Shown one piece after another: positions 1-64,000 of a stretch of DNA of 64,000 nucleotides. The notes below the pieces were generated by a model. The model was not told where the DNA came from. It saw only the letters and a list, made by a program, of their open reading frames with translations, and did no database searches. Source of the stretch: Janthinobacterium agaricidamnosum (GTDB taxonomy: Bacteria; Pseudomonadota; Gammaproteobacteria; Burkholderiales; Burkholderiaceae_D); NCBI RefSeq assembly GCF_003667705.1, contig NZ_CP033019.1:682001-746000 (forward strand). The letters are read 5' to 3'. The stretch's first letter is position 1. Every line of letters starts with the position of its first letter. The translations under genes and the position numbers were made by a program.

Positions 1-471
1 GATGCGGCGGATGCTGGGGTCTTCGCTTTTCAAGCGTCCGAAACCCACGTCGATGCGGCCTTCCTTCAGGGCCTTCAACTGCTGCACCGTTGTCATTTCA
101 TGCAGGGTCACGTCGACCTCGGGATGGCGTTCGCAAAAGCGGTGCACGATGTCGGGCAATTCCCCATACAGCGTCGAGGCGACGAAGCCGATCGACAGGG
201 TGCGTTCCAGCTTGCCCACGCGCTGCGTCATCGCCTGCAGGTCGCGCACCTGGTCGAGCAGGGGCCGTGCATGGGCGAGGAAAAACTCGCCCGCTTCCGT
301 CAGCCGCAAGGGCCGCGAACCTTTTTCGATCAGCGCCACGCCCAGCGTTTCTTCCAGCTGCTGCATCTGTCGGCTCAGCGGCGGCTGCGCGATATGCAGG
401 CGCGCGGCGGCCCGCGTGAAGTTCCTTTCCTCTGCGACCGCAACGAAGTAGCGCAAGTGCCGTAATTCCAT
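1..471 (-). CDS. catR: LysR-family regulator of catechol degradation (partial, C-terminus outside window)
   Basis: The minus-strand frame is open from the start codon to the left window edge (157 codons), so the effector-domain C-terminus is missing. The N-terminus has the LysR winged helix-turn-helix (residues about 1-60, with ARLHIAQPPLSRQ as the recognition region) followed by the linker and the start of the co-inducer domain. The reading style is that of the CatR/CatM/BenM group. An ATG at 477 is also in frame, but AAGG at about 480 sits too close to it; the ATG at 471 has better spacing and gives the usual family start MELRHLRYF. It is divergent from catB and very likely activates that operon in response to cis,cis-muconate, which is inferred from family and position. 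Confidence 0.88.
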   Translation of the reverse strand, partial: MELRHLRYFVAVAEERNFTRAAARLHIAQPPLSRQMQQLEETLGVALIEKGSRPLRLTEAGEFFLAHARPLLDQVRDLQAMTQRVGKLERTLSIGFVASTLYGELPDIVHRFCERHPEVDVTLHEMTTVQQLKALKEGRIDVGFGRLKSEDPSIRRI

Positions 472-475
472 CTTC

Positions 476-512
476 ATACCTTTCAGGTATAGGTTTGATA
501 CCAACTCGGTGT
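476..512. promoter_or_regulatory. CatR/BenM-type operator between catR and catB
   Basis: ATAC-N7-GTAT is matched exactly at 476-490, and a near copy, ATAC-N7-GTGT, lies at 498-512, 22 bp further on. ATAC-N7-GTAT is the known consensus of CatR/CatM/BenM regulators. The first site overlaps the catR start region, which fits negative autoregulation. The second lies toward catB and could be the activation site. Confidence 0.7.
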
Positions 513-573
513 TGGACGTGGGGGCATTCGGGGAATATCGTGTCACCACTCCACAGAATTATACGGAATAAAT

Positions 574-1683
574 ATGATTCAAAATATCGAGACCTACCTG
601 GTCGATGTGCCAACCATTCGTCCGCACCGGATGTCCGTCGCCACCATGAATACGCAAACCCTGGTGCTGGTGCGGCTGCGCTGCGCCGACGGCATCACGG
701 GCTGGGGCGAGGCCACCACCATCGGCGGCTTGAGCTACGGCGGCGAAAGCCCGGAAAGCATCAAGACGAATATCGATACCTATATCGCGCCGCTGCTGGT
801 CGGCATGGAAGCGAGCGCAGTGGCCAAGGCCATGGCCCTGGTGCGCAAGGTCATCCAGGGCAACCGCTTCGCCAAGTGCGCGATCGAGACTGCGCTGCTC
901 GATGCGCAGGCGCGCCGCCTGAACGTACCGCTGTCGGAATTGCTGGGCGGCCGCGTGCGCGATGCGCTGCCCGTGGCCTGGGTGCTGGCCAGCGGCGACA
1001 CGGCGCGTGATATCGCCGAAGGGGAAAAGATGCTGGACCTGCGCCGCCACCGCATCTTCAAGCTGAAGATCGGCCTGCGCGACGTGATGGACGATGTGGC
1101 CCACGTGCTGGAGATCAAGCGGGCGCTGGGCGAACGGGCCAGCGTGCGGGTTGACGTCAACCAGGCCTGGAGCGAGACGGACGCCGTGCGCGGCATCGCC
1201 GCGCTGGAAGCGGGCGGCATCGACCTGATCGAACAACCGGTGAAGGCGGGCAACCGTGCCGCGCTGGCGCGCCTGAAGCAGCGCTTCGACGTGGCCATCA
1301 TGGCCGACGAAGCCTTGCACGGCCCCGCCGATGCGCTGGCGCTGGCGCAGGCCGACGCGGCCGACGTGTTTGCCATGAAAATCACCCAGTCGGGCGGCTT
1401 GCTGCCCGCGCTGGAAGTGGCCACCGTGGCGCGCCTGGCCGGCGTGGGCCTGTACGGCGGCACCATGCTCGAAGGCGGCGTCGGCACGGCCGCCACGGCC
1501 CATGTCTGCTCGACGTTTGCGGAACTGGCCTGGGGCACGGAACTGTTCGGCCCCTTGCTGCTGACGCAGGAAGTCTTGCGCGAGCCGCTCGTGTACCGCG
1601 ACTTCATGCTGCAGGTGCCGACGGGGCCTGGCCTGGGCGTCGAGATCGACCTGGACAAGCTGCGTTCCATGCAACGCCAATAA
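574..1683 (+). CDS. catB: muconate cycloisomerase
   Basis: This 369-residue enolase-superfamily enzyme converts cis,cis-muconate to muconolactone in the catechol branch of the beta-ketoadipate pathway. Visible active-site features are the KxK pair (K163, K165), metal ligands D194, E220 and D245, and a third lysine K269 in AMKITQSGG. Length and motifs are normal for the family. It is the first gene of a tight operon, with catC starting 9 nt after its stop, and is divergent from catR. Related chloromuconate cycloisomerases cannot be excluded by eye, but the catC and pcaD neighbours favour the ordinary catechol pathway. Confidence 0.93.
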   Translation: MIQNIETYLVDVPTIRPHRMSVATMNTQTLVLVRLRCADGITGWGEATTIGGLSYGGESPESIKTNIDTYIAPLLVGMEASAVAKAMALVRKVIQGNRFAKCAIETALLDAQARRLNVPLSELLGGRVRDALPVAWVLASGDTARDIAEGEKMLDLRRHRIFKLKIGLRDVMDDVAHVLEIKRALGERASVRVDVNQAWSETDAVRGIAALEAGGIDLIEQPVKAGNRAALARLKQRFDVAIMADEALHGPADALALAQADAADVFAMKITQSGGLLPALEVATVARLAGVGLYGGTMLEGGVGTAATAHVCSTFAELAWGTELFGPLLLTQEVLREPLVYRDFMLQVPTGPGLGVEIDLDKLRSMQRQ

Positions 1684-1692
1684 GGAGAAACC

Positions 1693-1983
1693 ATGTTATT
1701 CCATGTACGCATGAACGTGAACCTGCCGTTGAACATGCCCGCCGAGCAGGCGGCGCAGCTAAAGCAAACGGAAAAGGAACTGGCGCAGCGCCTGCAGCAC
1801 GAGGGCAAATGGCGCCACCTGTGGCGCATCGCCGGCCAGTACGCCAACGTCAGCGTCTTCGACGTGGACAGCGTGGACGAGCTGCATAATTTGCTCACTT
1901 CGCTGCCGCTGTTCCCCTACATGCAGATCGACGTGATGCCGTTGTGCCGCCATCCTTCGTCGGTGCGCGGCGACGATTCCTGA
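1693..1983 (+). CDS. catC: muconolactone delta-isomerase
   Basis: This 96-residue protein begins MLFHVRMNVNLP, the typical start of muconolactone isomerase, and has the family's ferredoxin-like fold pattern. It moves the double bond of muconolactone to give 3-oxoadipate enol-lactone. The length matches the decameric CatC family. AAGGAG lies about 6 nt upstream of the ATG. It sits between catB and pcaD, which supply the preceding and following pathway steps. Confidence 0.94.
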   Translation: MLFHVRMNVNLPLNMPAEQAAQLKQTEKELAQRLQHEGKWRHLWRIAGQYANVSVFDVDSVDELHNLLTSLPLFPYMQIDVMPLCRHPSSVRGDDS

Positions 1984-1994
1984 GGAGACATGCG

Positions 1995-2798
1995 ATGACG
2001 CAGATAGGCAACGACACTGCCGGGAAAACGTGCGAGGTGGACGGTATCGGCCTGCATTACCGCACGGATGGCGAGCGCGGCAAGCCCTGCCTCGTCCTGT
2101 CGAATTCCCTCGGCACGGACCTGTCCATGTGGGATGCGCAGGCGGCCGCGCTGGCGGGCGACTTTTTTGTCGTGCGTTACGATACGCGCGGCCATGGCCA
2201 GTCCGCCAGCGGCGGCGCGCCGTTCGACATCGGGCGCCTGGGCCTGGACGTGGTGGCGCTGCTCGATCACCTCGATATCGCGCGCGCCGCCTTCTGCGGC
2301 ATTTCCATGGGCGGCTTGATTGGCCAGTGGCTGGGCATACACGAGCCGCGGCGCTTGACGCAGCTCGTGCTGGCGAATACGGCGGCGCGCATCGGCGGCG
2401 CCGCGCCGTGGCAGCTGCGGGCGGAACAGGTGCGCCGCGACGGCATGGCCGCGGTGGCCGACAGCGCCGCCGCGCGCTGGTTCACGCCCCAGTTTATCGC
2501 GCGTGAAGCGGACACGGTGGCGCGCCTGGTCGGCATTTTGCGCAGCCAGGATGCCGGCGGCTACGCGGCCTGCTGTGACGTGCTGGCCCAGACGGACTTG
2601 CACGCCGGCGTCGGCACGATCAGCGTGCCCACCCTGATCATCGCGGGCGAGCACGATCCCGTGACCACCGTCGACGACGGGCGCTGGCTGCAGCGGCAGA
2701 TCGCGGGCGCCCGCCTGGCAAGCGTGCCCGCCTCGCATATCTCGAACGTCGAAGCGGCGGACTTGTTCACGGCGCAGTTGCGGACCTTTTTGTTGTGA
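1995..2798 (+). CDS. pcaD: 3-oxoadipate enol-lactonase
   Basis: This alpha/beta-hydrolase of 267 residues hydrolyses 3-oxoadipate enol-lactone to 3-oxoadipate. The nucleophile elbow GISMGG gives S104; D221 (in GEHDPVT) and H248 (in ASHIS) complete a visible catalytic triad. The ATG at 1995 was chosen because GAGGAGA at 1982-1988 precedes it well and it clears catC; an in-frame ATG at 1944 would overlap catC by 40 nt. The order catB-catC-pcaD makes it the third operon enzyme. Confidence 0.92.
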   Translation: MTQIGNDTAGKTCEVDGIGLHYRTDGERGKPCLVLSNSLGTDLSMWDAQAAALAGDFFVVRYDTRGHGQSASGGAPFDIGRLGLDVVALLDHLDIARAAFCGISMGGLIGQWLGIHEPRRLTQLVLANTAARIGGAAPWQLRAEQVRRDGMAAVADSAAARWFTPQFIAREADTVARLVGILRSQDAGGYAACCDVLAQTDLHAGVGTISVPTLIIAGEHDPVTTVDDGRWLQRQIAGARLASVPASHISNVEAADLFTAQLRTFLL

Positions 2799-2929
2799 GG
2801 CTTGCTGTACCGTATAGGTATGGCAGGAATTTGACTTTCCCCTGAGCACCGCCACCGGCTCGTCCGGCATGGGGCAGGGGAAGCTTTCTTGAAAAATAAT
2901 AATAAGAAAAGCAGACTTGGAGTAGACGG

Positions 2930-4333
2930 ATGGAAAACAGATTGATCATCATCGCTGCGATCACGGTGGGCTATTTCGCCCTCATGTCGTACATTACCTA
3001 CAGCGTGCGCAAGCATGCCAACAGCGCCGAGGGCATGACGGCGGGCGGGCGCAACTATCCCGCTTACCTGATCGGCGCGCTGTTATTGTCGGAATTCATC
3101 GGCAGTTCCGTCAGCATCGGCACGGCCCAGAAGGGCTATGAACTGGGCATTTCCGCCGCCTGGAATCTGGTGGCGCTGTCGCTGGGCTTCTTGCTGCTGG
3201 CCATCGTGCTGGTCAAGAAATACAAGGAAAGCGGGCAGTCGACGATTTCCGGCATCCTGGCGCAAACGTATGGCGAACCCGTGCGCTATGCGGCGTCCAT
3301 CCTCACCATCGTCGCGCTGAGCATCGTTGCCGTGGCCTTGTATGCGAGCGGCGGCGCCGTGCTGGCGGCCGTGCTGCACATCAACAAGACGGTGGCCATC
3401 TTGCTGGTGGGCGCCATCACCGTGATCTATGTCAGCCTGGGCGGCATGCGCTCGGTCGTGTACACGAATTTTGCCCACTCCATCGTCAAGTATCTGGGCG
3501 TGATCCTGGCGCTCGCGTATGCGCTGGAAGCCTCCGGCGGCATCGGTGCGCTGCAGGCGCAGCTGCCCGCCAAGATGTTCAACTGGGTCGAGATCGGCTG
3601 GGGCCAGATCATCGCCTGGATGATCGGCGGCATCGGTTCCATCTTCGCCACGCAATACGTGATCCAGGCCCTGGTCAGCACGGACAACCCGGCCGTGGCC
3701 AAGCGCGCCTGCTATTACGTGTCCTCGCTGATGATCCCGTTCGGCCTGATGGCGGCCCTGATCGGCATGTGCAGCGCCGTGCTGTATCCGGGCATGAAGT
3801 CGATCGACGCCTTTCCGACATTGATCGCCCACATGCCCGCGTTTTCCGCCAGCATCATGATCGTGGGCCTGGCCGGCGCCCTGTTCGGCGGCATTTCCGC
3901 CACCACCCTCGCATCGGCCACCCTGGCCATGAAGGATTTTTATGACCCCTGGTACAACAAGGCAAAGAATGACGCGAAATCGCTGATGTTCCTGCGCATC
4001 GCCATCGTCGTGGCCGGCCTGCTGCCGCTGGTGCTGGCGCTGTATGCGGAAAAACTGCTGATGATCGCCTTCCTCGGCAAGGCCCTGCGCGCCACCCTGG
4101 CCGTGCTGGTGCTGATGGCCTTCTATGCGCCGAAATTCGGCACGCCGCGCGGCGCCTTCGTCGGCGTGATCGTTTCCGTGATCGCCACCATCGGCTGGTT
4201 CCTGGCGGGCAATCCGTATGGCGTCGACAGTTCCTACCTGGCGCTGGCCGGCCCGCTGCTGACCATGGGCATCAGCCACCTGTTCAAGCCGGCGCACGCT
4301 GTGGCGAAGCCGGCATCGTCGTCGCGCCGCTAG
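2930..4333 (+). CDS. sodium:solute symporter family permease
   Basis: This 467-residue, very hydrophobic protein has about 12-13 membrane segments and the SSS-family pattern, including GGRNYPAYLIGALLLSEF near the N-terminus. These carriers couple uptake of an organic solute to sodium entry at the inner membrane. It follows pcaD by 131 nt on the same strand, so uptake of an aromatic acid or pathway intermediate is plausible, but the substrate cannot be read from sequence. GGAG lies 7 nt before the ATG. Its stop is 1 nt from the stop of the convergent GntP-type gene. Confidence 0.82.
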   Translation: MENRLIIIAAITVGYFALMSYITYSVRKHANSAEGMTAGGRNYPAYLIGALLLSEFIGSSVSIGTAQKGYELGISAAWNLVALSLGFLLLAIVLVKKYKESGQSTISGILAQTYGEPVRYAASILTIVALSIVAVALYASGGAVLAAVLHINKTVAILLVGAITVIYVSLGGMRSVVYTNFAHSIVKYLGVILALAYALEASGGIGALQAQLPAKMFNWVEIGWGQIIAWMIGGIGSIFATQYVIQALVSTDNPAVAKRACYYVSSLMIPFGLMAALIGMCSAVLYPGMKSIDAFPTLIAHMPAFSASIMIVGLAGALFGGISATTLASATLAMKDFYDPWYNKAKNDAKSLMFLRIAIVVAGLLPLVLALYAEKLLMIAFLGKALRATLAVLVLMAFYAPKFGTPRGAFVGVIVSVIATIGWFLAGNPYGVDSSYLALAGPLLTMGISHLFKPAHAVAKPASSSRR

Positions 4334-4334
4334 G

Positions 4335-5729
4335 TCAGACCAGTCCCGTCATGTAATAGAGGGCAATGACGAGGAACACGGCCACCGTCTTGATGACGGT
4401 GATGCCGAAAATATCGCGGTAGGACTGGCGGTGGGTGAGGCCCGTGACGGCCAGCAGGGTGATCACGGCGCCATTGTGCGGCAAGGTATCCATGCCGCCG
4501 CTGGCCATGGCCACCACGCGGTGCATGACTTCGAGCGGGATATGCGCCTGTTGCGCGGCCTGGATAAAACTGTCCGACATGGCGGCCAGCGCAATGCTCA
4601 TGCCGCCCGATGCCGAGCCCGTGATGCCGGCAAGGGTCGTGACGGAGACGGCCGCGTTGACGAGGGGATCGGGCACGCTGCGCAAGGTGTTGCTGACGGC
4701 AAGAAAGCCGGGCAGGGCGGCGATGACGCCGCCAAAGCCGTATTCGGACGCCGTATTCATGGCCGCCAGCAGGGCGCCGCCCACGGCCGCCTTGGTGCCT
4801 TCGGCAAAAGCGGCGCGGATACGCCCGAAGGCCGTTGCGCACACGAGCAAAATCCCCAGCAACAAGGCGCCTTCCACGGCCCAGATACCGGTCACGGAAG
4901 CGATCGCCGTGGATACGGGCGCATGCAGGCCCGGCAGGGCCTCGGCGGTGAGTACGTAGCTGGCGCCATACCAGTGCGGGATCAGCTTGGTCAGCGCAAA
5001 GTTGGCCACGCCCACCAGTACCAGAGGTGCCACCGACAGCAGCGGATGGGGCAGGGCACCCGCGTCGGCCGTGGCCTTTTCGGCCTCGGCCCCATACCCT
5101 TCGCCCGTCGCCATGACGGAACGGCGACGCCATTCCAGGAAGGCCAGTCCCATGATCACCGTCAGCACGGCGCCGATGGTGCCCAGCCATGGCGCGGCCC
5201 AGCCGGTCGTGTTGAAAAAAGTGGTGGGGATGATGTTCTGGATTTGCGGCGTGCCCGGTAAAGTATCCATGGTGAACGAAAACGCGCCCAGGGCGATGGC
5301 GCCCGGCATCAGCCGCTTGGGGATATTGCTCTGGCGGTACAGTTCCGCCGCAAATGGATAGACGGCAAACACCACCACGAACAGCGACACGCCGCCATAA
5401 GTCAAGGCGGCGCACACGGCAACGATCACGGCATTCGCGCGCGCGCTGCCGATGTAGCGGATGGCCGCCATGACGATGGACTGGGAAAAACCGGACAGCT
5501 CGATGAGTTTACCGAACACGGCACCGAGCAAAAAGACGGGGAAATACAGCTTGATGAAGCCCACCATCTTTTCCATGAAGATGCCGCTGAAGACGGCCGG
5601 CACGGCGGACGGATCGGTGAGCAATACGGCACCGAGTGCGGCGACGGGCGCAAACAGGATCACGCTGTAGCCGCGGTAGGCGGCCAGCATCAGGAAGGCC
5701 AGTGCGGCCAGAACTATCAGGAAAGACAT
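4335..5729 (-). CDS. GntP-family permease (gluconate/organic acid:H+ symporter type)
   Basis: The protein has 464 residues and roughly 12-14 hydrophobic segments. Family-like stretches include the glycine-rich region around ASEYGFGG and the C-terminal ASGGMDTLPHNGAVITLL. GntP members import gluconate, fructuronate, glycerate or related hydroxy acids. No sugar-acid enzyme lies beside it, so the substrate is unknown. It is convergent with the SSS symporter. The 128 nt between its start and tRNA-Pro hold its AT-rich promoter region. Confidence 0.85.
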   Translation of the reverse strand: MSFLIVLAALAFLMLAAYRGYSVILFAPVAALGAVLLTDPSAVPAVFSGIFMEKMVGFIKLYFPVFLLGAVFGKLIELSGFSQSIVMAAIRYIGSARANAVIVAVCAALTYGGVSLFVVVFAVYPFAAELYRQSNIPKRLMPGAIALGAFSFTMDTLPGTPQIQNIIPTTFFNTTGWAAPWLGTIGAVLTVIMGLAFLEWRRRSVMATGEGYGAEAEKATADAGALPHPLLSVAPLVLVGVANFALTKLIPHWYGASYVLTAEALPGLHAPVSTAIASVTGIWAVEGALLLGILLVCATAFGRIRAAFAEGTKAAVGGALLAAMNTASEYGFGGVIAALPGFLAVSNTLRSVPDPLVNAAVSVTTLAGITGSASGGMSIALAAMSDSFIQAAQQAHIPLEVMHRVVAMASGGMDTLPHNGAVITLLAVTGLTHRQSYRDIFGITVIKTVAVFLVIALYYMTGLV

Positions 5730-5857
5730 CGGTCAGGCCCTTGCGCGAGAAGTGATCAGGACATTAATGATGTAATTAATATCATATTTCTCGGCAACAC
5801 ACCAACGCGCAGGTCAAGGTACGGGCAGCTTAAGCCGGCACAGCAAGGGGAAACGGC

Positions 5858-5934
5858 TGGTCGGGGTGAGAGGATTCGAACCTCCGGCCTCTGCGTCCCG
5901 AACGCAGCGCTCTACCAGGCTGAGCCACACCCCG
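5858..5934 (-). tRNA. tRNA-Pro(CGG)
   Basis: A 77-nt cloverleaf reads on the minus strand. The acceptor arm CGGGGTG pairs with CACCCCG, and A plus an encoded CCA form the 3' end. The D-arm is GCTC-AGCCTGGTA-GAGC, the anticodon stem is CTGCG/CGCAG with loop TTCGGGA (anticodon CGG), and the T-loop is GGTTCGAATCC. All stems pair. It decodes CCG, a common proline codon in high-GC genomes. Confidence 0.97.
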
Positions 5935-5988
5935 CTTACTGTTATTACAGCAGATGGCGGGGCGGGTTTCAAGCGGCTGCATCAAGGT

Positions 5989-8082
5989 CTATTTCTTTTC
6001 CTGCTGGGCTTTCTTGATTTCCGCTTCGCTGACCTTTTTCGCCGGTGCATTCGTTGCCGGCGAAGCAGGGGCCTTGCGCGTGGCATTGGCTTGCGCCATG
6101 ACGGCGGCGCAGTCCGTGTCGGGTGCCTTGTCGACGTTGATCAAAGGCAATAGGGCGGCCAGCGGCGTGACGGCGGTGGCCAGGGCCACGGCGGCGCCTG
6201 CTTTCAGGGCCAGCGGGCCTTTTTGCGGACCCACGTCCGGGTTCTTGAACGTGCCTTTCGCATACAGCGGCGTGCGCAGGGTGATGATGCGGGCGCCCTT
6301 GGTGCGGGGGCGCACGTCGAGGTCCAGGGTTTCTGTTGCCAGGTTGACGTTGCCCGTGATATTCACCACGGCCGTGTCCGTATCGAGCACGAAGCGGCGC
6401 ACGTCGGCCTGGCCATTCGTGACGGCGAAATCGCTGGCCAGGCAGTTCAGGTGCACCTGCTTGTCGCCGAAGATTTTCACGAAGACGGCGTTGGCCAGGT
6501 TCAGGCCGGCCAGTTCCAGCATGAACTGGCTGACGGAGCCTTCGCTGACGGTGGCCGCCAGTTCGCCATTCGCGCTGGCCAGCATGGCGGAAATGGAATT
6601 GCCGTGGCCCGTCAGCGCCGCATCGCCATATACTTCACCGAAGCTCGCCTGCATCGATTGCAGCTTGGGAAACAGTTCGCGAATCTTGAGGTGGCGCGCC
6701 GCCACCTTGGCTTGCGCGGCGATGGTTTTTTGACGGCCGTCGAGCGTGATGTTCGAGGTGATGTCGCCGCCGGCCATGCCGAAATTGAGCGGCGTTAAAC
6801 TCAGCACCTTGTCTTTCATGTGGATGTTGGCGACGATGTCGTTGAGCGGGATATCGTGCGTGCGCACCAGTTTCTTGCCCGTAAATTTCACGTCGGCGTC
6901 GAGCGCATCCCATTTCGCCGTATTGAACTGTTCCACCGGCAAGGCTTTATTGTCGGGCTGCACGGGCGCCTTGCCGCGCGCCTGTTTCCGCGCATTGCTG
7001 TCGGCGCCGATGGTGGGGCCCAGGTCTTCCAGGCGCAATTGCTGCGACGTCACCTCGCCGCGCAGCAAGGGGCGGGGCTGGCGCGACAAATACTGCAGGG
7101 TGCCGGCCAGGTCGCTCTGGCCCACCGTGCCCTTAAAATTCTGATAAGTCCAGTTCCAGCTGGCGCCGTCCTTCTTGCCCAGCAGGCGGCCTTTGGTGGC
7201 GTAGTCCGGCGTTTCCGGCAGCAGCAGGCCCGTCAGCGGGTACAGGTCAGCCATGCTGGCGCCGGCCAGGCTCAGCTGCAAATCGATGCCGGACAGCGAG
7301 CGCGGGTCGGTCAGGGTGCCATCGATGCTGGCCTTGTTCTTGCCCAGTACGGCATGCGCTTGCACGGGATACACGGTGTTATTGTCGGTCAATGACAGCA
7401 CGGCGCCCGCCTTGCCGCCGCCCGTCACGGGCGCCTTGCGGTAGCTGCCGCCCAGGGTGAAGGCGATGCCGTATTTCTGCACGGGAGCGTTGCCTGACGC
7501 ATCGCCCGGCGTGGCGTCGGGCGCCGTCGAGCTGACCTTGGCTTGCACGTCGAGCGCGATGCCTTCGTCCAGGTAGCGGATGGCGCCGTCGCCGAAGGCC
7601 ATGCGCTGGATTTCCACGTCCCATGCCGAAGGACCGTTATCCTTCAAGGTCCAGCTGTTGCTGCCGTCGGCGCGCCGCTGCAAGGCGATATTGGGTGCGT
7701 CGAGCGCCAGGTCCGTCAGCACCACGCGGTGCTGCAACAGGGGCAAGGGATGGATGGCCAGGTCGATGCGTTTCGCGCTGGCCAGTTGCGGGCCGGCTGT
7801 CGCCCAGTCCGGGTTGCTCATGCGCACGTCGTGGGCGCTGATGACAGGCCGCGGCACGTAGCGGCGCCAGCCCGGTTCCGTTTTCAGGCCTTGCTTCCAC
7901 GTCACCTGCAGGTCGCCGCCGATGACGAAGCTGCGGCCCGTGCTTTCCGACACTTTTTCGTTGATGTAGGGACGGGCGCGGTTCCAGTCGAAGGTCAGCA
8001 CGAAGATGGCCACGATGGCGATGAGGGCAAGCAAGGCGGCCAGGCTCCAGCCGAGGATGTTGAGCGGGGTTGAGCGTGTCAT
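5989..8082 (-). CDS. AsmA-family protein
   Basis: This 697-residue protein has one N-terminal membrane segment (about residues 8-30) followed by a long periplasmic part. Segments such as NITGNVNLATETLDLDVRPR near the C-terminus are typical of the AsmA domain. AsmA-like proteins form beta-groove structures linked to phospholipid transport and outer-membrane homeostasis. The C-terminal tail is rich in Ala, Lys and Glu. The gene stands alone: its start is 120 nt from the divergent arsR, and tRNA-Pro lies downstream on the same strand. Confidence 0.85.
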   Translation of the reverse strand: MTRSTPLNILGWSLAALLALIAIVAIFVLTFDWNRARPYINEKVSESTGRSFVIGGDLQVTWKQGLKTEPGWRRYVPRPVISAHDVRMSNPDWATAGPQLASAKRIDLAIHPLPLLQHRVVLTDLALDAPNIALQRRADGSNSWTLKDNGPSAWDVEIQRMAFGDGAIRYLDEGIALDVQAKVSSTAPDATPGDASGNAPVQKYGIAFTLGGSYRKAPVTGGGKAGAVLSLTDNNTVYPVQAHAVLGKNKASIDGTLTDPRSLSGIDLQLSLAGASMADLYPLTGLLLPETPDYATKGRLLGKKDGASWNWTYQNFKGTVGQSDLAGTLQYLSRQPRPLLRGEVTSQQLRLEDLGPTIGADSNARKQARGKAPVQPDNKALPVEQFNTAKWDALDADVKFTGKKLVRTHDIPLNDIVANIHMKDKVLSLTPLNFGMAGGDITSNITLDGRQKTIAAQAKVAARHLKIRELFPKLQSMQASFGEVYGDAALTGHGNSISAMLASANGELAATVSEGSVSQFMLELAGLNLANAVFVKIFGDKQVHLNCLASDFAVTNGQADVRRFVLDTDTAVVNITGNVNLATETLDLDVRPRTKGARIITLRTPLYAKGTFKNPDVGPQKGPLALKAGAAVALATAVTPLAALLPLINVDKAPDTDCAAVMAQANATRKAPASPATNAPAKKVSEAEIKKAQQEKK

Positions 8083-8176
8083 GGGAATGCCGATCGCAGT
8101 GATTTTTCATCAAGGTAGACCGATAGGCCGGGACAGTCGGTGCGCTGGGTTACGTAAGACACCGCGCTTGAAATGA

Positions 8177-8200
8177 TTCAATAATTCGACTATTATTGAA
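8177..8200. promoter_or_regulatory. ArsR operator (perfect inverted repeat)
   Basis: TTCAATAAT and ATTATTGAA form perfect 9-nt arms (8177-8185 and 8192-8200) around a 6-nt spacer, ending 2 nt before the arsR ATG. ArsR/SmtB regulators bind dyads of this type. Because it covers the ribosome-binding region, repressor binding would cover the translation start or the transcript's first bases. Confidence 0.65.
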
Positions 8201-8202
8201 GT

Positions 8203-8571
8203 ATGGAAAATGAAAAGACAACAGCGAACCAGGCGACGCCGCTGACGAGCGCTTCCGCCATCGTGGCCCTGGCTGCGCTGGCGCAGGAATCGCGGCTGGC
8301 CGTATTCCGCCTGCTGGTGCAAGCGGGGCCGGAAGGCATGGCCGCGACGAAAATTGCCGACGCGCTGGCGATTGCGCCATCGTCGCTGTCATTTCACTTG
8401 AAAGAACTGGCGCACGCCAATCTGGTGACGGCGAACAAGGCAGGCCGTTCCATCATCTACGCGGCCAATTATGCGGGCATGAACGGCTTGCTCGCCTTCC
8501 TGACCGAGAACTGCTGCGCCGGCGCACCTTGCTGCGTCAGCGAACCCAATGTAAAGGACATCACACCATGA
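8203..8571 (+). CDS. arsR: ArsR-family metalloregulator with C-terminal cysteine cluster
   Basis: This 122-residue winged-helix repressor has HTH region about 46-75 (IADALAIAPSSLSFHLKEL). The classical alpha-3 ELCVCDL arsenic site is absent. Instead the C-terminus carries C104, C105, C110 and C111, resembling the Acidithiobacillus-type ArsR whose As(III) site is formed by C-terminal cysteines. Its stop overlaps the arsC start (ATGA), so the two are translationally coupled. It should repress arsRC until arsenite or antimonite binds. Confidence 0.88.
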   Translation: MENEKTTANQATPLTSASAIVALAALAQESRLAVFRLLVQAGPEGMAATKIADALAIAPSSLSFHLKELAHANLVTANKAGRSIIYAANYAGMNGLLAFLTENCCAGAPCCVSEPNVKDITP

Positions 8572-8990
8572 CGATCACGATTTATCACAACACGGCATGC
8601 GGCACGTCGCGCAACACCCTGGCCCTGATCCGCAACACGGGCGTCGAGCCCGTCATCATCGATTACGTCAAGCATCCGCCTTCGCGCGAGGAACTGGTCG
8701 ACCTGATCGAGCGTGCGGGCCTGTCCGTGCGCGCCGTCATGCGCGACAAGGGCGCCCTGTACGACGAGCTGGGCCTGGCCAATCCTGAGCTGAGCGATGC
8801 GGCCCTGCTGGACGCCATGCAAGCCCATCCTATTTTGATCAACCGCCCCATCGTCGTCACGGCACTGGGCGTGCGCCTGTGCCGGCCGTCGGAAAAGGTG
8901 CTGGAGATCCTGCCGCTGCCGCAGAAAGGGGCATTTGCCAAGGAAGATGGCCAGGCCGTGGTCGGCGCCGACGGCAAGCCGGTGAAATGA
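8568..8990 (+). CDS. arsC: arsenate reductase, glutaredoxin-dependent
   Basis: This 140-residue ArsC reduces arsenate to arsenite using glutathione and glutaredoxin. C11 in HNTACGTSRN is the catalytic cysteine, and R59, R93 (in NRPIV) and R106 correspond to the arsenate-binding arginines. The ATG at 8568 overlaps the arsR stop; an in-frame TTG at 8529 is less likely. No arsB or acr3 efflux gene follows, so arsenite export must be encoded elsewhere. Confidence 0.93.
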   Translation: MTITIYHNTACGTSRNTLALIRNTGVEPVIIDYVKHPPSREELVDLIERAGLSVRAVMRDKGALYDELGLANPELSDAALLDAMQAHPILINRPIVVTALGVRLCRPSEKVLEILPLPQKGAFAKEDGQAVVGADGKPVK

Positions 8991-9002
8991 GCGGGGTATA
9001 AA

Positions 9003-9027
9003 AAAACGGCGCCAGTGGCGCCGTTTT
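9003..9027. terminator. bidirectional terminator between arsC and ispB
   Basis: AAAACGGCGCC and GGCGCCGTTTT are perfect 11-nt arms around AGT, with A/T tracts on both sides. It lies between convergent arsC and ispB and could serve both. Confidence 0.85.
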
Positions 9028-9051
9028 GTATTGCATATAAGTACAACGCGA

Positions 9052-10041
9052 TCAGTGATTGCGGTCCACGGCAAACGAGCACAGTTGCAGCATCGATTGC
9101 TTGTAGATGCTGTCGGGCCAGCCGGCGATGGCATCGGCGGCGCGCTGGCCGGCGATTTCCGCCTGCTTGCGCGTGTAGTCGAGGGCGCCGCTGCTGGTGA
9201 TGGCCGTCAGGACGGTATCGAAATGCTGTTCGTCGCCTTGCTCGATGCAGCCGCGCACCAGTTCGCGTTGTTCCGGCGTACCGTTTTCCATCAGCCAGAT
9301 CAGCGGCATGGTGGGTTTGCCTTCGCGCAAGTCGTCGCCCACGTTCTTGCCGATTTCGGCGGCGTCGCCTGCATAGTCGAGCACGTCGTCGATCAGCTGG
9401 AAAGCCGTGCCCAGCGAGCGGCCGTATTCGGCGGCCGCTTCGATATCGTCTTCGCTGGCGCCGGCGATCAGGGCGCCCAGTTGCGCCGACGCTTCGAACA
9501 GCTTGGCTGTCTTCGAGCGGATGACGTTCAGGTAGCTTTCCTGCGTCACGTCCGGATCGTGCATGTTCAGCAATTGCAGCACTTCACCTTCGGCGATCAC
9601 GTTGGTGGCGTCGGAGAGGATTTGCATGACGCGCATATTATTGAGCGACACCATCAGCTGGAACGAGCGCGAGTGCAGGAAGTCGCCCACCAGCACCGAA
9701 GCGGCATTGCCGAACAGGGCATTGGCCGTCTGGCGTCCGCGGCGCATCGACGATTCGTCGACGACGTCGTCGTGCAGCAGGGTGGCCGTGTGGATGAATT
9801 CAACCACGGCGGCCAGTTCATGGTGCGCCGTGCCGCGATAGGCGTGGGCATTGGCCACCAGCAAAATCAGCACGGGGCGGATGCGTTTGCCCCCTGCGCT
9901 GATGATGTATTCAGCGATCTGGTTGATCAGAATGACATCGGAGTGCAACTTTTGGCGGATCACCGTATTGACTGCATCCATATCGGCGGCAATCGTTTGC
10001 ACGATGGTGTTTTGGTTAACGTGTTTGTTAGCGTCAGACAA
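9052..10041 (-). CDS. ispB: all-trans polyprenyl (octaprenyl) diphosphate synthase
   Basis: This 329-residue trans-prenyltransferase elongates farnesyl diphosphate with isopentenyl diphosphate to make the quinone side chain. The first aspartate-rich motif is DDVVD at 91-95 and the second is DDVLD at 218-222; GGKRIRP (residues 50-56) is the IPP-binding region. Length matches IspB. It is divergent from rplU, the usual arrangement in Proteobacteria. Octaprenyl chain length is assumed from betaproteobacterial ubiquinone-8. Confidence 0.93.
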   Translation of the reverse strand: MSDANKHVNQNTIVQTIAADMDAVNTVIRQKLHSDVILINQIAEYIISAGGKRIRPVLILLVANAHAYRGTAHHELAAVVEFIHTATLLHDDVVDESSMRRGRQTANALFGNAASVLVGDFLHSRSFQLMVSLNNMRVMQILSDATNVIAEGEVLQLLNMHDPDVTQESYLNVIRSKTAKLFEASAQLGALIAGASEDDIEAAAEYGRSLGTAFQLIDDVLDYAGDAAEIGKNVGDDLREGKPTMPLIWLMENGTPEQRELVRGCIEQGDEQHFDTVLTAITSSGALDYTRKQAEIAGQRAADAIAGWPDSIYKQSMLQLCSFAVDRNH

Positions 10042-10235
10042 GGCGAACCTGCATTAGATTGTGGGTGCCGCGATTATACGACAAGGCTTGCGCACGCGTG
10101 ATGTTTGCCTATGGCTGCAAGGCAATTGTTTGATCTTGTTGGCACTGCCGCGCGTTTTCCTGTCTGCCTGGCGCGAGCCTGACATGATGGTCAGGTTGTC
10201 GACATACCACGATCGTCAAGCTTTGTGAATACTTT

Positions 10236-10264
10236 TTGACGCAATTTCTCAGTCCGTGTATAAT
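10236..10264 (+). promoter_or_regulatory. sigma-70 promoter of rplU-rpmA
   Basis: TTGACG at 10236-10241 and TATAAT at 10259-10264 are separated by exactly 17 nt, close to the ideal housekeeping promoter. Transcription would start near 10271, leaving a leader of about 75 nt before rplU. The 304-nt gap between ispB and rplU is otherwise without recognised features. Confidence 0.85.
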
Positions 10265-10345
10265 CGCTGGTTCCCCCTGTTGTGTACGGCTTGCTTTGCG
10301 TGACAGTGGGACAAATTCTTTCAACATTTGATGAGGTTTCAAATC

Positions 10346-10657
10346 ATGTACGCGGTCATAAAAACCGGTGGCAAACAATACAAAGTTGTCGCTGGCGAAA
10401 AACTTAAAGTAGAACAGATACCGGCAGACATTGGTTCCGAAATCACCATCGATCAAGTTCTCGCAGTAGGCGCGGGCGACAGCATCAAGTTTGGTGCTCC
10501 ATTGGTCGAAGGTGCAACGGTACTGGTTACGGTTGTGGCGCATGGTCGCCATGATAAGGTCAAAATTTTCAAGATGCGTCGTCGTAAGCACTACCAAAAG
10601 CATCAAGGCCATCGCCAGAATTTTACCGAAATCCAAATCGTTTCGATCAACGGCTAA
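10346..10657 (+). CDS. rplU: 50S ribosomal protein L21
   Basis: The 103-residue protein starts [14 protein letters not shown] and ends in the conserved [18 protein letters not shown] region, matching bacterial L21 in length and sequence. It binds 23S rRNA and contacts L20. The ATG at 10346 is used; GAGG lies at 10333-10336, and an in-frame TTG at 10328 is probably not a start. rpmA follows after 40 nt in the same transcript. Confidence 0.97.
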
Positions 10658-10697
10658 TCGCCGCTGTTTGAATTAATCAGCTATCAAGGAGTCTTAA

Positions 10698-10970
10698 ATG
10701 GCACATAAAAAAGGCGGCGGCACAACGCGAAACGGCCGTGATTCAGAATCAAAGCGTCTGGGCGTTAAAGTCTACGGCGGCCAAGCTATCAATGCTGGCG
10801 GCATCATCATTCGTCAACGCGGCACCCCAGTGCGCGCCGGCGAAGGCGTAGGCATGGGCAAGGACCACACGTTGTTCGCGCTGATCGCGGGCAAAGTGAA
10901 GTTCGTTGTCAAAGGTGCCGGCTCGAAGCAATTCGTGACCGTTGTACCAAACGAAGCAGTACCAGCGTAA
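10698..10970 (+). CDS. rpmA: 50S ribosomal protein L27
   Basis: This 90-residue protein starts [24 protein letters not shown], the typical L27 N-terminus that reaches toward the peptidyl transferase centre. AAGGAG lies about 7 nt before the ATG. It is co-transcribed with rplU, and a terminator hairpin separates it from obgE. Confidence 0.98.
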
Positions 10971-11035
10971 TTCATTCGCGGAGCGCCAGTTCGCTCCGCA
11001 ATGATCGCATGATGTAAGGCGCAAGCCTTCAATCG

Positions 11036-11064
11036 AAAGGCTCTGCCCAAGGTAGAGCCTTTTT
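11036..11064 (+). terminator. terminator after rpmA
   Basis: AAAGGCTCT (11036-11044) pairs with AGAGCCTTT (11054-11062) and is followed by a T-rich run. It lies between rpmA and obgE and may only attenuate, since obgE begins 20 nt later and has no obvious separate promoter. Confidence 0.65.
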
Positions 11065-11066
11065 AG

Positions 11067-12194
<1,128 letters not shown>

Positions 12195-12207
12195 GCGCCT
12201 TACCCTG

Positions 12208-12618
12208 ATGTCGGTACAGACGGTCGCTGCCGCGTTCGCACGCAAGCAAGCGTGGCAGCGCCGTGTATTGCATCTGATCGCGTATGCTTACGGGCTGAGC
12301 GCGGTCGCCTGTCTGCTGTTCGCCGATGACATGGCGGCCGGCATGGGCATCTTCCTCAACGGCGTCGATGGCTACAGCCAGTTCTACGCTTCCCATGTCG
12401 GTGTCTGGGGCGCTACCGCGCTCCTGGCGCTGTTCGCGGCACGGCAGGGCGAACTGCCCGTCCTCGGCGATATCACTGCAATGTTGGTCCTGGCGCAGCC
12501 CGCCGGCCGTCTGTTCGCGGCCATCAGCTTCGGCTTGCCCCAGGGTTTTGTGTTGTTCATGTGCGCAATGGAGTTGACGGCGGGGCTGGCCTTGCTGCTG
12601 CTGCGTCCTGCGCGCTGA
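12208..12618 (+). CDS. small membrane protein of unknown function
   Basis: The 136-residue product has about four hydrophobic segments (roughly 20-42, 60-80, 88-105, 110-132) and few charged residues outside the termini. I do not recognise a family; the layout resembles small four-helix DUF membrane proteins. The start at 12208 is 14 nt after the obgE stop, and proB begins 28 nt downstream, so it is probably in that transcript. There is no strong ribosome-binding site, so the exact start is uncertain. Confidence 0.6.
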   Translation: MSVQTVAAAFARKQAWQRRVLHLIAYAYGLSAVACLLFADDMAAGMGIFLNGVDGYSQFYASHVGVWGATALLALFAARQGELPVLGDITAMLVLAQPAGRLFAAISFGLPQGFVLFMCAMELTAGLALLLLRPAR

Positions 12619-12645
12619 CGTCTATTAAGTGAAGAGCGCCGCCCC

Positions 12646-13764
12646 ATGGATTCCGTGATTCAAAAAGCTACCCGCATCATCATCAAAGTCGGCTCCTCGC
12701 TGGTCACCAACGATGGCCGCGGACTCGACCATGCCGCCATCGCGCGCTGGGCCGCGCAGATTTCCGGCTTGCGCGCCCTCGGCAAGGAAGTGGTGCTGGT
12801 GAGTTCCGGCGCCATCGCCGAAGGCATGCTGCGCCTCGGTTTCGAGCAGCGCCCCACCGATATCCACGAATTGCAGGCGTGCGCCGCCGTCGGCCAGATG
12901 GGCCTGGCGCAAATCTATGAAAGCAGCTTCCGCGCCCACAGCCTCGGCACGGCGCAAGTGCTGCTCACGCATGCCGACCTGGCCGACCGCGAACGCTACC
13001 TGAACGCCCGCTCCACCCTGACGACCCTGCTGCGCCTGGGCGTGGTACCGATCATCAATGAAAACGACACCGTCGTCACCGATGAAATCAAGTTCGGCGA
13101 CAACGACACCCTAGGCGCCCTGGTCGCCAACCTGATCGAGGCCGATGCGCTGGTCATTCTGACGGACCAGCACGGCCTGTTTTCGGCCGACCCGCGCAAG
13201 GACCCGAACGCCTATCTGATCACGCAAGGCATCGCCGGCGATCCGGCCCTGGAAGCGATGGCCGGCGGCGCCGGTTCCAGTCTGGGGCGCGGCGGCATGC
13301 TGACGAAAATCCTCGCCGCCAAGCGCGCCGCCAAGTCCGGCGCCCATACCATCATCGCCTGGGGGCGCGACAGCGACGTGCTCAGCCGCCTGGCACAGGG
13401 CGAAGCGATCGGCACGCAGTTGCTGGCGCAAACGGGCCAATTGACGGCGCGTAAGCAGTGGATGGCCGATCATCTGCATACGGCCGGCGCCGTCGTGCTC
13501 GATGCGGGCGCCGTGCAAAAGCTGCGCCAGGAAGGCAAGTCGCTGCTGCCGATCGGCGTGACGGGCGTGAACGGCGAATTCGGCCGTGGCGCCGTCATCA
13601 CCTGCGTCGACGCGCACGGCGTGCCCGTGGCGCGCGGCCTGTCGAACTACACGAGCGGCGAAGCGCGCCGCATCATGCGCAAGCCGTCCACCGAGATCGA
13701 ATCGATTCTCGGCTACATGGAAGGCCATGAGCTGATTCATCGCGACAATATGGTGTTGTTGTAG
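12646..13764 (+). CDS. proB: glutamate 5-kinase
   Basis: This 372-residue enzyme phosphorylates glutamate in the first step of proline synthesis. The amino-acid-kinase domain (about 1-260) shows [26 protein letters not shown] and [17 protein letters not shown]-terminal PUA domain (about 280-360) follows. The TAG stop lies inside a palindromic repeat that begins at 13761, so the last codons abut the repeat. The second proline gene, proA, is not adjacent. Confidence 0.96.
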
Positions 13765-13856
13765 GTCGGATTAGCGGCGAACGCCGCGTAATCCGACGCC
13801 ACCACCGGCCAACAAGGTCGTCGGATTACGGCGCCTTGCGCCTAATTCGACCTACG
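13761..13856. repeat. REP-like paired palindromic element
   Basis: Two imperfect palindromes are seen. Unit A (13765-13797) begins GTCGGATTAGCGGCG and ends with the complementary CGCCGCGTAATCCGAC. Unit B (13820-13851) begins GTCGGATTACGGCG. The outer arms, GTAGGTCGGATTAG at 13761-13774 and CTAATTCGACCTAC at 13842-13855, pair with one mismatch, so the block can fold as two hairpins or one large one. GTCGGATTA-type palindromes are common intergenic repeats in this group. It could act as a transcript end for proB. Confidence 0.8.
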
Positions 13857-13890
13857 CAGCAACGACATCGGCCCTATTCGGGCCGTTGCT

Positions 13891-14538
13891 TTACACCACG
13901 GCCGGCACCGGCGACTTGTCCTTGTAGTCACACAGGTCGGCGATCATGCAGTTCCAGCATTGCGGCTTGCGCGCCGTGCAGGTGTAGCGGCCGTGCAGGA
14001 TGAGCCAGTGGTGGGCGTCGTGCAGGAATTCCTTGGGCACGAATTTGAGCAGCTTTTGCTCGACGATATCGACATTCTTGCCCGGCGCAATGCCGGTGCG
14101 GTTCGAGACGCGGAAGATATGCGTGTCGACCGCCATCGTCGGTTCGCCAAACGCCGTGTTCATGACTACATTGGCCGTCTTGCGGCCCACGCCGGGCAAG
14201 GCTTCCAGCGAAGCGCGGTCGCGCGGCACTTCGCCGCCGTGCTGATCGAGCAGGATCTGGCAGGTGGCGATGACATTCTTGGCCTTGGTGCGGAACAGGC
14301 CGATGGTGCGGATGTAGCTGGCCAGCTCGTCGACGCCCAGGGCCAGTATCTGGGCCGGCGTATTGGCGACCGGATACAGCAGGCGCGTGGCCTTGTTGAC
14401 GGACACGTCGGTTGCCTGCGCCGACAGCAGCACGGCGATCAGCAGCTCGAACGGCGTCGTGTATTCGAGTTCCGTTTTCGGGGAAGGATTGGCGGCGCGA
14501 AAGCGCGTAAAGATTTCCAGGCGTTTGGCAGCGTTCAT
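13891..14538 (-). CDS. nth: endonuclease III
   Basis: This 215-residue DNA glycosylase/AP lyase removes oxidised pyrimidines. The helix-hairpin-helix [12 protein letters not shown] contains the catalytic lysine, and VDTHIFR carries the catalytic aspartate. A C-terminal [4Fe-4S] loop is visible as [17 protein letters not shown] (C-x6-C-x2-C-x5-C). Its ATG overlaps the rsxB stop by 4 nt, so it is translated from the rsxB transcript. Confidence 0.96.
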
Positions 14539-15293
14539 GCGTCTTTTTTCGGCGTGTTGGGGGCGGGCGGTTCGGTCTGGGTGCTGGCGGCGGCCTTGGC
14601 GCGCGCGCGCTCCATGGCGGCGGCGATGATGGCGCGCTTGCGCTCCTTTTCCGCCAGTTCATCTGGCGTGACCGGCACTTCCTGCGTCACTTCCTGCATC
14701 TTGGCGACGGCCTTGGCTGCCAGGCGCGCATCGTTGGCCTCGGCTTCGCGGCGCAGCCGCTGCGTGCGGAAATCGTGGCGCGCGCGCGCGTCGTCCGCAT
14801 CCATCTGGCTCCAGGCATCCCAGCCCGTGGCGTCGCCGCTGACCGGGTACATGACGATGCAGTCGACGGGGCAGGGCGCCACGCACAGGTCGCAGCCCGT
14901 GCACAGGCTGGTCACTACCGTATGCATCTGCTTGGCGGCGCCGACGATGGCGTCCACGGGACAGGCCTGGATGCACAGGGTACAGCCGATACACAGCGAT
15001 TCGTCGATATAGGCGACAGATCGCGGACGTTCGAGGCCGTTGACGGGATTGAGTGGAATGACTTTTTTGCCCAGCAAGCCAGCCAGGCGCACGATGCCCT
15101 GCGCGCCGCCCGGTGGGCACTGATTGATGTCGGCGCTGCCTGCGGCTATCGCTTCCGCATACGGGCGGCAGCCGTTGTAGCCGCATTTGGTGCATTGTGT
15201 TTGCGGCAGCAAGTCTTCGATCTGGTCGGCAAGTGAGGCAGGGGCAGGGTGCGGCACGGTCATCTTCCACGGTAAAACGTCATTATCGGCCAT
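14535..15293 (-). CDS. rsxB: RnfB/RsxB-type electron transport ferredoxin
   Basis: The protein has an N-terminal C-x2-C-x4-C Fe-S site (CTKCGYNGC) and two [4Fe-4S] ferredoxin motifs ([12 protein letters not shown] and [12 protein letters not shown]), then an Ala/Lys-rich charged tail of about 90 residues. The N-terminal membrane anchor of canonical RnfB is missing, so it is probably soluble. Other rnf/rsx genes are absent here. The start is uncertain: in-frame ATGs at 15308, 15293 and 15263 exist. Linkage with nth, an Fe-S enzyme, is a recurrent Proteobacterial arrangement. Confidence 0.85.
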
Positions 15294-15533
15294 CTGGGCC
15301 GCGCACAAGTAAAAACCTGTTTTGTAGGAGGGGATAGCGGGTGCCAGGGCCAGCTGTTGTAGGCGCGCCGCAATCGTATTTTATTTCCCTTGGGAATGTC
15401 AAAGTGCAAATAAACAACTTTGCAATTCCTTTTTTTTGTGGGAGCATGATTTTCATCAAGCTACTAATCAAAAAGCCGACCGCCAGTCCTGTTGTCGCCC
15501 CCTGTGAGGCGTACCAGGTCATAGGAGCAAAAC

Positions 15534-16361
15534 ATGCGTTTCCTCCGGACAGTTGGTTTGCCCTTCTGTTTATTCATGCACTCCACACTTGCCCTTGCAT
15601 ACGGGCAGGCTGGCTCTCCCATGGCGGCGCCGGGCGCTGCCAGCTCGCGCATCGTCCGCTTCGCGGCGGAAGACTGGCCTCCCTTTATTTCCCGCAGCCT
15701 GCCTGCCGACGGCATGTCGGGCGCCATGGTCAGCGCCGTCTTCGAACGCATGGGCTATGTCGTCAAATATGAGTATTTTCCCTGGAAGCGCGCCATGCAG
15801 TTTGGCCTGGCCAGTCCCCGTTACGCCGGTTTCCTGGCCGTCTGGCGCACGCCCGAGCGGGAAAAACTCTGTCATTTTTCTGTTCCGGTTGGTAACACGC
15901 AAGGTGTGCTTGCCTACCTGAAGGAGGATGGCGTGCCCGGCGCCGCCCTGACTGATCTGGGCAAGCTGCGCATCGGCACCGTGGCCGGTTATTCGAATGG
16001 GGAGCAATTCGACGGCATGGTGGCGCGCGGCGAGCTGAGGACGGAAGAGGGCTTGAACGATGCGACGAATCTGAAGAAGCTGTTGATCAAGCGTTATCGC
16101 GTGATTGTCATCGAGCGCCATGTGCTGCAGCACTTGCTGATGGGACGCAACTTCAGCAAAGCTGAACGGGAGCGCATCGCCATCATCGATACCGTCTTCA
16201 AGGAGCGCCCCGTGCACGTGTGCTTCCAGCGCGATGCCGAAGGGGCGGCCCGGCAAAAGCGCTTCAACGAGGCGGCGCGCGATATCGACACGGCCCGCCT
16301 CGAACGCGATTACTGGAAGCGGCTCGATCAGAGCCTGGCGGCGGCGACAGCTCATCCCTGA
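15534..16361 (+). CDS. periplasmic solute-binding protein (amino-acid ABC type, SBP family 3)
   Basis: The 275-residue product has a signal peptide (about residues 1-22, ending ALA) and a type 3 solute-binding fold with segments such as RFAAEDWPPF and FPWKRAMQFGLA. In this group such stand-alone proteins resemble polar amino-acid binding proteins, but no permease or ATPase is adjacent. It is divergent from rsxB (225-nt gap). The downstream TonB receptor begins 116 nt later. The ligand is unknown. Confidence 0.75.
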   Translation: MRFLRTVGLPFCLFMHSTLALAYGQAGSPMAAPGAASSRIVRFAAEDWPPFISRSLPADGMSGAMVSAVFERMGYVVKYEYFPWKRAMQFGLASPRYAGFLAVWRTPEREKLCHFSVPVGNTQGVLAYLKEDGVPGAALTDLGKLRIGTVAGYSNGEQFDGMVARGELRTEEGLNDATNLKKLLIKRYRVIVIERHVLQHLLMGRNFSKAERERIAIIDTVFKERPVHVCFQRDAEGAARQKRFNEAARDIDTARLERDYWKRLDQSLAAATAHP

Positions 16362-16477
16362 CACTGCGCGCCGCTGTTGTTCGTTGCCAAAACGAAATAT
16401 CTAAATACGAAACCATTCGTTCTTGTTTGTTTGTCCATCCTTTAGTCTGCAGCCACTGTGTTGACGACTTTGAAAGG

Positions 16478-19018
16478 ATGTTTTCGTATGCCGGAATTGA
16501 TTCACAAGCAAGAACCCGTCCCCGTTTGCTGCAATTGGCGCACGCCGTCTCGTTGGCCGTGCTCGTGCTGGGAGCGCCTGGCGCGGCCCATGCGCAAGCG
16601 CCGCTGGACACCGTCATCGTCACGGGTGCGCGCGGCACGGGCCGCACAGTGGCCAACAGCGCCGCGCCGATCGACGTGATCAGCGCGCAGCAATTGCAGG
16701 CCACGGGCAAGTTGAACCTGCTCGACGCGCTCGATACGGCCTTGCCATCGTTTAACTTGCCGGCCCGCGTGCAGCCTGACCTGGGCAGCATCGTGCGCGC
16801 GGGCCAGTTGCGCAACCTCGACCCCTCGCATACCTTGGTGCTGGTCAACGGCAAGCGCCGGCATACGACGGCCATCGTCAATGAGGATGGCTTTCCCGGC
16901 TCCGTCGCCACCGACCTGGCCCTGATCCCCACGGGTGCCATTGCCCGCGTGGAAATCCTGCGCGACGGCGCCTCCGCCATCTACGGTTCCGACGCCATCG
17001 CCGGCGTCATCAACATCATCCTGAAAGCGGATGACAAGGGCAGCTTCAGCACGCAGCTCGGTTCCACCTACGATGGCGACGGCACGAACGGTTCCGCGCG
17101 CATCGATGGCGGCACGCGCCTGGGCGAACACGGCTTTGCCCACTTCGGCGCCGAAGTCCAGCGCCAGGGCATTGCCGTGCGTAACTTCGGCTTGAATCCC
17201 GGCTACCTGTCGTATCCGGCCGTGCGCAACAGCGATGGCCAGCTGGTCAAACTGGGGCCGAACAACAGCTTGCCAGCCGGCGCTTCGCCGAACCCGGCTG
17301 AAGCGACGCGCAACAGCAATCCCTGGCGCAATACGGGCGTGCCGCAAAGCACGACCGCCTCGCTCAGCGCCAACCTCGGTTATGACGTGTCGAACGAGGT
17401 GCAACTGTACGGCTTCGGCACGTATGCGCACCGCAATGCCCGCTCGGCGCAGAATTTCCGTCTGCCCAATACCATTTTCAATAACAACAAGGGCTTGCTG
17501 GCCGTGTATCCCGACGGCTTCACGCCGTATGAAACGACGAACGAAAACGATTTTTCCTTGACGGGCGGCATCAAGGGCGAGACGGCCGGTTGGAGCTGGG
17601 ATATCAGCAGCACCTATGGCCGCGACGATATCGACGTGGGCGTGGAGCACTCGGCCAACTATTCACTGGCTTATCCGGGCGGCAAGACGGATTTTGATAT
17701 CGGCAATCAGCGCTACAGCCGCTCGACGACGAATGCGGACGCACGCCGTCCCGTGCAGCTGGGCTTGAGCGAGCCGGCCGATCTCAGCATTGGTCTCGAG
17801 TACTCGCATGAAACCCAGCAGCGCAGCCCGGGAGAACCCGCTTCCTGGCAGGGCAGCGGTTCGTCGGCATTGGCTGGCTACCTGCCCGTCGATGCGTCCG
17901 ACACGGCGCGCCACAGCTATGCGGCGTACGTCGGCCTGGGCGCGAAGCTGACGCCGCAATGGCTGCTCGACACGGCCTTGCGCGCCGAGAAATATTCCGA
18001 TTTCGGCAGCAAGACGACGGGCCGTTTGTCCGCCCGTTATGACGTCACGCCCGCCGTGGCGTTGCGCGGCACCGTCAGCAACGGTTTCCATGCACCTAGC
18101 CTGGTGACGCAGTCGTATTCGAACACGTCGGACCATGCGGGCGTGCCCTACACCCTGGCACAGCCCAATTCCGTTGCCGCGCGGGCTCTGGGCGCGCAAG
18201 CGTTAAAACCTGAAAAATCGACGAATCTGTCGGCCGGGTTGACCTTCAACCCCACGCCGACCCTGCGCCTTGCCGTTGACGCGTATCAAATCAAGGTCAG
18301 CGACCGCCTGGGCGTGTCGTCGAATATCGGCATCGACCGCAGCTCGGGCGTGGCGCTCGATGGCAGTGGCCGGCCGCTGACGGCGGCGCAAGCGGGCGTC
18401 ATTGAAAACCTGCTGCGCTCGGCGGGTTTGACGGTGGGCAATGGCCTCGTCGCGCATTACTTTGCCAACGTGGGCGACACGCGCACGCGCGGCGTCGATT
18501 TCACGGCCGAGGATGTGCTGCGCGTGGCCGACGGCAAGCTGCGCTGGACGGCGGCCGCGAACATCAACCATACGAGCCTGGTGGGCAAGGCGGACCTTCC
18601 CGCCGTGCTGCAAGGCTTGCCGAACATCGGCACCCTGAGCAAATCGGCCGAGTACGACTTGCTGTACCGCGCGCCGCGCGACAAGGAAATCATCACGCTG
18701 GCGTATGAAAAAGCCGGCTGGACATTCAATGTACGCGAGACGCGCTACGGCAAGCTCAAGCGCCTGAACGCCATCACGGGCGGCGACTACCAGCTGAAAG
18801 CGGCCTTCGTGACGGATGTCAGCGTCGGCTACGACATCAGCAAGCGCATCAACGTGACGGTGGGCGCCAACAATGTCTTCGACCAGAAGCCGGGTCAGGT
18901 GCCGCGCGAAGCGCGCAGCGCCGCCAGCCTGGCGCAGTACACGGGCGCGTATGACAACTCGGGACCGCTGGGCGTGCTGGGCGGCTATTACTACGCCCGC
19001 GCCACCGTCTCGTTCTGA
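16478..19018 (+). CDS. TonB-dependent outer-membrane receptor
   Basis: The 846-residue product has a signal peptide (MFSYAGIDSQ through GAAHAQA, about 41 residues), a TonB-box-like TVIVTGARG, a plug domain (about 50-165, with VLVNGKRR and DGASAIYGSDAIAGVINI) and a beta-barrel ending in an aromatic residue (ATVSF). The open frame extends further upstream, but the signal peptide fixes the ATG at 16478; GAAAGG directly precedes it with unusually short spacing. The 41-nt gap to the next gene suggests co-transcription with the DOPA-dioxygenase-like protein. Substrate unknown. Confidence 0.88.
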   Translation: MFSYAGIDSQARTRPRLLQLAHAVSLAVLVLGAPGAAHAQAPLDTVIVTGARGTGRTVANSAAPIDVISAQQLQATGKLNLLDALDTALPSFNLPARVQPDLGSIVRAGQLRNLDPSHTLVLVNGKRRHTTAIVNEDGFPGSVATDLALIPTGAIARVEILRDGASAIYGSDAIAGVINIILKADDKGSFSTQLGSTYDGDGTNGSARIDGGTRLGEHGFAHFGAEVQRQGIAVRNFGLNPGYLSYPAVRNSDGQLVKLGPNNSLPAGASPNPAEATRNSNPWRNTGVPQSTTASLSANLGYDVSNEVQLYGFGTYAHRNARSAQNFRLPNTIFNNNKGLLAVYPDGFTPYETTNENDFSLTGGIKGETAGWSWDISSTYGRDDIDVGVEHSANYSLAYPGGKTDFDIGNQRYSRSTTNADARRPVQLGLSEPADLSIGLEYSHETQQRSPGEPASWQGSGSSALAGYLPVDASDTARHSYAAYVGLGAKLTPQWLLDTALRAEKYSDFGSKTTGRLSARYDVTPAVALRGTVSNGFHAPSLVTQSYSNTSDHAGVPYTLAQPNSVAARALGAQALKPEKSTNLSAGLTFNPTPTLRLAVDAYQIKVSDRLGVSSNIGIDRSSGVALDGSGRPLTAAQAGVIENLLRSAGLTVGNGLVAHYFANVGDTRTRGVDFTAEDVLRVADGKLRWTAAANINHTSLVGKADLPAVLQGLPNIGTLSKSAEYDLLYRAPRDKEIITLAYEKAGWTFNVRETRYGKLKRLNAITGGDYQLKAAFVTDVSVGYDISKRINVTVGANNVFDQKPGQVPREARSAASLAQYTGAYDNSGPLGVLGGYYYARATVSF

Positions 19019-19059
19019 TTTTCCCATCCCTCTACCGATCATCAAGAACAGGAAATCCT

Positions 19060-19737
19060 ATGTCTGAACACAATCAACACGCCGCCATCGATCTGGAATG
19101 GGCGAATCTCCTTTCGCCGCAGCGCCGCACGCTCTTGCGCGGCGGCGGCCTGGTGGCGGCGCTGGCCGCTTCCGGCCTGGCGGGGTCGGCCCTGGCGCAG
19201 GATGGCGCGGTAAAACGAGTCAATCCGCCACCCGGTAAAAGCCCATGGGGCGAGCATACGGATACGGCGCCCACGCCGCGCCCCGTCAGCGTGCGCCCCG
19301 GCGAGGAAACCTTGCCGAGCAAGCCGCGCGCCTACACGGATATCGAGAGTTATCACGCGCATATCTACTTTGACGAAGACAGTTACCAGAAGGCGGCGCT
19401 GATACGCAAGTGGGCGGCCGAGCGCTTCCAGATCGAGCTGGGCGACTGGAATCTGGAGCCGCGCGGCCCCCACGTGACGCCGTCGTTTTACTTTGGCTTT
19501 ACGAATGACCTGTTACCGGTGATCGTGCCGTGGCTGCAGCTCAACAGCCTGGGCCTGACGATATTGATCCACCCGAATACGGAAGATCCGCGCGCCGACC
19601 ACCTGTATTACGCGCTGTGGGTGAACCGTTCGCAGCCCGTGAACGGCTATGCGATGAAGAAGCCGGGACCGGGCGAGCCAAGGGTCGAGCAAATCTTTGT
19701 CAATACGCGCCCGACCGTGAAAATCGAACGGGCATGA
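19060..19737 (+). CDS. DOPA 4,5-dioxygenase family protein with Tat signal
   Basis: The 225-residue product starts with a twin-arginine leader (RR at 22-23 in SPQRRTLLRGGG, hydrophobic stretch, AQ near 47). The mature part has the DOPA-dioxygenase family pattern: YHAHIYF (H99, H101), RGPHV (H138), ILIHPNTEDPRADH (H171, H181). The family opens catechol rings next to the hydroxyls; known members are cytosolic, so the exported form is notable. It probably acts in the periplasm. It lies 41 nt after a TonB receptor and before a strong terminator. AGGAA precedes the ATG. Confidence 0.8.
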   Translation: MSEHNQHAAIDLEWANLLSPQRRTLLRGGGLVAALAASGLAGSALAQDGAVKRVNPPPGKSPWGEHTDTAPTPRPVSVRPGEETLPSKPRAYTDIESYHAHIYFDEDSYQKAALIRKWAAERFQIELGDWNLEPRGPHVTPSFYFGFTNDLLPVIVPWLQLNSLGLTILIHPNTEDPRADHLYYALWVNRSQPVNGYAMKKPGPGEPRVEQIFVNTRPTVKIERA

Positions 19738-19752
19738 GCGAGGCATAAAAGA

Positions 19753-19786
19753 AAACGCCACGCCAGTATGAACTGGCGTGGCGTTT
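19753..19786. terminator. bidirectional terminator between dioxygenase-like gene and phaZ
   Basis: AAACGCCACGCCAG and CTGGCGTGGCGTTT are perfect 14-nt arms around a 6-nt loop, between two convergent genes. Confidence 0.88.
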
Positions 19787-19804
19787 CGATGGGTATGCCG
19801 TGTA

Positions 19805-21025
19805 TCAGCCGTGTTTCTGGATGAATTCGCCGATCTTCGGGCAAATGATCTCGCGCCAGCGGCGGCCCGAGAAGATACCGTAGTGGCCGCATTTCGGCGC
19901 CACGAAGTCTTGCTGCATGTCGGCAGGGATGCCGGAACACAAGTCGTGTGCGGCTTGCGTCTGGCCGGCACCGGAAATGTCGTCCAGTTCGCCTTCCACG
20001 GTGAACAGGGCCACGTTCGTGATGTCTTGCGGACGCACCAGCTGACCGCCCACTTTCCACGTACCCTTCGGCAGGCTGAATTCCTGGAAAACCGTTTTAA
20101 TGGTTTCCAGGTAGTACTCGGCCGGCATGTCCAGTACGGCGTTGTACTCGTTGTAGAACTGGCGGTGGCCTTCCGCCGGCTCGTCATCGCCCGTCACCAG
20201 GTGCATGTAGAACTCGCGGTGGCTTTGCGCGTGGCGGCCCGGGTTCATGGCGATGAAGCCGGCGTGCTGCAGAAAGCCCGGATACACCTTGCGGCCAAAG
20301 CCTGGGTAGTTCGGCGGCACCGCGTAGATCACGGTGTTTTCAAACCACGAGAACTTCTTTTCCGTCGCCAGGTTGTTTACTTGCGTGGGCGAGCGGCGCG
20401 GGTCGATCGGGCCGCCCATCATCGTCATGGTTTTCGGCATGTGCGGATCTTTTGCCGTCGCCATCAGCGAGATGGCGGCCAGCACGGGCACGGTCGGTTG
20501 ACAGACGGAAATCACGTGCAAATCAGGCGCCAGCAGGCGGATGAATTCTTGCACATAATAAATGTAGTCATCGAGGTGGAACGGGCCTTCCGTCAGCGGT
20601 ACCATGCGCGCGTCCGTCCAGTCGGTGATGTAGACATCGTGCTCGGCCAGCAAGCCGCGCACGGTATCGCGCAGCAGGGTCGAGTGGTGACCGGACAGGG
20701 GGGCAACCAGCAAAACTTTGGGCTGTTGCAAGCCAGTGGCTTCTTTTTTGAAGTGAATCAGGCGGCAAAACGGTTTTGTCACGACAACGTGTTCGCGTAT
20801 GTCGACGCTCTCGCCCTGGACGAGAACGGATTTGATGTCGAATTGCGGTTTTTCGTAGTCTTTGCCAAGGCGGTACATCAGCTCGTAGCCGGCTGCGATG
20901 CGTTGCGAAAACGGGGTGTGGGCCAGAGGGGAAACCGGGTTGGTAAATAACTTGGAGGACATGTCTGCCCATTGCATCACCGGAGTGAGGAAAGAGCGTT
21001 GCAGTTCGTGCAGTTGGTAAAGCAT
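19805..21025 (-). CDS. phaZ: intracellular polyhydroxyalkanoate depolymerase
   Basis: This 406-residue protein starts MLYQLHELQRSFLTP, like the intracellular PhaZ of Cupriavidus. The nucleophile is a cysteine (C175 in VISVCQPTVP), as in that family, rather than the serine of extracellular enzymes. A C-terminal histidine lies in CGHYGIFSG. There is no signal peptide, so it acts on cytosolic PHB granules. The ATG at 21025 is preferred over one at 21073 because it gives the family start. An unlinked PHA-system gene lies at 23967. Confidence 0.92.
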   Translation of the reverse strand: MLYQLHELQRSFLTPVMQWADMSSKLFTNPVSPLAHTPFSQRIAAGYELMYRLGKDYEKPQFDIKSVLVQGESVDIREHVVVTKPFCRLIHFKKEATGLQQPKVLLVAPLSGHHSTLLRDTVRGLLAEHDVYITDWTDARMVPLTEGPFHLDDYIYYVQEFIRLLAPDLHVISVCQPTVPVLAAISLMATAKDPHMPKTMTMMGGPIDPRRSPTQVNNLATEKKFSWFENTVIYAVPPNYPGFGRKVYPGFLQHAGFIAMNPGRHAQSHREFYMHLVTGDDEPAEGHRQFYNEYNAVLDMPAEYYLETIKTVFQEFSLPKGTWKVGGQLVRPQDITNVALFTVEGELDDISGAGQTQAAHDLCSGIPADMQQDFVAPKCGHYGIFSGRRWREIICPKIGEFIQKHG

Positions 21026-21200
21026 ATAGAGTCCTTGTTTGATTCCAAGCGCCAATATCGGCTCAAATATCATAATCCAATTTTACGATATTTGTTGAGG
21101 ACAAAATGTGCTTTACCGCGCATAGGTCCACTGTTTGCGCATAGTTGTGACAGCGCGCCACAGTTACGTGGATAGAGCTGCAACGATGCTTTAAAAGCAA

Positions 21201-21226
21201 AAAAAGCAGCGTTTCCGCTGCTTTTT
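21201..21226 (-). terminator. terminator downstream of fdxA
   Basis: AAAAAGCAGCG and CGCTGCTTTTT are perfect 11-nt arms around TTTC, about 80 nt beyond the ferredoxin stop. A T-run follows on either strand. Confidence 0.75.
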
Positions 21227-21304
21227 GTCTGTTTTTTTGCCGCCACGCCCCTGCGGGGAAGAATATCCATCCCCGCCGGAATTGCCGCCGCAGCTGCCGT
21301 GCGC

Positions 21305-21628
21305 TTAGCGCACCAGCATGTCGAGCTTGTCCTTGACGTCCTTGTATTGCTCCGCTTCCGGCAAGGCAGCTTTCGTCTTGGTGATCGAAGGCCAGTTACG
21401 GGCCAGATCGACGTTGATCTTGATGAAGGCTTGCTGGTCGCCCGGCACGTCCTCTTCCGCGAAAATCGCGTTCACCGGGCACTCTGCCACGCAGACGGCG
21501 CAGTCAATACATTCGTCCGGATCGATTGCCAGGAAGTTCGGGCCTTCCCGGAAACAATCTACCGGGCAGACATCGACGCAGTCGGTATAGCGACAGGCGA
21601 TGCAGGATTCGGTGACAACGTGGGTCAT
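21305..21628 (-). CDS. fdxA: 7Fe ferredoxin, FdxA type
   Basis: This 107-residue ferredoxin carries [17 protein letters not shown], typical of a [3Fe-4S]/[4Fe-4S] pair, then [12 protein letters not shown]. The C-terminal extension (about 60-107) matches FdxA rather than short 8Fe ferredoxins. It is a soluble electron carrier; the partner is not identified. The 331 nt upstream, to the emfourin-like gene, hold its promoter region and no convincing further gene. Confidence 0.92.
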
Positions 21629-21935
21629 AACAGTCCTATCAATTTGGGGGAGGTGCTGTAGCGCCTGCAGGAACCTCGGCGGCGCATACTAAAGCAAAGC
21701 ATTGTATTTTAAGGCAATTCGCTATTTCTCACAAATCCCGCTTATATACAATACATATAAGCAAATTCATTTTTTGGCAGTGTCATTGCCGCGCAGAGCG
21801 GGCAATTCAGCGACTATCCGGGACGTTGCCATGAAGAACGCGGCAAGAACGCGACAGTCGCCCGATGCGGCAGGGAGCAGGGCGGGGGATGTGCTGGCTT
21901 GACGTGTGGTGTTTTTGTTTTACTCAAATCAAGAT

Positions 21936-21953
21936 CGGCACAAATAAGTGCCG
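21936..21953 (-). terminator. hairpin downstream of the emfourin-like gene (weak terminator)
   Basis: CGGCAC and GTGCCG pair around AAATAA, beginning 7 nt past the stop of the emfourin-like gene. The following bases on the minus strand (TCTTGATTTG) are not a clear T-run, so termination is only possible. Confidence 0.4.
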
Positions 21954-21959
21954 GAACAC

Positions 21960-22247
21960 TCAGGCGCTGGCGCGTATTTGCGCCAGCAATTGCTGCCATC
22001 GTGCATTTTCAGCACTGCCATCCTCGGCAAACGTGATGGTGCGGCGCGCGGTGGGCGCATCGACGGTGATCTGCCAGCGGGGAATATCGGCGCCCACCTG
22101 TTCATCCGTGGCCTGCGGCTGCGTGAAAAAGCCGCTGCTGGCCAGTGCCGCTTCCAGCCTGGGGCCAGCGGGATGGGCTTGCGTATCGATCTCATACTGT
22201 TCGCTCAGGCCGGCAAAGCCGCCGCTGCTGCGGGCTGAAATTTTCAT
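21960..22247 (-). CDS. emfourin-like metalloprotease inhibitor
   Basis: The 95-residue product starts MKISARSSGGFAG and continues with the RSxGGFAG, DT and FF...P pattern that I recognise from emfourin, the inhibitor encoded beside protealysin in Serratia. It has no signal peptide. AAGGAG sits 6 nt before the ATG, which excludes the longer open frame upstream. The neighbour upstream on the same strand, 103 nt away, encodes a zinc metalloprotease, as expected for a protease-inhibitor pair. The inhibitor role here is inferred from family and context. Confidence 0.75.
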   Translation of the reverse strand: MKISARSSGGFAGLSEQYEIDTQAHPAGPRLEAALASSGFFTQPQATDEQVGADIPRWQITVDAPTARRTITFAEDGSAENARWQQLLAQIRASA

Positions 22248-22350
22248 GCTGCTCCTTGCTGTTGTGGGTGGTGTGGGCCGCGTCATGGCCTGCCGCTGCT
22301 GCGGCTGGCCTGAAGCGGACGCGCCGGTGCGCTGCCTTGCATGGGACTGG

Positions 22351-23748
22351 TTACCGGGGACCGTAACTGCGGCACCAGGCGGCCAGCGCTTCGCGCTCCG
22401 CTTCGAGCAACTGGTCCGATTCGCTGTATTCCGCATGGTTCATGGTACCGCAGCAGGCGCGCCGGTCTTGCACGGCGCCGTCTTCGTCGACGATATCGGG
22501 GGCAAATGTCATTTGCCCCTCCTCCGTCATGGCATTGGCCTTGAGCACTTCGCGCACGGTAAAGCTGTTGCGGATAAAGTCCAGGTAGGCGCCGTTGCCG
22601 TCGGCCTGGGCGATCGTCAGCATGTGGCCGGCCACGTCGGCATAGGTGGCGGCCTGGTCCGGCGATGCCACCAGCGCGCGCAGGACCAGGCTGCGCAGGT
22701 AGTCGCCGCAGCGGTGCAGGACGGCCGCATCGTCTTCCAGCTGGGGCTGGCGTTCGTGGGCAAAGATGTCGGCCAGGATGTCGTAGATGGCGCCCGTAAA
22801 CACTTGCGAAATGGCGTGCACTTCCGTGCCCGCTTCCGACAATTTGATGTCATTGTCGGCATTACGCAAGCCATTCGGCCGGCCCAGGGCCAGGCCGAAC
22901 TGCTCGGCCAGGTCGGCCAGGAAGGTCTTGTCGTGCAGGTCGGATTTCGTTTGCGCGATCACCGCTTCCACCTGGTCCAGCTGCGACAGGGCCAGGAAGA
23001 TGGCCGTCAGGTCGCCAAACGATTCGTGCAAGCCGCCCGTTTGCGGCGGATTATTGCTGAGCAGCCAATTCGGCTTGAGGCCATCGAGCACGGCGTGCCC
23101 CGTTTCATGCGAGACGATGTCGAGCGAGCGGCAGGTGTAGACGCGCTCGGTGGCGCCGCTGGGGATGAAGTCGCCGAACTTGAGCGCCTTGTCGCTGCGG
23201 CTGTAATACGCATTCATGACGTTGGGCAAGCCATGCGGGAACACGCGCAGCGGTGCCGTATTGCTGGCGCTGTTCCATTGCCAGGGTAGGGGCGGCGCCG
23301 TGTCGTTGCTGGCCAGCGCGCGCTGGTACATGGTGAGTGTCATGCGCACGATGGCAAACGTGTGCACGGCGTCGAACTGGTCGGTATTGGGCGAGACGAT
23401 GAAGTCGCCGAAGGCATTCGGGCTGACTTGCGCGATGCCCGGTTCGCCAAACGTGATGCGCGCGTCGCGCGGGCCTTGCAGGATCAGCCCGGGCAAAAAG
23501 GCTTTACGGGTGCCCAGGTCGCTGACGGACGGATCTTGCTTCCAGATCAGCACGCGTGAACCGACGGGCACGGCGGCCAGGTTGCGCACCGTTGCCTCCG
23601 TCAGGCGGGGCGGGCCCGGCTGCAGGGTCAGTTGCGCATTCTTGCGGTGCTGGCGGTAGGGCGCCGAGGGGGTAGGGACATAGCCGACGGGCAGGGACAC
23701 GCATTTGGTCAGGACGGCTTCGACCGGCACGATGACTTTCTGGTCCAT
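22351..23748 (-). CDS. leaderless M4-like zinc metalloprotease
   Basis: This 465-residue protein has the gluzincin signature: HETGH at 214-218 (two zinc histidines and catalytic Glu) and HESFGDLTAIF at 241-251, where E242 is the likely third ligand and D246 the supporting Asp. The sequence is only distantly thermolysin-like, and no PLP-type short propeptide is obvious. No signal peptide is seen, so it is cytosolic or exported by a non-classical route. The ATG at 23748 has GGAG about 10 nt upstream; the open frame continues 88 codons further through a tandem repeat but looks non-coding. The emfourin-like gene follows. Confidence 0.78.
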   Translation of the reverse strand: MDQKVIVPVEAVLTKCVSLPVGYVPTPSAPYRQHRKNAQLTLQPGPPRLTEATVRNLAAVPVGSRVLIWKQDPSVSDLGTRKAFLPGLILQGPRDARITFGEPGIAQVSPNAFGDFIVSPNTDQFDAVHTFAIVRMTLTMYQRALASNDTAPPLPWQWNSASNTAPLRVFPHGLPNVMNAYYSRSDKALKFGDFIPSGATERVYTCRSLDIVSHETGHAVLDGLKPNWLLSNNPPQTGGLHESFGDLTAIFLALSQLDQVEAVIAQTKSDLHDKTFLADLAEQFGLALGRPNGLRNADNDIKLSEAGTEVHAISQVFTGAIYDILADIFAHERQPQLEDDAAVLHRCGDYLRSLVLRALVASPDQAATYADVAGHMLTIAQADGNGAYLDFIRNSFTVREVLKANAMTEEGQMTFAPDIVDEDGAVQDRRACCGTMNHAEYSESDQLLEAEREALAAWCRSYGPR

Positions 23749-23770
23749 GGTAGTTCTCCAAGACACGCGC

Positions 23771-23800
23771 AACTGGAACTGGAACTGGAACTGGAACTGG
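23771..23800. repeat. five tandem copies of AACTGG
   Basis: Five perfect 6-nt units lie 23-52 nt upstream of the metalloprotease start, on the 5' side of its ribosome-binding site. Such short tandem repeats can change copy number by slippage. Here a change would alter leader or promoter spacing without affecting the chosen reading frame. Confidence 0.9.
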
Positions 23801-23966
23801 AATAGTCGTCCCGCTTGGGCGCATCCGGTTTGATTCCGCGCAAACGATGCGCGGGAAGGACGGGCTTTTTTGGCCGTCCGGCGCCCGCTGCGGCCGTGCC
23901 CGCCGCATGGCGGCTGGTATGATGCTGGCCGTATTGCCCCCGTTTTTATAATAAAAGGATCGTTTG

Positions 23967-24251
23967 ATGGCGGATATAAATATAGTTCAGCAACATAAGC
24001 TGACAGCAGCAAAGGCGCGCGAAGCGGCGCAGCAAGTGGCCGACAAGCTGGCCCAGGAATATGACCTGGCGTGCGCCTGGGATGGCGATGTGCTGCGCTT
24101 CGAGCGCAGCGGTGTCGATGGTTCGCTGACCCTGGAAAAAGAGCAGGCGCAACTGCAAATCAAGCTGGGTTTCATGCTCAGCGCCTTCGCCTCCACGATT
24201 GAAGGCAAGATCGCCGAGAAAATGCGCAAGGTGTTTACCGAAGCAGTTTGA
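23967..24251 (+). CDS. polyhydroxyalkanoic acid system family protein
   Basis: This 94-residue protein begins MADINIVQQHKLTAAKAREAAQQVADKLAQEY, matching the small PHA_gran_rgn family found with PHA granule genes. It is soluble and amphipathic. AAGGA lies 8 nt before the ATG. It is divergent from the metalloprotease. The exact role of the family is not settled; association with granules or their regulation is assumed. Confidence 0.8.
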   Translation: MADINIVQQHKLTAAKAREAAQQVADKLAQEYDLACAWDGDVLRFERSGVDGSLTLEKEQAQLQIKLGFMLSAFASTIEGKIAEKMRKVFTEAV

Positions 24252-24429
24252 TGGCATTTGGCCCGCTTGTCTGGCGCCCTGTTTGGTGCTAGTGAGCATG
24301 TCGCGGCGATGGGCGAAAAGACGATGAAAACATGTCGCTTTTCGCCTTTTTTACGTCCGACTGTACGCTGGCGAACATTGCTAGCACATTTCTATTTGGA
24401 AAGCCATTGGACTTTGATGGCTTTTTGCA

Positions 24430-24591
24430 TTATACTTGAGTCATATTTACAACAGCTACACCGCGTTTCACCTTCTGCTTCGCAGTACTCTCCGCTCGCT
24501 GAGTGGTGAATAATTCTTCGGGTTTTACACCCGCATCCAGTTTAAAAGTAGCTTGGTCGATTTTTTTTCGGTCAAATACATTTGGTGCCAT
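24430..24591 (-). CDS. possible small lysine-rich protein (hypothetical)
   Basis: An open frame of 53 codons starts MAPNVFDRKKIDQATFKLDA and ends VVNMTQV. Composition is protein-like, hydrophilic and charged, with lower GC than neighbouring genes. I recognise no family and see no strong ribosome-binding site. It occupies part of the 585-nt gap between the PHA-system gene and proV; the rest of that gap (24252-24429 and 24592-24836) shows nothing else I can name. Confidence 0.3.
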   Translation of the reverse strand: MAPNVFDRKKIDQATFKLDAGVKPEELFTTQRAESTAKQKVKRGVAVVNMTQV

Positions 24592-24836
24592 GTATTTGCA
24601 TGGCGCTAGCGTTGTTAAAAGTCCTGAACCACAGCCTCTTTTAGCACGCACACGGCACCCCGGCACCGGCTTTGGCCATCCGCTGGTCACACGCGTGTCA
24701 CCCCCTGTTTCCTGTCGCTCCCGTGCGCATTGTGCGCCGTGGCGTAGCCGACGCAACAGGGTTTGCTGATTCCCGCCGCAAGCTAGCAGGCTTGCTGGGT
24801 TTCAATCCATTCGTCAAATCGAGGGAGAACCACATC

Positions 24837-26069
24837 GTGGCAAAACAAATCATTATCGACCATGTGTTCAAAGTGTTCGGCGACAAGCCAGAAGAAGCAC
24901 TTGAACTCGTCCGTCAGGGCGCCAGCAAGCAGGACATCCTGGCCAAGACCGACTGCACCATCGGCGTCTTCGACGCCACCTTTACCATTGAGGCGGGCGA
25001 GATTTTCGTCATCATGGGCCTGTCCGGTTCGGGCAAGTCGACCCTGGTGCGCATGCTGAACCGCCTGATCGAGCCCACCGCCGGCCGCATCCTGATCGAC
25101 GGCAACGACATCAATACCTTGCCGGACGCCCAGCTGCGCGCCCTGCGCCGCAAGGATATCAGCATGGTGTTCCAGTCGTTCGCGCTGCTGCCGCAAATTA
25201 CCGTGCTCGACAACACTGCCTTCGGCATGGAACTGGCCGGCATGCCCAAGGCCGAGCGCCATGCGCTGGCCCAGCAAGCGCTGGAACAGGTGGGCCTGGA
25301 CGGCTACGGCGCCAGCTATCCCGACGAATTGTCGGGCGGCATGCAGCAGCGCGTGGGCCTGGCCCGTGCGCTGGCTTGCGATCCATCGATTTTGCTGATG
25401 GATGAAGCGTTTTCCGCGCTCGATCCGATTATCCGTACGGAAATGCAATCGGAACTGCTGCGTTTGCAGCAAATCAAGCGCCGCACCATCGTCTTCATTT
25501 CGCATGACCTCGATGAAGCCATGCGCATCGGCGACCGCGTCGCCATCATGAAAGACGGTCACGTGGTGCAAGTGGGCACGCCGGAAGAAATCCTGCGCAA
25601 GCCGGCCAACGATTATGTGCGCAACTTCGTGCGCGGCGTCGATGCGGCGGCCGTCTTCAAGGCCAGCGATATTGCCCGCAAGAGCCAGATCGTCGTATCG
25701 GAATCGCCGAGCCGCGGTTCGCGCGCCGCGCTGTCGATGCTGGAAGAGCAGGATCGCGCGTTTGCCTACGTCGTCAATCCACAGCGCAAGTTCCTCGGCG
25801 TCGTCTCGGCCGATTCGCTGCGCAGTGCGCTCGACGGCCATGTGGGGCCGCTGGGCCTGGCCCATGCCTATCTGCCCGACGTGCAGACCATCGATGCAGA
25901 CGAGCCCGTCGCCGGCCTGTTCGGCCAGGTGGCGCAACTACCTTACGCCGTCCCTGTGGTGGCCAATGACGGCAGCTTCCGCGGCGCCATCAGCAAGACG
26001 ACCTTGCTGAAGTTCCTCGACCGCGACACGCCAGCCATAGCCGAACAACAACAGAAAGGACAAGCATGA
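24837..26069 (+). CDS. proV: glycine betaine/proline ABC transporter ATP-binding protein
   Basis: This 410-residue ATPase starts at GTG 24837 with GGGAG upstream; the frame is open further upstream but without family sequence. Walker A is GLSGSGKST, the signature is LSGGMQQR, and Walker B is [13 protein letters not shown]. The N-terminal extension (about 1-45) and C-terminal CBS-like region (about 280-395) match ProV/OpuAA. Its stop overlaps the proW start (ATGA). It powers compatible-solute import. Confidence 0.92.
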
Positions 26070-27169
26070 ACCCAAGCACCGTTTCCACAGTAGAACCTGT
26101 TGTTGAACAGGCCGCCCAGATCAATCCCTGGGCGCTGACGCCCCCCACCGACGCCAGCACCGCCTGGCTCGACGCCGCCGCGCCTGCCGTGCAGCCGGAA
26201 CATGCGGCCGGCTTTCACCTGACGCAGATTTTCGACGGCTCGCTGCCGCTGGAAAGCTGGATCAACCAGGGCCTGGGCTGGGTCGTCGCGCATTTCCGCC
26301 CGTTCTTCCAGGCCGTGCGTGCGCCGATCGACAGCGTGCTGTCCGGCGTGGAAGGCGTGCTGCTGGCCGCTCCGTCGCTGACGGTGATCGCCATCATCGG
26401 CTTGCTGGCGTGGCAATTTACGAGCCGCACCCTGGCCATCGGCACCGTGCTGGCGCTGCTGCTCGTGTCGATGCTGGGCATCTGGCCGGAAGCCATGACG
26501 ACCCTGTCGCTGGTGTTGACGTCGCTGGCCTTCTGCCTGGCCATCGGTTTGCCGCTCGGTATTTTCCTTGCCAGCAGCGACCGCGCACAGAATATCCTGC
26601 GCCCCTTGCTCGACGCCATGCAGACGACGCCTGCCTTCGTCTACCTGGTGCCGGTGGTGATGCTGTTCGGTATCGGTAATGCGCCGGGCGTGATCGTCAC
26701 GATCATCTTTGCCCTGCCGCCGCTGGTGCGTTTGACCAACCTCGGCATCCGCCAGGTGCGTCCCGACCTGATCGAAGCGGCCCGCGCCTACGGTGCCTCG
26801 CCGTGGCAGTTGTTGACCCGCGTGCAGTTTCCGCTGGCCATGCCGTCCATCATGGCCGGTATCAACCAGTCGCTGATGCTGTCGCTGTCGATGGTCGTGA
26901 TCGCTTCGATGATCGCCGTGGGCGGCCTGGGCCAGATGGTATTGCGCGGCATCGGCCGCCTGGACATGGGCCTGGCAACGGTGGGGGGGCTCGGTATCGT
27001 GCTGCTGGCCATCACCCTGGATCGCTTGACGCAAGCGATGGGCCAGCCACGCCGCGGCGTGCGCCACTGGTACCAGACGGGTCCCGCCGGTTTCGTGCTG
27101 CGCCTGGTGCGCGGCAACACGGAGAAAAATAATGTTGAACAGCAAGCAACGCTGGCCAACGCACAATAA
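26066..27169 (+). CDS. proW: glycine betaine/proline ABC transporter permease
   Basis: The 367-residue inner-membrane protein has a long N-terminal region (about 1-95) as in ProW, then about seven membrane segments. The ABC permease EAA-like loop is visible around [19 protein letters not shown]. It is coupled to proV by a 4-nt overlap and to proX by a 12-nt gap. The C-terminus is hydrophilic. Confidence 0.92.
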
Positions 27170-27181
27170 GAAAGGATTTAC

Positions 27182-28240
27182 ATGCATCAAATTGACAATT
27201 TTAAAGTGACGCAAAAATCGCAACGCAAGTTCCAGCTGTTTTCCGCCCTGGCCATCGCCGCCATGGCCCTGACCACCAGCCTGGCCATGGCGCAGGCGCC
27301 GGCCGCAACGGCTGACGCGCTGCCCGGCAAGGGCGTCAAGGTGCAGCCGCTGCAAAGCTCGATTGCGGAAGAAACCTTCCAGACCATGCTGGTCGACAAG
27401 GCCCTGGAAAAGCTCGGCTACGAAGTGCAGCCGATCAAGGAAGTGGAATACCCGACCGCGCATATCGCCATCGCCAACGGCGACGCCACCTTCATGGCTG
27501 TGCACTGGGACCCGATGCACAAGGATTTCTATAACAATGCGGGCGGCGACGCCAAGTTGTCGCGCACGGGCCAGTATGCGGGTCCTGCGGCGCAAGGTTA
27601 TCTGATCGACAAGGCGACTGCCGAGAAATACAACATCACGAATATCGACCAGTTGCGCGATCCCACCCTGGCCAAGCTGTTCGACCACGATGGCGACGGC
27701 AAGGCCGATTTGACGGGCTGCAACCCGGGCTGGGGCTGCGAAGCGCTGATCGAGAACCACATGGATGCGTACAAACTGCGCGAAACGGTAACGCACGTGC
27801 AGGGCAGCTATGCGGCCCTGATCGCCGACACCCTGGGCCGCTACAAGCGTGGCGAGCCTATCCTGTACTACACGTGGACGCCGTACTGGGTCAGCGGCGT
27901 GCTGGTGCCGGGCAAGGACGTGGTCTGGCTGAAAGTGCCGTTCTCGGCCAATCCCGACAAGGTGAACACCCGCCTCGACGATGGCAGCGACTACGGTTTT
28001 GCCGTCAACACGGCGCGCATCGTATCGAACAAGGCCTGGGCGGAGAAAAATCCGGCCGCGGCCAAGCTGTTCGAAGTGATGCAATTGCCCGTGGCCGACA
28101 TCAATGCGCAGAACGAGCGCATGCGCCGCGGCGAAAACACGCAGTCCGATATCGCCCGCCATACGGCCGGCTGGATCAAGTATCACCAGCAAAAGTTTGA
28201 CGGCTGGATCGCGCAAGCGCTGGCGGCGGCAAAAAAGTAA
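27182..28240 (+). CDS. proX: glycine betaine/proline-binding periplasmic protein
   Basis: The 352-residue product has a signal peptide (about 1-39, ending SLAMAQA) and an OpuAC-type binding domain. Aromatic residues in [15 protein letters not shown] and [11 protein letters not shown] resemble the tryptophan cage that binds quaternary ammonium groups. A terminator hairpin follows. Expression is probably osmotically controlled, which the sequence does not show directly. Confidence 0.92.
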
Positions 28241-28267
28241 ATTACGGCTGATACAGGCGTAAAAAGA

Positions 28268-28294
28268 GTGGCTACCGGTTTGATAGCCACTTTT
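28268..28294 (+). terminator. terminator after proX
   Basis: GTGGCTA and TAGCCAC pair around a 9-nt loop and are followed by TTTT, 28 nt past the proX stop. Confidence 0.7.
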
Positions 28295-28331
28295 GCGTTA
28301 ACAGCCTGTTTTTGTGGTTTTTGGTGAGTTT

Positions 28332-28793
28332 TCAGCCGTTTTCGGCCAGTTTCAGGTGCAAAATGGGGAAAGGCTTGCCAAAGGGGTCGCATTCCGACCG
28401 GTTTTCCCCGATAAAACCCAGGTGGCGGTAAAAGCCGTGCGCTTGCGTGTTGTGCTCATTGACGTCGACGGCCGTGGCGCCCAAGGCCGTGATGGCGTAC
28501 TGGACCAGCGTGCGGCCGGCGCCGCTGCCGCGTTGATCGGGATGCACGAACAGCATCTCGATCTTGGCGTGCTCGACGCACAGGAAGGCGTACGGGACAC
28601 TGTTGGCATCGCGTAGCACGTGAAGCCGATGGTCCGCCGTCACCCTGGCCAGCTCATCGCGAACGAAGGGCATGAGGAAAGCGATATCGCTGTCGGCGAG
28701 GAAATCGTGGGTGGCGCGTACGGACAGGTGCCAGACGTCGAACAAACGGGGCAGGTCGGCGGCATGGGCCAGGGAAATCGGTGATGGTGTCAT
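28332..28793 (-). CDS. GNAT-family acetyltransferase
   Basis: This 153-residue protein has the acetyl-CoA-binding motif A (IEMLFVHPDQRGSGAGRTL) and a C-terminal HGFYRHLGF, typical of GNAT enzymes; the whole resembles the YjaB-like group. The acceptor substrate is unknown. It stands between the proX terminator and the acyl-CoA-binding protein gene on the same strand. Confidence 0.85.
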   Translation of the reverse strand: MTPSPISLAHAADLPRLFDVWHLSVRATHDFLADSDIAFLMPFVRDELARVTADHRLHVLRDANSVPYAFLCVEHAKIEMLFVHPDQRGSGAGRTLVQYAITALGATAVDVNEHNTQAHGFYRHLGFIGENRSECDPFGKPFPILHLKLAENG

Positions 28794-28840
28794 GCGGAAA
28801 TAATAACATTGCCCCGGGCTGTGCCGGGGCAGGGGGATGA

Positions 28841-29095
28841 TCAGTCCTTCAAGTCTTCGATCAGGTCGATGTATTGCTGCTGCGCATCTTCCTTCGACGT
28901 GCCGGCCAGGGCTGCCCAGGCATCGAACTTGGCGCGGTTGACGAAGTCGGTCATGCCGGGGCGCTCGCCCGTGGCGTCGCCGCTCGAGGCTTGCTTGAAC
29001 AAGGCGTAGATTTTCAGCAAGGTCATATTGTCCGGACGCTCGGACAGGGTCTTGGAATCGAGCTGCGCTTGGTCGAATTGCTCTTGTAAACTCAT
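28841..29095 (-). CDS. acyl-CoA-binding protein
   Basis: The 84-residue all-helical protein shows the ACBP pattern: NMTLLKIYALFKQASSGDATGERPG followed by AKFDAWAALAGTSKEDAQQQYI. These small proteins bind medium- and long-chain acyl-CoA in the cytosol. Length matches eukaryotic and bacterial ACBP. It is not obviously in an operon. The next 200 nt before the FKBP gene hold only that gene's terminator. Confidence 0.92.
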   Translation of the reverse strand: MSLQEQFDQAQLDSKTLSERPDNMTLLKIYALFKQASSGDATGERPGMTDFVNRAKFDAWAALAGTSKEDAQQQYIDLIEDLKD

Positions 29096-29230
29096 GATGG
29101 CTCCTGTGTGCTGATGGAATCGCTGGAAAAGTGCGGCAGGCGCGGCGGAGTGGCCACCGTGCGTGCTGCAGTGCCTGACATCATAGTGAAAAAAGCGCGC
29201 CGTGCATTAGAGGACACACTCAAAACAAAA

Positions 29231-29260
29231 GCGCCGCCGCTGAATGAACAGGGGCGGCGC
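29231..29260 (-). terminator. terminator of the FKBP gene
   Basis: GCGCCGCC and GGCGGCGC pair around a 14-nt loop; on the minus strand the stem is followed by TTTTGTTTTG. Confidence 0.75.
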
Positions 29261-29295
29261 CAGGTACAGTCGCTCGAGCGCTGTGGAGTCTGTTC

Positions 29296-29652
29296 TTATA
29301 CGCCCAGCAGTTCGACGTCGAAAATCAGGGTCGCGTTCGGTGGAATCACGCCGCCGGCGCCGCGTGCGCCATAGCCCAGTGCTGCCGGGATGATCAGCTG
29401 GCGCTTGCCGCCCACTTTCATGCCTTGCACGCCTTCGTCCCAGCCCTGGATGACGCGGCCTGCGCCCAGCGGGAATTCGAACGGGTCGTTGCGGTCCTTG
29501 CTCGAATCAAATTTCGAACCGGCGCTGCCGTCGTCGTTCTGCAGCCAGCCCGTGTAATGCACGACAACATTGTTGCCGGCTTGCGCTTCAGCGCCTTCGC
29601 CGACGACGGTATCGATGTATTGCAGGCCGGAAGCGGTAGTGGTGGTGGTCAT
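29296..29652 (-). CDS. FKBP-type peptidyl-prolyl cis-trans isomerase
   Basis: This 118-residue single-domain FKBP catalyses proline isomerisation. Typical segments are VVHYTGWL, FDSS, FPLGAGRVIQGWDEGVQGMKVGGKR and IPPNATLIFDVELL. There is no signal peptide, so it is cytosolic. The ATG at 29652 was chosen because the preceding open frame lacks family sequence; AAGGATTATC precedes it. It is divergent from the beta-propeller gene. Confidence 0.94.
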   Translation of the reverse strand: MTTTTTASGLQYIDTVVGEGAEAQAGNNVVVHYTGWLQNDDGSAGSKFDSSKDRNDPFEFPLGAGRVIQGWDEGVQGMKVGGKRQLIIPAALGYGARGAGGVIPPNATLIFDVELLGV

Positions 29653-29849
29653 GATAATCCTTGTGTAGGCGATGAAAGCTTCAGATTGTAGAGCAATGAG
29701 TTGCAAAGCGCCATTCCAGGCCCGCTGCAGGGAAAATGGGGAAGTTACGACGAGGTTTGGCGACGGCTTGTATTTAAGGGGGGATTTCACACAATAAATA
29801 CGGTGTTCCACGTAAAATGCATGTTTTGTATTTAACAGTGATTTCTTCC

Positions 29850-30821
29850 ATGTTCCGCAGTCTACGCCGCCTTGTTTTTTCCTCGCTGTGCCTGGTTTCC
29901 GCAATATCGACGGCGCAAGCCGAAGTGGTGGTGGTACTCAATTCCCGTGATGCTACGGTGCAACTGCTGGACCAGAAAACCTACGCCCCCCTGTCCACCT
30001 TTGCCGTTGGCAAGGAACCGCACCACCTGATGGAGACGCCGGACGGCAAGTCGCTGATCGTCGCCAGCTCCGTCGGCAACGAACTGATCTTCCTCGACCC
30101 CGTCTCGGGCCAGATCCAGCGCCGCATCAGCAACATCCTCGATCCCTACCAGATCGGCTTTTCGCCGGACCAGAAGTGGTTCATCTCGAATTCGCTGCGC
30201 CTGGACCGCATCGACCTGTACCGCTACGACGGCAAGAACCTGACCCTGGCCAAGCGCATCGCGCTGCCGAAGCTGCCCAGCCACATGGCCTTCACGGCCG
30301 ACAGCACCATGGCTTTTATCACGCAGCAGGGCAGCAACCAGGTCAGCGCCATCGACCTGGCCACGCAGACGGTGAAATGGACCATGCCCGTCGGCCCGGC
30401 GCCGGCCGGCATCACGATGACGCCCGACGGTAAATATTTGCTGGTTGGCATCATGGGCAGCGATTACGTGGAAGTGATCGACTGGCGCACGCAAAAGACC
30501 GTCAAGCGCATCAAGGCGGGCGCCGGCACGCATAATTTCCGCGCGCTCGGTGACAACCGCATGACGTTCGTGTCGAACCGCGTGTCGAACACGATCAACA
30601 TCATCGACCAGCAAACCCTGGAAAACGTGGGCACCATCAACGTGCCCGGTGGCCCGGACTGCATGGAAATCACGCCCGATGGCAAGACCATGTGGGTCAC
30701 CCTGCGCTGGATCAAGAAAGTGGCCGTGATCGATTTGACCACGCGCAAGGTGATCAAGACGATCCCCGTGGGCCGCTCGCCCCATGGCGTGTATTTCGCC
30801 ACGCACTCGCCGCGCATGTGA
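29850..30821 (+). CDS. exported YncE-like beta-propeller protein
   Basis: The 323-residue product has a signal peptide (about 1-27, ending AQA) and repeated YVTN-type blades (for example DGKSLIVASSVGNEL, DGKYLLVGIMGSDYVEV, DGKTMWVTLRWIKKVAVIDL), giving about seven blades. These periplasmic propellers often act as binding scaffolds or in quinoprotein and metal systems. The ATG at 29850 gives a clean signal peptide. Its TGA overlaps the next ATG by 1 nt, the first of four coupled genes. Confidence 0.82.
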   Translation: MFRSLRRLVFSSLCLVSAISTAQAEVVVVLNSRDATVQLLDQKTYAPLSTFAVGKEPHHLMETPDGKSLIVASSVGNELIFLDPVSGQIQRRISNILDPYQIGFSPDQKWFISNSLRLDRIDLYRYDGKNLTLAKRIALPKLPSHMAFTADSTMAFITQQGSNQVSAIDLATQTVKWTMPVGPAPAGITMTPDGKYLLVGIMGSDYVEVIDWRTQKTVKRIKAGAGTHNFRALGDNRMTFVSNRVSNTINIIDQQTLENVGTINVPGGPDCMEITPDGKTMWVTLRWIKKVAVIDLTTRKVIKTIPVGRSPHGVYFATHSPRM

Positions 30822-31669
30822 TGACGGGTGTGATGATGAAACGCCTGATTTCCGCGGGCCATGTGCCCGCCATGCTGCTGTGCGCCGGCGCCATGCTGAC
30901 GTCCGCGCATGCTGCTGCACCTGCCGCCGCTGTACCAGCCGCAGCTTCAGTGCCGGCCGCCTGCAAGGGTACGATCTACATGACGTTCGACACGGGCAGC
31001 CAGTCGCAAGCGCAACTGATCGCCGACGTGTTGAACAAGCGCCAGATCAAAGCCACGTTCTTCCTGGCCAATGAAAAGACGACGCGCGGCGACTATTCGC
31101 TCGACCCGTCGTGGGCGCCGTACTGGAAAGCCCGCGTGGCCGAAGGCCATGCGTTCGGCACGCACACGTTTGACCATGTGTACTGGAAGAAGGATCTGGC
31201 CAACGGCTTGATCCAGGTCAAGCCCCAGTTCGGCAAGGATGGCGGCAAATTGGCGTCGGTGACGGATCAGCAGTTCTGCGAGGAATTGCGCCGCGTCGAT
31301 ACGCGCTTCCAGGAACTGACGGGTCGCAAGCTCGACCCGTTCTGGCGCGCGCCGGGCGGCTACACATCGCCGCGCACCCTGGCGGCCGGCAGCGCCTGCG
31401 GCTACCAGCATGCGGGCTGGGCGCCGGCAGGGTATTCCGGCGATGAGCTGCCCAGCGACAAGTATCCAAACGCCATGCTGCTGAAGAAAGCGCTGGCGAA
31501 TTTGCGCAGCGGCGACATTTTTATTGCGCACATGGGCATCTGGTCGCGCAAGGAGCCGTGGGCGCCCGCCAACCTCGATGCCTTGATTTCCGGCCTGCAA
31601 GACAAGGGTTTCTGTTTTGCCACCCTGCGCGAGCATCCTGCCTACGCGCGGAAGAAGGGCCAGCCATGA
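30821..31669 (+). CDS. polysaccharide deacetylase-like exported protein
   Basis: The 282-residue product has a signal peptide and a NodB/CE4-type fold. Motif 1 reads TFDTGS (residues 55-60) rather than TFDDG: the first Asp (D57) stays but the metal-binding second Asp is Thr58. Motif 2 is HTFDH (H115, H119) and motif 3 is RAPGGY (R176). Deacetylation of a periplasmic or surface polysaccharide is the family role; the substitution makes activity uncertain. ATGs at 30833 and 30836 are alternative starts. It overlaps both neighbours. Confidence 0.78.
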   Translation: MTGVMMKRLISAGHVPAMLLCAGAMLTSAHAAAPAAAVPAAASVPAACKGTIYMTFDTGSQSQAQLIADVLNKRQIKATFFLANEKTTRGDYSLDPSWAPYWKARVAEGHAFGTHTFDHVYWKKDLANGLIQVKPQFGKDGGKLASVTDQQFCEELRRVDTRFQELTGRKLDPFWRAPGGYTSPRTLAAGSACGYQHAGWAPAGYSGDELPSDKYPNAMLLKKALANLRSGDIFIAHMGIWSRKEPWAPANLDALISGLQDKGFCFATLREHPAYARKKGQP

Positions 31670-32706
31670 TGGCCGCCGACATCGTCAGTTTCGTCACCCC
31701 GGCGATCGATGCCGTGGTCGATGCGTTTGGCGTGGCGCAAGGCTGGCTGTTCCAGACTGTGGTGAATCCCCTCGTGTATCACCTGGGCTTTGGCGAATTT
31801 ACGGAAGAGGCGTTCGAGGGCACGGAGTGGCTGCTGATCGGCCTGTGCGAACTGGTGCTGCTGTTTCTCGTGCTGCGCCCGCTCGAAGCCCTGATTCCCG
31901 CGCAAAAGATCACGGACCCGCGCGCCCGCTGGAACGATTTTATTTACACGGTGCTGCACCGCATCGGCCTGTTTTCTGTCGTGGTGTTCTTTACGCTCGA
32001 TCCGCTGATGGATGCCTTGGCGGGTGCTTTGCGTTTCGACAATATCCATCCATTGAATCTGGAGTCGCTGTTGCCCGGCATCAGTCCCTTAGTCAGTTTT
32101 ATCATTTATTTTGTGATACTGGACTTCGTCGACTATTGCTACCACCGTGCCTCGCACCATTTCGGCTGGTGGTGGGGCTTGCACAGCCTGCATCACAGCC
32201 AGCAAAACATGAACTTGTGGAGCGATGACCGCAATCACCTGCTCGACGACTTTTTGCGCGACGTGGTGATGGCGCTGGTGGCGCTCGGTATCGGCGTGCC
32301 GCCAGGGCAATATGTGCTGCTGGTGTCGATTTCGCGTATTTTGCAAAGCTTGCAGCATGCGAATGTGAGGATACACTTCGGCCGCATCGGCGAGCGGCTG
32401 CTGATCTCGCCCCGTTTCCACCGCACGCACCATGCGATCGGCGTGGGGCACGAGTCGAAAGGCAAGGGCAGCATGGGGGGCTGCAACTTCGGCGTGGTGC
32501 TGCCGATTTGGGATATGCTGCTGGGCACCGCGAATTTCTCGGCCGGCTATGCGCGCACGGGCGTGCGCGACCAGCTGGCCCGCATCGACAGCCATGGCGT
32601 GGGCCGGCCCGGGCGCAACTATGGCCGCGGCTTCTGGCAGCAGCAATGGCTGGGCGTGCGCCGCATGGTGGAATTTGCAAGAATCAAACGAAAAGGACGC
32701 CGTTGA
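31666..32706 (+). CDS. sterol desaturase / fatty acid hydroxylase family membrane enzyme
   Basis: This 346-residue protein has several membrane segments and the histidine clusters of the di-iron family: HRASHH, HSLHHSQQNMN and HRTHH, plus an upstream YHR. Members hydroxylate or desaturate lipids in the membrane. The target, perhaps a hopanoid, fatty acid or ornithine lipid, cannot be told. The ATG at 31666 overlaps the deacetylase stop by 4 nt; its TGA overlaps the next ATG by 1 nt. Confidence 0.85.
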   Translation: MMAADIVSFVTPAIDAVVDAFGVAQGWLFQTVVNPLVYHLGFGEFTEEAFEGTEWLLIGLCELVLLFLVLRPLEALIPAQKITDPRARWNDFIYTVLHRIGLFSVVVFFTLDPLMDALAGALRFDNIHPLNLESLLPGISPLVSFIIYFVILDFVDYCYHRASHHFGWWWGLHSLHHSQQNMNLWSDDRNHLLDDFLRDVVMALVALGIGVPPGQYVLLVSISRILQSLQHANVRIHFGRIGERLLISPRFHRTHHAIGVGHESKGKGSMGGCNFGVVLPIWDMLLGTANFSAGYARTGVRDQLARIDSHGVGRPGRNYGRGFWQQQWLGVRRMVEFARIKRKGRR

Positions 32707-33533
32707 TGCGTAATGTGCTGAATTCGTATGGCCGTGCCTTCCTGTCGCAATTGCACGGCAGGATATTGCTGTTGAGCATAGCGCCGTTCATCCTGTCGCT
32801 GATCCTGTGGGGCGCCCTGCTGTATGTGGGCTTGCAGCCGCTGATCGACGGCCTGCATGCGCTGTTTACGCAATATGACTTCTTCCGCACCAGCGGCCAG
32901 GTGTTGGCCACCTTTGGCCTGGGCATGCTGAAAGCCGTGATCGTGCCCCTGATCGCCATGTTCATGCTGTTGCCGCTGATGATCTTGACGGCGCTGATCT
33001 TCATGGGCCTGTTCGCCATGCCGGCCATCGGCCGGCATATCGGCGGGCGGCATTTTCCGCAGCTGGAAAAGAAGCATGGCGGCAGCATGCTGGGCAGCGT
33101 CGCCACCTCGCTGGCGACGTTCCTGCTGTTCATCATCGTCTGGGTGCTCATGCTGCCCCTGTACGCGTTTCCGCCGGCCGCGCTGGTGGGGCAAGCCGTG
33201 CTGTGGGGCTGGCTGACCTACCGCGTGATGGCGTATGACGCCATGGCCGATTACGCCAGCGTGGAAGAGCGCCACGCCATCATGCGCACGCAGCGCTGGC
33301 CGCTGCTGGCCATCGGCATGGTCTCCGGCGCGGCCGGCGCCGTGCCGGGCATGCTGTGGATGGGCGGCGTGATGTCGGTGGTGTTCTTCCCCTTCCTGGC
33401 GGCGTTCGCCATCTGGCTGTACGTGCTGATCTTTATCTTTACGGGTCTGTGGTTCCAGTATTACTGCCTGGAAGCACTGGCGCGTTTGCGGGGCGTACGC
33501 GGCATGACCGACGTGGCGCCGGCGGACGCTTGA
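32706..33533 (+). CDS. EI24 domain-containing membrane protein
   Basis: The 275-residue product has about five or six membrane segments and the EI24/CysZ-type pattern (FALMSI-like N-terminus, APFILSLILWGALLYVG, later GLFAMPAIGRHI). CysZ imports sulfate, but many EI24 proteins have no known role. It overlaps the desaturase stop by 1 nt and is followed 31 nt later by the CinA-type gene. Confidence 0.75.
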   Translation: MRNVLNSYGRAFLSQLHGRILLLSIAPFILSLILWGALLYVGLQPLIDGLHALFTQYDFFRTSGQVLATFGLGMLKAVIVPLIAMFMLLPLMILTALIFMGLFAMPAIGRHIGGRHFPQLEKKHGGSMLGSVATSLATFLLFIIVWVLMLPLYAFPPAALVGQAVLWGWLTYRVMAYDAMADYASVEERHAIMRTQRWPLLAIGMVSGAAGAVPGMLWMGGVMSVVFFPFLAAFAIWLYVLIFIFTGLWFQYYCLEALARLRGVRGMTDVAPADA

Positions 33534-33564
33534 GTATTTTTATTGCATTCTACGAGGGAGTTTC

Positions 33565-34350
33565 ATGGCTATCGGATTGATCATCATTGGCGACGAAATC
33601 CTGTCGGGCAAGCGCACGGACCAGCATTTTCCGAAAGTCGTGAGCATGCTCAAGCAGCGCGGCTTGCAGCTGAGTTGGGCGGAATACGTGGGCGACGAGC
33701 CGGCCCGCCTGGTCGCCTTGCTCCAGCGCAGCTTTGCCAGCGGCGACATCGTCTTCAGCTTTGGCGGCATCGGCGCCACGCCGGACGACCATACGCGCCA
33801 GGCGGCCGCCGATGCGCTGGGCTTGCCGCTGGTGCTGCATCCACAGGGCAAGCTCAATATCCAGCAACGGATCACGGAAATGGGCGAGGAGGCGGGCGTG
33901 CCGGCCGATTTGAACTCGCCGGAAAACCTGCACCGCCTGAAAATGGCGGAATTCGTGCAGGGCGCCGAGCTGATTCCGAATCCGTACAACAAGATTGCCG
34001 GTTTTGCCGTGCGCGAACATTATTTCGTGCCGGGCTTTCCCGTCATGTCCTGGCCCATGATCGAATGGGTGCTCGATACGCATTACGCCCACCTGTTCAA
34101 CCAGGTGCCGCACGCGGAACATGCCTTGCTCGTGTATGAAACGGCCGAATCCTTGCTCACGCCGCTGATGGTGCGCCTGGAAGCGGAGTTTCCGCTGATC
34201 AAGGTGTTCAGCCTGCCCAGCGTGGGCGATGCGCAGACGCGCCGGCATATCGAACTGGGCGTCAAGGGCGAGCCCGCGCAAGCGGCGGCTGCCTTTGCCG
34301 AGATGCGCGCCGCACTCGATACCTTGCAGGCGGAATACACCACCATCTGA
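33565..34350 (+). CDS. CinA-type competence/damage-inducible protein A (molybdopterin-binding fold)
   Basis: The 261-residue protein has the MoaB/Mog-like domain: IIIGDEILSGKRTDQ near the start and GGIGATPDDHT around 70-82. It has only the N-terminal COG1058 domain and lacks the C-terminal PncC deamidase domain of full CinA. The family includes ADP-ribose pyrophosphatases. GAGGGAG precedes the ATG. Confidence 0.87.
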   Translation: MAIGLIIIGDEILSGKRTDQHFPKVVSMLKQRGLQLSWAEYVGDEPARLVALLQRSFASGDIVFSFGGIGATPDDHTRQAAADALGLPLVLHPQGKLNIQQRITEMGEEAGVPADLNSPENLHRLKMAEFVQGAELIPNPYNKIAGFAVREHYFVPGFPVMSWPMIEWVLDTHYAHLFNQVPHAEHALLVYETAESLLTPLMVRLEAEFPLIKVFSLPSVGDAQTRRHIELGVKGEPAQAAAAFAEMRAALDTLQAEYTTI

Positions 34351-34714
34351 GATGCAGCCAGCCCGGCGCCGGCGGCTTTTTCGCTGGCGTCCAGCCCGCC
34401 ATGCATCTATGTACGCCAGCGTACGTTCCAAGACGTTGTTTTTTTGCGAAAATCTTCAATGAAGCAAGATTTTTGTGCGCGCTCGTCAGTCGTTTTCATT
34501 CCGATGTGGTGGAATGGTGAACAGGGGCCTTGCGTGTCGAACGCGCGGTCGCCTGCCTGTGCAGTAGCGTGTTTTTTTGATTCACCGGTATGGACATCAT
34601 GTTAAGCAAGTTTTGTTGTGACCGGCCTTGGCTGGCCCTCGTCTTATCCTGCGCGGAGCGGCATCGCTGCCGCCTTTTCCGCGCCGTCCAAACCCAACCT
34701 TACCCCAGCATCCC

Positions 34715-37700
34715 ATGAAAGACACAGGCGTCAATCTGGCCGCGCAAGAGCGGCCCCCCTCTGATCCAGCTCCCGAGGCGCCGCCGCCGGCGAGCCCGCC
34801 GAAGAAGCGTCGTTCGCGCATCTGGCCGATCTTTGCCATCATCTTGCTGGCGCTGATCGCCGGCGTGGCGTGGTTCGTCATGCGCGAAGTGCGCACGTCG
34901 GCCCTGCAGGCAGAGTTTTTCACGCGCCTGGACCGCCAGCTGGCGTTCAAGGTCGAGCCTGGCCCTGCACCGGCGGGCGCCATCCGCTATCCGCAGCACG
35001 GCCCGTATGACGAGCGGCTCGGCTATGCCAGCTTGCCCGACTTCATTACCAAACTCAATGCGCGCGACTACGCCGTCACGGCGCAGGCGCGCATGTCGCC
35101 GAAAATGGTGCAACTGGTCGACCGGGGCATCTTTGCCACCTATCACGAGAAAAACCGCGCGGGCCTGACCATCCTCGATTGCCGCGCCGCGCCGCTGTTC
35201 GCGGCCAGCTATCCCGAGCGCATGTTCGACGGCTTTGCCGAAGCGCCGCCGGCGCTCGTGCAAAGCTTGCTGTTCATCGAAAACCGCGAATTGCTCGACC
35301 CGGGCACGCCCAAGCGCAATCCCGCCGTGGAATGGGACCGTCTGAGCAAGGCGATCCTCGACAAGGCGCTGAACCTGTTCGGCGGCCACCGTGGTGGCGG
35401 CGGCAGTACGCTGGCCACGCAGATCGAAAAATACCGGCATTCGGAAGACGGGCGCACCAGTTCCATGCAGGACAAGCTGCTGCAGATGATTTCGGCCAGC
35501 CTGCGCTCGTACCAGGATGGCGAAAACACCATGGAAGCGCGGCGCAAGATCGTCGTCAATTACCTCAATACCGTGCCGCTGTCGGCAAAGAGCGGCTTTG
35601 GCGAAGTCAACGGCATCGGCGACGGCATGTGGGTCTGGTATGGCCGTCCGTTTGCCGAAGTGAAAACCTTGCTTAGTGGAAAAATGGACCAGCCGGGCAG
35701 CGCGCTGGCCTACAAGCAGGCGCTGAGCCTGCTGATCGCGCAGCGCCGTCCTTCCCATTATCTGGTGGCCGGCGGCGCCGACCTGGAAGAATTGACCAAC
35801 AGCCATCTGCGTTTGCTGGCGCAGGCGGGCGTGATTTCGCCGCAGCTGCGCGATGCGGCCATCGCCGAGAAGCTGCGTCCGTCGACGGCGTCCGGCGTGC
35901 AATCGGAAGCGTCGACCTCGTTCGTTACGCGCAAGGCCTCGAATGCCGTGCGCAACCACCTGGCCACCATGCTCGGCGATCCGCGTTTGTACAACCTCGA
36001 CCGCCTTGACCTGAAAGTGGTCAGCACGCTCGACGCGCAGGCGCAAAACGCCGTCACCAAGGTCTTGCGCGAGTTGCGCGACCCGGAAGTGGCGAAAGCG
36101 GCCGGCCTGACGGGCAAGGGCATGCTGGGCAATGGCGACCCCGCCAACGTGGTCTACAGTTTTACCTTGCTGCAAAAGGGCGAGCAGGCCAACTTGCTGC
36201 GCGTGCAAACGGATAACTTTGACCAGCCGCTCGACATCAACGAAGGCGCCAAGCTGGACCTCGGTTCCACGGCCAAGCTGCGCACCCTGGTCACGTACCT
36301 GGACATCATCGACCAGCTGCACCAGCGCTACAGCGGCATGGGCGCCGCCGAGCTGGGCAAGATTGCCGTCGATCCGAAGGACATGCTGTCGCAGTGGGCG
36401 ATTGCTTACCTGAAACCTTTGCCTCTCGGCGAAGCGCGCAACCTGCCGGCCATGCTGGCGGCCGCCATGGAACGCAAATATTCGGGCAACCCGGGCGAAG
36501 GCTTCTTCACGGGCGGCGGCTTGCACCATTTCGGCAACTTCTCCAAGCTCGACGACAGCCGCATCATGACGGTGCAGCAGGCGCTGCGCCAGTCGACCAA
36601 CCTGGTGTTCGTGCGCCTGATGCGCGACGTGGCCCGCTACTACATGTTCTCGCGCCCCGATTCTTCGGCCTCGCTGCTGGCGGACGCGGACGATCCGCGC
36701 CGTGCGCAGTACCTGAGCCGCTTTGCCGACAAGGAAGGGCGCGAATTCCTGCACCGCTTCTATCAGAAGTACCGCGGCAAGAGCGTTGACGAGCAGGAAA
36801 AGATTTTATTGGCCAGCATCCGCCCGACGCCCGTGCGCCTGGCGAATATCTTCCGCACCGTCAATCCGAAGGGCACGGTGGCGGAATTCGGCGATTTCCT
36901 CAACGCCAACCTGCCGTCGCAAAACGAAGTGCCGCCCGAGCGCGTCGCCAAGATGTACCAGCAGTACGCGATGGAAAACTGGTCGCTGGCCGACCGCGGC
37001 TACCTTGCCAATGTGCATCCGCTGGAACTGTGGATGGTGGCGTATCTGCGCCAGCATGAAGGTTCCACCCTGACGCAGATGGTGGCGGCCAGCGAAAAGG
37101 AACGCCAGGAAGTCTACAAATGGCTGTTCAACACGCACCGCAAGCATGCGCAGGACCGCCGCATCGCCAACTTGCTGGAAGTGGAAGGGTTCCTGGAAAT
37201 CCACCGCCAGTGGAAGAAGATGGGCTACCCGTTTGATTCGCTGGTGCCGTCGTATGCGACCACCCTGGGCGCGTCGGCCGACCGGCCCGCTGCGCTGGCC
37301 GAATTGATGGGCATCATCATCAACGATGGCGTGCGCAAGCCGAGCGTGCGCATCGATTCCATGCATTTCGCCGCCAACACGCCGTACGACACCATGGTCA
37401 AGCGGGGCAGCAAGGTGGAGGCGGAGCAAGTGCTCTCGCCGGACGTGGCCAAGGCCGTGGCCAAGGCCATCCGCGAAGTCGTGTCGGACGGTACGGCGAA
37501 ACGGGCGAAGACGGCATTCGTCGGCGCCGACGGCGTGCCGATCCCGATGGGCGGCAAGACGGGTACGGGCGACCAGCGTTTCGACGTGTATGGCGCCGGC
37601 GGCCGCCTGATCGAGTCGCGCTATGTGAACCGCTCGGCGACATTTGTGTTCAATATCGGCGAGCGCTTCTACGGCAGCATGACGGCGTATGTGCGCGGAC

Positions 37701-37831
37701 CGGAATCGAAGAACTACGATTTCACCAGCGCCTTGCCCGTGCAACTGCTGGTGTCGCTGGCGCCGAGCTTGATGCCGCTGATCGAGCCGCCTGCGCCAGC
37801 CGAGGGCGTGGCGAAACAGTGCACGAATTAA
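34715..37831 (+). CDS. class A penicillin-binding protein, unusually long
   Basis: The 1038-residue protein has a proline-rich cytosolic tail (1-30), one membrane anchor (about 33-55), a GT51 transglycosylase region (IENREL near E189; GGGGSTLATQIEK near 230; NYLNTVP) and a transpeptidase domain: S518-T-A-K521, S627-T-N629 and K948-T-G. All catalytic motifs are present. SxN to KTG spans 321 residues, much more than in ordinary PBP1a, so there is a large insertion. It builds and cross-links peptidoglycan. The 364 nt upstream show no gene. A terminator follows. Confidence 0.85.
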   Translation: MKDTGVNLAAQERPPSDPAPEAPPPASPPKKRRSRIWPIFAIILLALIAGVAWFVMREVRTSALQAEFFTRLDRQLAFKVEPGPAPAGAIRYPQHGPYDERLGYASLPDFITKLNARDYAVTAQARMSPKMVQLVDRGIFATYHEKNRAGLTILDCRAAPLFAASYPERMFDGFAEAPPALVQSLLFIENRELLDPGTPKRNPAVEWDRLSKAILDKALNLFGGHRGGGGSTLATQIEKYRHSEDGRTSSMQDKLLQMISASLRSYQDGENTMEARRKIVVNYLNTVPLSAKSGFGEVNGIGDGMWVWYGRPFAEVKTLLSGKMDQPGSALAYKQALSLLIAQRRPSHYLVAGGADLEELTNSHLRLLAQAGVISPQLRDAAIAEKLRPSTASGVQSEASTSFVTRKASNAVRNHLATMLGDPRLYNLDRLDLKVVSTLDAQAQNAVTKVLRELRDPEVAKAAGLTGKGMLGNGDPANVVYSFTLLQKGEQANLLRVQTDNFDQPLDINEGAKLDLGSTAKLRTLVTYLDIIDQLHQRYSGMGAAELGKIAVDPKDMLSQWAIAYLKPLPLGEARNLPAMLAAAMERKYSGNPGEGFFTGGGLHHFGNFSKLDDSRIMTVQQALRQSTNLVFVRLMRDVARYYMFSRPDSSASLLADADDPRRAQYLSRFADKEGREFLHRFYQKYRGKSVDEQEKILLASIRPTPVRLANIFRTVNPKGTVAEFGDFLNANLPSQNEVPPERVAKMYQQYAMENWSLADRGYLANVHPLELWMVAYLRQHEGSTLTQMVAASEKERQEVYKWLFNTHRKHAQDRRIANLLEVEGFLEIHRQWKKMGYPFDSLVPSYATTLGASADRPAALAELMGIIINDGVRKPSVRIDSMHFAANTPYDTMVKRGSKVEAEQVLSPDVAKAVAKAIREVVSDGTAKRAKTAFVGADGVPIPMGGKTGTGDQRFDVYGAGGRLIESRYVNRSATFVFNIGERFYGSMTAYVRGPESKNYDFTSALPVQLLVSLAPSLMPLIEPPAPAEGVAKQCTN

Positions 37832-37847
37832 GGTGTTTTTGCACCTG

Positions 37848-37878
37848 AAAGCCGGCCTTCACGGGCCGGTTTTTTTTT
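37848..37878 (+). terminator. terminator after the PBP gene
   Basis: CCGGCC (37852-37857) pairs with GGCCGG (37864-37869), extended by A-T pairs and followed by eight or more T. Confidence 0.8.
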
Positions 37879-37890
37879 GAGGGAGTGCAA

Positions 37891-38271
37891 TTGGAAAAGA
37901 CCCAGCAGATTTTTCAGCAATATCACCGCTTTGACGATGGCGCGCTCGTGTCCATCGAACAGCGGTATCAGCCCGGGGGCGTGCAGGCCGTGCGCATCGT
38001 GTTATACGCAAGAAATCATGTGCTCGATGGCAATGTCTGGCGCAACGTCGCCATCACGGTGGGCGAGGTACAGGAAGTGCAGGTCCGGATGCCGGGCAAC
38101 TTCATCAACCGCATCTGCTGCGGCGTGAAGTTGCTGCGTTTCGGCGACGCGTGGTGCGTCGACGTCGACGGCACCTATACGCGCGACGATCCGGCGACCC
38201 TGAACGAGGTGCGCCGCGATGGCGATTGCTATGTCATCGGCGGCACGGTCGAGGTCATCGAACTCGATTAG
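37891..38271 (+). CDS. conserved hypothetical protein
   Basis: The product has about 126 residues, beta-rich with alternating hydrophobic pattern ([22 protein letters not shown]) and three cysteines. I recognise no domain. The TTG at 37891 has GGGAG at a normal 5-nt distance; GTG at 37885 would overlap that site, so TTG is preferred. It follows the PBP terminator closely, and its stop overlaps the convergent GST gene by 4 nt. Confidence 0.65.
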
Positions 38272-38873
38272 CCGACAAACATGGCCGTTTTATCTTCCAT
38301 GCGCGCGTGATAGGCGGCAATGGCCGGATACGCTGGACGTTGCATCGGGGCCATCAGCCAGCGCTTGACGGACAGGCCCAGCACGATATCGGCCAGGGTG
38401 AACGCTTCGCCGCAGACGAATGCGCCCGTGCGCTGCAGCTGCTGTTCCAGCACGCCCATCATCTTGTTCCATCCGGCAATACCGGCCGCCAGCTGCGCCG
38501 CATCCTGGTGGGCCGGGCTGTGGCGCACTAGCGACATGAAGGCGTAGCGCCAGCTGTTGTTCAAATCGCCCATCTGCCAATCCATCCATTTTTCCACTTC
38601 CGCGCGGGCGCGTGGCGTGCTTGGAAGCAAGTCGTCGCGGCCCGCCTGGGCGCACAGGTAGCGGCAGATCGTGTTCGATTCCCACAGCACCAGGTCGCCG
38701 TCCACCAGCACGGGCACCATGGCGTTCGGGTTCAGGGCCAGGAAGGCCGGGTCGTCGGTACTGCGAAAGCCGCTGCCCCAGTCTTCGCGTTCGTAGGGCA
38801 GGTCGAGTTCCTCGCACGTCCACAGGACTTTGCGGACATTGATCGAGGCGGCTTTTCCAAGAATTTTCAGCAT
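38268..38873 (-). CDS. glutathione S-transferase family protein
   Basis: The 201-residue protein has a thioredoxin-like N-terminal domain (about 1-80, with [24 protein letters not shown], where ESN binds the glutathione gamma-glutamyl group) and a helical C-terminal domain. A start serine is likely in [12 protein letters not shown]. The ATG at 38873 gives the family start; longer frames lack similarity. Substrate unknown. Confidence 0.88.
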
Positions 38874-38983
38874 GCGGGGCTCCAGAGGGCAGGTGGTCGA
38901 TCTGCCACTGTAGCGGAAATGGCCACGCCGCGCATGTGAAAGTGCCTTGCATAGTTGGGCTTTTCTTGGCATCGTAGCCACCC

Positions 38984-40351
38984 ATGAAACCTATGCGCCA
39001 CCACATGTCCAAAATCCTCGCGTTCAGCCGCTTTTCCGTGCGCGATTTCCTCGCCACCGCCGGTCCCACCCTGCTGCTGGTCGGCGCATTCTGTGCGCTT
39101 GCCTACTGGCTGGTCGACCCGGCGCCGCCGCGCCAGGTGAGCCTGTCGACGGGGCAGGACAATAGCGCGTATGAAGAGTTCGGCAAGAAATACGCGGCCA
39201 CCCTGGCCAGGCACGGCATCAAGGTGACCTTGCAGCCATCGCTGGGTTCGCAGGAAAACCTGCAGCGCCTGAACGCGGGCAAGACCGATATCGCCTTCGT
39301 GCAAAGCGGCTCGACCGAGCACGCCGATGCCGAGCGCCATGGCCTCATCTCCCTGGGCAGCCTGTTTACGGAACCCGTCTGGCTGTTCTTGCGCGAAGAC
39401 AAGGCGGTGACGGAACTGACGCAATTGAAGGGCATGAAGATCAACCTGGGGCCGGAAGGCACGGGCGTGCCCAGCCTGTTCCGGCAGTTGCTGTCCGTGA
39501 ATGGCGTGGAAGCGAACGAGCTGACGGTGAGTGCCTTGCAAAACACGCCCGCCACGGTGGAGCTGCTGGAAGGACGCATCGACGGTCTGGTGTTCAGTTC
39601 GGCGCCGGAAGCGCCGCTGATCCAGATGCTGCTGCAGACGCCGGGCATCAAGTTGTTTGATTTTTCGCAAGCGGAGGCGTACACGCGGCGCCTGCCTTTC
39701 CTCACGCATGTGGTCTTGCCGCGCGGCATAGTCGACCTGGGAAAAAATATCCCGGCGCAGGATTATCATCTGATCGCGCCGACCGCCACCCTGGTTGCGC
39801 GCGAAGACTTGCATCCGGCCCTCGTCGACCTGTTCGTGCAGGCGGCGGCCGGCATCCATGGCGGCACGGGCTGGTTCCAGCAGCAGGGGCAGTTCCCGTC
39901 CGCGCGCTACACGGAAATTCCTGTCGCGCCCGAAGCGCTGAAATTCTACAAGGATGGCGCGCCCGTGCTGCAGCGCTATATGAGTTTCTGGCTGGCTAAT
40001 TTCTTCGACCGCATGTGGGTGCTGGTGGTGGCGCTCGGTGCCTTGATATTGCCCTTGTCGCGCGTGGTGCCGCCCCTGTACGTGTGGCGCATCCGCTCGC
40101 GCGTGTACCGCTGGTACGGCCAGTTGCGCACGGTGGAGCAGGCGCTGGAAGACGTGCCGCCAGCGCAGCGCGCGCAAGTGTATGCGGAGCAATTGAAGCG
40201 GCTGGACCAGATCGAGGACATGGTCAACCAGATCTCGATTCCCCTGTCGTTTGCCGATGGCCTGTATGGCTTGCGCAGCCATATCAATTTCGTGCGCAAG
40301 CGCATATTGACCTTGATGGGCGAGCATCCCGAGGCAGGCGAGGCGGCCTGA
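38984..40351 (+). CDS. membrane-anchored TAXI-family solute-binding protein
   Basis: The 455-residue product has an N-terminal membrane segment (about 27-46), a TAXI-type periplasmic binding domain ([17 protein letters not shown], then [22 protein letters not shown]) and a second membrane segment near 345-365 followed by a cytosolic helical tail. Normal TAXI proteins serve TRAP transporters, but no TRAP permease gene is adjacent. The two-anchor architecture suggests a sensor or docked binding protein. ATGs at 38984 and 39005 are both possible. Confidence 0.8.
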
Positions 40352-40364
40352 GCGCTTAAGTCGC

Positions 40365-40649
40365 TTAAACGAGGGTGACCGACAGCTTGCGTCCAAGCAG
40401 CGCGGCGGCCCGCTCCAGCGTGGAGAGCGTCACGTCGCTGCCAGGGTCGAGCAGGCGGTCGAGCTGCGAGCGGCTCGTCTGCAACAGGTCCGCCATGCGC
40501 GTCTTCGACAGCGATTGCTCCTGCATCGCCTGCGTCAGTTGCCAGGCGATCACTTCCTTGATGGCGCGGGTTTGCGTTTGCTCAAAGATGCCTTCTTCCT
40601 TGAGGAAGTCGTCGAGGCTGCTGCCGAGATGGGGGGCGGTGGCGTTCAT
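40365..40649 (-). CDS. HTH antitoxin of a HigBA-like pair
   Basis: The 94-residue protein carries an XRE-type helix-turn-helix (KTRMADLLQTSRSQLDRLLDP, about 49-69). Such antitoxins bind their own promoter. Its ATG overlaps the toxin stop by 4 nt, so the two are coupled in toxin-antitoxin order. Confidence 0.82.
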   Translation of the reverse strand: MNATAPHLGSSLDDFLKEEGIFEQTQTRAIKEVIAWQLTQAMQEQSLSKTRMADLLQTSRSQLDRLLDPGSDVTLSTLERAAALLGRKLSVTLV

Positions 40650-40996
40650 GTCAGTTCCTTGTAGCGTTTGCGGGCCAGCGCCAGGTCGTCTTCCGGCGTC
40701 GTCCGGGTTTTCTTGATAAAGCCGTGCAGCGCCACCAGGCAATCGCCGTGATGGCAGATCAGCACGCGCGCGATGCGGTTGCCGGGCAAGCTGCTGCGCA
40801 CCTCCGACAAGCCGTGCCCGAGATGCCGGCACAGGGGCATGCCCACGGGCCAGCGCCATTGCGCATGCATCAAGTCTTGTCCGATCACATGGCGTTCCTC
40901 GATGGGGAGCGACTTGAGCCAGTCGCGCACGGGTTCGCCGCCATTGCCATTCGCGTAGAACAGCAGGGTAATCTGCCGCAAGCCGGAAGCATCCAT
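40646..40996 (-). CDS. RelE/Gp49-like toxin of a HigBA-like pair
   Basis: The 116-residue basic protein has the phage Gp49-like/RelE pattern: ITLLFYANGNGGEPVRDWLKSL at the start, then LGHGLSEVRSSLPGNRIARVLICHHGDCLVALHGFIKKT. Members cleave mRNA on the ribosome. It lies upstream of the HTH antitoxin and shares a 4-nt overlap. AGAGGT precedes the ATG. Confidence 0.82.
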   Translation of the reverse strand: MDASGLRQITLLFYANGNGGEPVRDWLKSLPIEERHVIGQDLMHAQWRWPVGMPLCRHLGHGLSEVRSSLPGNRIARVLICHHGDCLVALHGFIKKTRTTPEDDLALARKRYKELT

Positions 40997-41011
40997 GACG
41001 CACCTCTACGT

Positions 41012-41029
41012 TGTACTATATAAGGTACA
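41012..41029. promoter_or_regulatory. dyad upstream of the toxin-antitoxin operon
   Basis: TGTAC and GTACA lie around an 8-nt AT-rich spacer, 16 nt before the toxin start codon. The AT-rich spacer resembles a -10 region, so the antitoxin or complex could bind here to repress. Function is inferred from position. Confidence 0.4.
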
Positions 41030-41153
41030 TTTCTTCAAGGAGAATTTGCGCCGCAGTTGAAAAAATCGGGCGCGCATGGATGGTTGTAGTCGATGACGGG
41101 CCATCGCGTGGCCCGCCAGATCAAACACTGTTCAGATAGTCAGGCGGCCAGCG

Positions 41154-41615
41154 TCAGGCGCCCAGCCACGGCAGCCCGGCCTTGCACCAGCCGCCGATCT
41201 GCTTGCGGTGGCCGTCCGCATCCTTGTCGCCTTCAAACCCTTCAAGGATGTCGAAGCAGTTGATATAGCCGTGCTCGGTGGCCAGCTTGGCGGCATGGCG
41301 CGAACGCACGCCCGAGCGGCACAGGAACAGCAGCACCTCGTCTTTGCCGGCCTGGGCCGCCAGCTGCGCGAGGAAATCGGGATTCGGCACGCCGCCCGGG
41401 TAGGTGGCCCACTGCACCGCACCATGCTGGGTATCGGCGATGTCGACCCGGCCTACCCAGTCGCGCTCGGCGTTCGTGCGCACGTCGATGAGCTTGGCGG
41501 CTGCGTCCAGTTGCAGTAGCGCGTACGCTTCCTGCGGCGTCACGGCGCCGGCATACGGCGTACCTTCATTGGCCCGGCTGCGGGCGGTGGTCAGGATGTC
41601 GGCGGCGGTAGTCAT
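41154..41615 (-). CDS. rhodanese-like domain protein
   Basis: The 153-residue single-domain protein has the rhodanese fold with KLIDVRTNAERDWVGR and the active-site loop LFLCRSGVRSRHAA, where the cysteine would carry persulfide sulfur. It may transfer sulfur or detoxify cyanide or thiosulfate; the acceptor is unknown. The ATG at 41615 is used. It is divergent from glnA. Confidence 0.87.
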   Translation of the reverse strand: MTTAADILTTARSRANEGTPYAGAVTPQEAYALLQLDAAAKLIDVRTNAERDWVGRVDIADTQHGAVQWATYPGGVPNPDFLAQLAAQAGKDEVLLFLCRSGVRSRHAAKLATEHGYINCFDILEGFEGDKDADGHRKQIGGWCKAGLPWLGA

Positions 41616-41740
41616 GGCGTCCTCGATGAAAGTGGGCAGGTATGGTCGATTATAGTGCGCCATCCGCGCCCCGCAAACGGGAAACCACGGCGCACGGCGC
41701 ATGCACCACAACGAGGCATTTTTCAGAAATCCGCACAAAA

Positions 41741-41786
41741 TGCACGATAATGGTGCGTTATTCGTTTTTTGCACTTGCATAGTGCA
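41741..41786. promoter_or_regulatory. two NtrC-type enhancer boxes upstream of glnA
   Basis: TGCACGATAATGGTGCG (41741-41757) and TGCACTTGCATAGTGCA (41770-41786) match the NtrC consensus TGCACCA-N3-TGGTGCA at the arms. They lie about 170 and 140 nt upstream of the expected start, as in E. coli glnAp2. Confidence 0.65.
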
Positions 41787-41885
41787 TTCTTGATTTGATG
41801 CAAACTCAGCAGGAAAATCGCGGGCGGGAAAACTTTCATTGGGATAGCCGGTTTTTGCCTCTGGCGGCCAGGTCTCTTCTGGAGC

Positions 41886-41900
41886 TGGCATGGAATCTGC
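41886..41900 (+). promoter_or_regulatory. sigma-54 promoter of glnA
   Basis: TGGCATGGAATCTGC has GG and GC elements 12 nt apart, the -24/-12 spacing, and is near the TGGCACG-N4-TTGC consensus. Transcription would start near 41912, about 90 nt before glnA. A later TGGCACG at 41922 has wrong spacing and is not used. Confidence 0.65.
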
Positions 41901-42000
41901 TATGATCCTTATGAGTTTTGGTGGCACGCAATGTTTGCTTCGCTTCATCAGCCCAGACGCACTAAGGTCGGCTCACCCCACATTCATTTAGGAGATACGC

Positions 42001-43416
42001 ATGGCAATGACAGCCGCAGAAGTCTTGAAGATGGTAGAAGAAAACGAAGTCAAATTCGTTGATTTCCGCTTTGCTGATACCCGTGGTAAAGAGCAGCACG
42101 TGACGGTTCCCGTGTCGCACTTCGACATGGACAAATTCGAGTCGGGCCACGCCTTTGACGGTTCTTCGATCGCTGGCTGGAAAGGTATCGAAGCGTCCGA
42201 CATGATCTTGCTGCCGGATCCAAACACGGCCAATATCGACCCGTTCATGGAAGAAACGACCCTGTTCATGCAGTGCGACGTGATCGAACCGTCGGACGGC
42301 AAGGGCTACGACCGCGACCCGCGCTCGATCGCGAAACGCGCCGAAGCCTACCTGAAATCGTCGGGCATGGGCGACACCGCCTACTTCGGCCCTGAGCCAG
42401 AATTCTTCATCTTCGACAGCGTGCGCTGGAAGATCGACATGTCGGGCTGCTTCGTCAAGATCGGTTCGGACGAAGGTTCCTGGTCGACCGGCAAGGATAT
42501 CGAAGGCGGCAACAGCGGCCACCGTCCTACCGTCAAGGGCGGCTACTTCCCCGTGCCGCCAGTGGACAGCTTCCAGGACATGCGTTCGGAAATGTGCCTG
42601 ATCCTGGAATCGCTGGGCATCCCGGTTGAGGTACATCATCACGAAGTGGCCGGCGCCGGTCAGAATGAAATCGGCACCAAGTTCTCGACCCTGGTCGAGC
42701 GCGCCGACTGGACGCAAAACCTGAAATACGTGGTGTGGAACGTGGCGCACAGCTATGGCAAGACCGCCACCTTCATGCCGAAACCTATCGTTGGCGACAA
42801 CGGTTCGGGCATGCACGTGCATCAATCCGTATGGAAAGATGGCAAAAACCTGTTCGCTGGCGATGGCTATGCCGGCCTGTCCGATTTCGCCCTGTACTAC
42901 ATCGGCGGCATCATCAAGCACGCCAAGGCACTGAACGCGATCACCAATCCGGGCACCAACTCGTACAAGCGTCTGGTACCAGGCTACGAAGCGCCGGTGA
43001 AACTGGCGTACTCGGCGAAAAACCGTTCCGCCTCGATCCGTATCCCGCACGTGGCCAATCCAAAAGGCCGCCGCGTCGAAGCGCGCTTCCCGGATCCACT
43101 GGCGAACCCGTACCTGTGCTTCGCCGCACTGCTGATGGCCGGCCTGGACGGCGTTGCCAACAAGATCCATCCGGGCGAAGCCGCCTCGAAAGATCTGTAC
43201 CATCTGCCGCCGGAAGAAGACGCACTGATCCCTACCGTGTGCGCTTCGCTGGAAGAAGCACTGGAAGCCCTGGACAAGGACCGCGAGTTCCTGACCCGCG
43301 GCGGCGTGTTCAGCGATTCCATGATCGACGCTTACCTGGAACTGAAAATGCAGGACGTGCAGCGCATGCGCATGACCACGCATCCTGCCGAGTTCGACAT
43401 GTACTACTCGCTGTAA
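42001..43416 (+). CDS. glnA: glutamine synthetase, type I
   Basis: The 471-residue protein is a GlnA-type GS making glutamine from glutamate, ammonia and ATP. Visible are [42 protein letters not shown]-like [17 protein letters not shown], and the adenylylation site Tyr400 in [10 protein letters not shown], so covalent control by GlnE is expected. Upstream NtrC boxes and a sigma-54 promoter indicate nitrogen control. A strong terminator follows, then DUF4124-ntrB-ntrC. Confidence 0.98.
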
Positions 43417-43450
43417 TGGCGCCACGCCGGCAACGTGCCGGTAGTGAATA

Positions 43451-43490
43451 AAAAAACGCGGGTGAGGCGATGGTCTTGCCCGCGTTTTTT
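43451..43490 (+). terminator. terminator after glnA
   Basis: AAAAAACGCGGG pairs with CCCGCGTTTTTT around a 16-nt loop. It separates glnA from the DUF4124-ntrBC genes, possibly leaky. Confidence 0.85.
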
Positions 43491-43562
43491 GTTATGGCGC
43501 CACAGTGCGTTGTTGTATAGTCGGCCCAGGAACGATGCGGCATGTGCCGACAGGAGTAGAGA

Positions 43563-44072
43563 TTGACCAAGCATTACAGAATGGCGCTGATGGCAGGATT
43601 GCTGGGCGCGGCGGCACAGGCGCACGGGCAGTTGTATGTGTGCGCCGATGCGCAAGGACACAAGACGTACACGGACAGGCGGGCTGGCGCGCATTGCCAG
43701 CTGCTCGATTTGCCGGGCGCCCTGACGGAGCCGCCACGCAAGACGGCGCCGCTGGCAGGCGCGCCTGCCCGACCCGCCACACAGGCGGCGGTCACGGCGG
43801 CGCCGGCCGCCGGCGCGTTTCCCAAGGTCGATGGTGCGGAGCAGCGCGCGCGCGACCTGGACCGGCGCCAGATCCTGCAGGACGAATTGCGCAGCGAAGA
43901 GCAGAAACTGGCGGCGCAGCGCCTGGAATTTAACGGCGGGCAGCCCGAGCGCCAGGGCAACGAGCGCAACTATGCGAAATACCAGGAACGGGTGGCGCAA
44001 CTGAAGGACAACATCAGCCGGACGCAGCAGAACGTCGAGGCCCTGAAACGCGAGATCGCGAATATTCGGTAA
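43563..44072 (+). CDS. DUF4124 domain-containing exported protein
   Basis: The 169-residue product starts at TTG 43563 with AGGAG at 43552. It has a signal peptide (about 1-22, ending AHG), a DUF4124 segment (QLYVCADAQGHKTYTDRRAGAHCQ), a Pro/Ala linker and a C-terminal coiled coil (about 105-168). DUF4124 proteins are periplasmic and of unknown function. It sits between glnA and ntrB, a common place for it in this group, and ntrB starts 5 nt after its stop. Confidence 0.82.
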   Translation: MTKHYRMALMAGLLGAAAQAHGQLYVCADAQGHKTYTDRRAGAHCQLLDLPGALTEPPRKTAPLAGAPARPATQAAVTAAPAAGAFPKVDGAEQRARDLDRRQILQDELRSEEQKLAAQRLEFNGGQPERQGNERNYAKYQERVAQLKDNISRTQQNVEALKREIANIR

Positions 44073-44077
44073 AGCAC

Positions 44078-45166
44078 ATGACACTAGACAACCATTCCAG
44101 CCGCCCGGCCCACCTGGCAGGCCTTGATCTGCTCGCTTCTGCCGTGATCCTGCTCGACGGCGACGGCCGCATCAGCTATGCCAACGCGGCGGCGGAAAAC
44201 CTGCTGGAAAGCTCATTAAAGGCGCTGTCGCGGCAAAAACTGACGGCGCTGTTCCTCAATCCCGAGGAGCTGGCCGGCATCTGCGCGCAGGCGCTCGAAC
44301 ATAAATTTTCCGATTTGCGCCAGGACCTGAGCCTGGAACGCCTGGGGCGCGAGCCGTTGCGCGTGCACAGCATCGTCAGCGCGCTCGACGCACCGCGCGA
44401 CGGCGTGCTGATCGAGCTGCGCGAAAACGTGCAGCAGCTGAAACTCGACCGCGAGGAGCGCATCCTCGACCAGAGCCAGGTCAACAAGGAGCTGATCCGC
44501 AACCTGGCGCATGAAATCAAGAACCCGCTGGGCGGCATCCGCGGCGCGGCCCAGCTGCTGGAGCTGGAATTGCCGGCCCTGCACCTGAGCGAATTGCGCG
44601 AATACACGCAAGTCATCATCAAGGAAGCGGACCGCCTGCAGACGCTGGTCGACCGCCTGCTGGCGCCGCACCGCCGCCCGCACATCGTGGGCGACGTGAA
44701 TATCCATGAAGTGTGCGAACGGGTGCGCAGCCTGATCCTGGCCGAGTTTCCCAGCGGACTGACCATTTCGCGCGATTACGACGCCTCGATCCCCGAGTTT
44801 CGCGGCGACAAGGAGCAACTGATACAGACCGTGCTCAACATTGCGCATAACGCGGCGCAGGCGCTGGCCGAGCGCATCGAAGCGGGCGATGCGGAGCTGA
44901 TTTTCAAGACGCGCGTGGCGCGCCAGGTGACCCTGGCCAAGGTCCGCTACAACCTGGCATTAGACTTGCATATCATTGACAATGGACCGGGCATCGCACC
45001 CCAGATCCGCGACCGGATTTTCTACCCGCTGGTGTCGGGCAGGGAAGGCGGCAGCGGACTGGGACTGACCTTGGCGCAAACCTTCGTGCAACAGCACCTG
45101 GGCGTGATCGAGTGCGAAAGCCGGCCTGGATACACCGATTTCAGGATCGTTCTCCCCTTGCCATAA
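44078..45166 (+). CDS. glnL: nitrogen regulation sensor kinase NtrB
   Basis: This 362-residue soluble kinase has a PAS domain (about 15-120), the H-box with His145 in NLAHEIKNPLGGIRGAAQLLE, and the HATPase (NIAHNAAQA, DNGPGIAPQIRDRIFYPLVSGREGGSGLGL). It phosphorylates or dephosphorylates NtrC under PII control. It is in an operon with ntrC. Confidence 0.96.
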   Translation: MTLDNHSSRPAHLAGLDLLASAVILLDGDGRISYANAAAENLLESSLKALSRQKLTALFLNPEELAGICAQALEHKFSDLRQDLSLERLGREPLRVHSIVSALDAPRDGVLIELRENVQQLKLDREERILDQSQVNKELIRNLAHEIKNPLGGIRGAAQLLELELPALHLSELREYTQVIIKEADRLQTLVDRLLAPHRRPHIVGDVNIHEVCERVRSLILAEFPSGLTISRDYDASIPEFRGDKEQLIQTVLNIAHNAAQALAERIEAGDAELIFKTRVARQVTLAKVRYNLALDLHIIDNGPGIAPQIRDRIFYPLVSGREGGSGLGLTLAQTFVQQHLGVIECESRPGYTDFRIVLPLP

Positions 45167-45214
45167 GCGAGGCAGTATCCCACCCATGAAATCCATTGCG
45201 GGACGCACACACTA

Positions 45215-46705
45215 ATGAAGCCAATCTGGATAGTTGACGACGACGAATCAATCCGCTGGGTGCTGGAAAAAGCCCTGGCGCGGGAAAATCTCGCCACCAA
45301 GAGTTTTGCCAATGCGCGCGACGCCATCGCCGCGCTGGAATTTGACACGCCGCAAGTGCTCGTGTCGGACATCCGCATGCCGGGCGCGTCCGGCCTGGAG
45401 TTGCTGCAAACGGTCAAGTCGCGCTTTCCCGGCTTGCCGGTCATCATTATTACCGCCTTTTCCGACCTCGATTCGGCCGTCGCGGCCTTCCAGGGCGGCG
45501 CCTTCGAATACCTGGCCAAGCCGTTTGACATCGACAAGGCTGTCGAGCTGATCCGCCGCGCGCTGGAAGAAAGCCTGCGCGAGACCAGCGTCGAATCGGG
45601 CCCGTCGGAAACGCCGGAAATCCTCGGTCAGGCGCCGGCCATGCAGGAAGTCTTCCGCGCCATCGGCCGTTTGTCGCAATCGAATGTGACGGTGCTCATC
45701 ACGGGCGAATCCGGTTCCGGCAAGGAACTCGTGGCGCGCGCGCTGCACAAGCACAGCCCGCGCGCGGCGCAGCCCTTCATCGCCCTGAACACGGCGGCGA
45801 TCCCGAAGGATTTGCTCGAGTCCGAACTGTTCGGCCATGAACGAGGCGCGTTTACGGGCGCGCAGACGACCCGCCGGGGCCGCTTCGAGCAGGCCGAGAA
45901 CGGCACCCTGTTCCTCGATGAAATCGGCGACATGCCGTTCGACCTGCAGACGCGTTTGCTGCGCGTGCTGTCCGACGGCCATTTCTACCGCGTCGGCGGC
46001 CATCAGCCCATGAAGGCGAACGTGCGCGTCATTACCGCCACGCACCAGAACCTCGAGCAGCGCGTGCGCGACGGCCTGTTCCGTGAAGACTTGTATCACC
46101 GGCTGAACGTGATCCGCCTGCGCCTGCCCAGTTTGCGGGAGCGGCGCGAGGATATCCCCATTCTGGTGCGCCACTTCCTGGTGCAAAGCGCGCGCCAGCT
46201 GGGCGTGGAAGCCAAACGCATGAGCGAACCGACGATGCAGTTCCTCAGCAGCCTCGACTTGCCGGGCAATGTGCGCCAGCTGGAAAACCTGTGCAACTGG
46301 ATCACCGTCATGGCGCCGGGCCAGACGGTGGAAATCAAGGACTTGCCGCTGGAATTGACGCAGGGGCAGGGCGATGGCGCCGCCACCGCCGCGGCGGGCG
46401 AGGCCGCGTCGCCAGCTGTTGCTCACCAGCAGGGCGGTCAGGTCTTCGAAGCGGCCGCGCCCGCCAACGGCGCGCCGCCGGGCTGGATCGGCTTGCTGGA
46501 ATTGCAGGCGGCCGGCATGCTGGGCGCGGGACAGCAGGAAGTCATGGCCGTGCTGGGGCGGCAATTCGAATCGGCCCTGATCAAGACGGCGCTCAAGCAT
46601 ACGCACGGGCGCAAGAACGACGCCGCCGTGCGCCTGGGCATCGGCCGCAACACCATCACCCGCAAGATATCCGAACTGGGCATCGACGGCGCCAAGGACG
46701 ATTGA
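45215..46705 (+). CDS. glnG: nitrogen regulation response regulator NtrC
   Basis: This 496-residue sigma-54 activator has a receiver domain (D52 phosphorylation site, in VLVSDIRMPG), an AAA+ domain (Walker A GESGSGKE, sigma-54 contact GAFTGAQ, Walker B region GTLFLDEIGDM) and a Fis-type HTH at the C-terminus. A Gly/Ala-rich linker of about 50 residues precedes the HTH. It acts at the glnA enhancer boxes. A terminator follows. Confidence 0.97.
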   Translation: MKPIWIVDDDESIRWVLEKALARENLATKSFANARDAIAALEFDTPQVLVSDIRMPGASGLELLQTVKSRFPGLPVIIITAFSDLDSAVAAFQGGAFEYLAKPFDIDKAVELIRRALEESLRETSVESGPSETPEILGQAPAMQEVFRAIGRLSQSNVTVLITGESGSGKELVARALHKHSPRAAQPFIALNTAAIPKDLLESELFGHERGAFTGAQTTRRGRFEQAENGTLFLDEIGDMPFDLQTRLLRVLSDGHFYRVGGHQPMKANVRVITATHQNLEQRVRDGLFREDLYHRLNVIRLRLPSLRERREDIPILVRHFLVQSARQLGVEAKRMSEPTMQFLSSLDLPGNVRQLENLCNWITVMAPGQTVEIKDLPLELTQGQGDGAATAAAGEAASPAVAHQQGGQVFEAAAPANGAPPGWIGLLELQAAGMLGAGQQEVMAVLGRQFESALIKTALKHTHGRKNDAAVRLGIGRNTITRKISELGIDGAKDD

Positions 46706-46713
46706 CGCCTTGC

Positions 46714-46742
46714 CGGACGGGGACTCTCCCGTCCGCTTTTTC
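46714..46742 (+). terminator. terminator after ntrC
   Basis: CGGACGGG and CCCGTCCG pair in an 8-nt stem around a 6-nt loop, followed by CTTTTTCTT. Confidence 0.8.
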
Positions 46743-46843
46743 TTGCGGTGTTCCTTGCACGCCACAACACCCACAGCAGGCGATAAGGTAAGCTGACGCC
46801 TGCCGGACTGTTTCGTCCGGTCTTCATTTGATTGTGGAACTGT

Positions 46844-47809
46844 ATGCTTATAAACTGCGTGGCCTACCAGGATGGCAAAAAACTGGCCGACTTGCCGATC
46901 GACGATATCAGCGATTACGTCGAGCGCCCCGATTGCTTCGTCTGGGTGGCCCTGCTCGACGCCACGCCGGACGAGCTGAAACAGATGCAGCACGAGTTTT
47001 GCCTGCACGAACTGGCGGTGGAAGACGCGCAGCGGGGCCACCAGCGTCCGAAGATCGAGGAATATGGCGATTCCCTGTTTGCCGTGGTGAAAACCGTGGA
47101 AATGGTCGAGAACGAACTGGTACTGGGCGAAGTCGACATTTTCGTTGGCGCCAATTACGTGCTGTCGTCGCGCAGCAATAGCTCGCAAGGTTTCCTTGGC
47201 GTCCGTGCGCGCGCCGAGCGCGAACCGCATCTGCTGCGCCAGGGCTCGGCCTTCGTGCTGTACGCGCTGATGGACGCCGTCGTCGACCGTTACTTTCCCG
47301 TGCTCGACGCGCTGGAATCGGAGCTGGAATTGATCGAGGACCGCATCTTCGACCGTGGCACCGAGCGCGACAATATCGAACGGCTGTATCAATTGAAACG
47401 CAAGGTCATGGTCTTGCGCCACGTGGTGGCACCCCTGATGGAAGCGGTGGGCAAGCTGCACGGCGGGCGAGTGCCGCCGCTGTGCCACGATACCCAGGAG
47501 TATTTCCGCGACGTGCACGACCACCTGGCGCGCATCAACGGCACGCTCGACACCATCCGCGATACGATCAGCACGGCCATCCAGGTGAATCTGTCGATGG
47601 TGGCCATCGACGAGAGCGAAGTGAACAAGCAGTTGGCGGCCTGGGCGGCTATCTTTGCCGTGTTTACCGCATTTGCCGGCATCTGGGGCATGAACTTCAA
47701 GTTCATGCCGGAACTGGACTGGCATTATGGCTATCCGGCCGCCGTGGCAGTGATGAGCTGTGTCTGCGGTTATATGTATTACTTGTTCAAGCGTTCCGGC
47801 TGGCTATAA
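46844..47809 (+). CDS. corA: CorA-family magnesium/metal transporter
   Basis: The 321-residue protein has a long cytosolic N-terminal domain with coiled helices (about 1-255) and two C-terminal membrane segments. The GMN selectivity motif is present (WGMNFKFMPELDWHYGYP). The last residues are basic (KRSGWL). CorA channels carry Mg2+ and can admit Co2+ or Ni2+. The ATG at 46844 is used; a TTG at 46832 is in frame. It has its own transcript between terminators and a kinase gene. Confidence 0.93.
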   Translation: MLINCVAYQDGKKLADLPIDDISDYVERPDCFVWVALLDATPDELKQMQHEFCLHELAVEDAQRGHQRPKIEEYGDSLFAVVKTVEMVENELVLGEVDIFVGANYVLSSRSNSSQGFLGVRARAEREPHLLRQGSAFVLYALMDAVVDRYFPVLDALESELELIEDRIFDRGTERDNIERLYQLKRKVMVLRHVVAPLMEAVGKLHGGRVPPLCHDTQEYFRDVHDHLARINGTLDTIRDTISTAIQVNLSMVAIDESEVNKQLAAWAAIFAVFTAFAGIWGMNFKFMPELDWHYGYPAAVAVMSCVCGYMYYLFKRSGWL

Positions 47810-47943
47810 AAATTTCCTGCGTATCTGTATTATTAAACAATAGCCAGGGGTACAATCGCGGCAAGTCCCCTGACCAGGGCCTTTGCTGAGGATCGCCGCG
47901 CCGGCAGCTTTGCCTGCGCTTCCCGTGCTGCGCAGGAGCATTC

Positions 47944-49317
47944 ATGAGTATTCCGTTGTTCGATGTGAATTCGCAAGAACCCCTGTTCGATCCCGAGCAG
48001 CGGCGCACCCTGGCGGAAGCGGCCCTGCGCTCGATCACCGCCTCGACGGCGCACGCCCGTGGCGACGACTTCCTGCGCATCCTCGTCAAGGACCTGGCCG
48101 AAGCGCTCGACGTGCACTATGTGATCGCCGGGCGGCTGGTGCGCATGGACGATGGCAGCGAAGGCATCCGCACCCTGGCCCTGTGGGGCGGCGATGACTA
48201 CCAGCCGAATATCGAATACAGCCTGCAGCACACGCCTTGTCAGGACGTGACTTGCCAGAGCATGTGTTTTCACGGCAGCGATATCCAGCGTCGCTTTCCA
48301 CTCGATACCCTCCTGGTCGACATGCATGCGGAAAGCTATGTCGGCATGCCGCTGATCGATACCGATGGCAAGACCCTGGGCATCCTGTCGGCCATCGACA
48401 CGCGTCCCATCGATGAAAACAAGCGCTTGCTGGCCTTGCTGCTGCTGTCGATCTTCTCGGCGCGTGGCGCGGCCGAGCTGCAGCACCAGGAGCGCACCCA
48501 ACAGCTGGAAGAAATCGTGCGCGTGCGCACCGAGTCGCTGCTGGCGGCGCAGGCCAATCTGATCGAGCAGGAACAGATGGCGGCCCTCGGCTCGCTGGTG
48601 GCGGGCGTGTCGCATGAAGTCAACACGCCCATCGGCGTGGCGCTGACAGCCGCGTCGAGCATGGGCAGCTATGCCGACCAGCTGGTGCAGCTGCTGGGCG
48701 GCGCCAAGGTCAGCCGCACCGAACTGATCGACATTGCCGAATCCCTGAAAGGCGCGGCGGCCTTGATCGAGCGCAACCTGGCGCGTGCCGCCGACCTGAT
48801 CGGCAATTTCAAGCAGCTGGCCGTGGACCAGGTCAGCGAATACGTGGCGGACCTGGCGCTGCACGATTATGTGCACGGCCTGGTGTCGGCGCACAGCCCG
48901 GAACTGCGCAAGGCGGCGCTGGGTGTGGAACTCGATATCGCGCCCGATTGCCAGGTACGCCTGGCGGCCGGCAAGCTGTCGCAAATCCTCTCGAACCTGC
49001 TGATGAACAGCGCCCGCCATGGCTATCCGCAAGGCGGCCCGGGGCGCATCACGATCCGCGCGCGCATCGAGGAGGAGGGGGAAGACGCCGCCGGGCGCTG
49101 GCTGCTGCTGGACTTCTCCGATGACGGTATCGGCCTGGCGCCGGCCGTGCGCGAACACATGTTTGAACCGTTCTTCACCACCAAGCGGGGCCAGGGCGGC
49201 TCCGGCCTGGGCATGCACATCGTCTACACCATCGTGCAGCAACTGGGCGGCCAGGTGTGCGCGATCGACTGCACTCCCGGCTGTCATATACAAATCAGGC
49301 TGCCGCTGGCCAGCTGA
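47944..49317 (+). CDS. GAF-domain sensor histidine kinase
   Basis: This 457-residue protein has an N-terminal GAF-like domain (about 25-170, with DVTCQSMCFHG and YVGMPLIDTDGKTLGILSAID), a coiled linker, an H-box with His224 in VSHEVNTPIG, and HATPase N, G1 and G2 boxes (NLLMNSARHG, DDGIGL, GQGGSGLGMHIV). No membrane segments. No response regulator gene is adjacent, so its partner is unknown. RBS AGGAG precedes the ATG. Confidence 0.88.
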   Translation: MSIPLFDVNSQEPLFDPEQRRTLAEAALRSITASTAHARGDDFLRILVKDLAEALDVHYVIAGRLVRMDDGSEGIRTLALWGGDDYQPNIEYSLQHTPCQDVTCQSMCFHGSDIQRRFPLDTLLVDMHAESYVGMPLIDTDGKTLGILSAIDTRPIDENKRLLALLLLSIFSARGAAELQHQERTQQLEEIVRVRTESLLAAQANLIEQEQMAALGSLVAGVSHEVNTPIGVALTAASSMGSYADQLVQLLGGAKVSRTELIDIAESLKGAAALIERNLARAADLIGNFKQLAVDQVSEYVADLALHDYVHGLVSAHSPELRKAALGVELDIAPDCQVRLAAGKLSQILSNLLMNSARHGYPQGGPGRITIRARIEEEGEDAAGRWLLLDFSDDGIGLAPAVREHMFEPFFTTKRGQGGSGLGMHIVYTIVQQLGGQVCAIDCTPGCHIQIRLPLAS

Positions 49318-49617
49318 TGCCGCATGGCCTCGCGGCTAGCCGCGAGCGCGCCTTATCCCTTGTCGCCCCTGCTTTTCATATGTTGTATGTACGCCATACG
49401 CATGTTGAGTTCTGTTGACACTCATATTCTTGCCGTGATTCTATGTAGTTGTCTAGTTGACTTTTAGTTGCCTAGTTCCATTTCTGTACACGTGTCCCAG
49501 CGAACTTCACGGCGCCTGATCCGGTGCCGTGCGAGGCGTTTCCTTTAGATGAACGAGTGTAATCCGGGTAACAAATCCGGAGTCATATATAACCGTACAA
49601 ATGAAAAAGGGTTCACC

Positions 49618-52433
49618 ATGCTTAAAGAAACCGTCATCTCTCGTGCAGTTCGCATCGTCTGCGCCGGTGGTATGGCAGCGGCCTTGTCCGTTGCCTCGCA
49701 GTCTGCGGTAGCACAAGATGCGCAGGGCGCCGATGCGCAAATCCAGCGCGTTGAAGTCACCGGTTCGTCGATCAAGCGTATCGCTGCCGAAGGCGCCTTG
49801 CCGGTCACCGTGCTGACCGCCGAAGCCATCCGCACATCGGGCGCCACTTCGGTCACCGATCTGGTCAAGAAGCTCTCTTCCGCCCAGGGTGCCACGAGCG
49901 AAAGTTCCTCGGTTGGGGGAAGCACCTTCGGTTTCTCCGGTATTTCCGTGCATAACTTGGGGAGACGCGTACGCTCGTCTTGCTGAACGGCAAGCGCCTG
50001 GCCCAGTTCGGCGGCCAGACGCTGACGGGTTTCGCCGCTGGCTTCGACTTGAATTCGATCCCTATCTCGGCCATCGAGCGTGTGGAACTGCTGACCGATG
50101 GCGCCTCCGCCCTGTACGGTGCCGATGCGATCGCCGGCGTGGTCAACTTCATTACCAAGCACGATACGACGATCGGTGATGTGTCCATCGGCTACTCCGC
50201 ACCAAAAAACGGTGCGCGTGAGAAACGCCTCAGCGCCACCAAGGGTTTTGGCAACCTGGACGAAGATGGCTACAACGTGGTGCTGACCTTTGGCCACGAC
50301 GAGCGCGACAAGCTCGCTTCCGTCGACCGCAAGTTCGCCAGCACGGGCAAGGTGCAATTCTCGGCCAATGGCAAGCGCTATCAGAAGCAACAGTTTTCGG
50401 CCAGCCCGATTCCGGCCAATGCCACCGATGACAATGGCCAGCTGATCAGCCCTTACCAGAAGGCCAACGGCTCCTGCCCGGACAAGACGTTCCGCGTGAT
50501 CGAACCGTATAACGACGGCAGCGGCCTGGTCGATGACTACTGCGGCTACGACTTCACCAAGGACCTGGAAATCTATCCGGAGCGCAAGCGTGACAACTTC
50601 ATGGCATCGGGCACCTTCAAGATCGCCGGCCAGGAAGTGTATGCGGACGTATTGCTGTCACGCACGAAACAAACTTCGCGTATCGCCCCCGTGCCTGGGG
50701 CGATCGCTGTCGATGCAGGCACGCCGCTGCATGACAAGTATTTAGTGCCAGCTGGTATTACCGGCGACAGCACGGCTTTTTACCGGCTGTTCGACATGGG
50801 CCAGCGTACCTCGAAAGATACGGCCGATTTTGCCAGTGTGGTGGTCGGCACGCGCGGCATTCTGGCCGGTTGGGACTATAACGCTGCTTATAACTTTTCC
50901 GAAAGCCGCGTAAAAGGCAGTATTTCCGGCTATCCTGGTGCCATTGCTGTCAATAATCTCACATCGAGCGGCCTGCTCGATCCCTTCGTCGGCCCGGGCA
51001 AGCAGTCCACCGCGGCACAGGAAGCCATCAAGGCTGCCGCGTATACCGGTTACTGGGATGGCGGCACTTCGCGCCTGCAAACGATTAACCTGAATGGCTC
51101 GACGGAACTGCGCCGACTGCCTGGCGGCGCGATGATGCTGGGCATGGGAGTCAACATCAATCGCGAAGAATTCTCCGCGAAGCCAAGTCCGTTTGCGCAA
51201 GGCATCCTGGCCGACCCCGTGAAGGGCACCTTGTGCGGCGGCACGACAGGACTGGAGTGCGACCAGCGTTTCGGCGATGCGGCCAGCAGCCAGCCGTACA
51301 GCGCCAGCCGTACGTCGAAGGGCATTTTTGGCGAAGTCATCGCGCCTGTGCTGAAAGAGCTGGAATTGGGCGCGGCCTTGCGTTTCGATGAATTCTCGGA
51401 CTTCGGCGGCGCCACCACGGCCAAGGCCAGTTTTAAATGGACGCCGGCACCCACCTTGCTGATCCGCGGCTCTGTCGGCAACGGTTTCCACGCACCGACA
51501 GTGCCGCAAGTCAACGCCCTGCAGCGCGGCTATGGTGTCACCAGCGAGAAGTACACGTGCACGCCGGCACTGCAGGCGATCGCCACGCGTCTGAATGCAC
51601 AATGCCAGCCAGGCAATCGCCAGTACGACCAGCTGGCCGGCGGCAACCGCGAGTTGCAGCCTGAGAAATCGAAACAGGCGACCATCGGCTTCCGCTACGA
51701 GCCGATCAGCGCCATTACCCTGGGCGCCGACCTGTGGCATGTGCAGATCCGCGATTCCTTCGGTCAGTTGACCGAACAGCTGGTATTCGGCAATCCGTCC
51801 AACTTCCCGAAATCCTGGGGCGTCAACAAGGACGTGGGCACGGGTACCACCTACCTGGCCTTCCTGGCGGACAACCAGAATCTGGGCAAGTCGTTTGCCA
51901 CCGGTGTCGATATCGATATCAGCGCCCGTTACCGTTCCGGCATTGGCCTGTTCACGTCGCAGCTGAACGCGACGCAAATGCTGCGCGAGGATGTGCAGCT
52001 GGAACGCGGCGGCAAGTATTATTCGGCGCTGGGCAACTTCGCCGATCTGGGGACGGTGACTTTCCGCACGCGCGGCCAGTGGACGAATACCCTGAAAACG
52101 GGCAACTGGGCCAACTCGCTGACGGTCAACTTCCTGTCCGGCTACAAGGACCAGGAAACGTCGGTCGATGTACTTGACGCTTCGGGCGCCGTGACGGGCC
52201 AGGAAAAGATCCGCATGCAGGTCGGTTTCTATTCGACGCTCGACTGGCAAACGGTGTGGACGCCAAGCAAGAGCTGGGTCCTCACCGCCGGCGTGCTGAA
52301 CTTGACCGACAAGAGTCCGCCATTCGTGCCATCGACGTCCGGCGCGAACCGCGGCCAGCAATTCGGCTATGACGACCGCTATTACGATCCGCGCGGCCGT
52401 ACCGGCTACCTGAATGCCTCGTACAAGTTTTAA
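49618..52433 (+). pseudogene. TonB-dependent receptor gene with a 1-nt frameshift
   Basis: The frame from ATG 49618 encodes a signal peptide and plug start (VQRVEVTGSSIKRI, then TSVTDLVKKL) and stops at 49986. The next frame resumes the plug (LLNGKRLAQF, DGASALYGADAIAGVVNF) and a complete beta-barrel ending YKF. The break lies near GGGG at 49959-49962: adding one base restores GETRTLVLLNGKRLAQF, giving a normal receptor of about 938 residues. It is therefore a recent pseudogene, a switchable gene or an assembly error. The intergenic 49318-49617 is AT-rich and holds the promoter. Confidence 0.85.
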
Positions 52434-52450
52434 AGAGCGGGAGCAGGCAT

Positions 52451-52490
52451 AAAAAAAACCGGCACTGTGAACTCAGTGCCGGTTTTTTTT
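52451..52490. terminator. bidirectional terminator after the frameshifted receptor
   Basis: AAACCGGCACTG and CAGTGCCGGTTT pair, extended by eight A and eight T, around TGAACT. It lies between convergent genes. Confidence 0.9.
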
Positions 52491-52521
52491 CGTCCCGCCT
52501 GCAGGCAGAGGCTGGCGTAGC

Positions 52522-54153
52522 TTAGCCGCGCGCCGCCATCGACAGCGCCACCGCCTCGGCCACCTTGATGCCATCGACGGCCGCCGACAGGATGCCACCC
52601 GCATAGCCGGCGCCTTCGCCTGCGGGGAAGAGGCCCCGTGTATTCAGGCTTTGCAGGTCGTCGTCGCGGCGCTTGATGCGGATCGGCGACGAGGTGCGCG
52701 TTTCAACACCCGTCAGCACGGCGTCGGCCTTGTAATAGCCCTTGATCTGCTTGTTGAACGCCGGGAAGGCTTCGCGCAGGGCCGTGATCGCGTATTCGGG
52801 CAAGGAGGGCGCCAAGTCCGTCAGATGCACTGCCGGCTTGTACGACGGTACCACGCTGCCGAATTCCGTCGAGGCGCGGCCAGCCACGAAGTCGCCGACC
52901 AATTGTCCAGGGGCATCGTAGTTGCCGCCGCCCAAGGCAAATGCGCGCTCCTCCAGCTCGCGCTGCAGGGCGATGCCGGCCAGCGGGTCGCCCGGGTAAT
53001 CGGCCGGCGTGATGCCGACGACGATGGCGCTGTTGGCGTTGCGCTCGTTGCGCGAGTACTGGCTCATGCCGTTCGTCACCAGGCGGCCCGGTTCCGAGGC
53101 GGCGGCCACCACCGTGCCGCCCGGGCACATGCAGAAGCTGTAGACGGAGCGGCCATTGCTGGCGTGATGCACGAGCTTGTAGTCGGCCGCGCCCAGGATA
53201 GGGTGGCCGGCGCTGGGGCCGAAGCGGCAGCTGTCGATCAACGATTGCGGGTGTTCCACGCGGAAGCCGATGGAGAACGGTTTCGCTTCGATGTACACGC
53301 CGCGGCGGTGCAGCATCTCGAAGGTGTCGCGCGCGCTGTGGCCGATGGCCAGCACGACGTGGTTGCTGGCGATGGTTTCGCCATTGTCCAGCACCACGCC
53401 GCGCACCTGGCCGCCATCGCTGCCCGGCTCGATGTCGAGATCGACCACTTTGCTGCTGAAGCGGTATTCGCCGCCCAGCCGTTCGATATTCGCGCGCATT
53501 TCTTCCACCATCTTGACCAGGCGGAAGGTGCCGATGTGCGGCTTGCTCACGTACATGATTTCTTCGGGCGCGCCGGCCTTGACGAATTCCGTCAGCACCT
53601 TGCGGCCGTAGTGCTTGGGATCCTTGATCTGGCTGTACAGTTTGCCGTCCGAGAAGGTGCCGGCGCCGCCTTCGCCGAACTGCACGTTCGATTCCGGGTT
53701 CAGTTCGCGCTTGCGCCAGAAACCGAAGGTGTCGACCGTGCGCTCGCGCACCTGCTTGCCCCGTTCCAGGATGAGGGGGCGCAAGCCCATCTGTGCCAGG
53801 ATCAGCGCCACGAACAGGCCGCAGGGGCCCGTGCCGATGACGATGGGGCGCGGTTCATTGGTATGGCCGGCCAGCTGTTCGCCGCCGGCGACGAATTTAT
53901 AGTCGGTATCGGGCGCAGGCATCAGGTGGATATCGTGGCCCAGGCGCGCCAGCACGGCCGCTTCATTCTTGACGTCCACGTGCAGCGAGTAAATCAACAC
54001 CACGGCGCTGCGCTTGCGCGCGTCATAGCTGCGCTTGAAGACGGTAAAGCCGAGCAGCTCATCCGCGGCAATGCCGAGGCGCGCCAGAATGGCGGCGGGC
54101 AGGGCCGCTTCGTCGTGTTCGAGGGGGAGTTTTACTTCGTTGAGTCGCAACAT
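52522..54153 (-). CDS. FAD-dependent oxidoreductase (COG2509 type)
   Basis: The 543-residue flavoprotein has an N-terminal domain of about 100 residues, then the FAD-binding GTGPCGLFVALILAQMGLRP. Later signatures include EGGAGTFSDGKLYS and a C-terminal FPAGEGAGYAGGILSAAVDG. The family is conserved but its substrate is unknown. It starts at 54153; no strong ribosome-binding site is seen. The 998-nt region between it and the next receptor is described separately. Confidence 0.87.
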   Translation of the reverse strand: MLRLNEVKLPLEHDEAALPAAILARLGIAADELLGFTVFKRSYDARKRSAVVLIYSLHVDVKNEAAVLARLGHDIHLMPAPDTDYKFVAGGEQLAGHTNEPRPIVIGTGPCGLFVALILAQMGLRPLILERGKQVRERTVDTFGFWRKRELNPESNVQFGEGGAGTFSDGKLYSQIKDPKHYGRKVLTEFVKAGAPEEIMYVSKPHIGTFRLVKMVEEMRANIERLGGEYRFSSKVVDLDIEPGSDGGQVRGVVLDNGETIASNHVVLAIGHSARDTFEMLHRRGVYIEAKPFSIGFRVEHPQSLIDSCRFGPSAGHPILGAADYKLVHHASNGRSVYSFCMCPGGTVVAAASEPGRLVTNGMSQYSRNERNANSAIVVGITPADYPGDPLAGIALQRELEERAFALGGGNYDAPGQLVGDFVAGRASTEFGSVVPSYKPAVHLTDLAPSLPEYAITALREAFPAFNKQIKGYYKADAVLTGVETRTSSPIRIKRRDDDLQSLNTRGLFPAGEGAGYAGGILSAAVDGIKVAEAVALSMAARG

Positions 54154-55151
54154 GGTGTGTATTTTTAAAAATTGCCGGGCTCCGTATCTAGCGGAGAGTG
54201 TGCGGTGCCGCGTGACGGCATCCGGGCGCTATTTTACCTCCACATCGTTTACTGCTTCGTTTATCCGGACTTTTTTTTGGGGTGTAACAGGCGGCAGTAC
54301 CGTCTGTTCGCATGGTCGCCACCGTGCCGTGGCGCGATATGGCGGCGTTTCCTGGCTGCTACAAACTGGTGCAAAATCGGCGCGTTGCTGGTGCATCCGC
54401 CGCCCCTTGTTGGGGCGTGCAAATCGGGGCCAAATTTTCCCCGTAATTTGTGTTGCTTTTTTGTTGTGGCTGCTTGATTTTGTTGACGCCTTGCCATTGC
54501 GTGTGATTTGATAGTGTTTTGTTTCTTGCAGGTGCAATTCTGTATCTTTGCTTCGTACGCATTGAAGGAAATGAGCAGCGCTGCCTCTTGCCGCTGTCGC
54601 GTCCTCAATGGAATGCGGGATTTATTTTTGAGATAATGACAGGAGATATGGAACTGTCCTGAAAAAATATGATTGATTTATTGCGGGATGGATGTGCAAT
54701 ATATCCGACCTCGTCCCGTAAAATAATTTCGTCTTGCGCGTCATTTATTTTCCGGGCTTTTTATATTCATATTTTTTAGAAACAACTCTTCCTGCAGCAT
54801 TCTGATGCCATTGGTGCAAAGCCACTGTTTGCAGGCATTCCAAGTAAATTTGATTATCGTCCGCGAGTGTTTTCATTCAGCCTGGATGCGCTTCTGCTCG
54901 TCTATTTTTTGTATAAATTGAAGTGTTGCGCCAACAGAACAGTTTTTCTAATTTTATTGACCAGTCCGTTTCAATATGTTCCGATGTGTCATTCTGTTTA
55001 TTTTGCGTATGCAAAGTGGATCGAGAGGATGCCTTGTATGAAGGGATTACAAGGTGATGAGAGTAAAAAGCGTTCAAAAACGCATAAGTGTGAGTGATAA
55101 ACTCCTTTACCAAAGCAGTAATACTGCGCTCATAAATAAATAGGGAATGAC
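54154..55151. other. 1-kb AT-rich intergenic region upstream of the Oar-like receptor
   Basis: This stretch is clearly poorer in GC than its surroundings, especially 54600-55150. It holds short open frames (for example about 76 codons from 54867) with no convincing start sites, codon use or protein-like pattern. No tRNA, terminator or repeat array was found. It likely contains promoters for both divergent neighbours and possibly an undescribed RNA or an older decayed insertion. Confidence 0.5.
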
Positions 55152-58100
55152 ATGTTGAGAAAAACTGTAATAGCACGTGCATTAACGATCGCTTTCAGCG
55201 CATCGGTATTGAGCGCTGCGATTGTTCCAACGGTAATGGCACAGTCGAATGCCACGGGCAATATCATCGGCAAGATCGCGCCGGATGCCAGCGCATCGGT
55301 GCAGATCGTCGGTGCTGACAATGGCTTCAAACGGACCATTTCGCCCGATGCAAGCGGTACTTTCCGCATCACCTCCCTGCCAGTTGGCAACTACAAGGTG
55401 ACCCTGCTGAAAGGCTCTTCCGTCGTCAGCTCGCAGGATGTGGAAGTGCGCATCGGCCAGGAAAGCGAAGTGGCGCTGCAGCAAGTGCAAACCGTGAACG
55501 TGACGAGCCGCCGCCGCGCGATCGATGTCACCAGTTCCAACTCCGGTTCTTCCTTCAATTCGCGCGAACTGGCTACCCTGCCATTGGCGCCTACGGTTGC
55601 CAACATCGTGCAATTGGCTGGCGGCACCACGCGCGCCGACTCGCGCTACGGCAACAACGCCGCCAGCTTCGGCGGCTCCAGCGCGTCGGAAAATGCGGCG
55701 TACATCAACGGTTTCCCCGTCACCAACAGCCTGTATCAGGTTGGTTACTCTTCCCTGCCTTTCGGCTCGATTGCTGAAGCGCAAATCATCACCGGCGGCT
55801 ACGGCGCCGAATTCGGACGTTCGACGGGTGGCGTGGTCAACATCACCACCAAGAGCGGTACGAATAACTGGGAATTCGGCGCCGGCTTTACCTACGCGCC
55901 TGATTCGCTGCGCGGCAAAGCCAAGAACATCATGTTCCCGAATACGGGTGCCAATCCCAAGACGGATGGCAAGATCTACAACTACCGCGAAGGCGACAAG
56001 CTGACCGAGAAGGTCTATAACGCCTATGTCAGCGGCCCGCTGATCAAGGACAAGCTGTTCATCTATCTGGGTGGCGAATTTACCAAGATGGACCGCGAAA
56101 CGGCGCGTCTGGCATCGACCAGCCAAGTGAACAACCAGACCGGCTGGCTGGTGCAGAAATCCGATGTGCCGCGTTATATCGCCAAGATCGACTGGAATAT
56201 CACCGACAACAACCGCCTCGAATACACGCACATTTCGGACGAGTCGAATGTCAACGATCAATACTACGGCTTCAACTACGACACCAAGCAGCGCGGCTAT
56301 GTGCAGAACGGCGGCGCCAGATTCAAGAACTATTCGGCAGGCGTGCTGTTCCTCAACGCCACCGGTGCCGCGCTGGCGGCAGCCCAGGGCTCGAACATCG
56401 ACATCCTCAAGCTGACCAGCTATGTGACCGACGATCTGACCGTGCAAGCCCTGGTTGGCCAGGCGAAGACGCAACGCGAGCAAAATCCGTTCGGCTACAT
56501 TCCAGGCTTGCGTCCAATCGTCGTTAGTTCTCCAGAGTTTAAGGTACCAGGCCTGAATTATTCGCCTAGCCAAGTGCAGGGTTTCAGCTCGGCCCTGCTG
56601 CGCGACGGCGCGCAAGACACCAACCGCGGTTATCGCCTGGATCTGGAATACAAACTGGCCAAGCAGCATACGATACGCGGCGGTCTTGACCACAACAAGA
56701 TCAATGCCCTGAACGGTACGGAAGCGGCTGGCGGCGGTACCTGGACGTATCTGAAAACCGATCCGAACACCGTATTGTCTGGCCACAATATCTCGCCGGC
56801 AGCTGGCGGCGGTTATGGCACCCAAGGTTACTACGTGCGTGAAAACCTGCAGCGCGGCGGCTCCACCCCGACCGTCGAGCAGTCGGCGCAATACATCGAG
56901 GATCGCTATCAGGCCACCGAAAACCTGGTCGTGACCCTGGGCTTGCGCAATGAGTCGTTCAAGAACATGAACGGTATCGGCGAAACCTTCGTGGAACAGA
57001 AAAACATGCTGGCACCGCGTTTGAATGCGGCCTGGAATGTGTATGGCGACGGTTCCCTGAAAGTCTTCGGTACGGCTGGCCGCTACTTCATGCAATTGCC
57101 GGCCAACATGGCCGTACGTTTTGCCGGCGCTTCGCTGAACACCGACCGCTTCTACACCTACACGGGCGTCAACCCGACCACGGGCGCACCGCTGGGCTTG
57201 AACCCGATCAGCAATGTCGTGTCGGCTAACAATGAATTTGGCCAGGAAAAACGCGCCAATGAGCTGGCTTCGACCAACTTGAAGGCCCACTTCCAGGACG
57301 AGATCAACCTGGGCTTCGAGAAGGCGCTGACGCCTGACTTCAACGGCGGTATCAAGTTCACCTATCGCAAGCTGAAAAACACGATCGATGACTACTCGGA
57401 TCCACGCGCCATTTCGGCCAAGCTGACAGGCGCTGAAAAAGAGTACTTCGACGATCATGGCTGGAACGGCGCCCTGTTCAATCCAGGCAAGGACAACACC
57501 TTCATGATCCCGGTGGGACCAAACGGTGCACAGCGCGCGGTGACGATTACGGCTGCCGATGCCGGCTTCCCGGAAAAAGCCAAGCGTACCTATACGGCGC
57601 TGGAATTCATGCTCGAACATCCGATGCGCAATGGCTGGTACGGCAAGATGAACTACACCTGGTCGCGCAGCGAAGGCAATCAGGAAGGTCAGACCAAGTC
57701 GGATAACGGCCAGGCCGACGTGGGCTTCAGCTCGGGATGGGACTTCCCTGAGACGATGATCAACGGCAGCGGCTTGTTGCCGAACAACCGTACGCACCAG
57801 TTGAAAACCTATGGCTACTATGAGTTCACGAGCCAGTTCGGCGTCGGTGGCAACTTGCTGGTGGCAACGGGCCGTCCTATGTCGCGTACTTGCAATATCC
57901 CAGCGTCCATGGATCAACAGGGCTTGGGCTTGTCGCAATACGGTTCGATCTTCTTCCTGTGCCCAACCGGCCCGAACGGCCGTGGCGCTTACGGCACGCT
58001 GCCAACGGAAATGCGCCTGGACTTGAACTTCATCTACAAGCCAGAGCAGATCAAGGGCATCGTGTTTAAAGTCGACGTGCTGAACGCAACCAACCGTCAA

Positions 58101-58235
58101 GTGGCGCAATCGATCGACGAGGCTTACAACACCAGCGCCGCTGGTACTGCCGTCAGCACGACCGCCGGCATGGTCAACTCCTACTCGAGCCCGCGCACCG
58201 TGCGCTTGTCGGCCCAGTACAGCCACAAGTTCTGA
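55152..58235 (+). CDS. Oar-like TonB-dependent receptor with carboxypeptidase-regulatory-like N-domain
   Basis: The 1027-residue product has a signal peptide (about 1-30, ending VMAQ), a CarboxypepD_reg-like beta-sandwich (about 33-110: GTFRITSLPVGNYKVTLL), a plug with INGFPVTNSLYQVGYSSLPFG-type and GGYGAEFGRSTGGVVNITTKSG, and a long beta-barrel ending YSHKF. Oar-like proteins are linked to uptake of larger substrates or surface adhesion and protein export; the role here is unknown. A terminator follows at 58333. Confidence 0.88.
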   Translation: MLRKTVIARALTIAFSASVLSAAIVPTVMAQSNATGNIIGKIAPDASASVQIVGADNGFKRTISPDASGTFRITSLPVGNYKVTLLKGSSVVSSQDVEVRIGQESEVALQQVQTVNVTSRRRAIDVTSSNSGSSFNSRELATLPLAPTVANIVQLAGGTTRADSRYGNNAASFGGSSASENAAYINGFPVTNSLYQVGYSSLPFGSIAEAQIITGGYGAEFGRSTGGVVNITTKSGTNNWEFGAGFTYAPDSLRGKAKNIMFPNTGANPKTDGKIYNYREGDKLTEKVYNAYVSGPLIKDKLFIYLGGEFTKMDRETARLASTSQVNNQTGWLVQKSDVPRYIAKIDWNITDNNRLEYTHISDESNVNDQYYGFNYDTKQRGYVQNGGARFKNYSAGVLFLNATGAALAAAQGSNIDILKLTSYVTDDLTVQALVGQAKTQREQNPFGYIPGLRPIVVSSPEFKVPGLNYSPSQVQGFSSALLRDGAQDTNRGYRLDLEYKLAKQHTIRGGLDHNKINALNGTEAAGGGTWTYLKTDPNTVLSGHNISPAAGGGYGTQGYYVRENLQRGGSTPTVEQSAQYIEDRYQATENLVVTLGLRNESFKNMNGIGETFVEQKNMLAPRLNAAWNVYGDGSLKVFGTAGRYFMQLPANMAVRFAGASLNTDRFYTYTGVNPTTGAPLGLNPISNVVSANNEFGQEKRANELASTNLKAHFQDEINLGFEKALTPDFNGGIKFTYRKLKNTIDDYSDPRAISAKLTGAEKEYFDDHGWNGALFNPGKDNTFMIPVGPNGAQRAVTITAADAGFPEKAKRTYTALEFMLEHPMRNGWYGKMNYTWSRSEGNQEGQTKSDNGQADVGFSSGWDFPETMINGSGLLPNNRTHQLKTYGYYEFTSQFGVGGNLLVATGRPMSRTCNIPASMDQQGLGLSQYGSIFFLCPTGPNGRGAYGTLPTEMRLDLNFIYKPEQIKGIVFKVDVLNATNRQVAQSIDEAYNTSAAGTAVSTTAGMVNSYSSPRTVRLSAQYSHKF

Positions 58236-58332
58236 TGTGATTCCCTCCTTGCCGGTTGACAGTCGTCAGCCGGCGGAGACGGGGATGCACGGACGGACGG
58301 ATACAGCAAAGGCATCATCAGTCATGCCAGTA

Positions 58333-58368
58333 AAATGCCCCGCAAGCTGCAAAGCTTGCGGGGCATTT
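58333..58368. terminator. bidirectional terminator after the Oar-like receptor
   Basis: AAATGCCCCGCAAGCT and AGCTTGCGGGGCATTT are perfect 16-nt arms around GCAA, between convergent genes. Confidence 0.9.
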
Positions 58369-58409
58369 GTTTTGGCGGCACGCTCGGTGCCTGATCGTCG
58401 TACGCTGGC

Positions 58410-59135
58410 TTACATCCCGCCCCACAAGGCGCCCAAGGTGGCCAGCGCCGTCAGGCCCGCCGTTTCCGTGCGCAGGATGCGCGGCCCCATAGCCAGGCCG
58501 ATGGCGCCGACGGCCAGGGCCGCCTTTTCTTCCGCTTCCGAAAATCCCCCTTCCGGCCCCACCATCACGGTGATCGCCTGCGGCGGCTGGTGACGCGCCC
58601 AGTCGGCCAGCGACTGCTCCGCACGCGGCGTCAGGATGATGCGTTTATGTAAATCCTGCTGGCTGCTCCAGCTATTAAAATCTTGTAATGGCGCCAGCTG
58701 CGCCAGGCGGTTGCGCCCGCATTGTTCCGATGCGGACACGATGATCGCTTGCCAATGGGCCAGTTTTTTCTCCGCCCGCTCGGCGGACAGGCGCACGACG
58801 CAGCGTTGCGCCGCCAGCGGCACGATGCCGGCCGCGCCCAGTTCGATGGCTTTTTCGATGATCCAGTCCATTTTGGACGCTTCCGGCAGCGCTTGTGCCA
58901 GGGTCACGGCGTAGGGCAGTTCCGCTTCGCGCGCCGTGTGGGACTTCAGTTCGGCGCTGGCGCGTTTTTTCTCGACGTTGCACAAGACAGCCGTGTACTC
59001 GCCGCCCTCGCCGTTGAAGACGGTGATGGCCTCGCCCGGCATAAGGCGCACCACATGGACGTGGTGGGCGACGGCGTCGGGCAGAGCGATGGTGGCGCCT
59101 ATGGCGAGTGGCTGGGGACAGAAAAAACGCGGCAT
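58410..59135 (-). CDS. rsmE: 16S rRNA (uracil1498-N3)-methyltransferase
   Basis: The 241-residue SPOUT-family enzyme methylates U1498 of 16S rRNA. The N-terminal PUA-like part begins MPRFFCPQPLAIG, and the C-terminal knot shows VMVGPEGGFSEAE and LAMGPRILRTETAGLTAL, typical of RsmE. AGGA lies 6 nt before the ATG. The next 524 nt to the third receptor hold only its promoter area; I see nothing else there. Confidence 0.95.
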   Translation of the reverse strand: MPRFFCPQPLAIGATIALPDAVAHHVHVVRLMPGEAITVFNGEGGEYTAVLCNVEKKRASAELKSHTAREAELPYAVTLAQALPEASKMDWIIEKAIELGAAGIVPLAAQRCVVRLSAERAEKKLAHWQAIIVSASEQCGRNRLAQLAPLQDFNSWSSQQDLHKRIILTPRAEQSLADWARHQPPQAITVMVGPEGGFSEAEEKAALAVGAIGLAMGPRILRTETAGLTALATLGALWGGM

Positions 59136-59659
59136 GCAACATCCTGGCGGAGAGAAACAATGGGAGGTGCCGCGCCGCGCGCGGGTGGGGCGCGCGCGGC
59201 AGCGACTCGAGAGTGCAATTTTAGTGCCGCTGCGCGCGGCCGGGGGAAATTCTTGCCGCTGGGCCTGCGCGGCGCATCCGGGACGGGAAATTGCGTGGAG
59301 ATAACAAGCTGACTAAAACGAAATGTTGTTTTTTGATTTCATAAATCATTGCATTATTGACAGTGATACTTTTGGCGTGGTTTGATGACTATACAAGTTG
59401 TGTTGAACGACATCAATTGTTTCCAGCAATGTCGTCCGTGATGTGATTCGGTATGGCATGGGGAGACGCCGCACGTTTCAATGCCCGGGCCTATGACCCC
59501 GGGCGCGTTGCGGCCAGCTTAAATTGGTTGGACAAGCATGCCACTGTAGCGGGAGGGGCCTTGCAGTTTTTCGCAAGACCATGAGAGATTTAAGTGATTA
59601 TAAAAATACAAACTAATCGCTTATCAAGTGATATCAGGGATCATGAAAAGGAATAAGTT

Positions 59660-62398
59660 ATGATGTTTCGCGAAAAAAAGAGTGTGCAGGTGGTGAGATT
59701 GGCGTTGGCCGCGTTCGCCGGCGTCGCAACGATGAGCGTGCATGCGCAGGAAGCGATCGATGCGCCGGTGCCTAAGGTGCAGCGCGTCGAAATCACCGGT
59801 TCGAGTATCAAACGCATCGAAGCCGAAGGTATTTCCCCGATCACCGTGATGACGCGCGAATCGATTGCCCGTTCGGGCGCGACGTCGGTGCTGGATCTGA
59901 TGCGCAACCTGACTTCTGCTGGCGGTAACGGCGGTGAGCTGGCGACATCGAGTTCCTTCCGAAACGGCGCCACCAGCGTCTCGCTGCGCGGTCTGCCGAC
60001 CCTGATTCTGTTGAACGGCTATCGCCTGCCGGCGTCCGGTTCGGACGATTATAGCGGCCAGACCTCCGTCGATCTGAACGCCATTCCGCTGTCGGCCATC
60101 GAGCGCATCGATGTGCTCAAGGACGGCGCCTCGGCCATCTACGGCACCGATGCCGTCGGCGGCGTCATCAACTTCATCCTGCGCAAGGATTACCAGGGCT
60201 TGACTCTCGACGCCAGCACCGGTTCGACCACCTATGGCGACGGGCAAAACCATAAGGTGTCCGTGTCCGGCGGTTTCGGCGACCGTGACGCACAGAAATT
60301 CAACGTGACTTATTCGGCCTCGTACGAAAAAACCAAGGCTATCCACGGCGTCGACCGCGATTGGGCGAACAGTACCGATTTCACCGGCCACAAGGGCGGC
60401 CTGTATCAGGGTGGCGTGTACGGCGCCAAGGGCCGCGATCCCGGCACCATATCGCTTGGCGGTTCGCAGCGCATGCCCGATCCGGAGTGCGACGCGGCCC
60501 ACAGCAAGCCCTATCCGGATGCGCCGGAATGGGTGGCTGGGCCGAATCGCAGCTCCTGCATGTATTCCGCCGCTGAGTCGATAGACCTGGTGCGCCCGTC
60601 CACACGCTACGGCGGGGCGGTCACGGCGAACTGGGATTTGACGCCGGATGTATCGCTGTTCGCCAATCTGTTTTACAACCACTTCGACACGCGCGTCCAA
60701 GGTTCGCCTGCCTGGATCCAAAATGCCGACCGCTCCGGCGTGCTGCGTGTGGCGGCGAACAACCCCTTCAATACCTACGGCGTGCCGGTCAATATCCGCC
60801 GCCTCTTCCCTGCCGCCGAGGGTGGTACGGGCACCAATGTAGACACCACCTGGCTGGTTGGCGGCGCCACCGGCCGCGTAGCCAACTGGGATTGGACCGT
60901 GTCTGTGGGCCACAGCCAGGAGAAGGGCGAAACGCGCGTGTACGGCTCCTTCATGCACGATAAATTGCAGAGTTACCTGGCGCAGGGCAAGTTCAACCCC
61001 TTCGGCGGCAACCATAATTCGGAGCAGATCATCAACGAACTGACGGCCGACCAGTACACCAAGACCAAGTCCTCGACGGATTTTGCCAAGGTGACTGCTT
61101 CCAGCGAATTTGGCCAACTGCCCGGCGGCAAGATCGGTGTGGCCGTCGGTGCCGAGTACAAGCGCGAGAAGCTCAGCTACGATCCGTCGCAGGCTTGGCG
61201 CGATGGCGCAATCGGCATCTATTCGACCCTGCGCGGCATCGACGGCTCTGAGTCGCTCGGCGCCGTGTTCGGCGAGTTGGCCCTGCCGCTGCTGAAAAAC
61301 CTGGAAGCGCAGGCGGCCGTCCGCTATGATCGCTACCAGTTGGCTGGCGGTACCACCAACCCGAAGCTTGGCCTGCGCTGGACCGCCTTGCCGACCTTGA
61401 TGTTCCGCACCAGCTACAGCACCGGTTTCCGCGCGCCGACACTGTCGCAGCGCTTTAACGAAGGCCGCGGCGGTTTCGTCGCGACCAAGGATCCGAAGCG
61501 TTGCATCGTGGGTGACGCGTATTTTGACACCGCTTGCAGCGGTTCGGCGCTGTCTCTGCTGTCCGGCACGAAGGATTTGAAGCCCGAAAAATCGAAGCAG
61601 TTCAACCTGGGCGTGGTCGCCGAACCGATCAAGAACCTGACGCTGGGTTTAACCTACTGGAATATCAAGTGGAACGATCGCGTCGAGAATCTTGACAACG
61701 AAACCGTGTTGGCGGGCGAGGATGGTCAGTACAAGGACGCCGTCACGCGCTATGCCGTCACGGCGGAAGACCAAGAGAAGTATAACGCGCTGAGCGCCGC
61801 CCAGCGCGCGACGCTGGGTCCGTTGGTAGGTCGCCTGAAGCAGCTGCAGGTTGGCCTGATCAATCGCAGCAAGGTCGTCACCGACGGTCTGGATGTCGAA
61901 GCGTCGTACACGCTGCGCACGGCCGAGATGGGGCGTTTCAAGGTGTTCGGCGAGGCGAGCTACACGCTGTCCTACAACCGCACGCTGCTGCCTGATGATC
62001 CGGCGATCAATTGCCCCAACAACACGGCTTGCGAGGCAGGTGAATACGGCTATCCTAAGCTGCTGGCCAAGCTGGGTGTCAACTGGGACCGCGGTGCTTG
62101 GGCGGCGACGACGAGCGCCAACTTCACTTCGCATTACCACGTGGACCGGACACCGTCGGCGACGATCAACCTTTACTACGACGAGTACGCGAACGGCCTG
62201 ATGATCCCGAGCGCGACCCTGGTTGACGCCTCGCTGTCCTACAGCGGCTTCAAGAACCTGGTGCTGCGTGGTGGCGTCAATAACGTGTTCGACCGTGCGC
62301 CGGCATTCGATCCATCGTCGAACATCGGCTACGACACCGCCTACGGCAATCCGCGTGGCCGCTACATCTACATGTCGGCGTCGTACTCCTTCAAATGA
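59660..62398 (+). CDS. TonB-dependent outer-membrane receptor
   Basis: The 912-residue product has a signal peptide (about 1-29, ending VHAQ), a TonB-box region VQRVEITGSSIKRIEAEG, a plug (LILLNGYRLPAS, DGASAIYGTDAVGGVINFIL) and a beta-barrel ending YSFK. Its N-terminus closely resembles the frameshifted receptor at 49618, suggesting paralogues. AAGGA lies 10 nt upstream of ATG 59660. Substrate unknown. A terminator follows. Confidence 0.9.
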   Translation: MMFREKKSVQVVRLALAAFAGVATMSVHAQEAIDAPVPKVQRVEITGSSIKRIEAEGISPITVMTRESIARSGATSVLDLMRNLTSAGGNGGELATSSSFRNGATSVSLRGLPTLILLNGYRLPASGSDDYSGQTSVDLNAIPLSAIERIDVLKDGASAIYGTDAVGGVINFILRKDYQGLTLDASTGSTTYGDGQNHKVSVSGGFGDRDAQKFNVTYSASYEKTKAIHGVDRDWANSTDFTGHKGGLYQGGVYGAKGRDPGTISLGGSQRMPDPECDAAHSKPYPDAPEWVAGPNRSSCMYSAAESIDLVRPSTRYGGAVTANWDLTPDVSLFANLFYNHFDTRVQGSPAWIQNADRSGVLRVAANNPFNTYGVPVNIRRLFPAAEGGTGTNVDTTWLVGGATGRVANWDWTVSVGHSQEKGETRVYGSFMHDKLQSYLAQGKFNPFGGNHNSEQIINELTADQYTKTKSSTDFAKVTASSEFGQLPGGKIGVAVGAEYKREKLSYDPSQAWRDGAIGIYSTLRGIDGSESLGAVFGELALPLLKNLEAQAAVRYDRYQLAGGTTNPKLGLRWTALPTLMFRTSYSTGFRAPTLSQRFNEGRGGFVATKDPKRCIVGDAYFDTACSGSALSLLSGTKDLKPEKSKQFNLGVVAEPIKNLTLGLTYWNIKWNDRVENLDNETVLAGEDGQYKDAVTRYAVTAEDQEKYNALSAAQRATLGPLVGRLKQLQVGLINRSKVVTDGLDVEASYTLRTAEMGRFKVFGEASYTLSYNRTLLPDDPAINCPNNTACEAGEYGYPKLLAKLGVNWDRGAWAATTSANFTSHYHVDRTPSATINLYYDEYANGLMIPSATLVDASLSYSGFKNLVLRGGVNNVFDRAPAFDPSSNIGYDTAYGNPRGRYIYMSASYSFK

Positions 62399-62464
62399 CG
62401 TGAGGGTGGACTGACAGGCGGGGCGGGCCGATTTGCGGCGCGCCCCGCAGCGGCGTACGTCGCG

Positions 62465-62489
62465 AAAAACCGGGCCTGGCCCGGTTTTT
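62465..62489 (+). terminator. terminator after the 59660 receptor
   Basis: AAAAACCGGGC and GCCCGGTTTTT pair around CTG, followed by more T. Confidence 0.9.
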
Positions 62490-62642
62490 TTTCGCCCCTG
62501 CCGGGCGCAAGCGGCACAAGCTGCGGCGGCGCGCGTTGCGCGGTTTGATTTTTCCCCTTGCTGGTCTGGTAAAATACATAGCTCTGACTGCGCCCAGCTG
62601 CGCTGCAAACGAATTTAAACTCCGCGACTGACCCACACCATC

Positions 62643-64000
62643 ATGACAACTACGCTCCCGACTACCAAAATGGCCAATGCGATCCGCGCACTGGCAATGG
62701 ACGCTGTACAAAAGGCCAATTCCGGCCATCCAGGCATGCCGATGGGCATGGCCGAGATCGCAGTTGCCCTGTGGAGTGGTCACTATCGCCACAATCCCGC
62801 GAACCCGAAATGGCAAAACCGCGACCGTTTCCTGTTGTCGAACGGCCACGGCTCGATGCTGCACTACGCGCTGCTGCACCTGACGGGCTACGACCTGTCG
62901 ATGGATGACATCAAGGCCTTCCGCCAGATGCATTCGAAAACCCCGGGTCACCCGGAAGTCGATATCACGCCCGGCGTGGAAACGACCACCGGCCCGCTGG
63001 GCCAGGGCATTGCCAACGCCGTCGGCATGGCCCTGTCGGAGCAATTGCTGGCCGCTGAATTCAACAAGCCTGGCCACGACATCGTCAACCACTACACCTA
63101 CGCCTTCGTCGGCGATGGTTGCCTGATGGAAGGTATTTCGCACGAAGTGTGCGCACTGGCCGGCACCCTGGGCCTGAATAAACTGATCGCCCTGTACGAT
63201 GACAACGGCATTTCCATCGACGGCAAAGTCGAAGGCTGGTTCACGGACGACACCCCGGCCCGCTTCGAAGCGTACGGCTGGAACGTCATCCGCGCCGTCG
63301 ACGGTCACGATGTGGCCGCCGTCGCCGCCGCCATCGCCGCCGCCAAGACCGCATCGAAGCCAACCCTGATCTGCTGCAAGACCATCATCGGCAAGGGTTC
63401 GCCGAACCTGCAAGGCGGCGACAAGGTCCACGGCGCCGCGCTGGGCGACAAGGAAATCGCTGCCGTGCGCGAATACATCGGCTGGGATGCCGCCCCGTTC
63501 GAAATGCCGGCCGACGTGTACGCCGCGTGGGACGCCAAGAAGCAGGGCGCCCTGCTGGAAGCGGACTGGAACGAGCGCTTTGCCGCCTACAGCCGCGAAT
63601 TCCCGCAGCAAGCCGCTGAACTGACCCGCCGCATGCAAGGCGAACTGCCACAGGCATTCGAAGCGGCCCTGAGCGCCGCCATCGCGTCCTGCGTCGAGAA
63701 GAAAGAAAACATCGCTACCCGCAAGGCCAGCCAGAACGCCATCCAGGCACTGGCTTCGTCGCTGCCGGAATTCCTCGGCGGCTCGGCCGACCTGACCGGT
63801 TCGAACCTGACCAACTGGAAAGAGTGCGTGGCCGTGCGTTCGGGCCAGCCTGGCAACCACATCAACTACGGCGTGCGCGAATTCGGCATGAGCGCCATCA
63901 TGAACGGCATCACCCTGCACGGCGGCTACATCCCGTTCGGCGCCACGTTCCTGACGTTCTCCGACTACAGCCGCAATGCCCTGCGCATGGCCGCCCTGAT
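62643..64000 (+). CDS. tkt: transketolase (partial, C-terminus outside window)
   Basis: From ATG 62643 the frame is open to the right edge (452 codons). The N-terminal thiamine-diphosphate domain shows [44 protein letters not shown] and [12 protein letters not shown] with the downstream DDNGISIDG metal site. It exchanges two-carbon units in the pentose phosphate pathway. The pyrimidine-domain end and C-terminal domain are missing only because of the window limit. Confidence 0.97.

Follow-up and report, generated by a model that had tools for sequence, protein, structure and literature searches.

An emfourin-type inhibitor gene adjoining a divergent gluzincin gene in Janthinobacterium agaricidamnosum

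A protease gene and an inhibitor gene in a probable unit

We analyzed a 64,000-nucleotide stretch of DNA (the window), which belongs to a genome assembled as one contig of 6.36 Mb; the nearest relatives with a name are Janthinobacterium. Two adjacent genes in this window probably form a unit consisting of a cytoplasmic, divergent zinc gluzincin (M4-M36) and its own emfourin inhibitor. The computed part of this explanation consists of both genes, the fold class, the conserved catalytic residues, the recurrent adjacency with frequent overlap of stop and start codons, and the membership of the small protein in the emfourin family. The original prediction had located the pair exactly (21960..23748). 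The locus is laid out as follows.

22351..23748, minus strand: divergent gluzincin metallopeptidase gene; open reading frame with ATG start, 465 aa; Pfam M4 below cut-off; predicted fold similar to M36 and M4 enzymes
22248..22350, minus strand: spacer between the enzyme and emfourin genes, 103 nt, with GGAG at 22252-22255
21960..22247, minus strand: emfourin gene, 95 aa, PF20242
21936..21953, minus strand: terminator-like hairpin directly 3' of the emfourin stop, by consensus match only
21305..21628, minus strand: ferredoxin gene, downstream neighbour (Fer4 and DUF3470)
19805..21073, minus strand: PHA depolymerase gene PhaZ, downstream neighbour (TIGR01849)
23771..23802, no strand assigned: AACTGG hexamer repeat of 5.3 copies, 5' of the GGAG of the protease gene
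23964..24251, plus strand: PHA granule region protein gene, divergent upstream neighbour (PF09650, TIGR02610)

A GGAG lies close 5' of both starts, that of the enzyme at 23756-23759. Nine terminator-like sites were found in the region, where shuffled sequences lead one to expect 4.5, and none of the nine is in the 103-nt spacer. The spacer region (22248-22353) has a predicted fold of -40.6 kcal/mol (z -2.55), and 4 of 200 shuffles folded as well. The AACTGG repeat is situated about 20 nt 5' of the protease start, where 19 Janthinobacterium loci carry one or two copies; it could be a variable spacer.

The surroundings of the pair are conserved. Among the best 80 of 167 loci, the PHA-granule gene is upstream of the enzyme in 77, while the ferredoxin gene (in the window, presumably FdxA) and the PHA depolymerase gene are each downstream in 75. 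Linkage with secretion systems had been proposed as a check, and a scan of 11 proteins between 16220 and 28793, the two of the pair plus nine more, showed no secretion or delivery gene.

The enzyme is a divergent gluzincin

The enzyme probably represents a divergent family of gluzincins, intermediate between M4 and M36. It has an HExxH motif, a downstream glutamate and a predicted thermolysin-like fold, this fold assignment being made among the families covered by the structure searches. Its notable segments are listed below.

23569..23748, minus strand: N-terminal extension with PTPSAPYR-type motif, a possible propeptide; residues 1-60, outside the matched fold
23095..23109, minus strand: HETGH zinc-binding/catalytic motif, residues 214-218
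23011..23028, minus strand: HESFGD motif, residues 241-246, within GGLHESFGD
22807..22821, minus strand: VHAIS motif, residues 310-314
22438..22470, minus strand: C-terminal QDRRACCGTMN motif, residues 427-437

The HExxH motif is present in all 79 enzyme loci examined, and HETGH aligns with the HELxH of canonical partner enzymes. E242, which aligns with the glutamate of their NES motif, would be the third zinc ligand. VHA(I/L)S is found in 78 of the 79 loci, and its histidine, H311, is the probable transition-state histidine, which we take to correspond to thermolysin H231. Within the C-terminal motif, Q427, D428, R429, C432, C433, G434 and T435 are invariant in an alignment of 84 rows.

The enzyme scores 20.0 bits against PF01447 and 14.7 bits against PF02868, under the respective Pfam cut-offs of 22.4 and 24.4, whereas three canonical protealysin-like neighbours score 104.7-115.7 and 171.9-184.3 with the same two M4 domains. 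Pfam thus places it outside Peptidase_M4 and M4_C and, by the same test, outside the protealysin group, in agreement with the expectation that this would be a divergent metalloprotease unlike protealysin. Pfam M36 is not among its matches at E<=1, NCBIfam yields nothing at E<=0.01 and only a chance-level match (E 0.23), and PDB sequence searches with the enzyme returned no metallopeptidase. PF16485, the short propeptide with the PPL motif (as defined in the available text of PMC6778150), does not match the enzyme; of three canonical controls, one matched below cut-off and two did not match.

No hydrophobic signal peptide is visible by a simple Kyte-Doolittle measure, whose highest 11-residue mean within the first 45 residues is 1.6, and this agrees with what had been stated for the protease. 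The accompanying statement that there is no obvious short propeptide is unsafe, because some 60 residues carrying a conserved motif stand before the predicted catalytic fold. These residues (1-60) mostly have pLDDT values <50 in the predicted structure, and P20, P25 and P27 are invariant in the 84-row alignment. The stretch may be a propeptide or zymogen brake.

The small protein is an emfourin

The original prediction called the small protein emfourin-like, and named failure to cluster with emfourin as grounds for rejecting this idea. Profile searches do group them. The protein scores 36.6 bits against PF20242 (curated cut-off 27, E 6.3e-9), and all 65 aligned relatives match this domain at E<=0.01. 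When emfourins of the present kind are compared to canonical emfourins, hhalign gives 97.1% (E 5.8e-11) over 93 columns. NCBI names several close relatives 'protealysin inhibitor emfourin'; NCBIfam has no match to the window protein itself. Two parts of the protein are relevant to inhibition.

22209..22223, minus strand: GGFAG loop, residues 9-13
22086..22088, minus strand: Asp54, candidate zinc-ligating residue, from sequence conservation

Among 29 emfourins of both kinds, G9 and G10 are nearly invariant and Asp54 is the only invariant column; Asp54 is also invariant in all 65 emfourins of the present kind. Serratia emfourin acts by a zinc-plug mechanism, and the invariance of Asp54 fits that mechanism.

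The pairing recurs

We surveyed 195 genomes of the window organism's family. A strong enzyme match (E<=1e-160) is present in 41 of these; a looser cut-off (E<=0.001) raises the number to 53 genomes, the extra matches being weak and partial. An emfourin adjoins the enzyme by position in 33 of the 41 genomes, and our own profile adds three, for 36. The other five have no emfourin at the enzyme, and in two of them the enzyme gene is split over contigs. Scoring emfourin absence by Pfam alone was dropped, as PF20242 missed three genomes (G125, G182 and G094) that our own profile caught.

PF20242 itself occurs at 46 places in 45 of the 195 genomes: 33 are beside the divergent enzyme, 10 beside canonical protealysin-like enzymes, and 3 are left unassigned. 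The emfourin of G001 has no M4-type neighbour in 11 kb and, by our own profile, falls outside the clade of the present kind; the 3.2 kb examined around the place in G151, which is masked in part, contain no HExxH open reading frame; and the place in G159 scores below cut-off. At the G001 locus (L165, emfourin frame 5349-5780), the sole open frame with HExxH in 11 kb has HEFVH and is on the opposite strand. One genome, G139, has both modules: each kind of enzyme, the canonical protealysin-like one and the divergent one, is accompanied there by an emfourin. In a phylum sample of 398 genomes, there are 25 emfourin matches, of which 22 are beside canonical enzymes and 2 beside the divergent enzyme; the remaining match is below cut-off and lacks such a neighbour.

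Within the best 80 of 167 named loci, emfourin directly follows the enzyme in 58 and was not found in 20 (meaning at the locus searched, not genome-wide), while the other two end at most 170 nt past the enzyme. In 20 of the 58 paired loci, the stop and start codons overlap by 4 nt. A search for the pair in other genomes had been suggested, and these counts (36 of 41 genomes, 58 of these 80 loci) establish that it recurs and is not due to chance.

A probable single change of partner

A tree of 65 emfourins of the present kind and 25 canonical ones separates the two sets by one branch with support 100/98. For 36 of the 65 (the window and 35 loci), the divergent enzyme was seen adjacent; the other 29 are database proteins placed by similarity. 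Since the tree uses only 95 columns and long branches meet, it is unsure on which side the root lies. The emfourins of the present kind form one clade, and therefore the partner probably changed once, which is the simplest reading of this tree. Emfourin appears to have moved once, within Oxalobacteraceae, from a protealysin-type partner to the divergent enzyme. Its place just behind an enzyme unlike the customary emfourin partner suggests that the inhibitor has acquired a second kind of target enzyme.

It might be argued that emfourin's main target is some other metallopeptidase, such as an M4 enzyme elsewhere in the genome, and that its position is incidental. PF01447 does match the genome once, in an open frame of 953 aa at 5.15 Mb, and emfourin is described as inhibiting thermolysin as well as protealysin (available text of PMC9505478). 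However, an incidental position accords poorly with adjacency across genera, with the stop/start overlaps, with the single clade of emfourins of the present kind, and with the decayed emfourin in one genome that lacks the enzyme (see below). We consider this explanation unlikely.

Emfourin is probably dispensable

On a quick enzyme tree without bootstrap, emfourin presence changes 7 times, at least 6 of them on branches with SH-aLRT >=95. This tree does not separate gain from loss; our reading is that the changes are losses, because the position of the emfourin gene is identical across the two halves of the tree. Catalytic motifs are intact in all 20 emfourin-less enzymes from the best 80 of 167 loci. 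Two enzyme positions (176 and 196) change with emfourin absence, which is no more than expected by chance.

We also examined 1.5 kb on each side of the ferredoxin gene in 24 chosen genomes that lack the enzyme. In four (L166, L168, L170 and L171), the PHA-granule gene is directly beside ferredoxin, and the space between holds no enzyme gene and no emfourin gene; in one (L169), it is farther away with another gene between; and in 18 there is no PHA-granule gene there. At L167 (in G106, 2006-2538), an emfourin remnant in two frames lies upstream of ferredoxin and the enzyme is missing. Thus, the sole emfourin of the present kind seen without an enzyme is a decayed copy, although this is one case. 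The asymmetry, in which the enzyme is often alone and the lone emfourin is decayed, accords with a role of emfourin as the enzyme's inhibitor, as opposed to an essential antidote.

These observations bear on the possibility that the genes are an effector-immunity pair, in which emfourin would shield the producer and its kin from an enzyme delivered to other cells. Action of this type between bacteria has been suggested for the Serratia pair of protealysin and emfourin (available text of PMC9505478), and the same two-gene arrangement is present here. However, 20 of the best 80 of 167 loci carry a motif-intact enzyme without the supposed immunity gene, an absence that a lethal effector should not allow. 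The enzyme also has no signal peptide by the simple measure, no secretion gene is among the scanned neighbours, and the PHA and ferredoxin neighbours are conserved in 75-77 of these 80 loci. We regard such a pair as quite unlikely. More generally, neither an obligate antidote nor an effector-immunity cassette is likely, because the enzyme often lacks emfourin, keeps its motifs and resides in a conserved PHA/ferredoxin neighbourhood. The interbacterial and host-interaction roles originally envisaged, as well as a role in secretion, are not supported, given this same neighbourhood, the scanned neighbours without a secretion gene and the missing emfourins. Self-protection is still plausible, not as an obligate antidote but as a dispensable safeguard, given those 20 loci and the 7 changes along the enzyme tree. 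The reading that fits best is that emfourin is a safety inhibitor, and a dispensable one, of a protease in the cytoplasm.

Another explanation gives the small protein a role in folding or activating the enzyme instead of inhibiting it. The tight linkage of the genes and their overlapping stop and start codons would equally suit a subunit or chaperone. Yet inhibition is the known function of the emfourin family, and several lineages have the enzyme without an emfourin gene, so we attach very little probability to this explanation.

Proposed mechanism

We infer that emfourin binds the adjacent enzyme 1:1, its GGF loop filling the substrate cleft while Asp54 serves as a ligand of the catalytic zinc. 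Binding in this way would silence enzyme molecules that turn active within the cell. The first 60 or so residues may independently hold the zymogen in check, and the absence of emfourin from some loci would then be explained.

A broader interpretation is tentative, and we would not quite give it even chances: emfourin would be a general plug of thermolysin-clan active sites that switched once, in Oxalobacteraceae, from protealysin to a large unnamed family of intracellular gluzincins closer in predicted fold to fungalysins. Here, the inhibitor would have become a dispensable second safety because of a brake that the enzyme carries at its N terminus.

If correct, the target range of emfourin reaches past protealysin-like enzymes, to a family described by neither Pfam nor NCBIfam. 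The natural switch of partner would also permit the study of how one inhibitor scaffold tracks diverging metallopeptidases, and lineages that kept the enzyme and lack the inhibitor are ready comparisons for investigating emfourin's purpose.

Comparison with known systems

Judged by titles and the starts of abstracts, we found no published report of emfourin beside such an enzyme, though the primary emfourin papers may mention the pairing. Emfourin is also named in a reference of PMC12844201, in its available text.

Gluzincins from other Pseudomonadota (L044-L049) share the signatures HExxHA(V/L/I/C)LD and (F/L)HE(A/S/G)F(A/G)D with the window enzyme, but their similarity to it is only partial. 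None of the five that were scanned has Pfam M4 above cut-off, and emfourin was not found at the L044-L050 loci, where the span examined for L044-L049 was 3.3-3.7 kb each. In the Pfam-scanned L045, a single long open reading frame encodes a subtilase (Peptidase_S8) domain followed by the enzyme-like domain, and L046 is similar. The M36 fungalysins have 13-15% identity to the window enzyme, which differs in being bacterial, in having no visible signal peptide and in its emfourin-type inhibitor.

The closest known system is the operon of Serratia proteamaculans, in which protealysin (M4 protealysin subgroup) and emfourin (PF20242) are encoded together and emfourin binds the active-site region 1:1 (available text of PMC9505478). 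Protealysin builds up in an inactive precursor form, and its activation follows lysis (available text of PMC6778150). In comparison with protealysin, the window enzyme is below the Pfam M4 cut-offs and has extra N- and C-terminal parts, with 465 aa versus mostly 341-377 aa in nine canonical open reading frames of the same family sample. It has HETGHAVLDGLKP and GGLHESFGD where the canonical enzymes have HELxHG and GALNES. The two systems nevertheless share the order of protease followed by inhibitor, the emfourin family, and an inhibitor in which an Asp and a GG loop are conserved; we also count as a likeness that the Serratia enzyme is intracellular and the window enzyme has no visible signal peptide. 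The module probably functions like the protealysin-emfourin operon.
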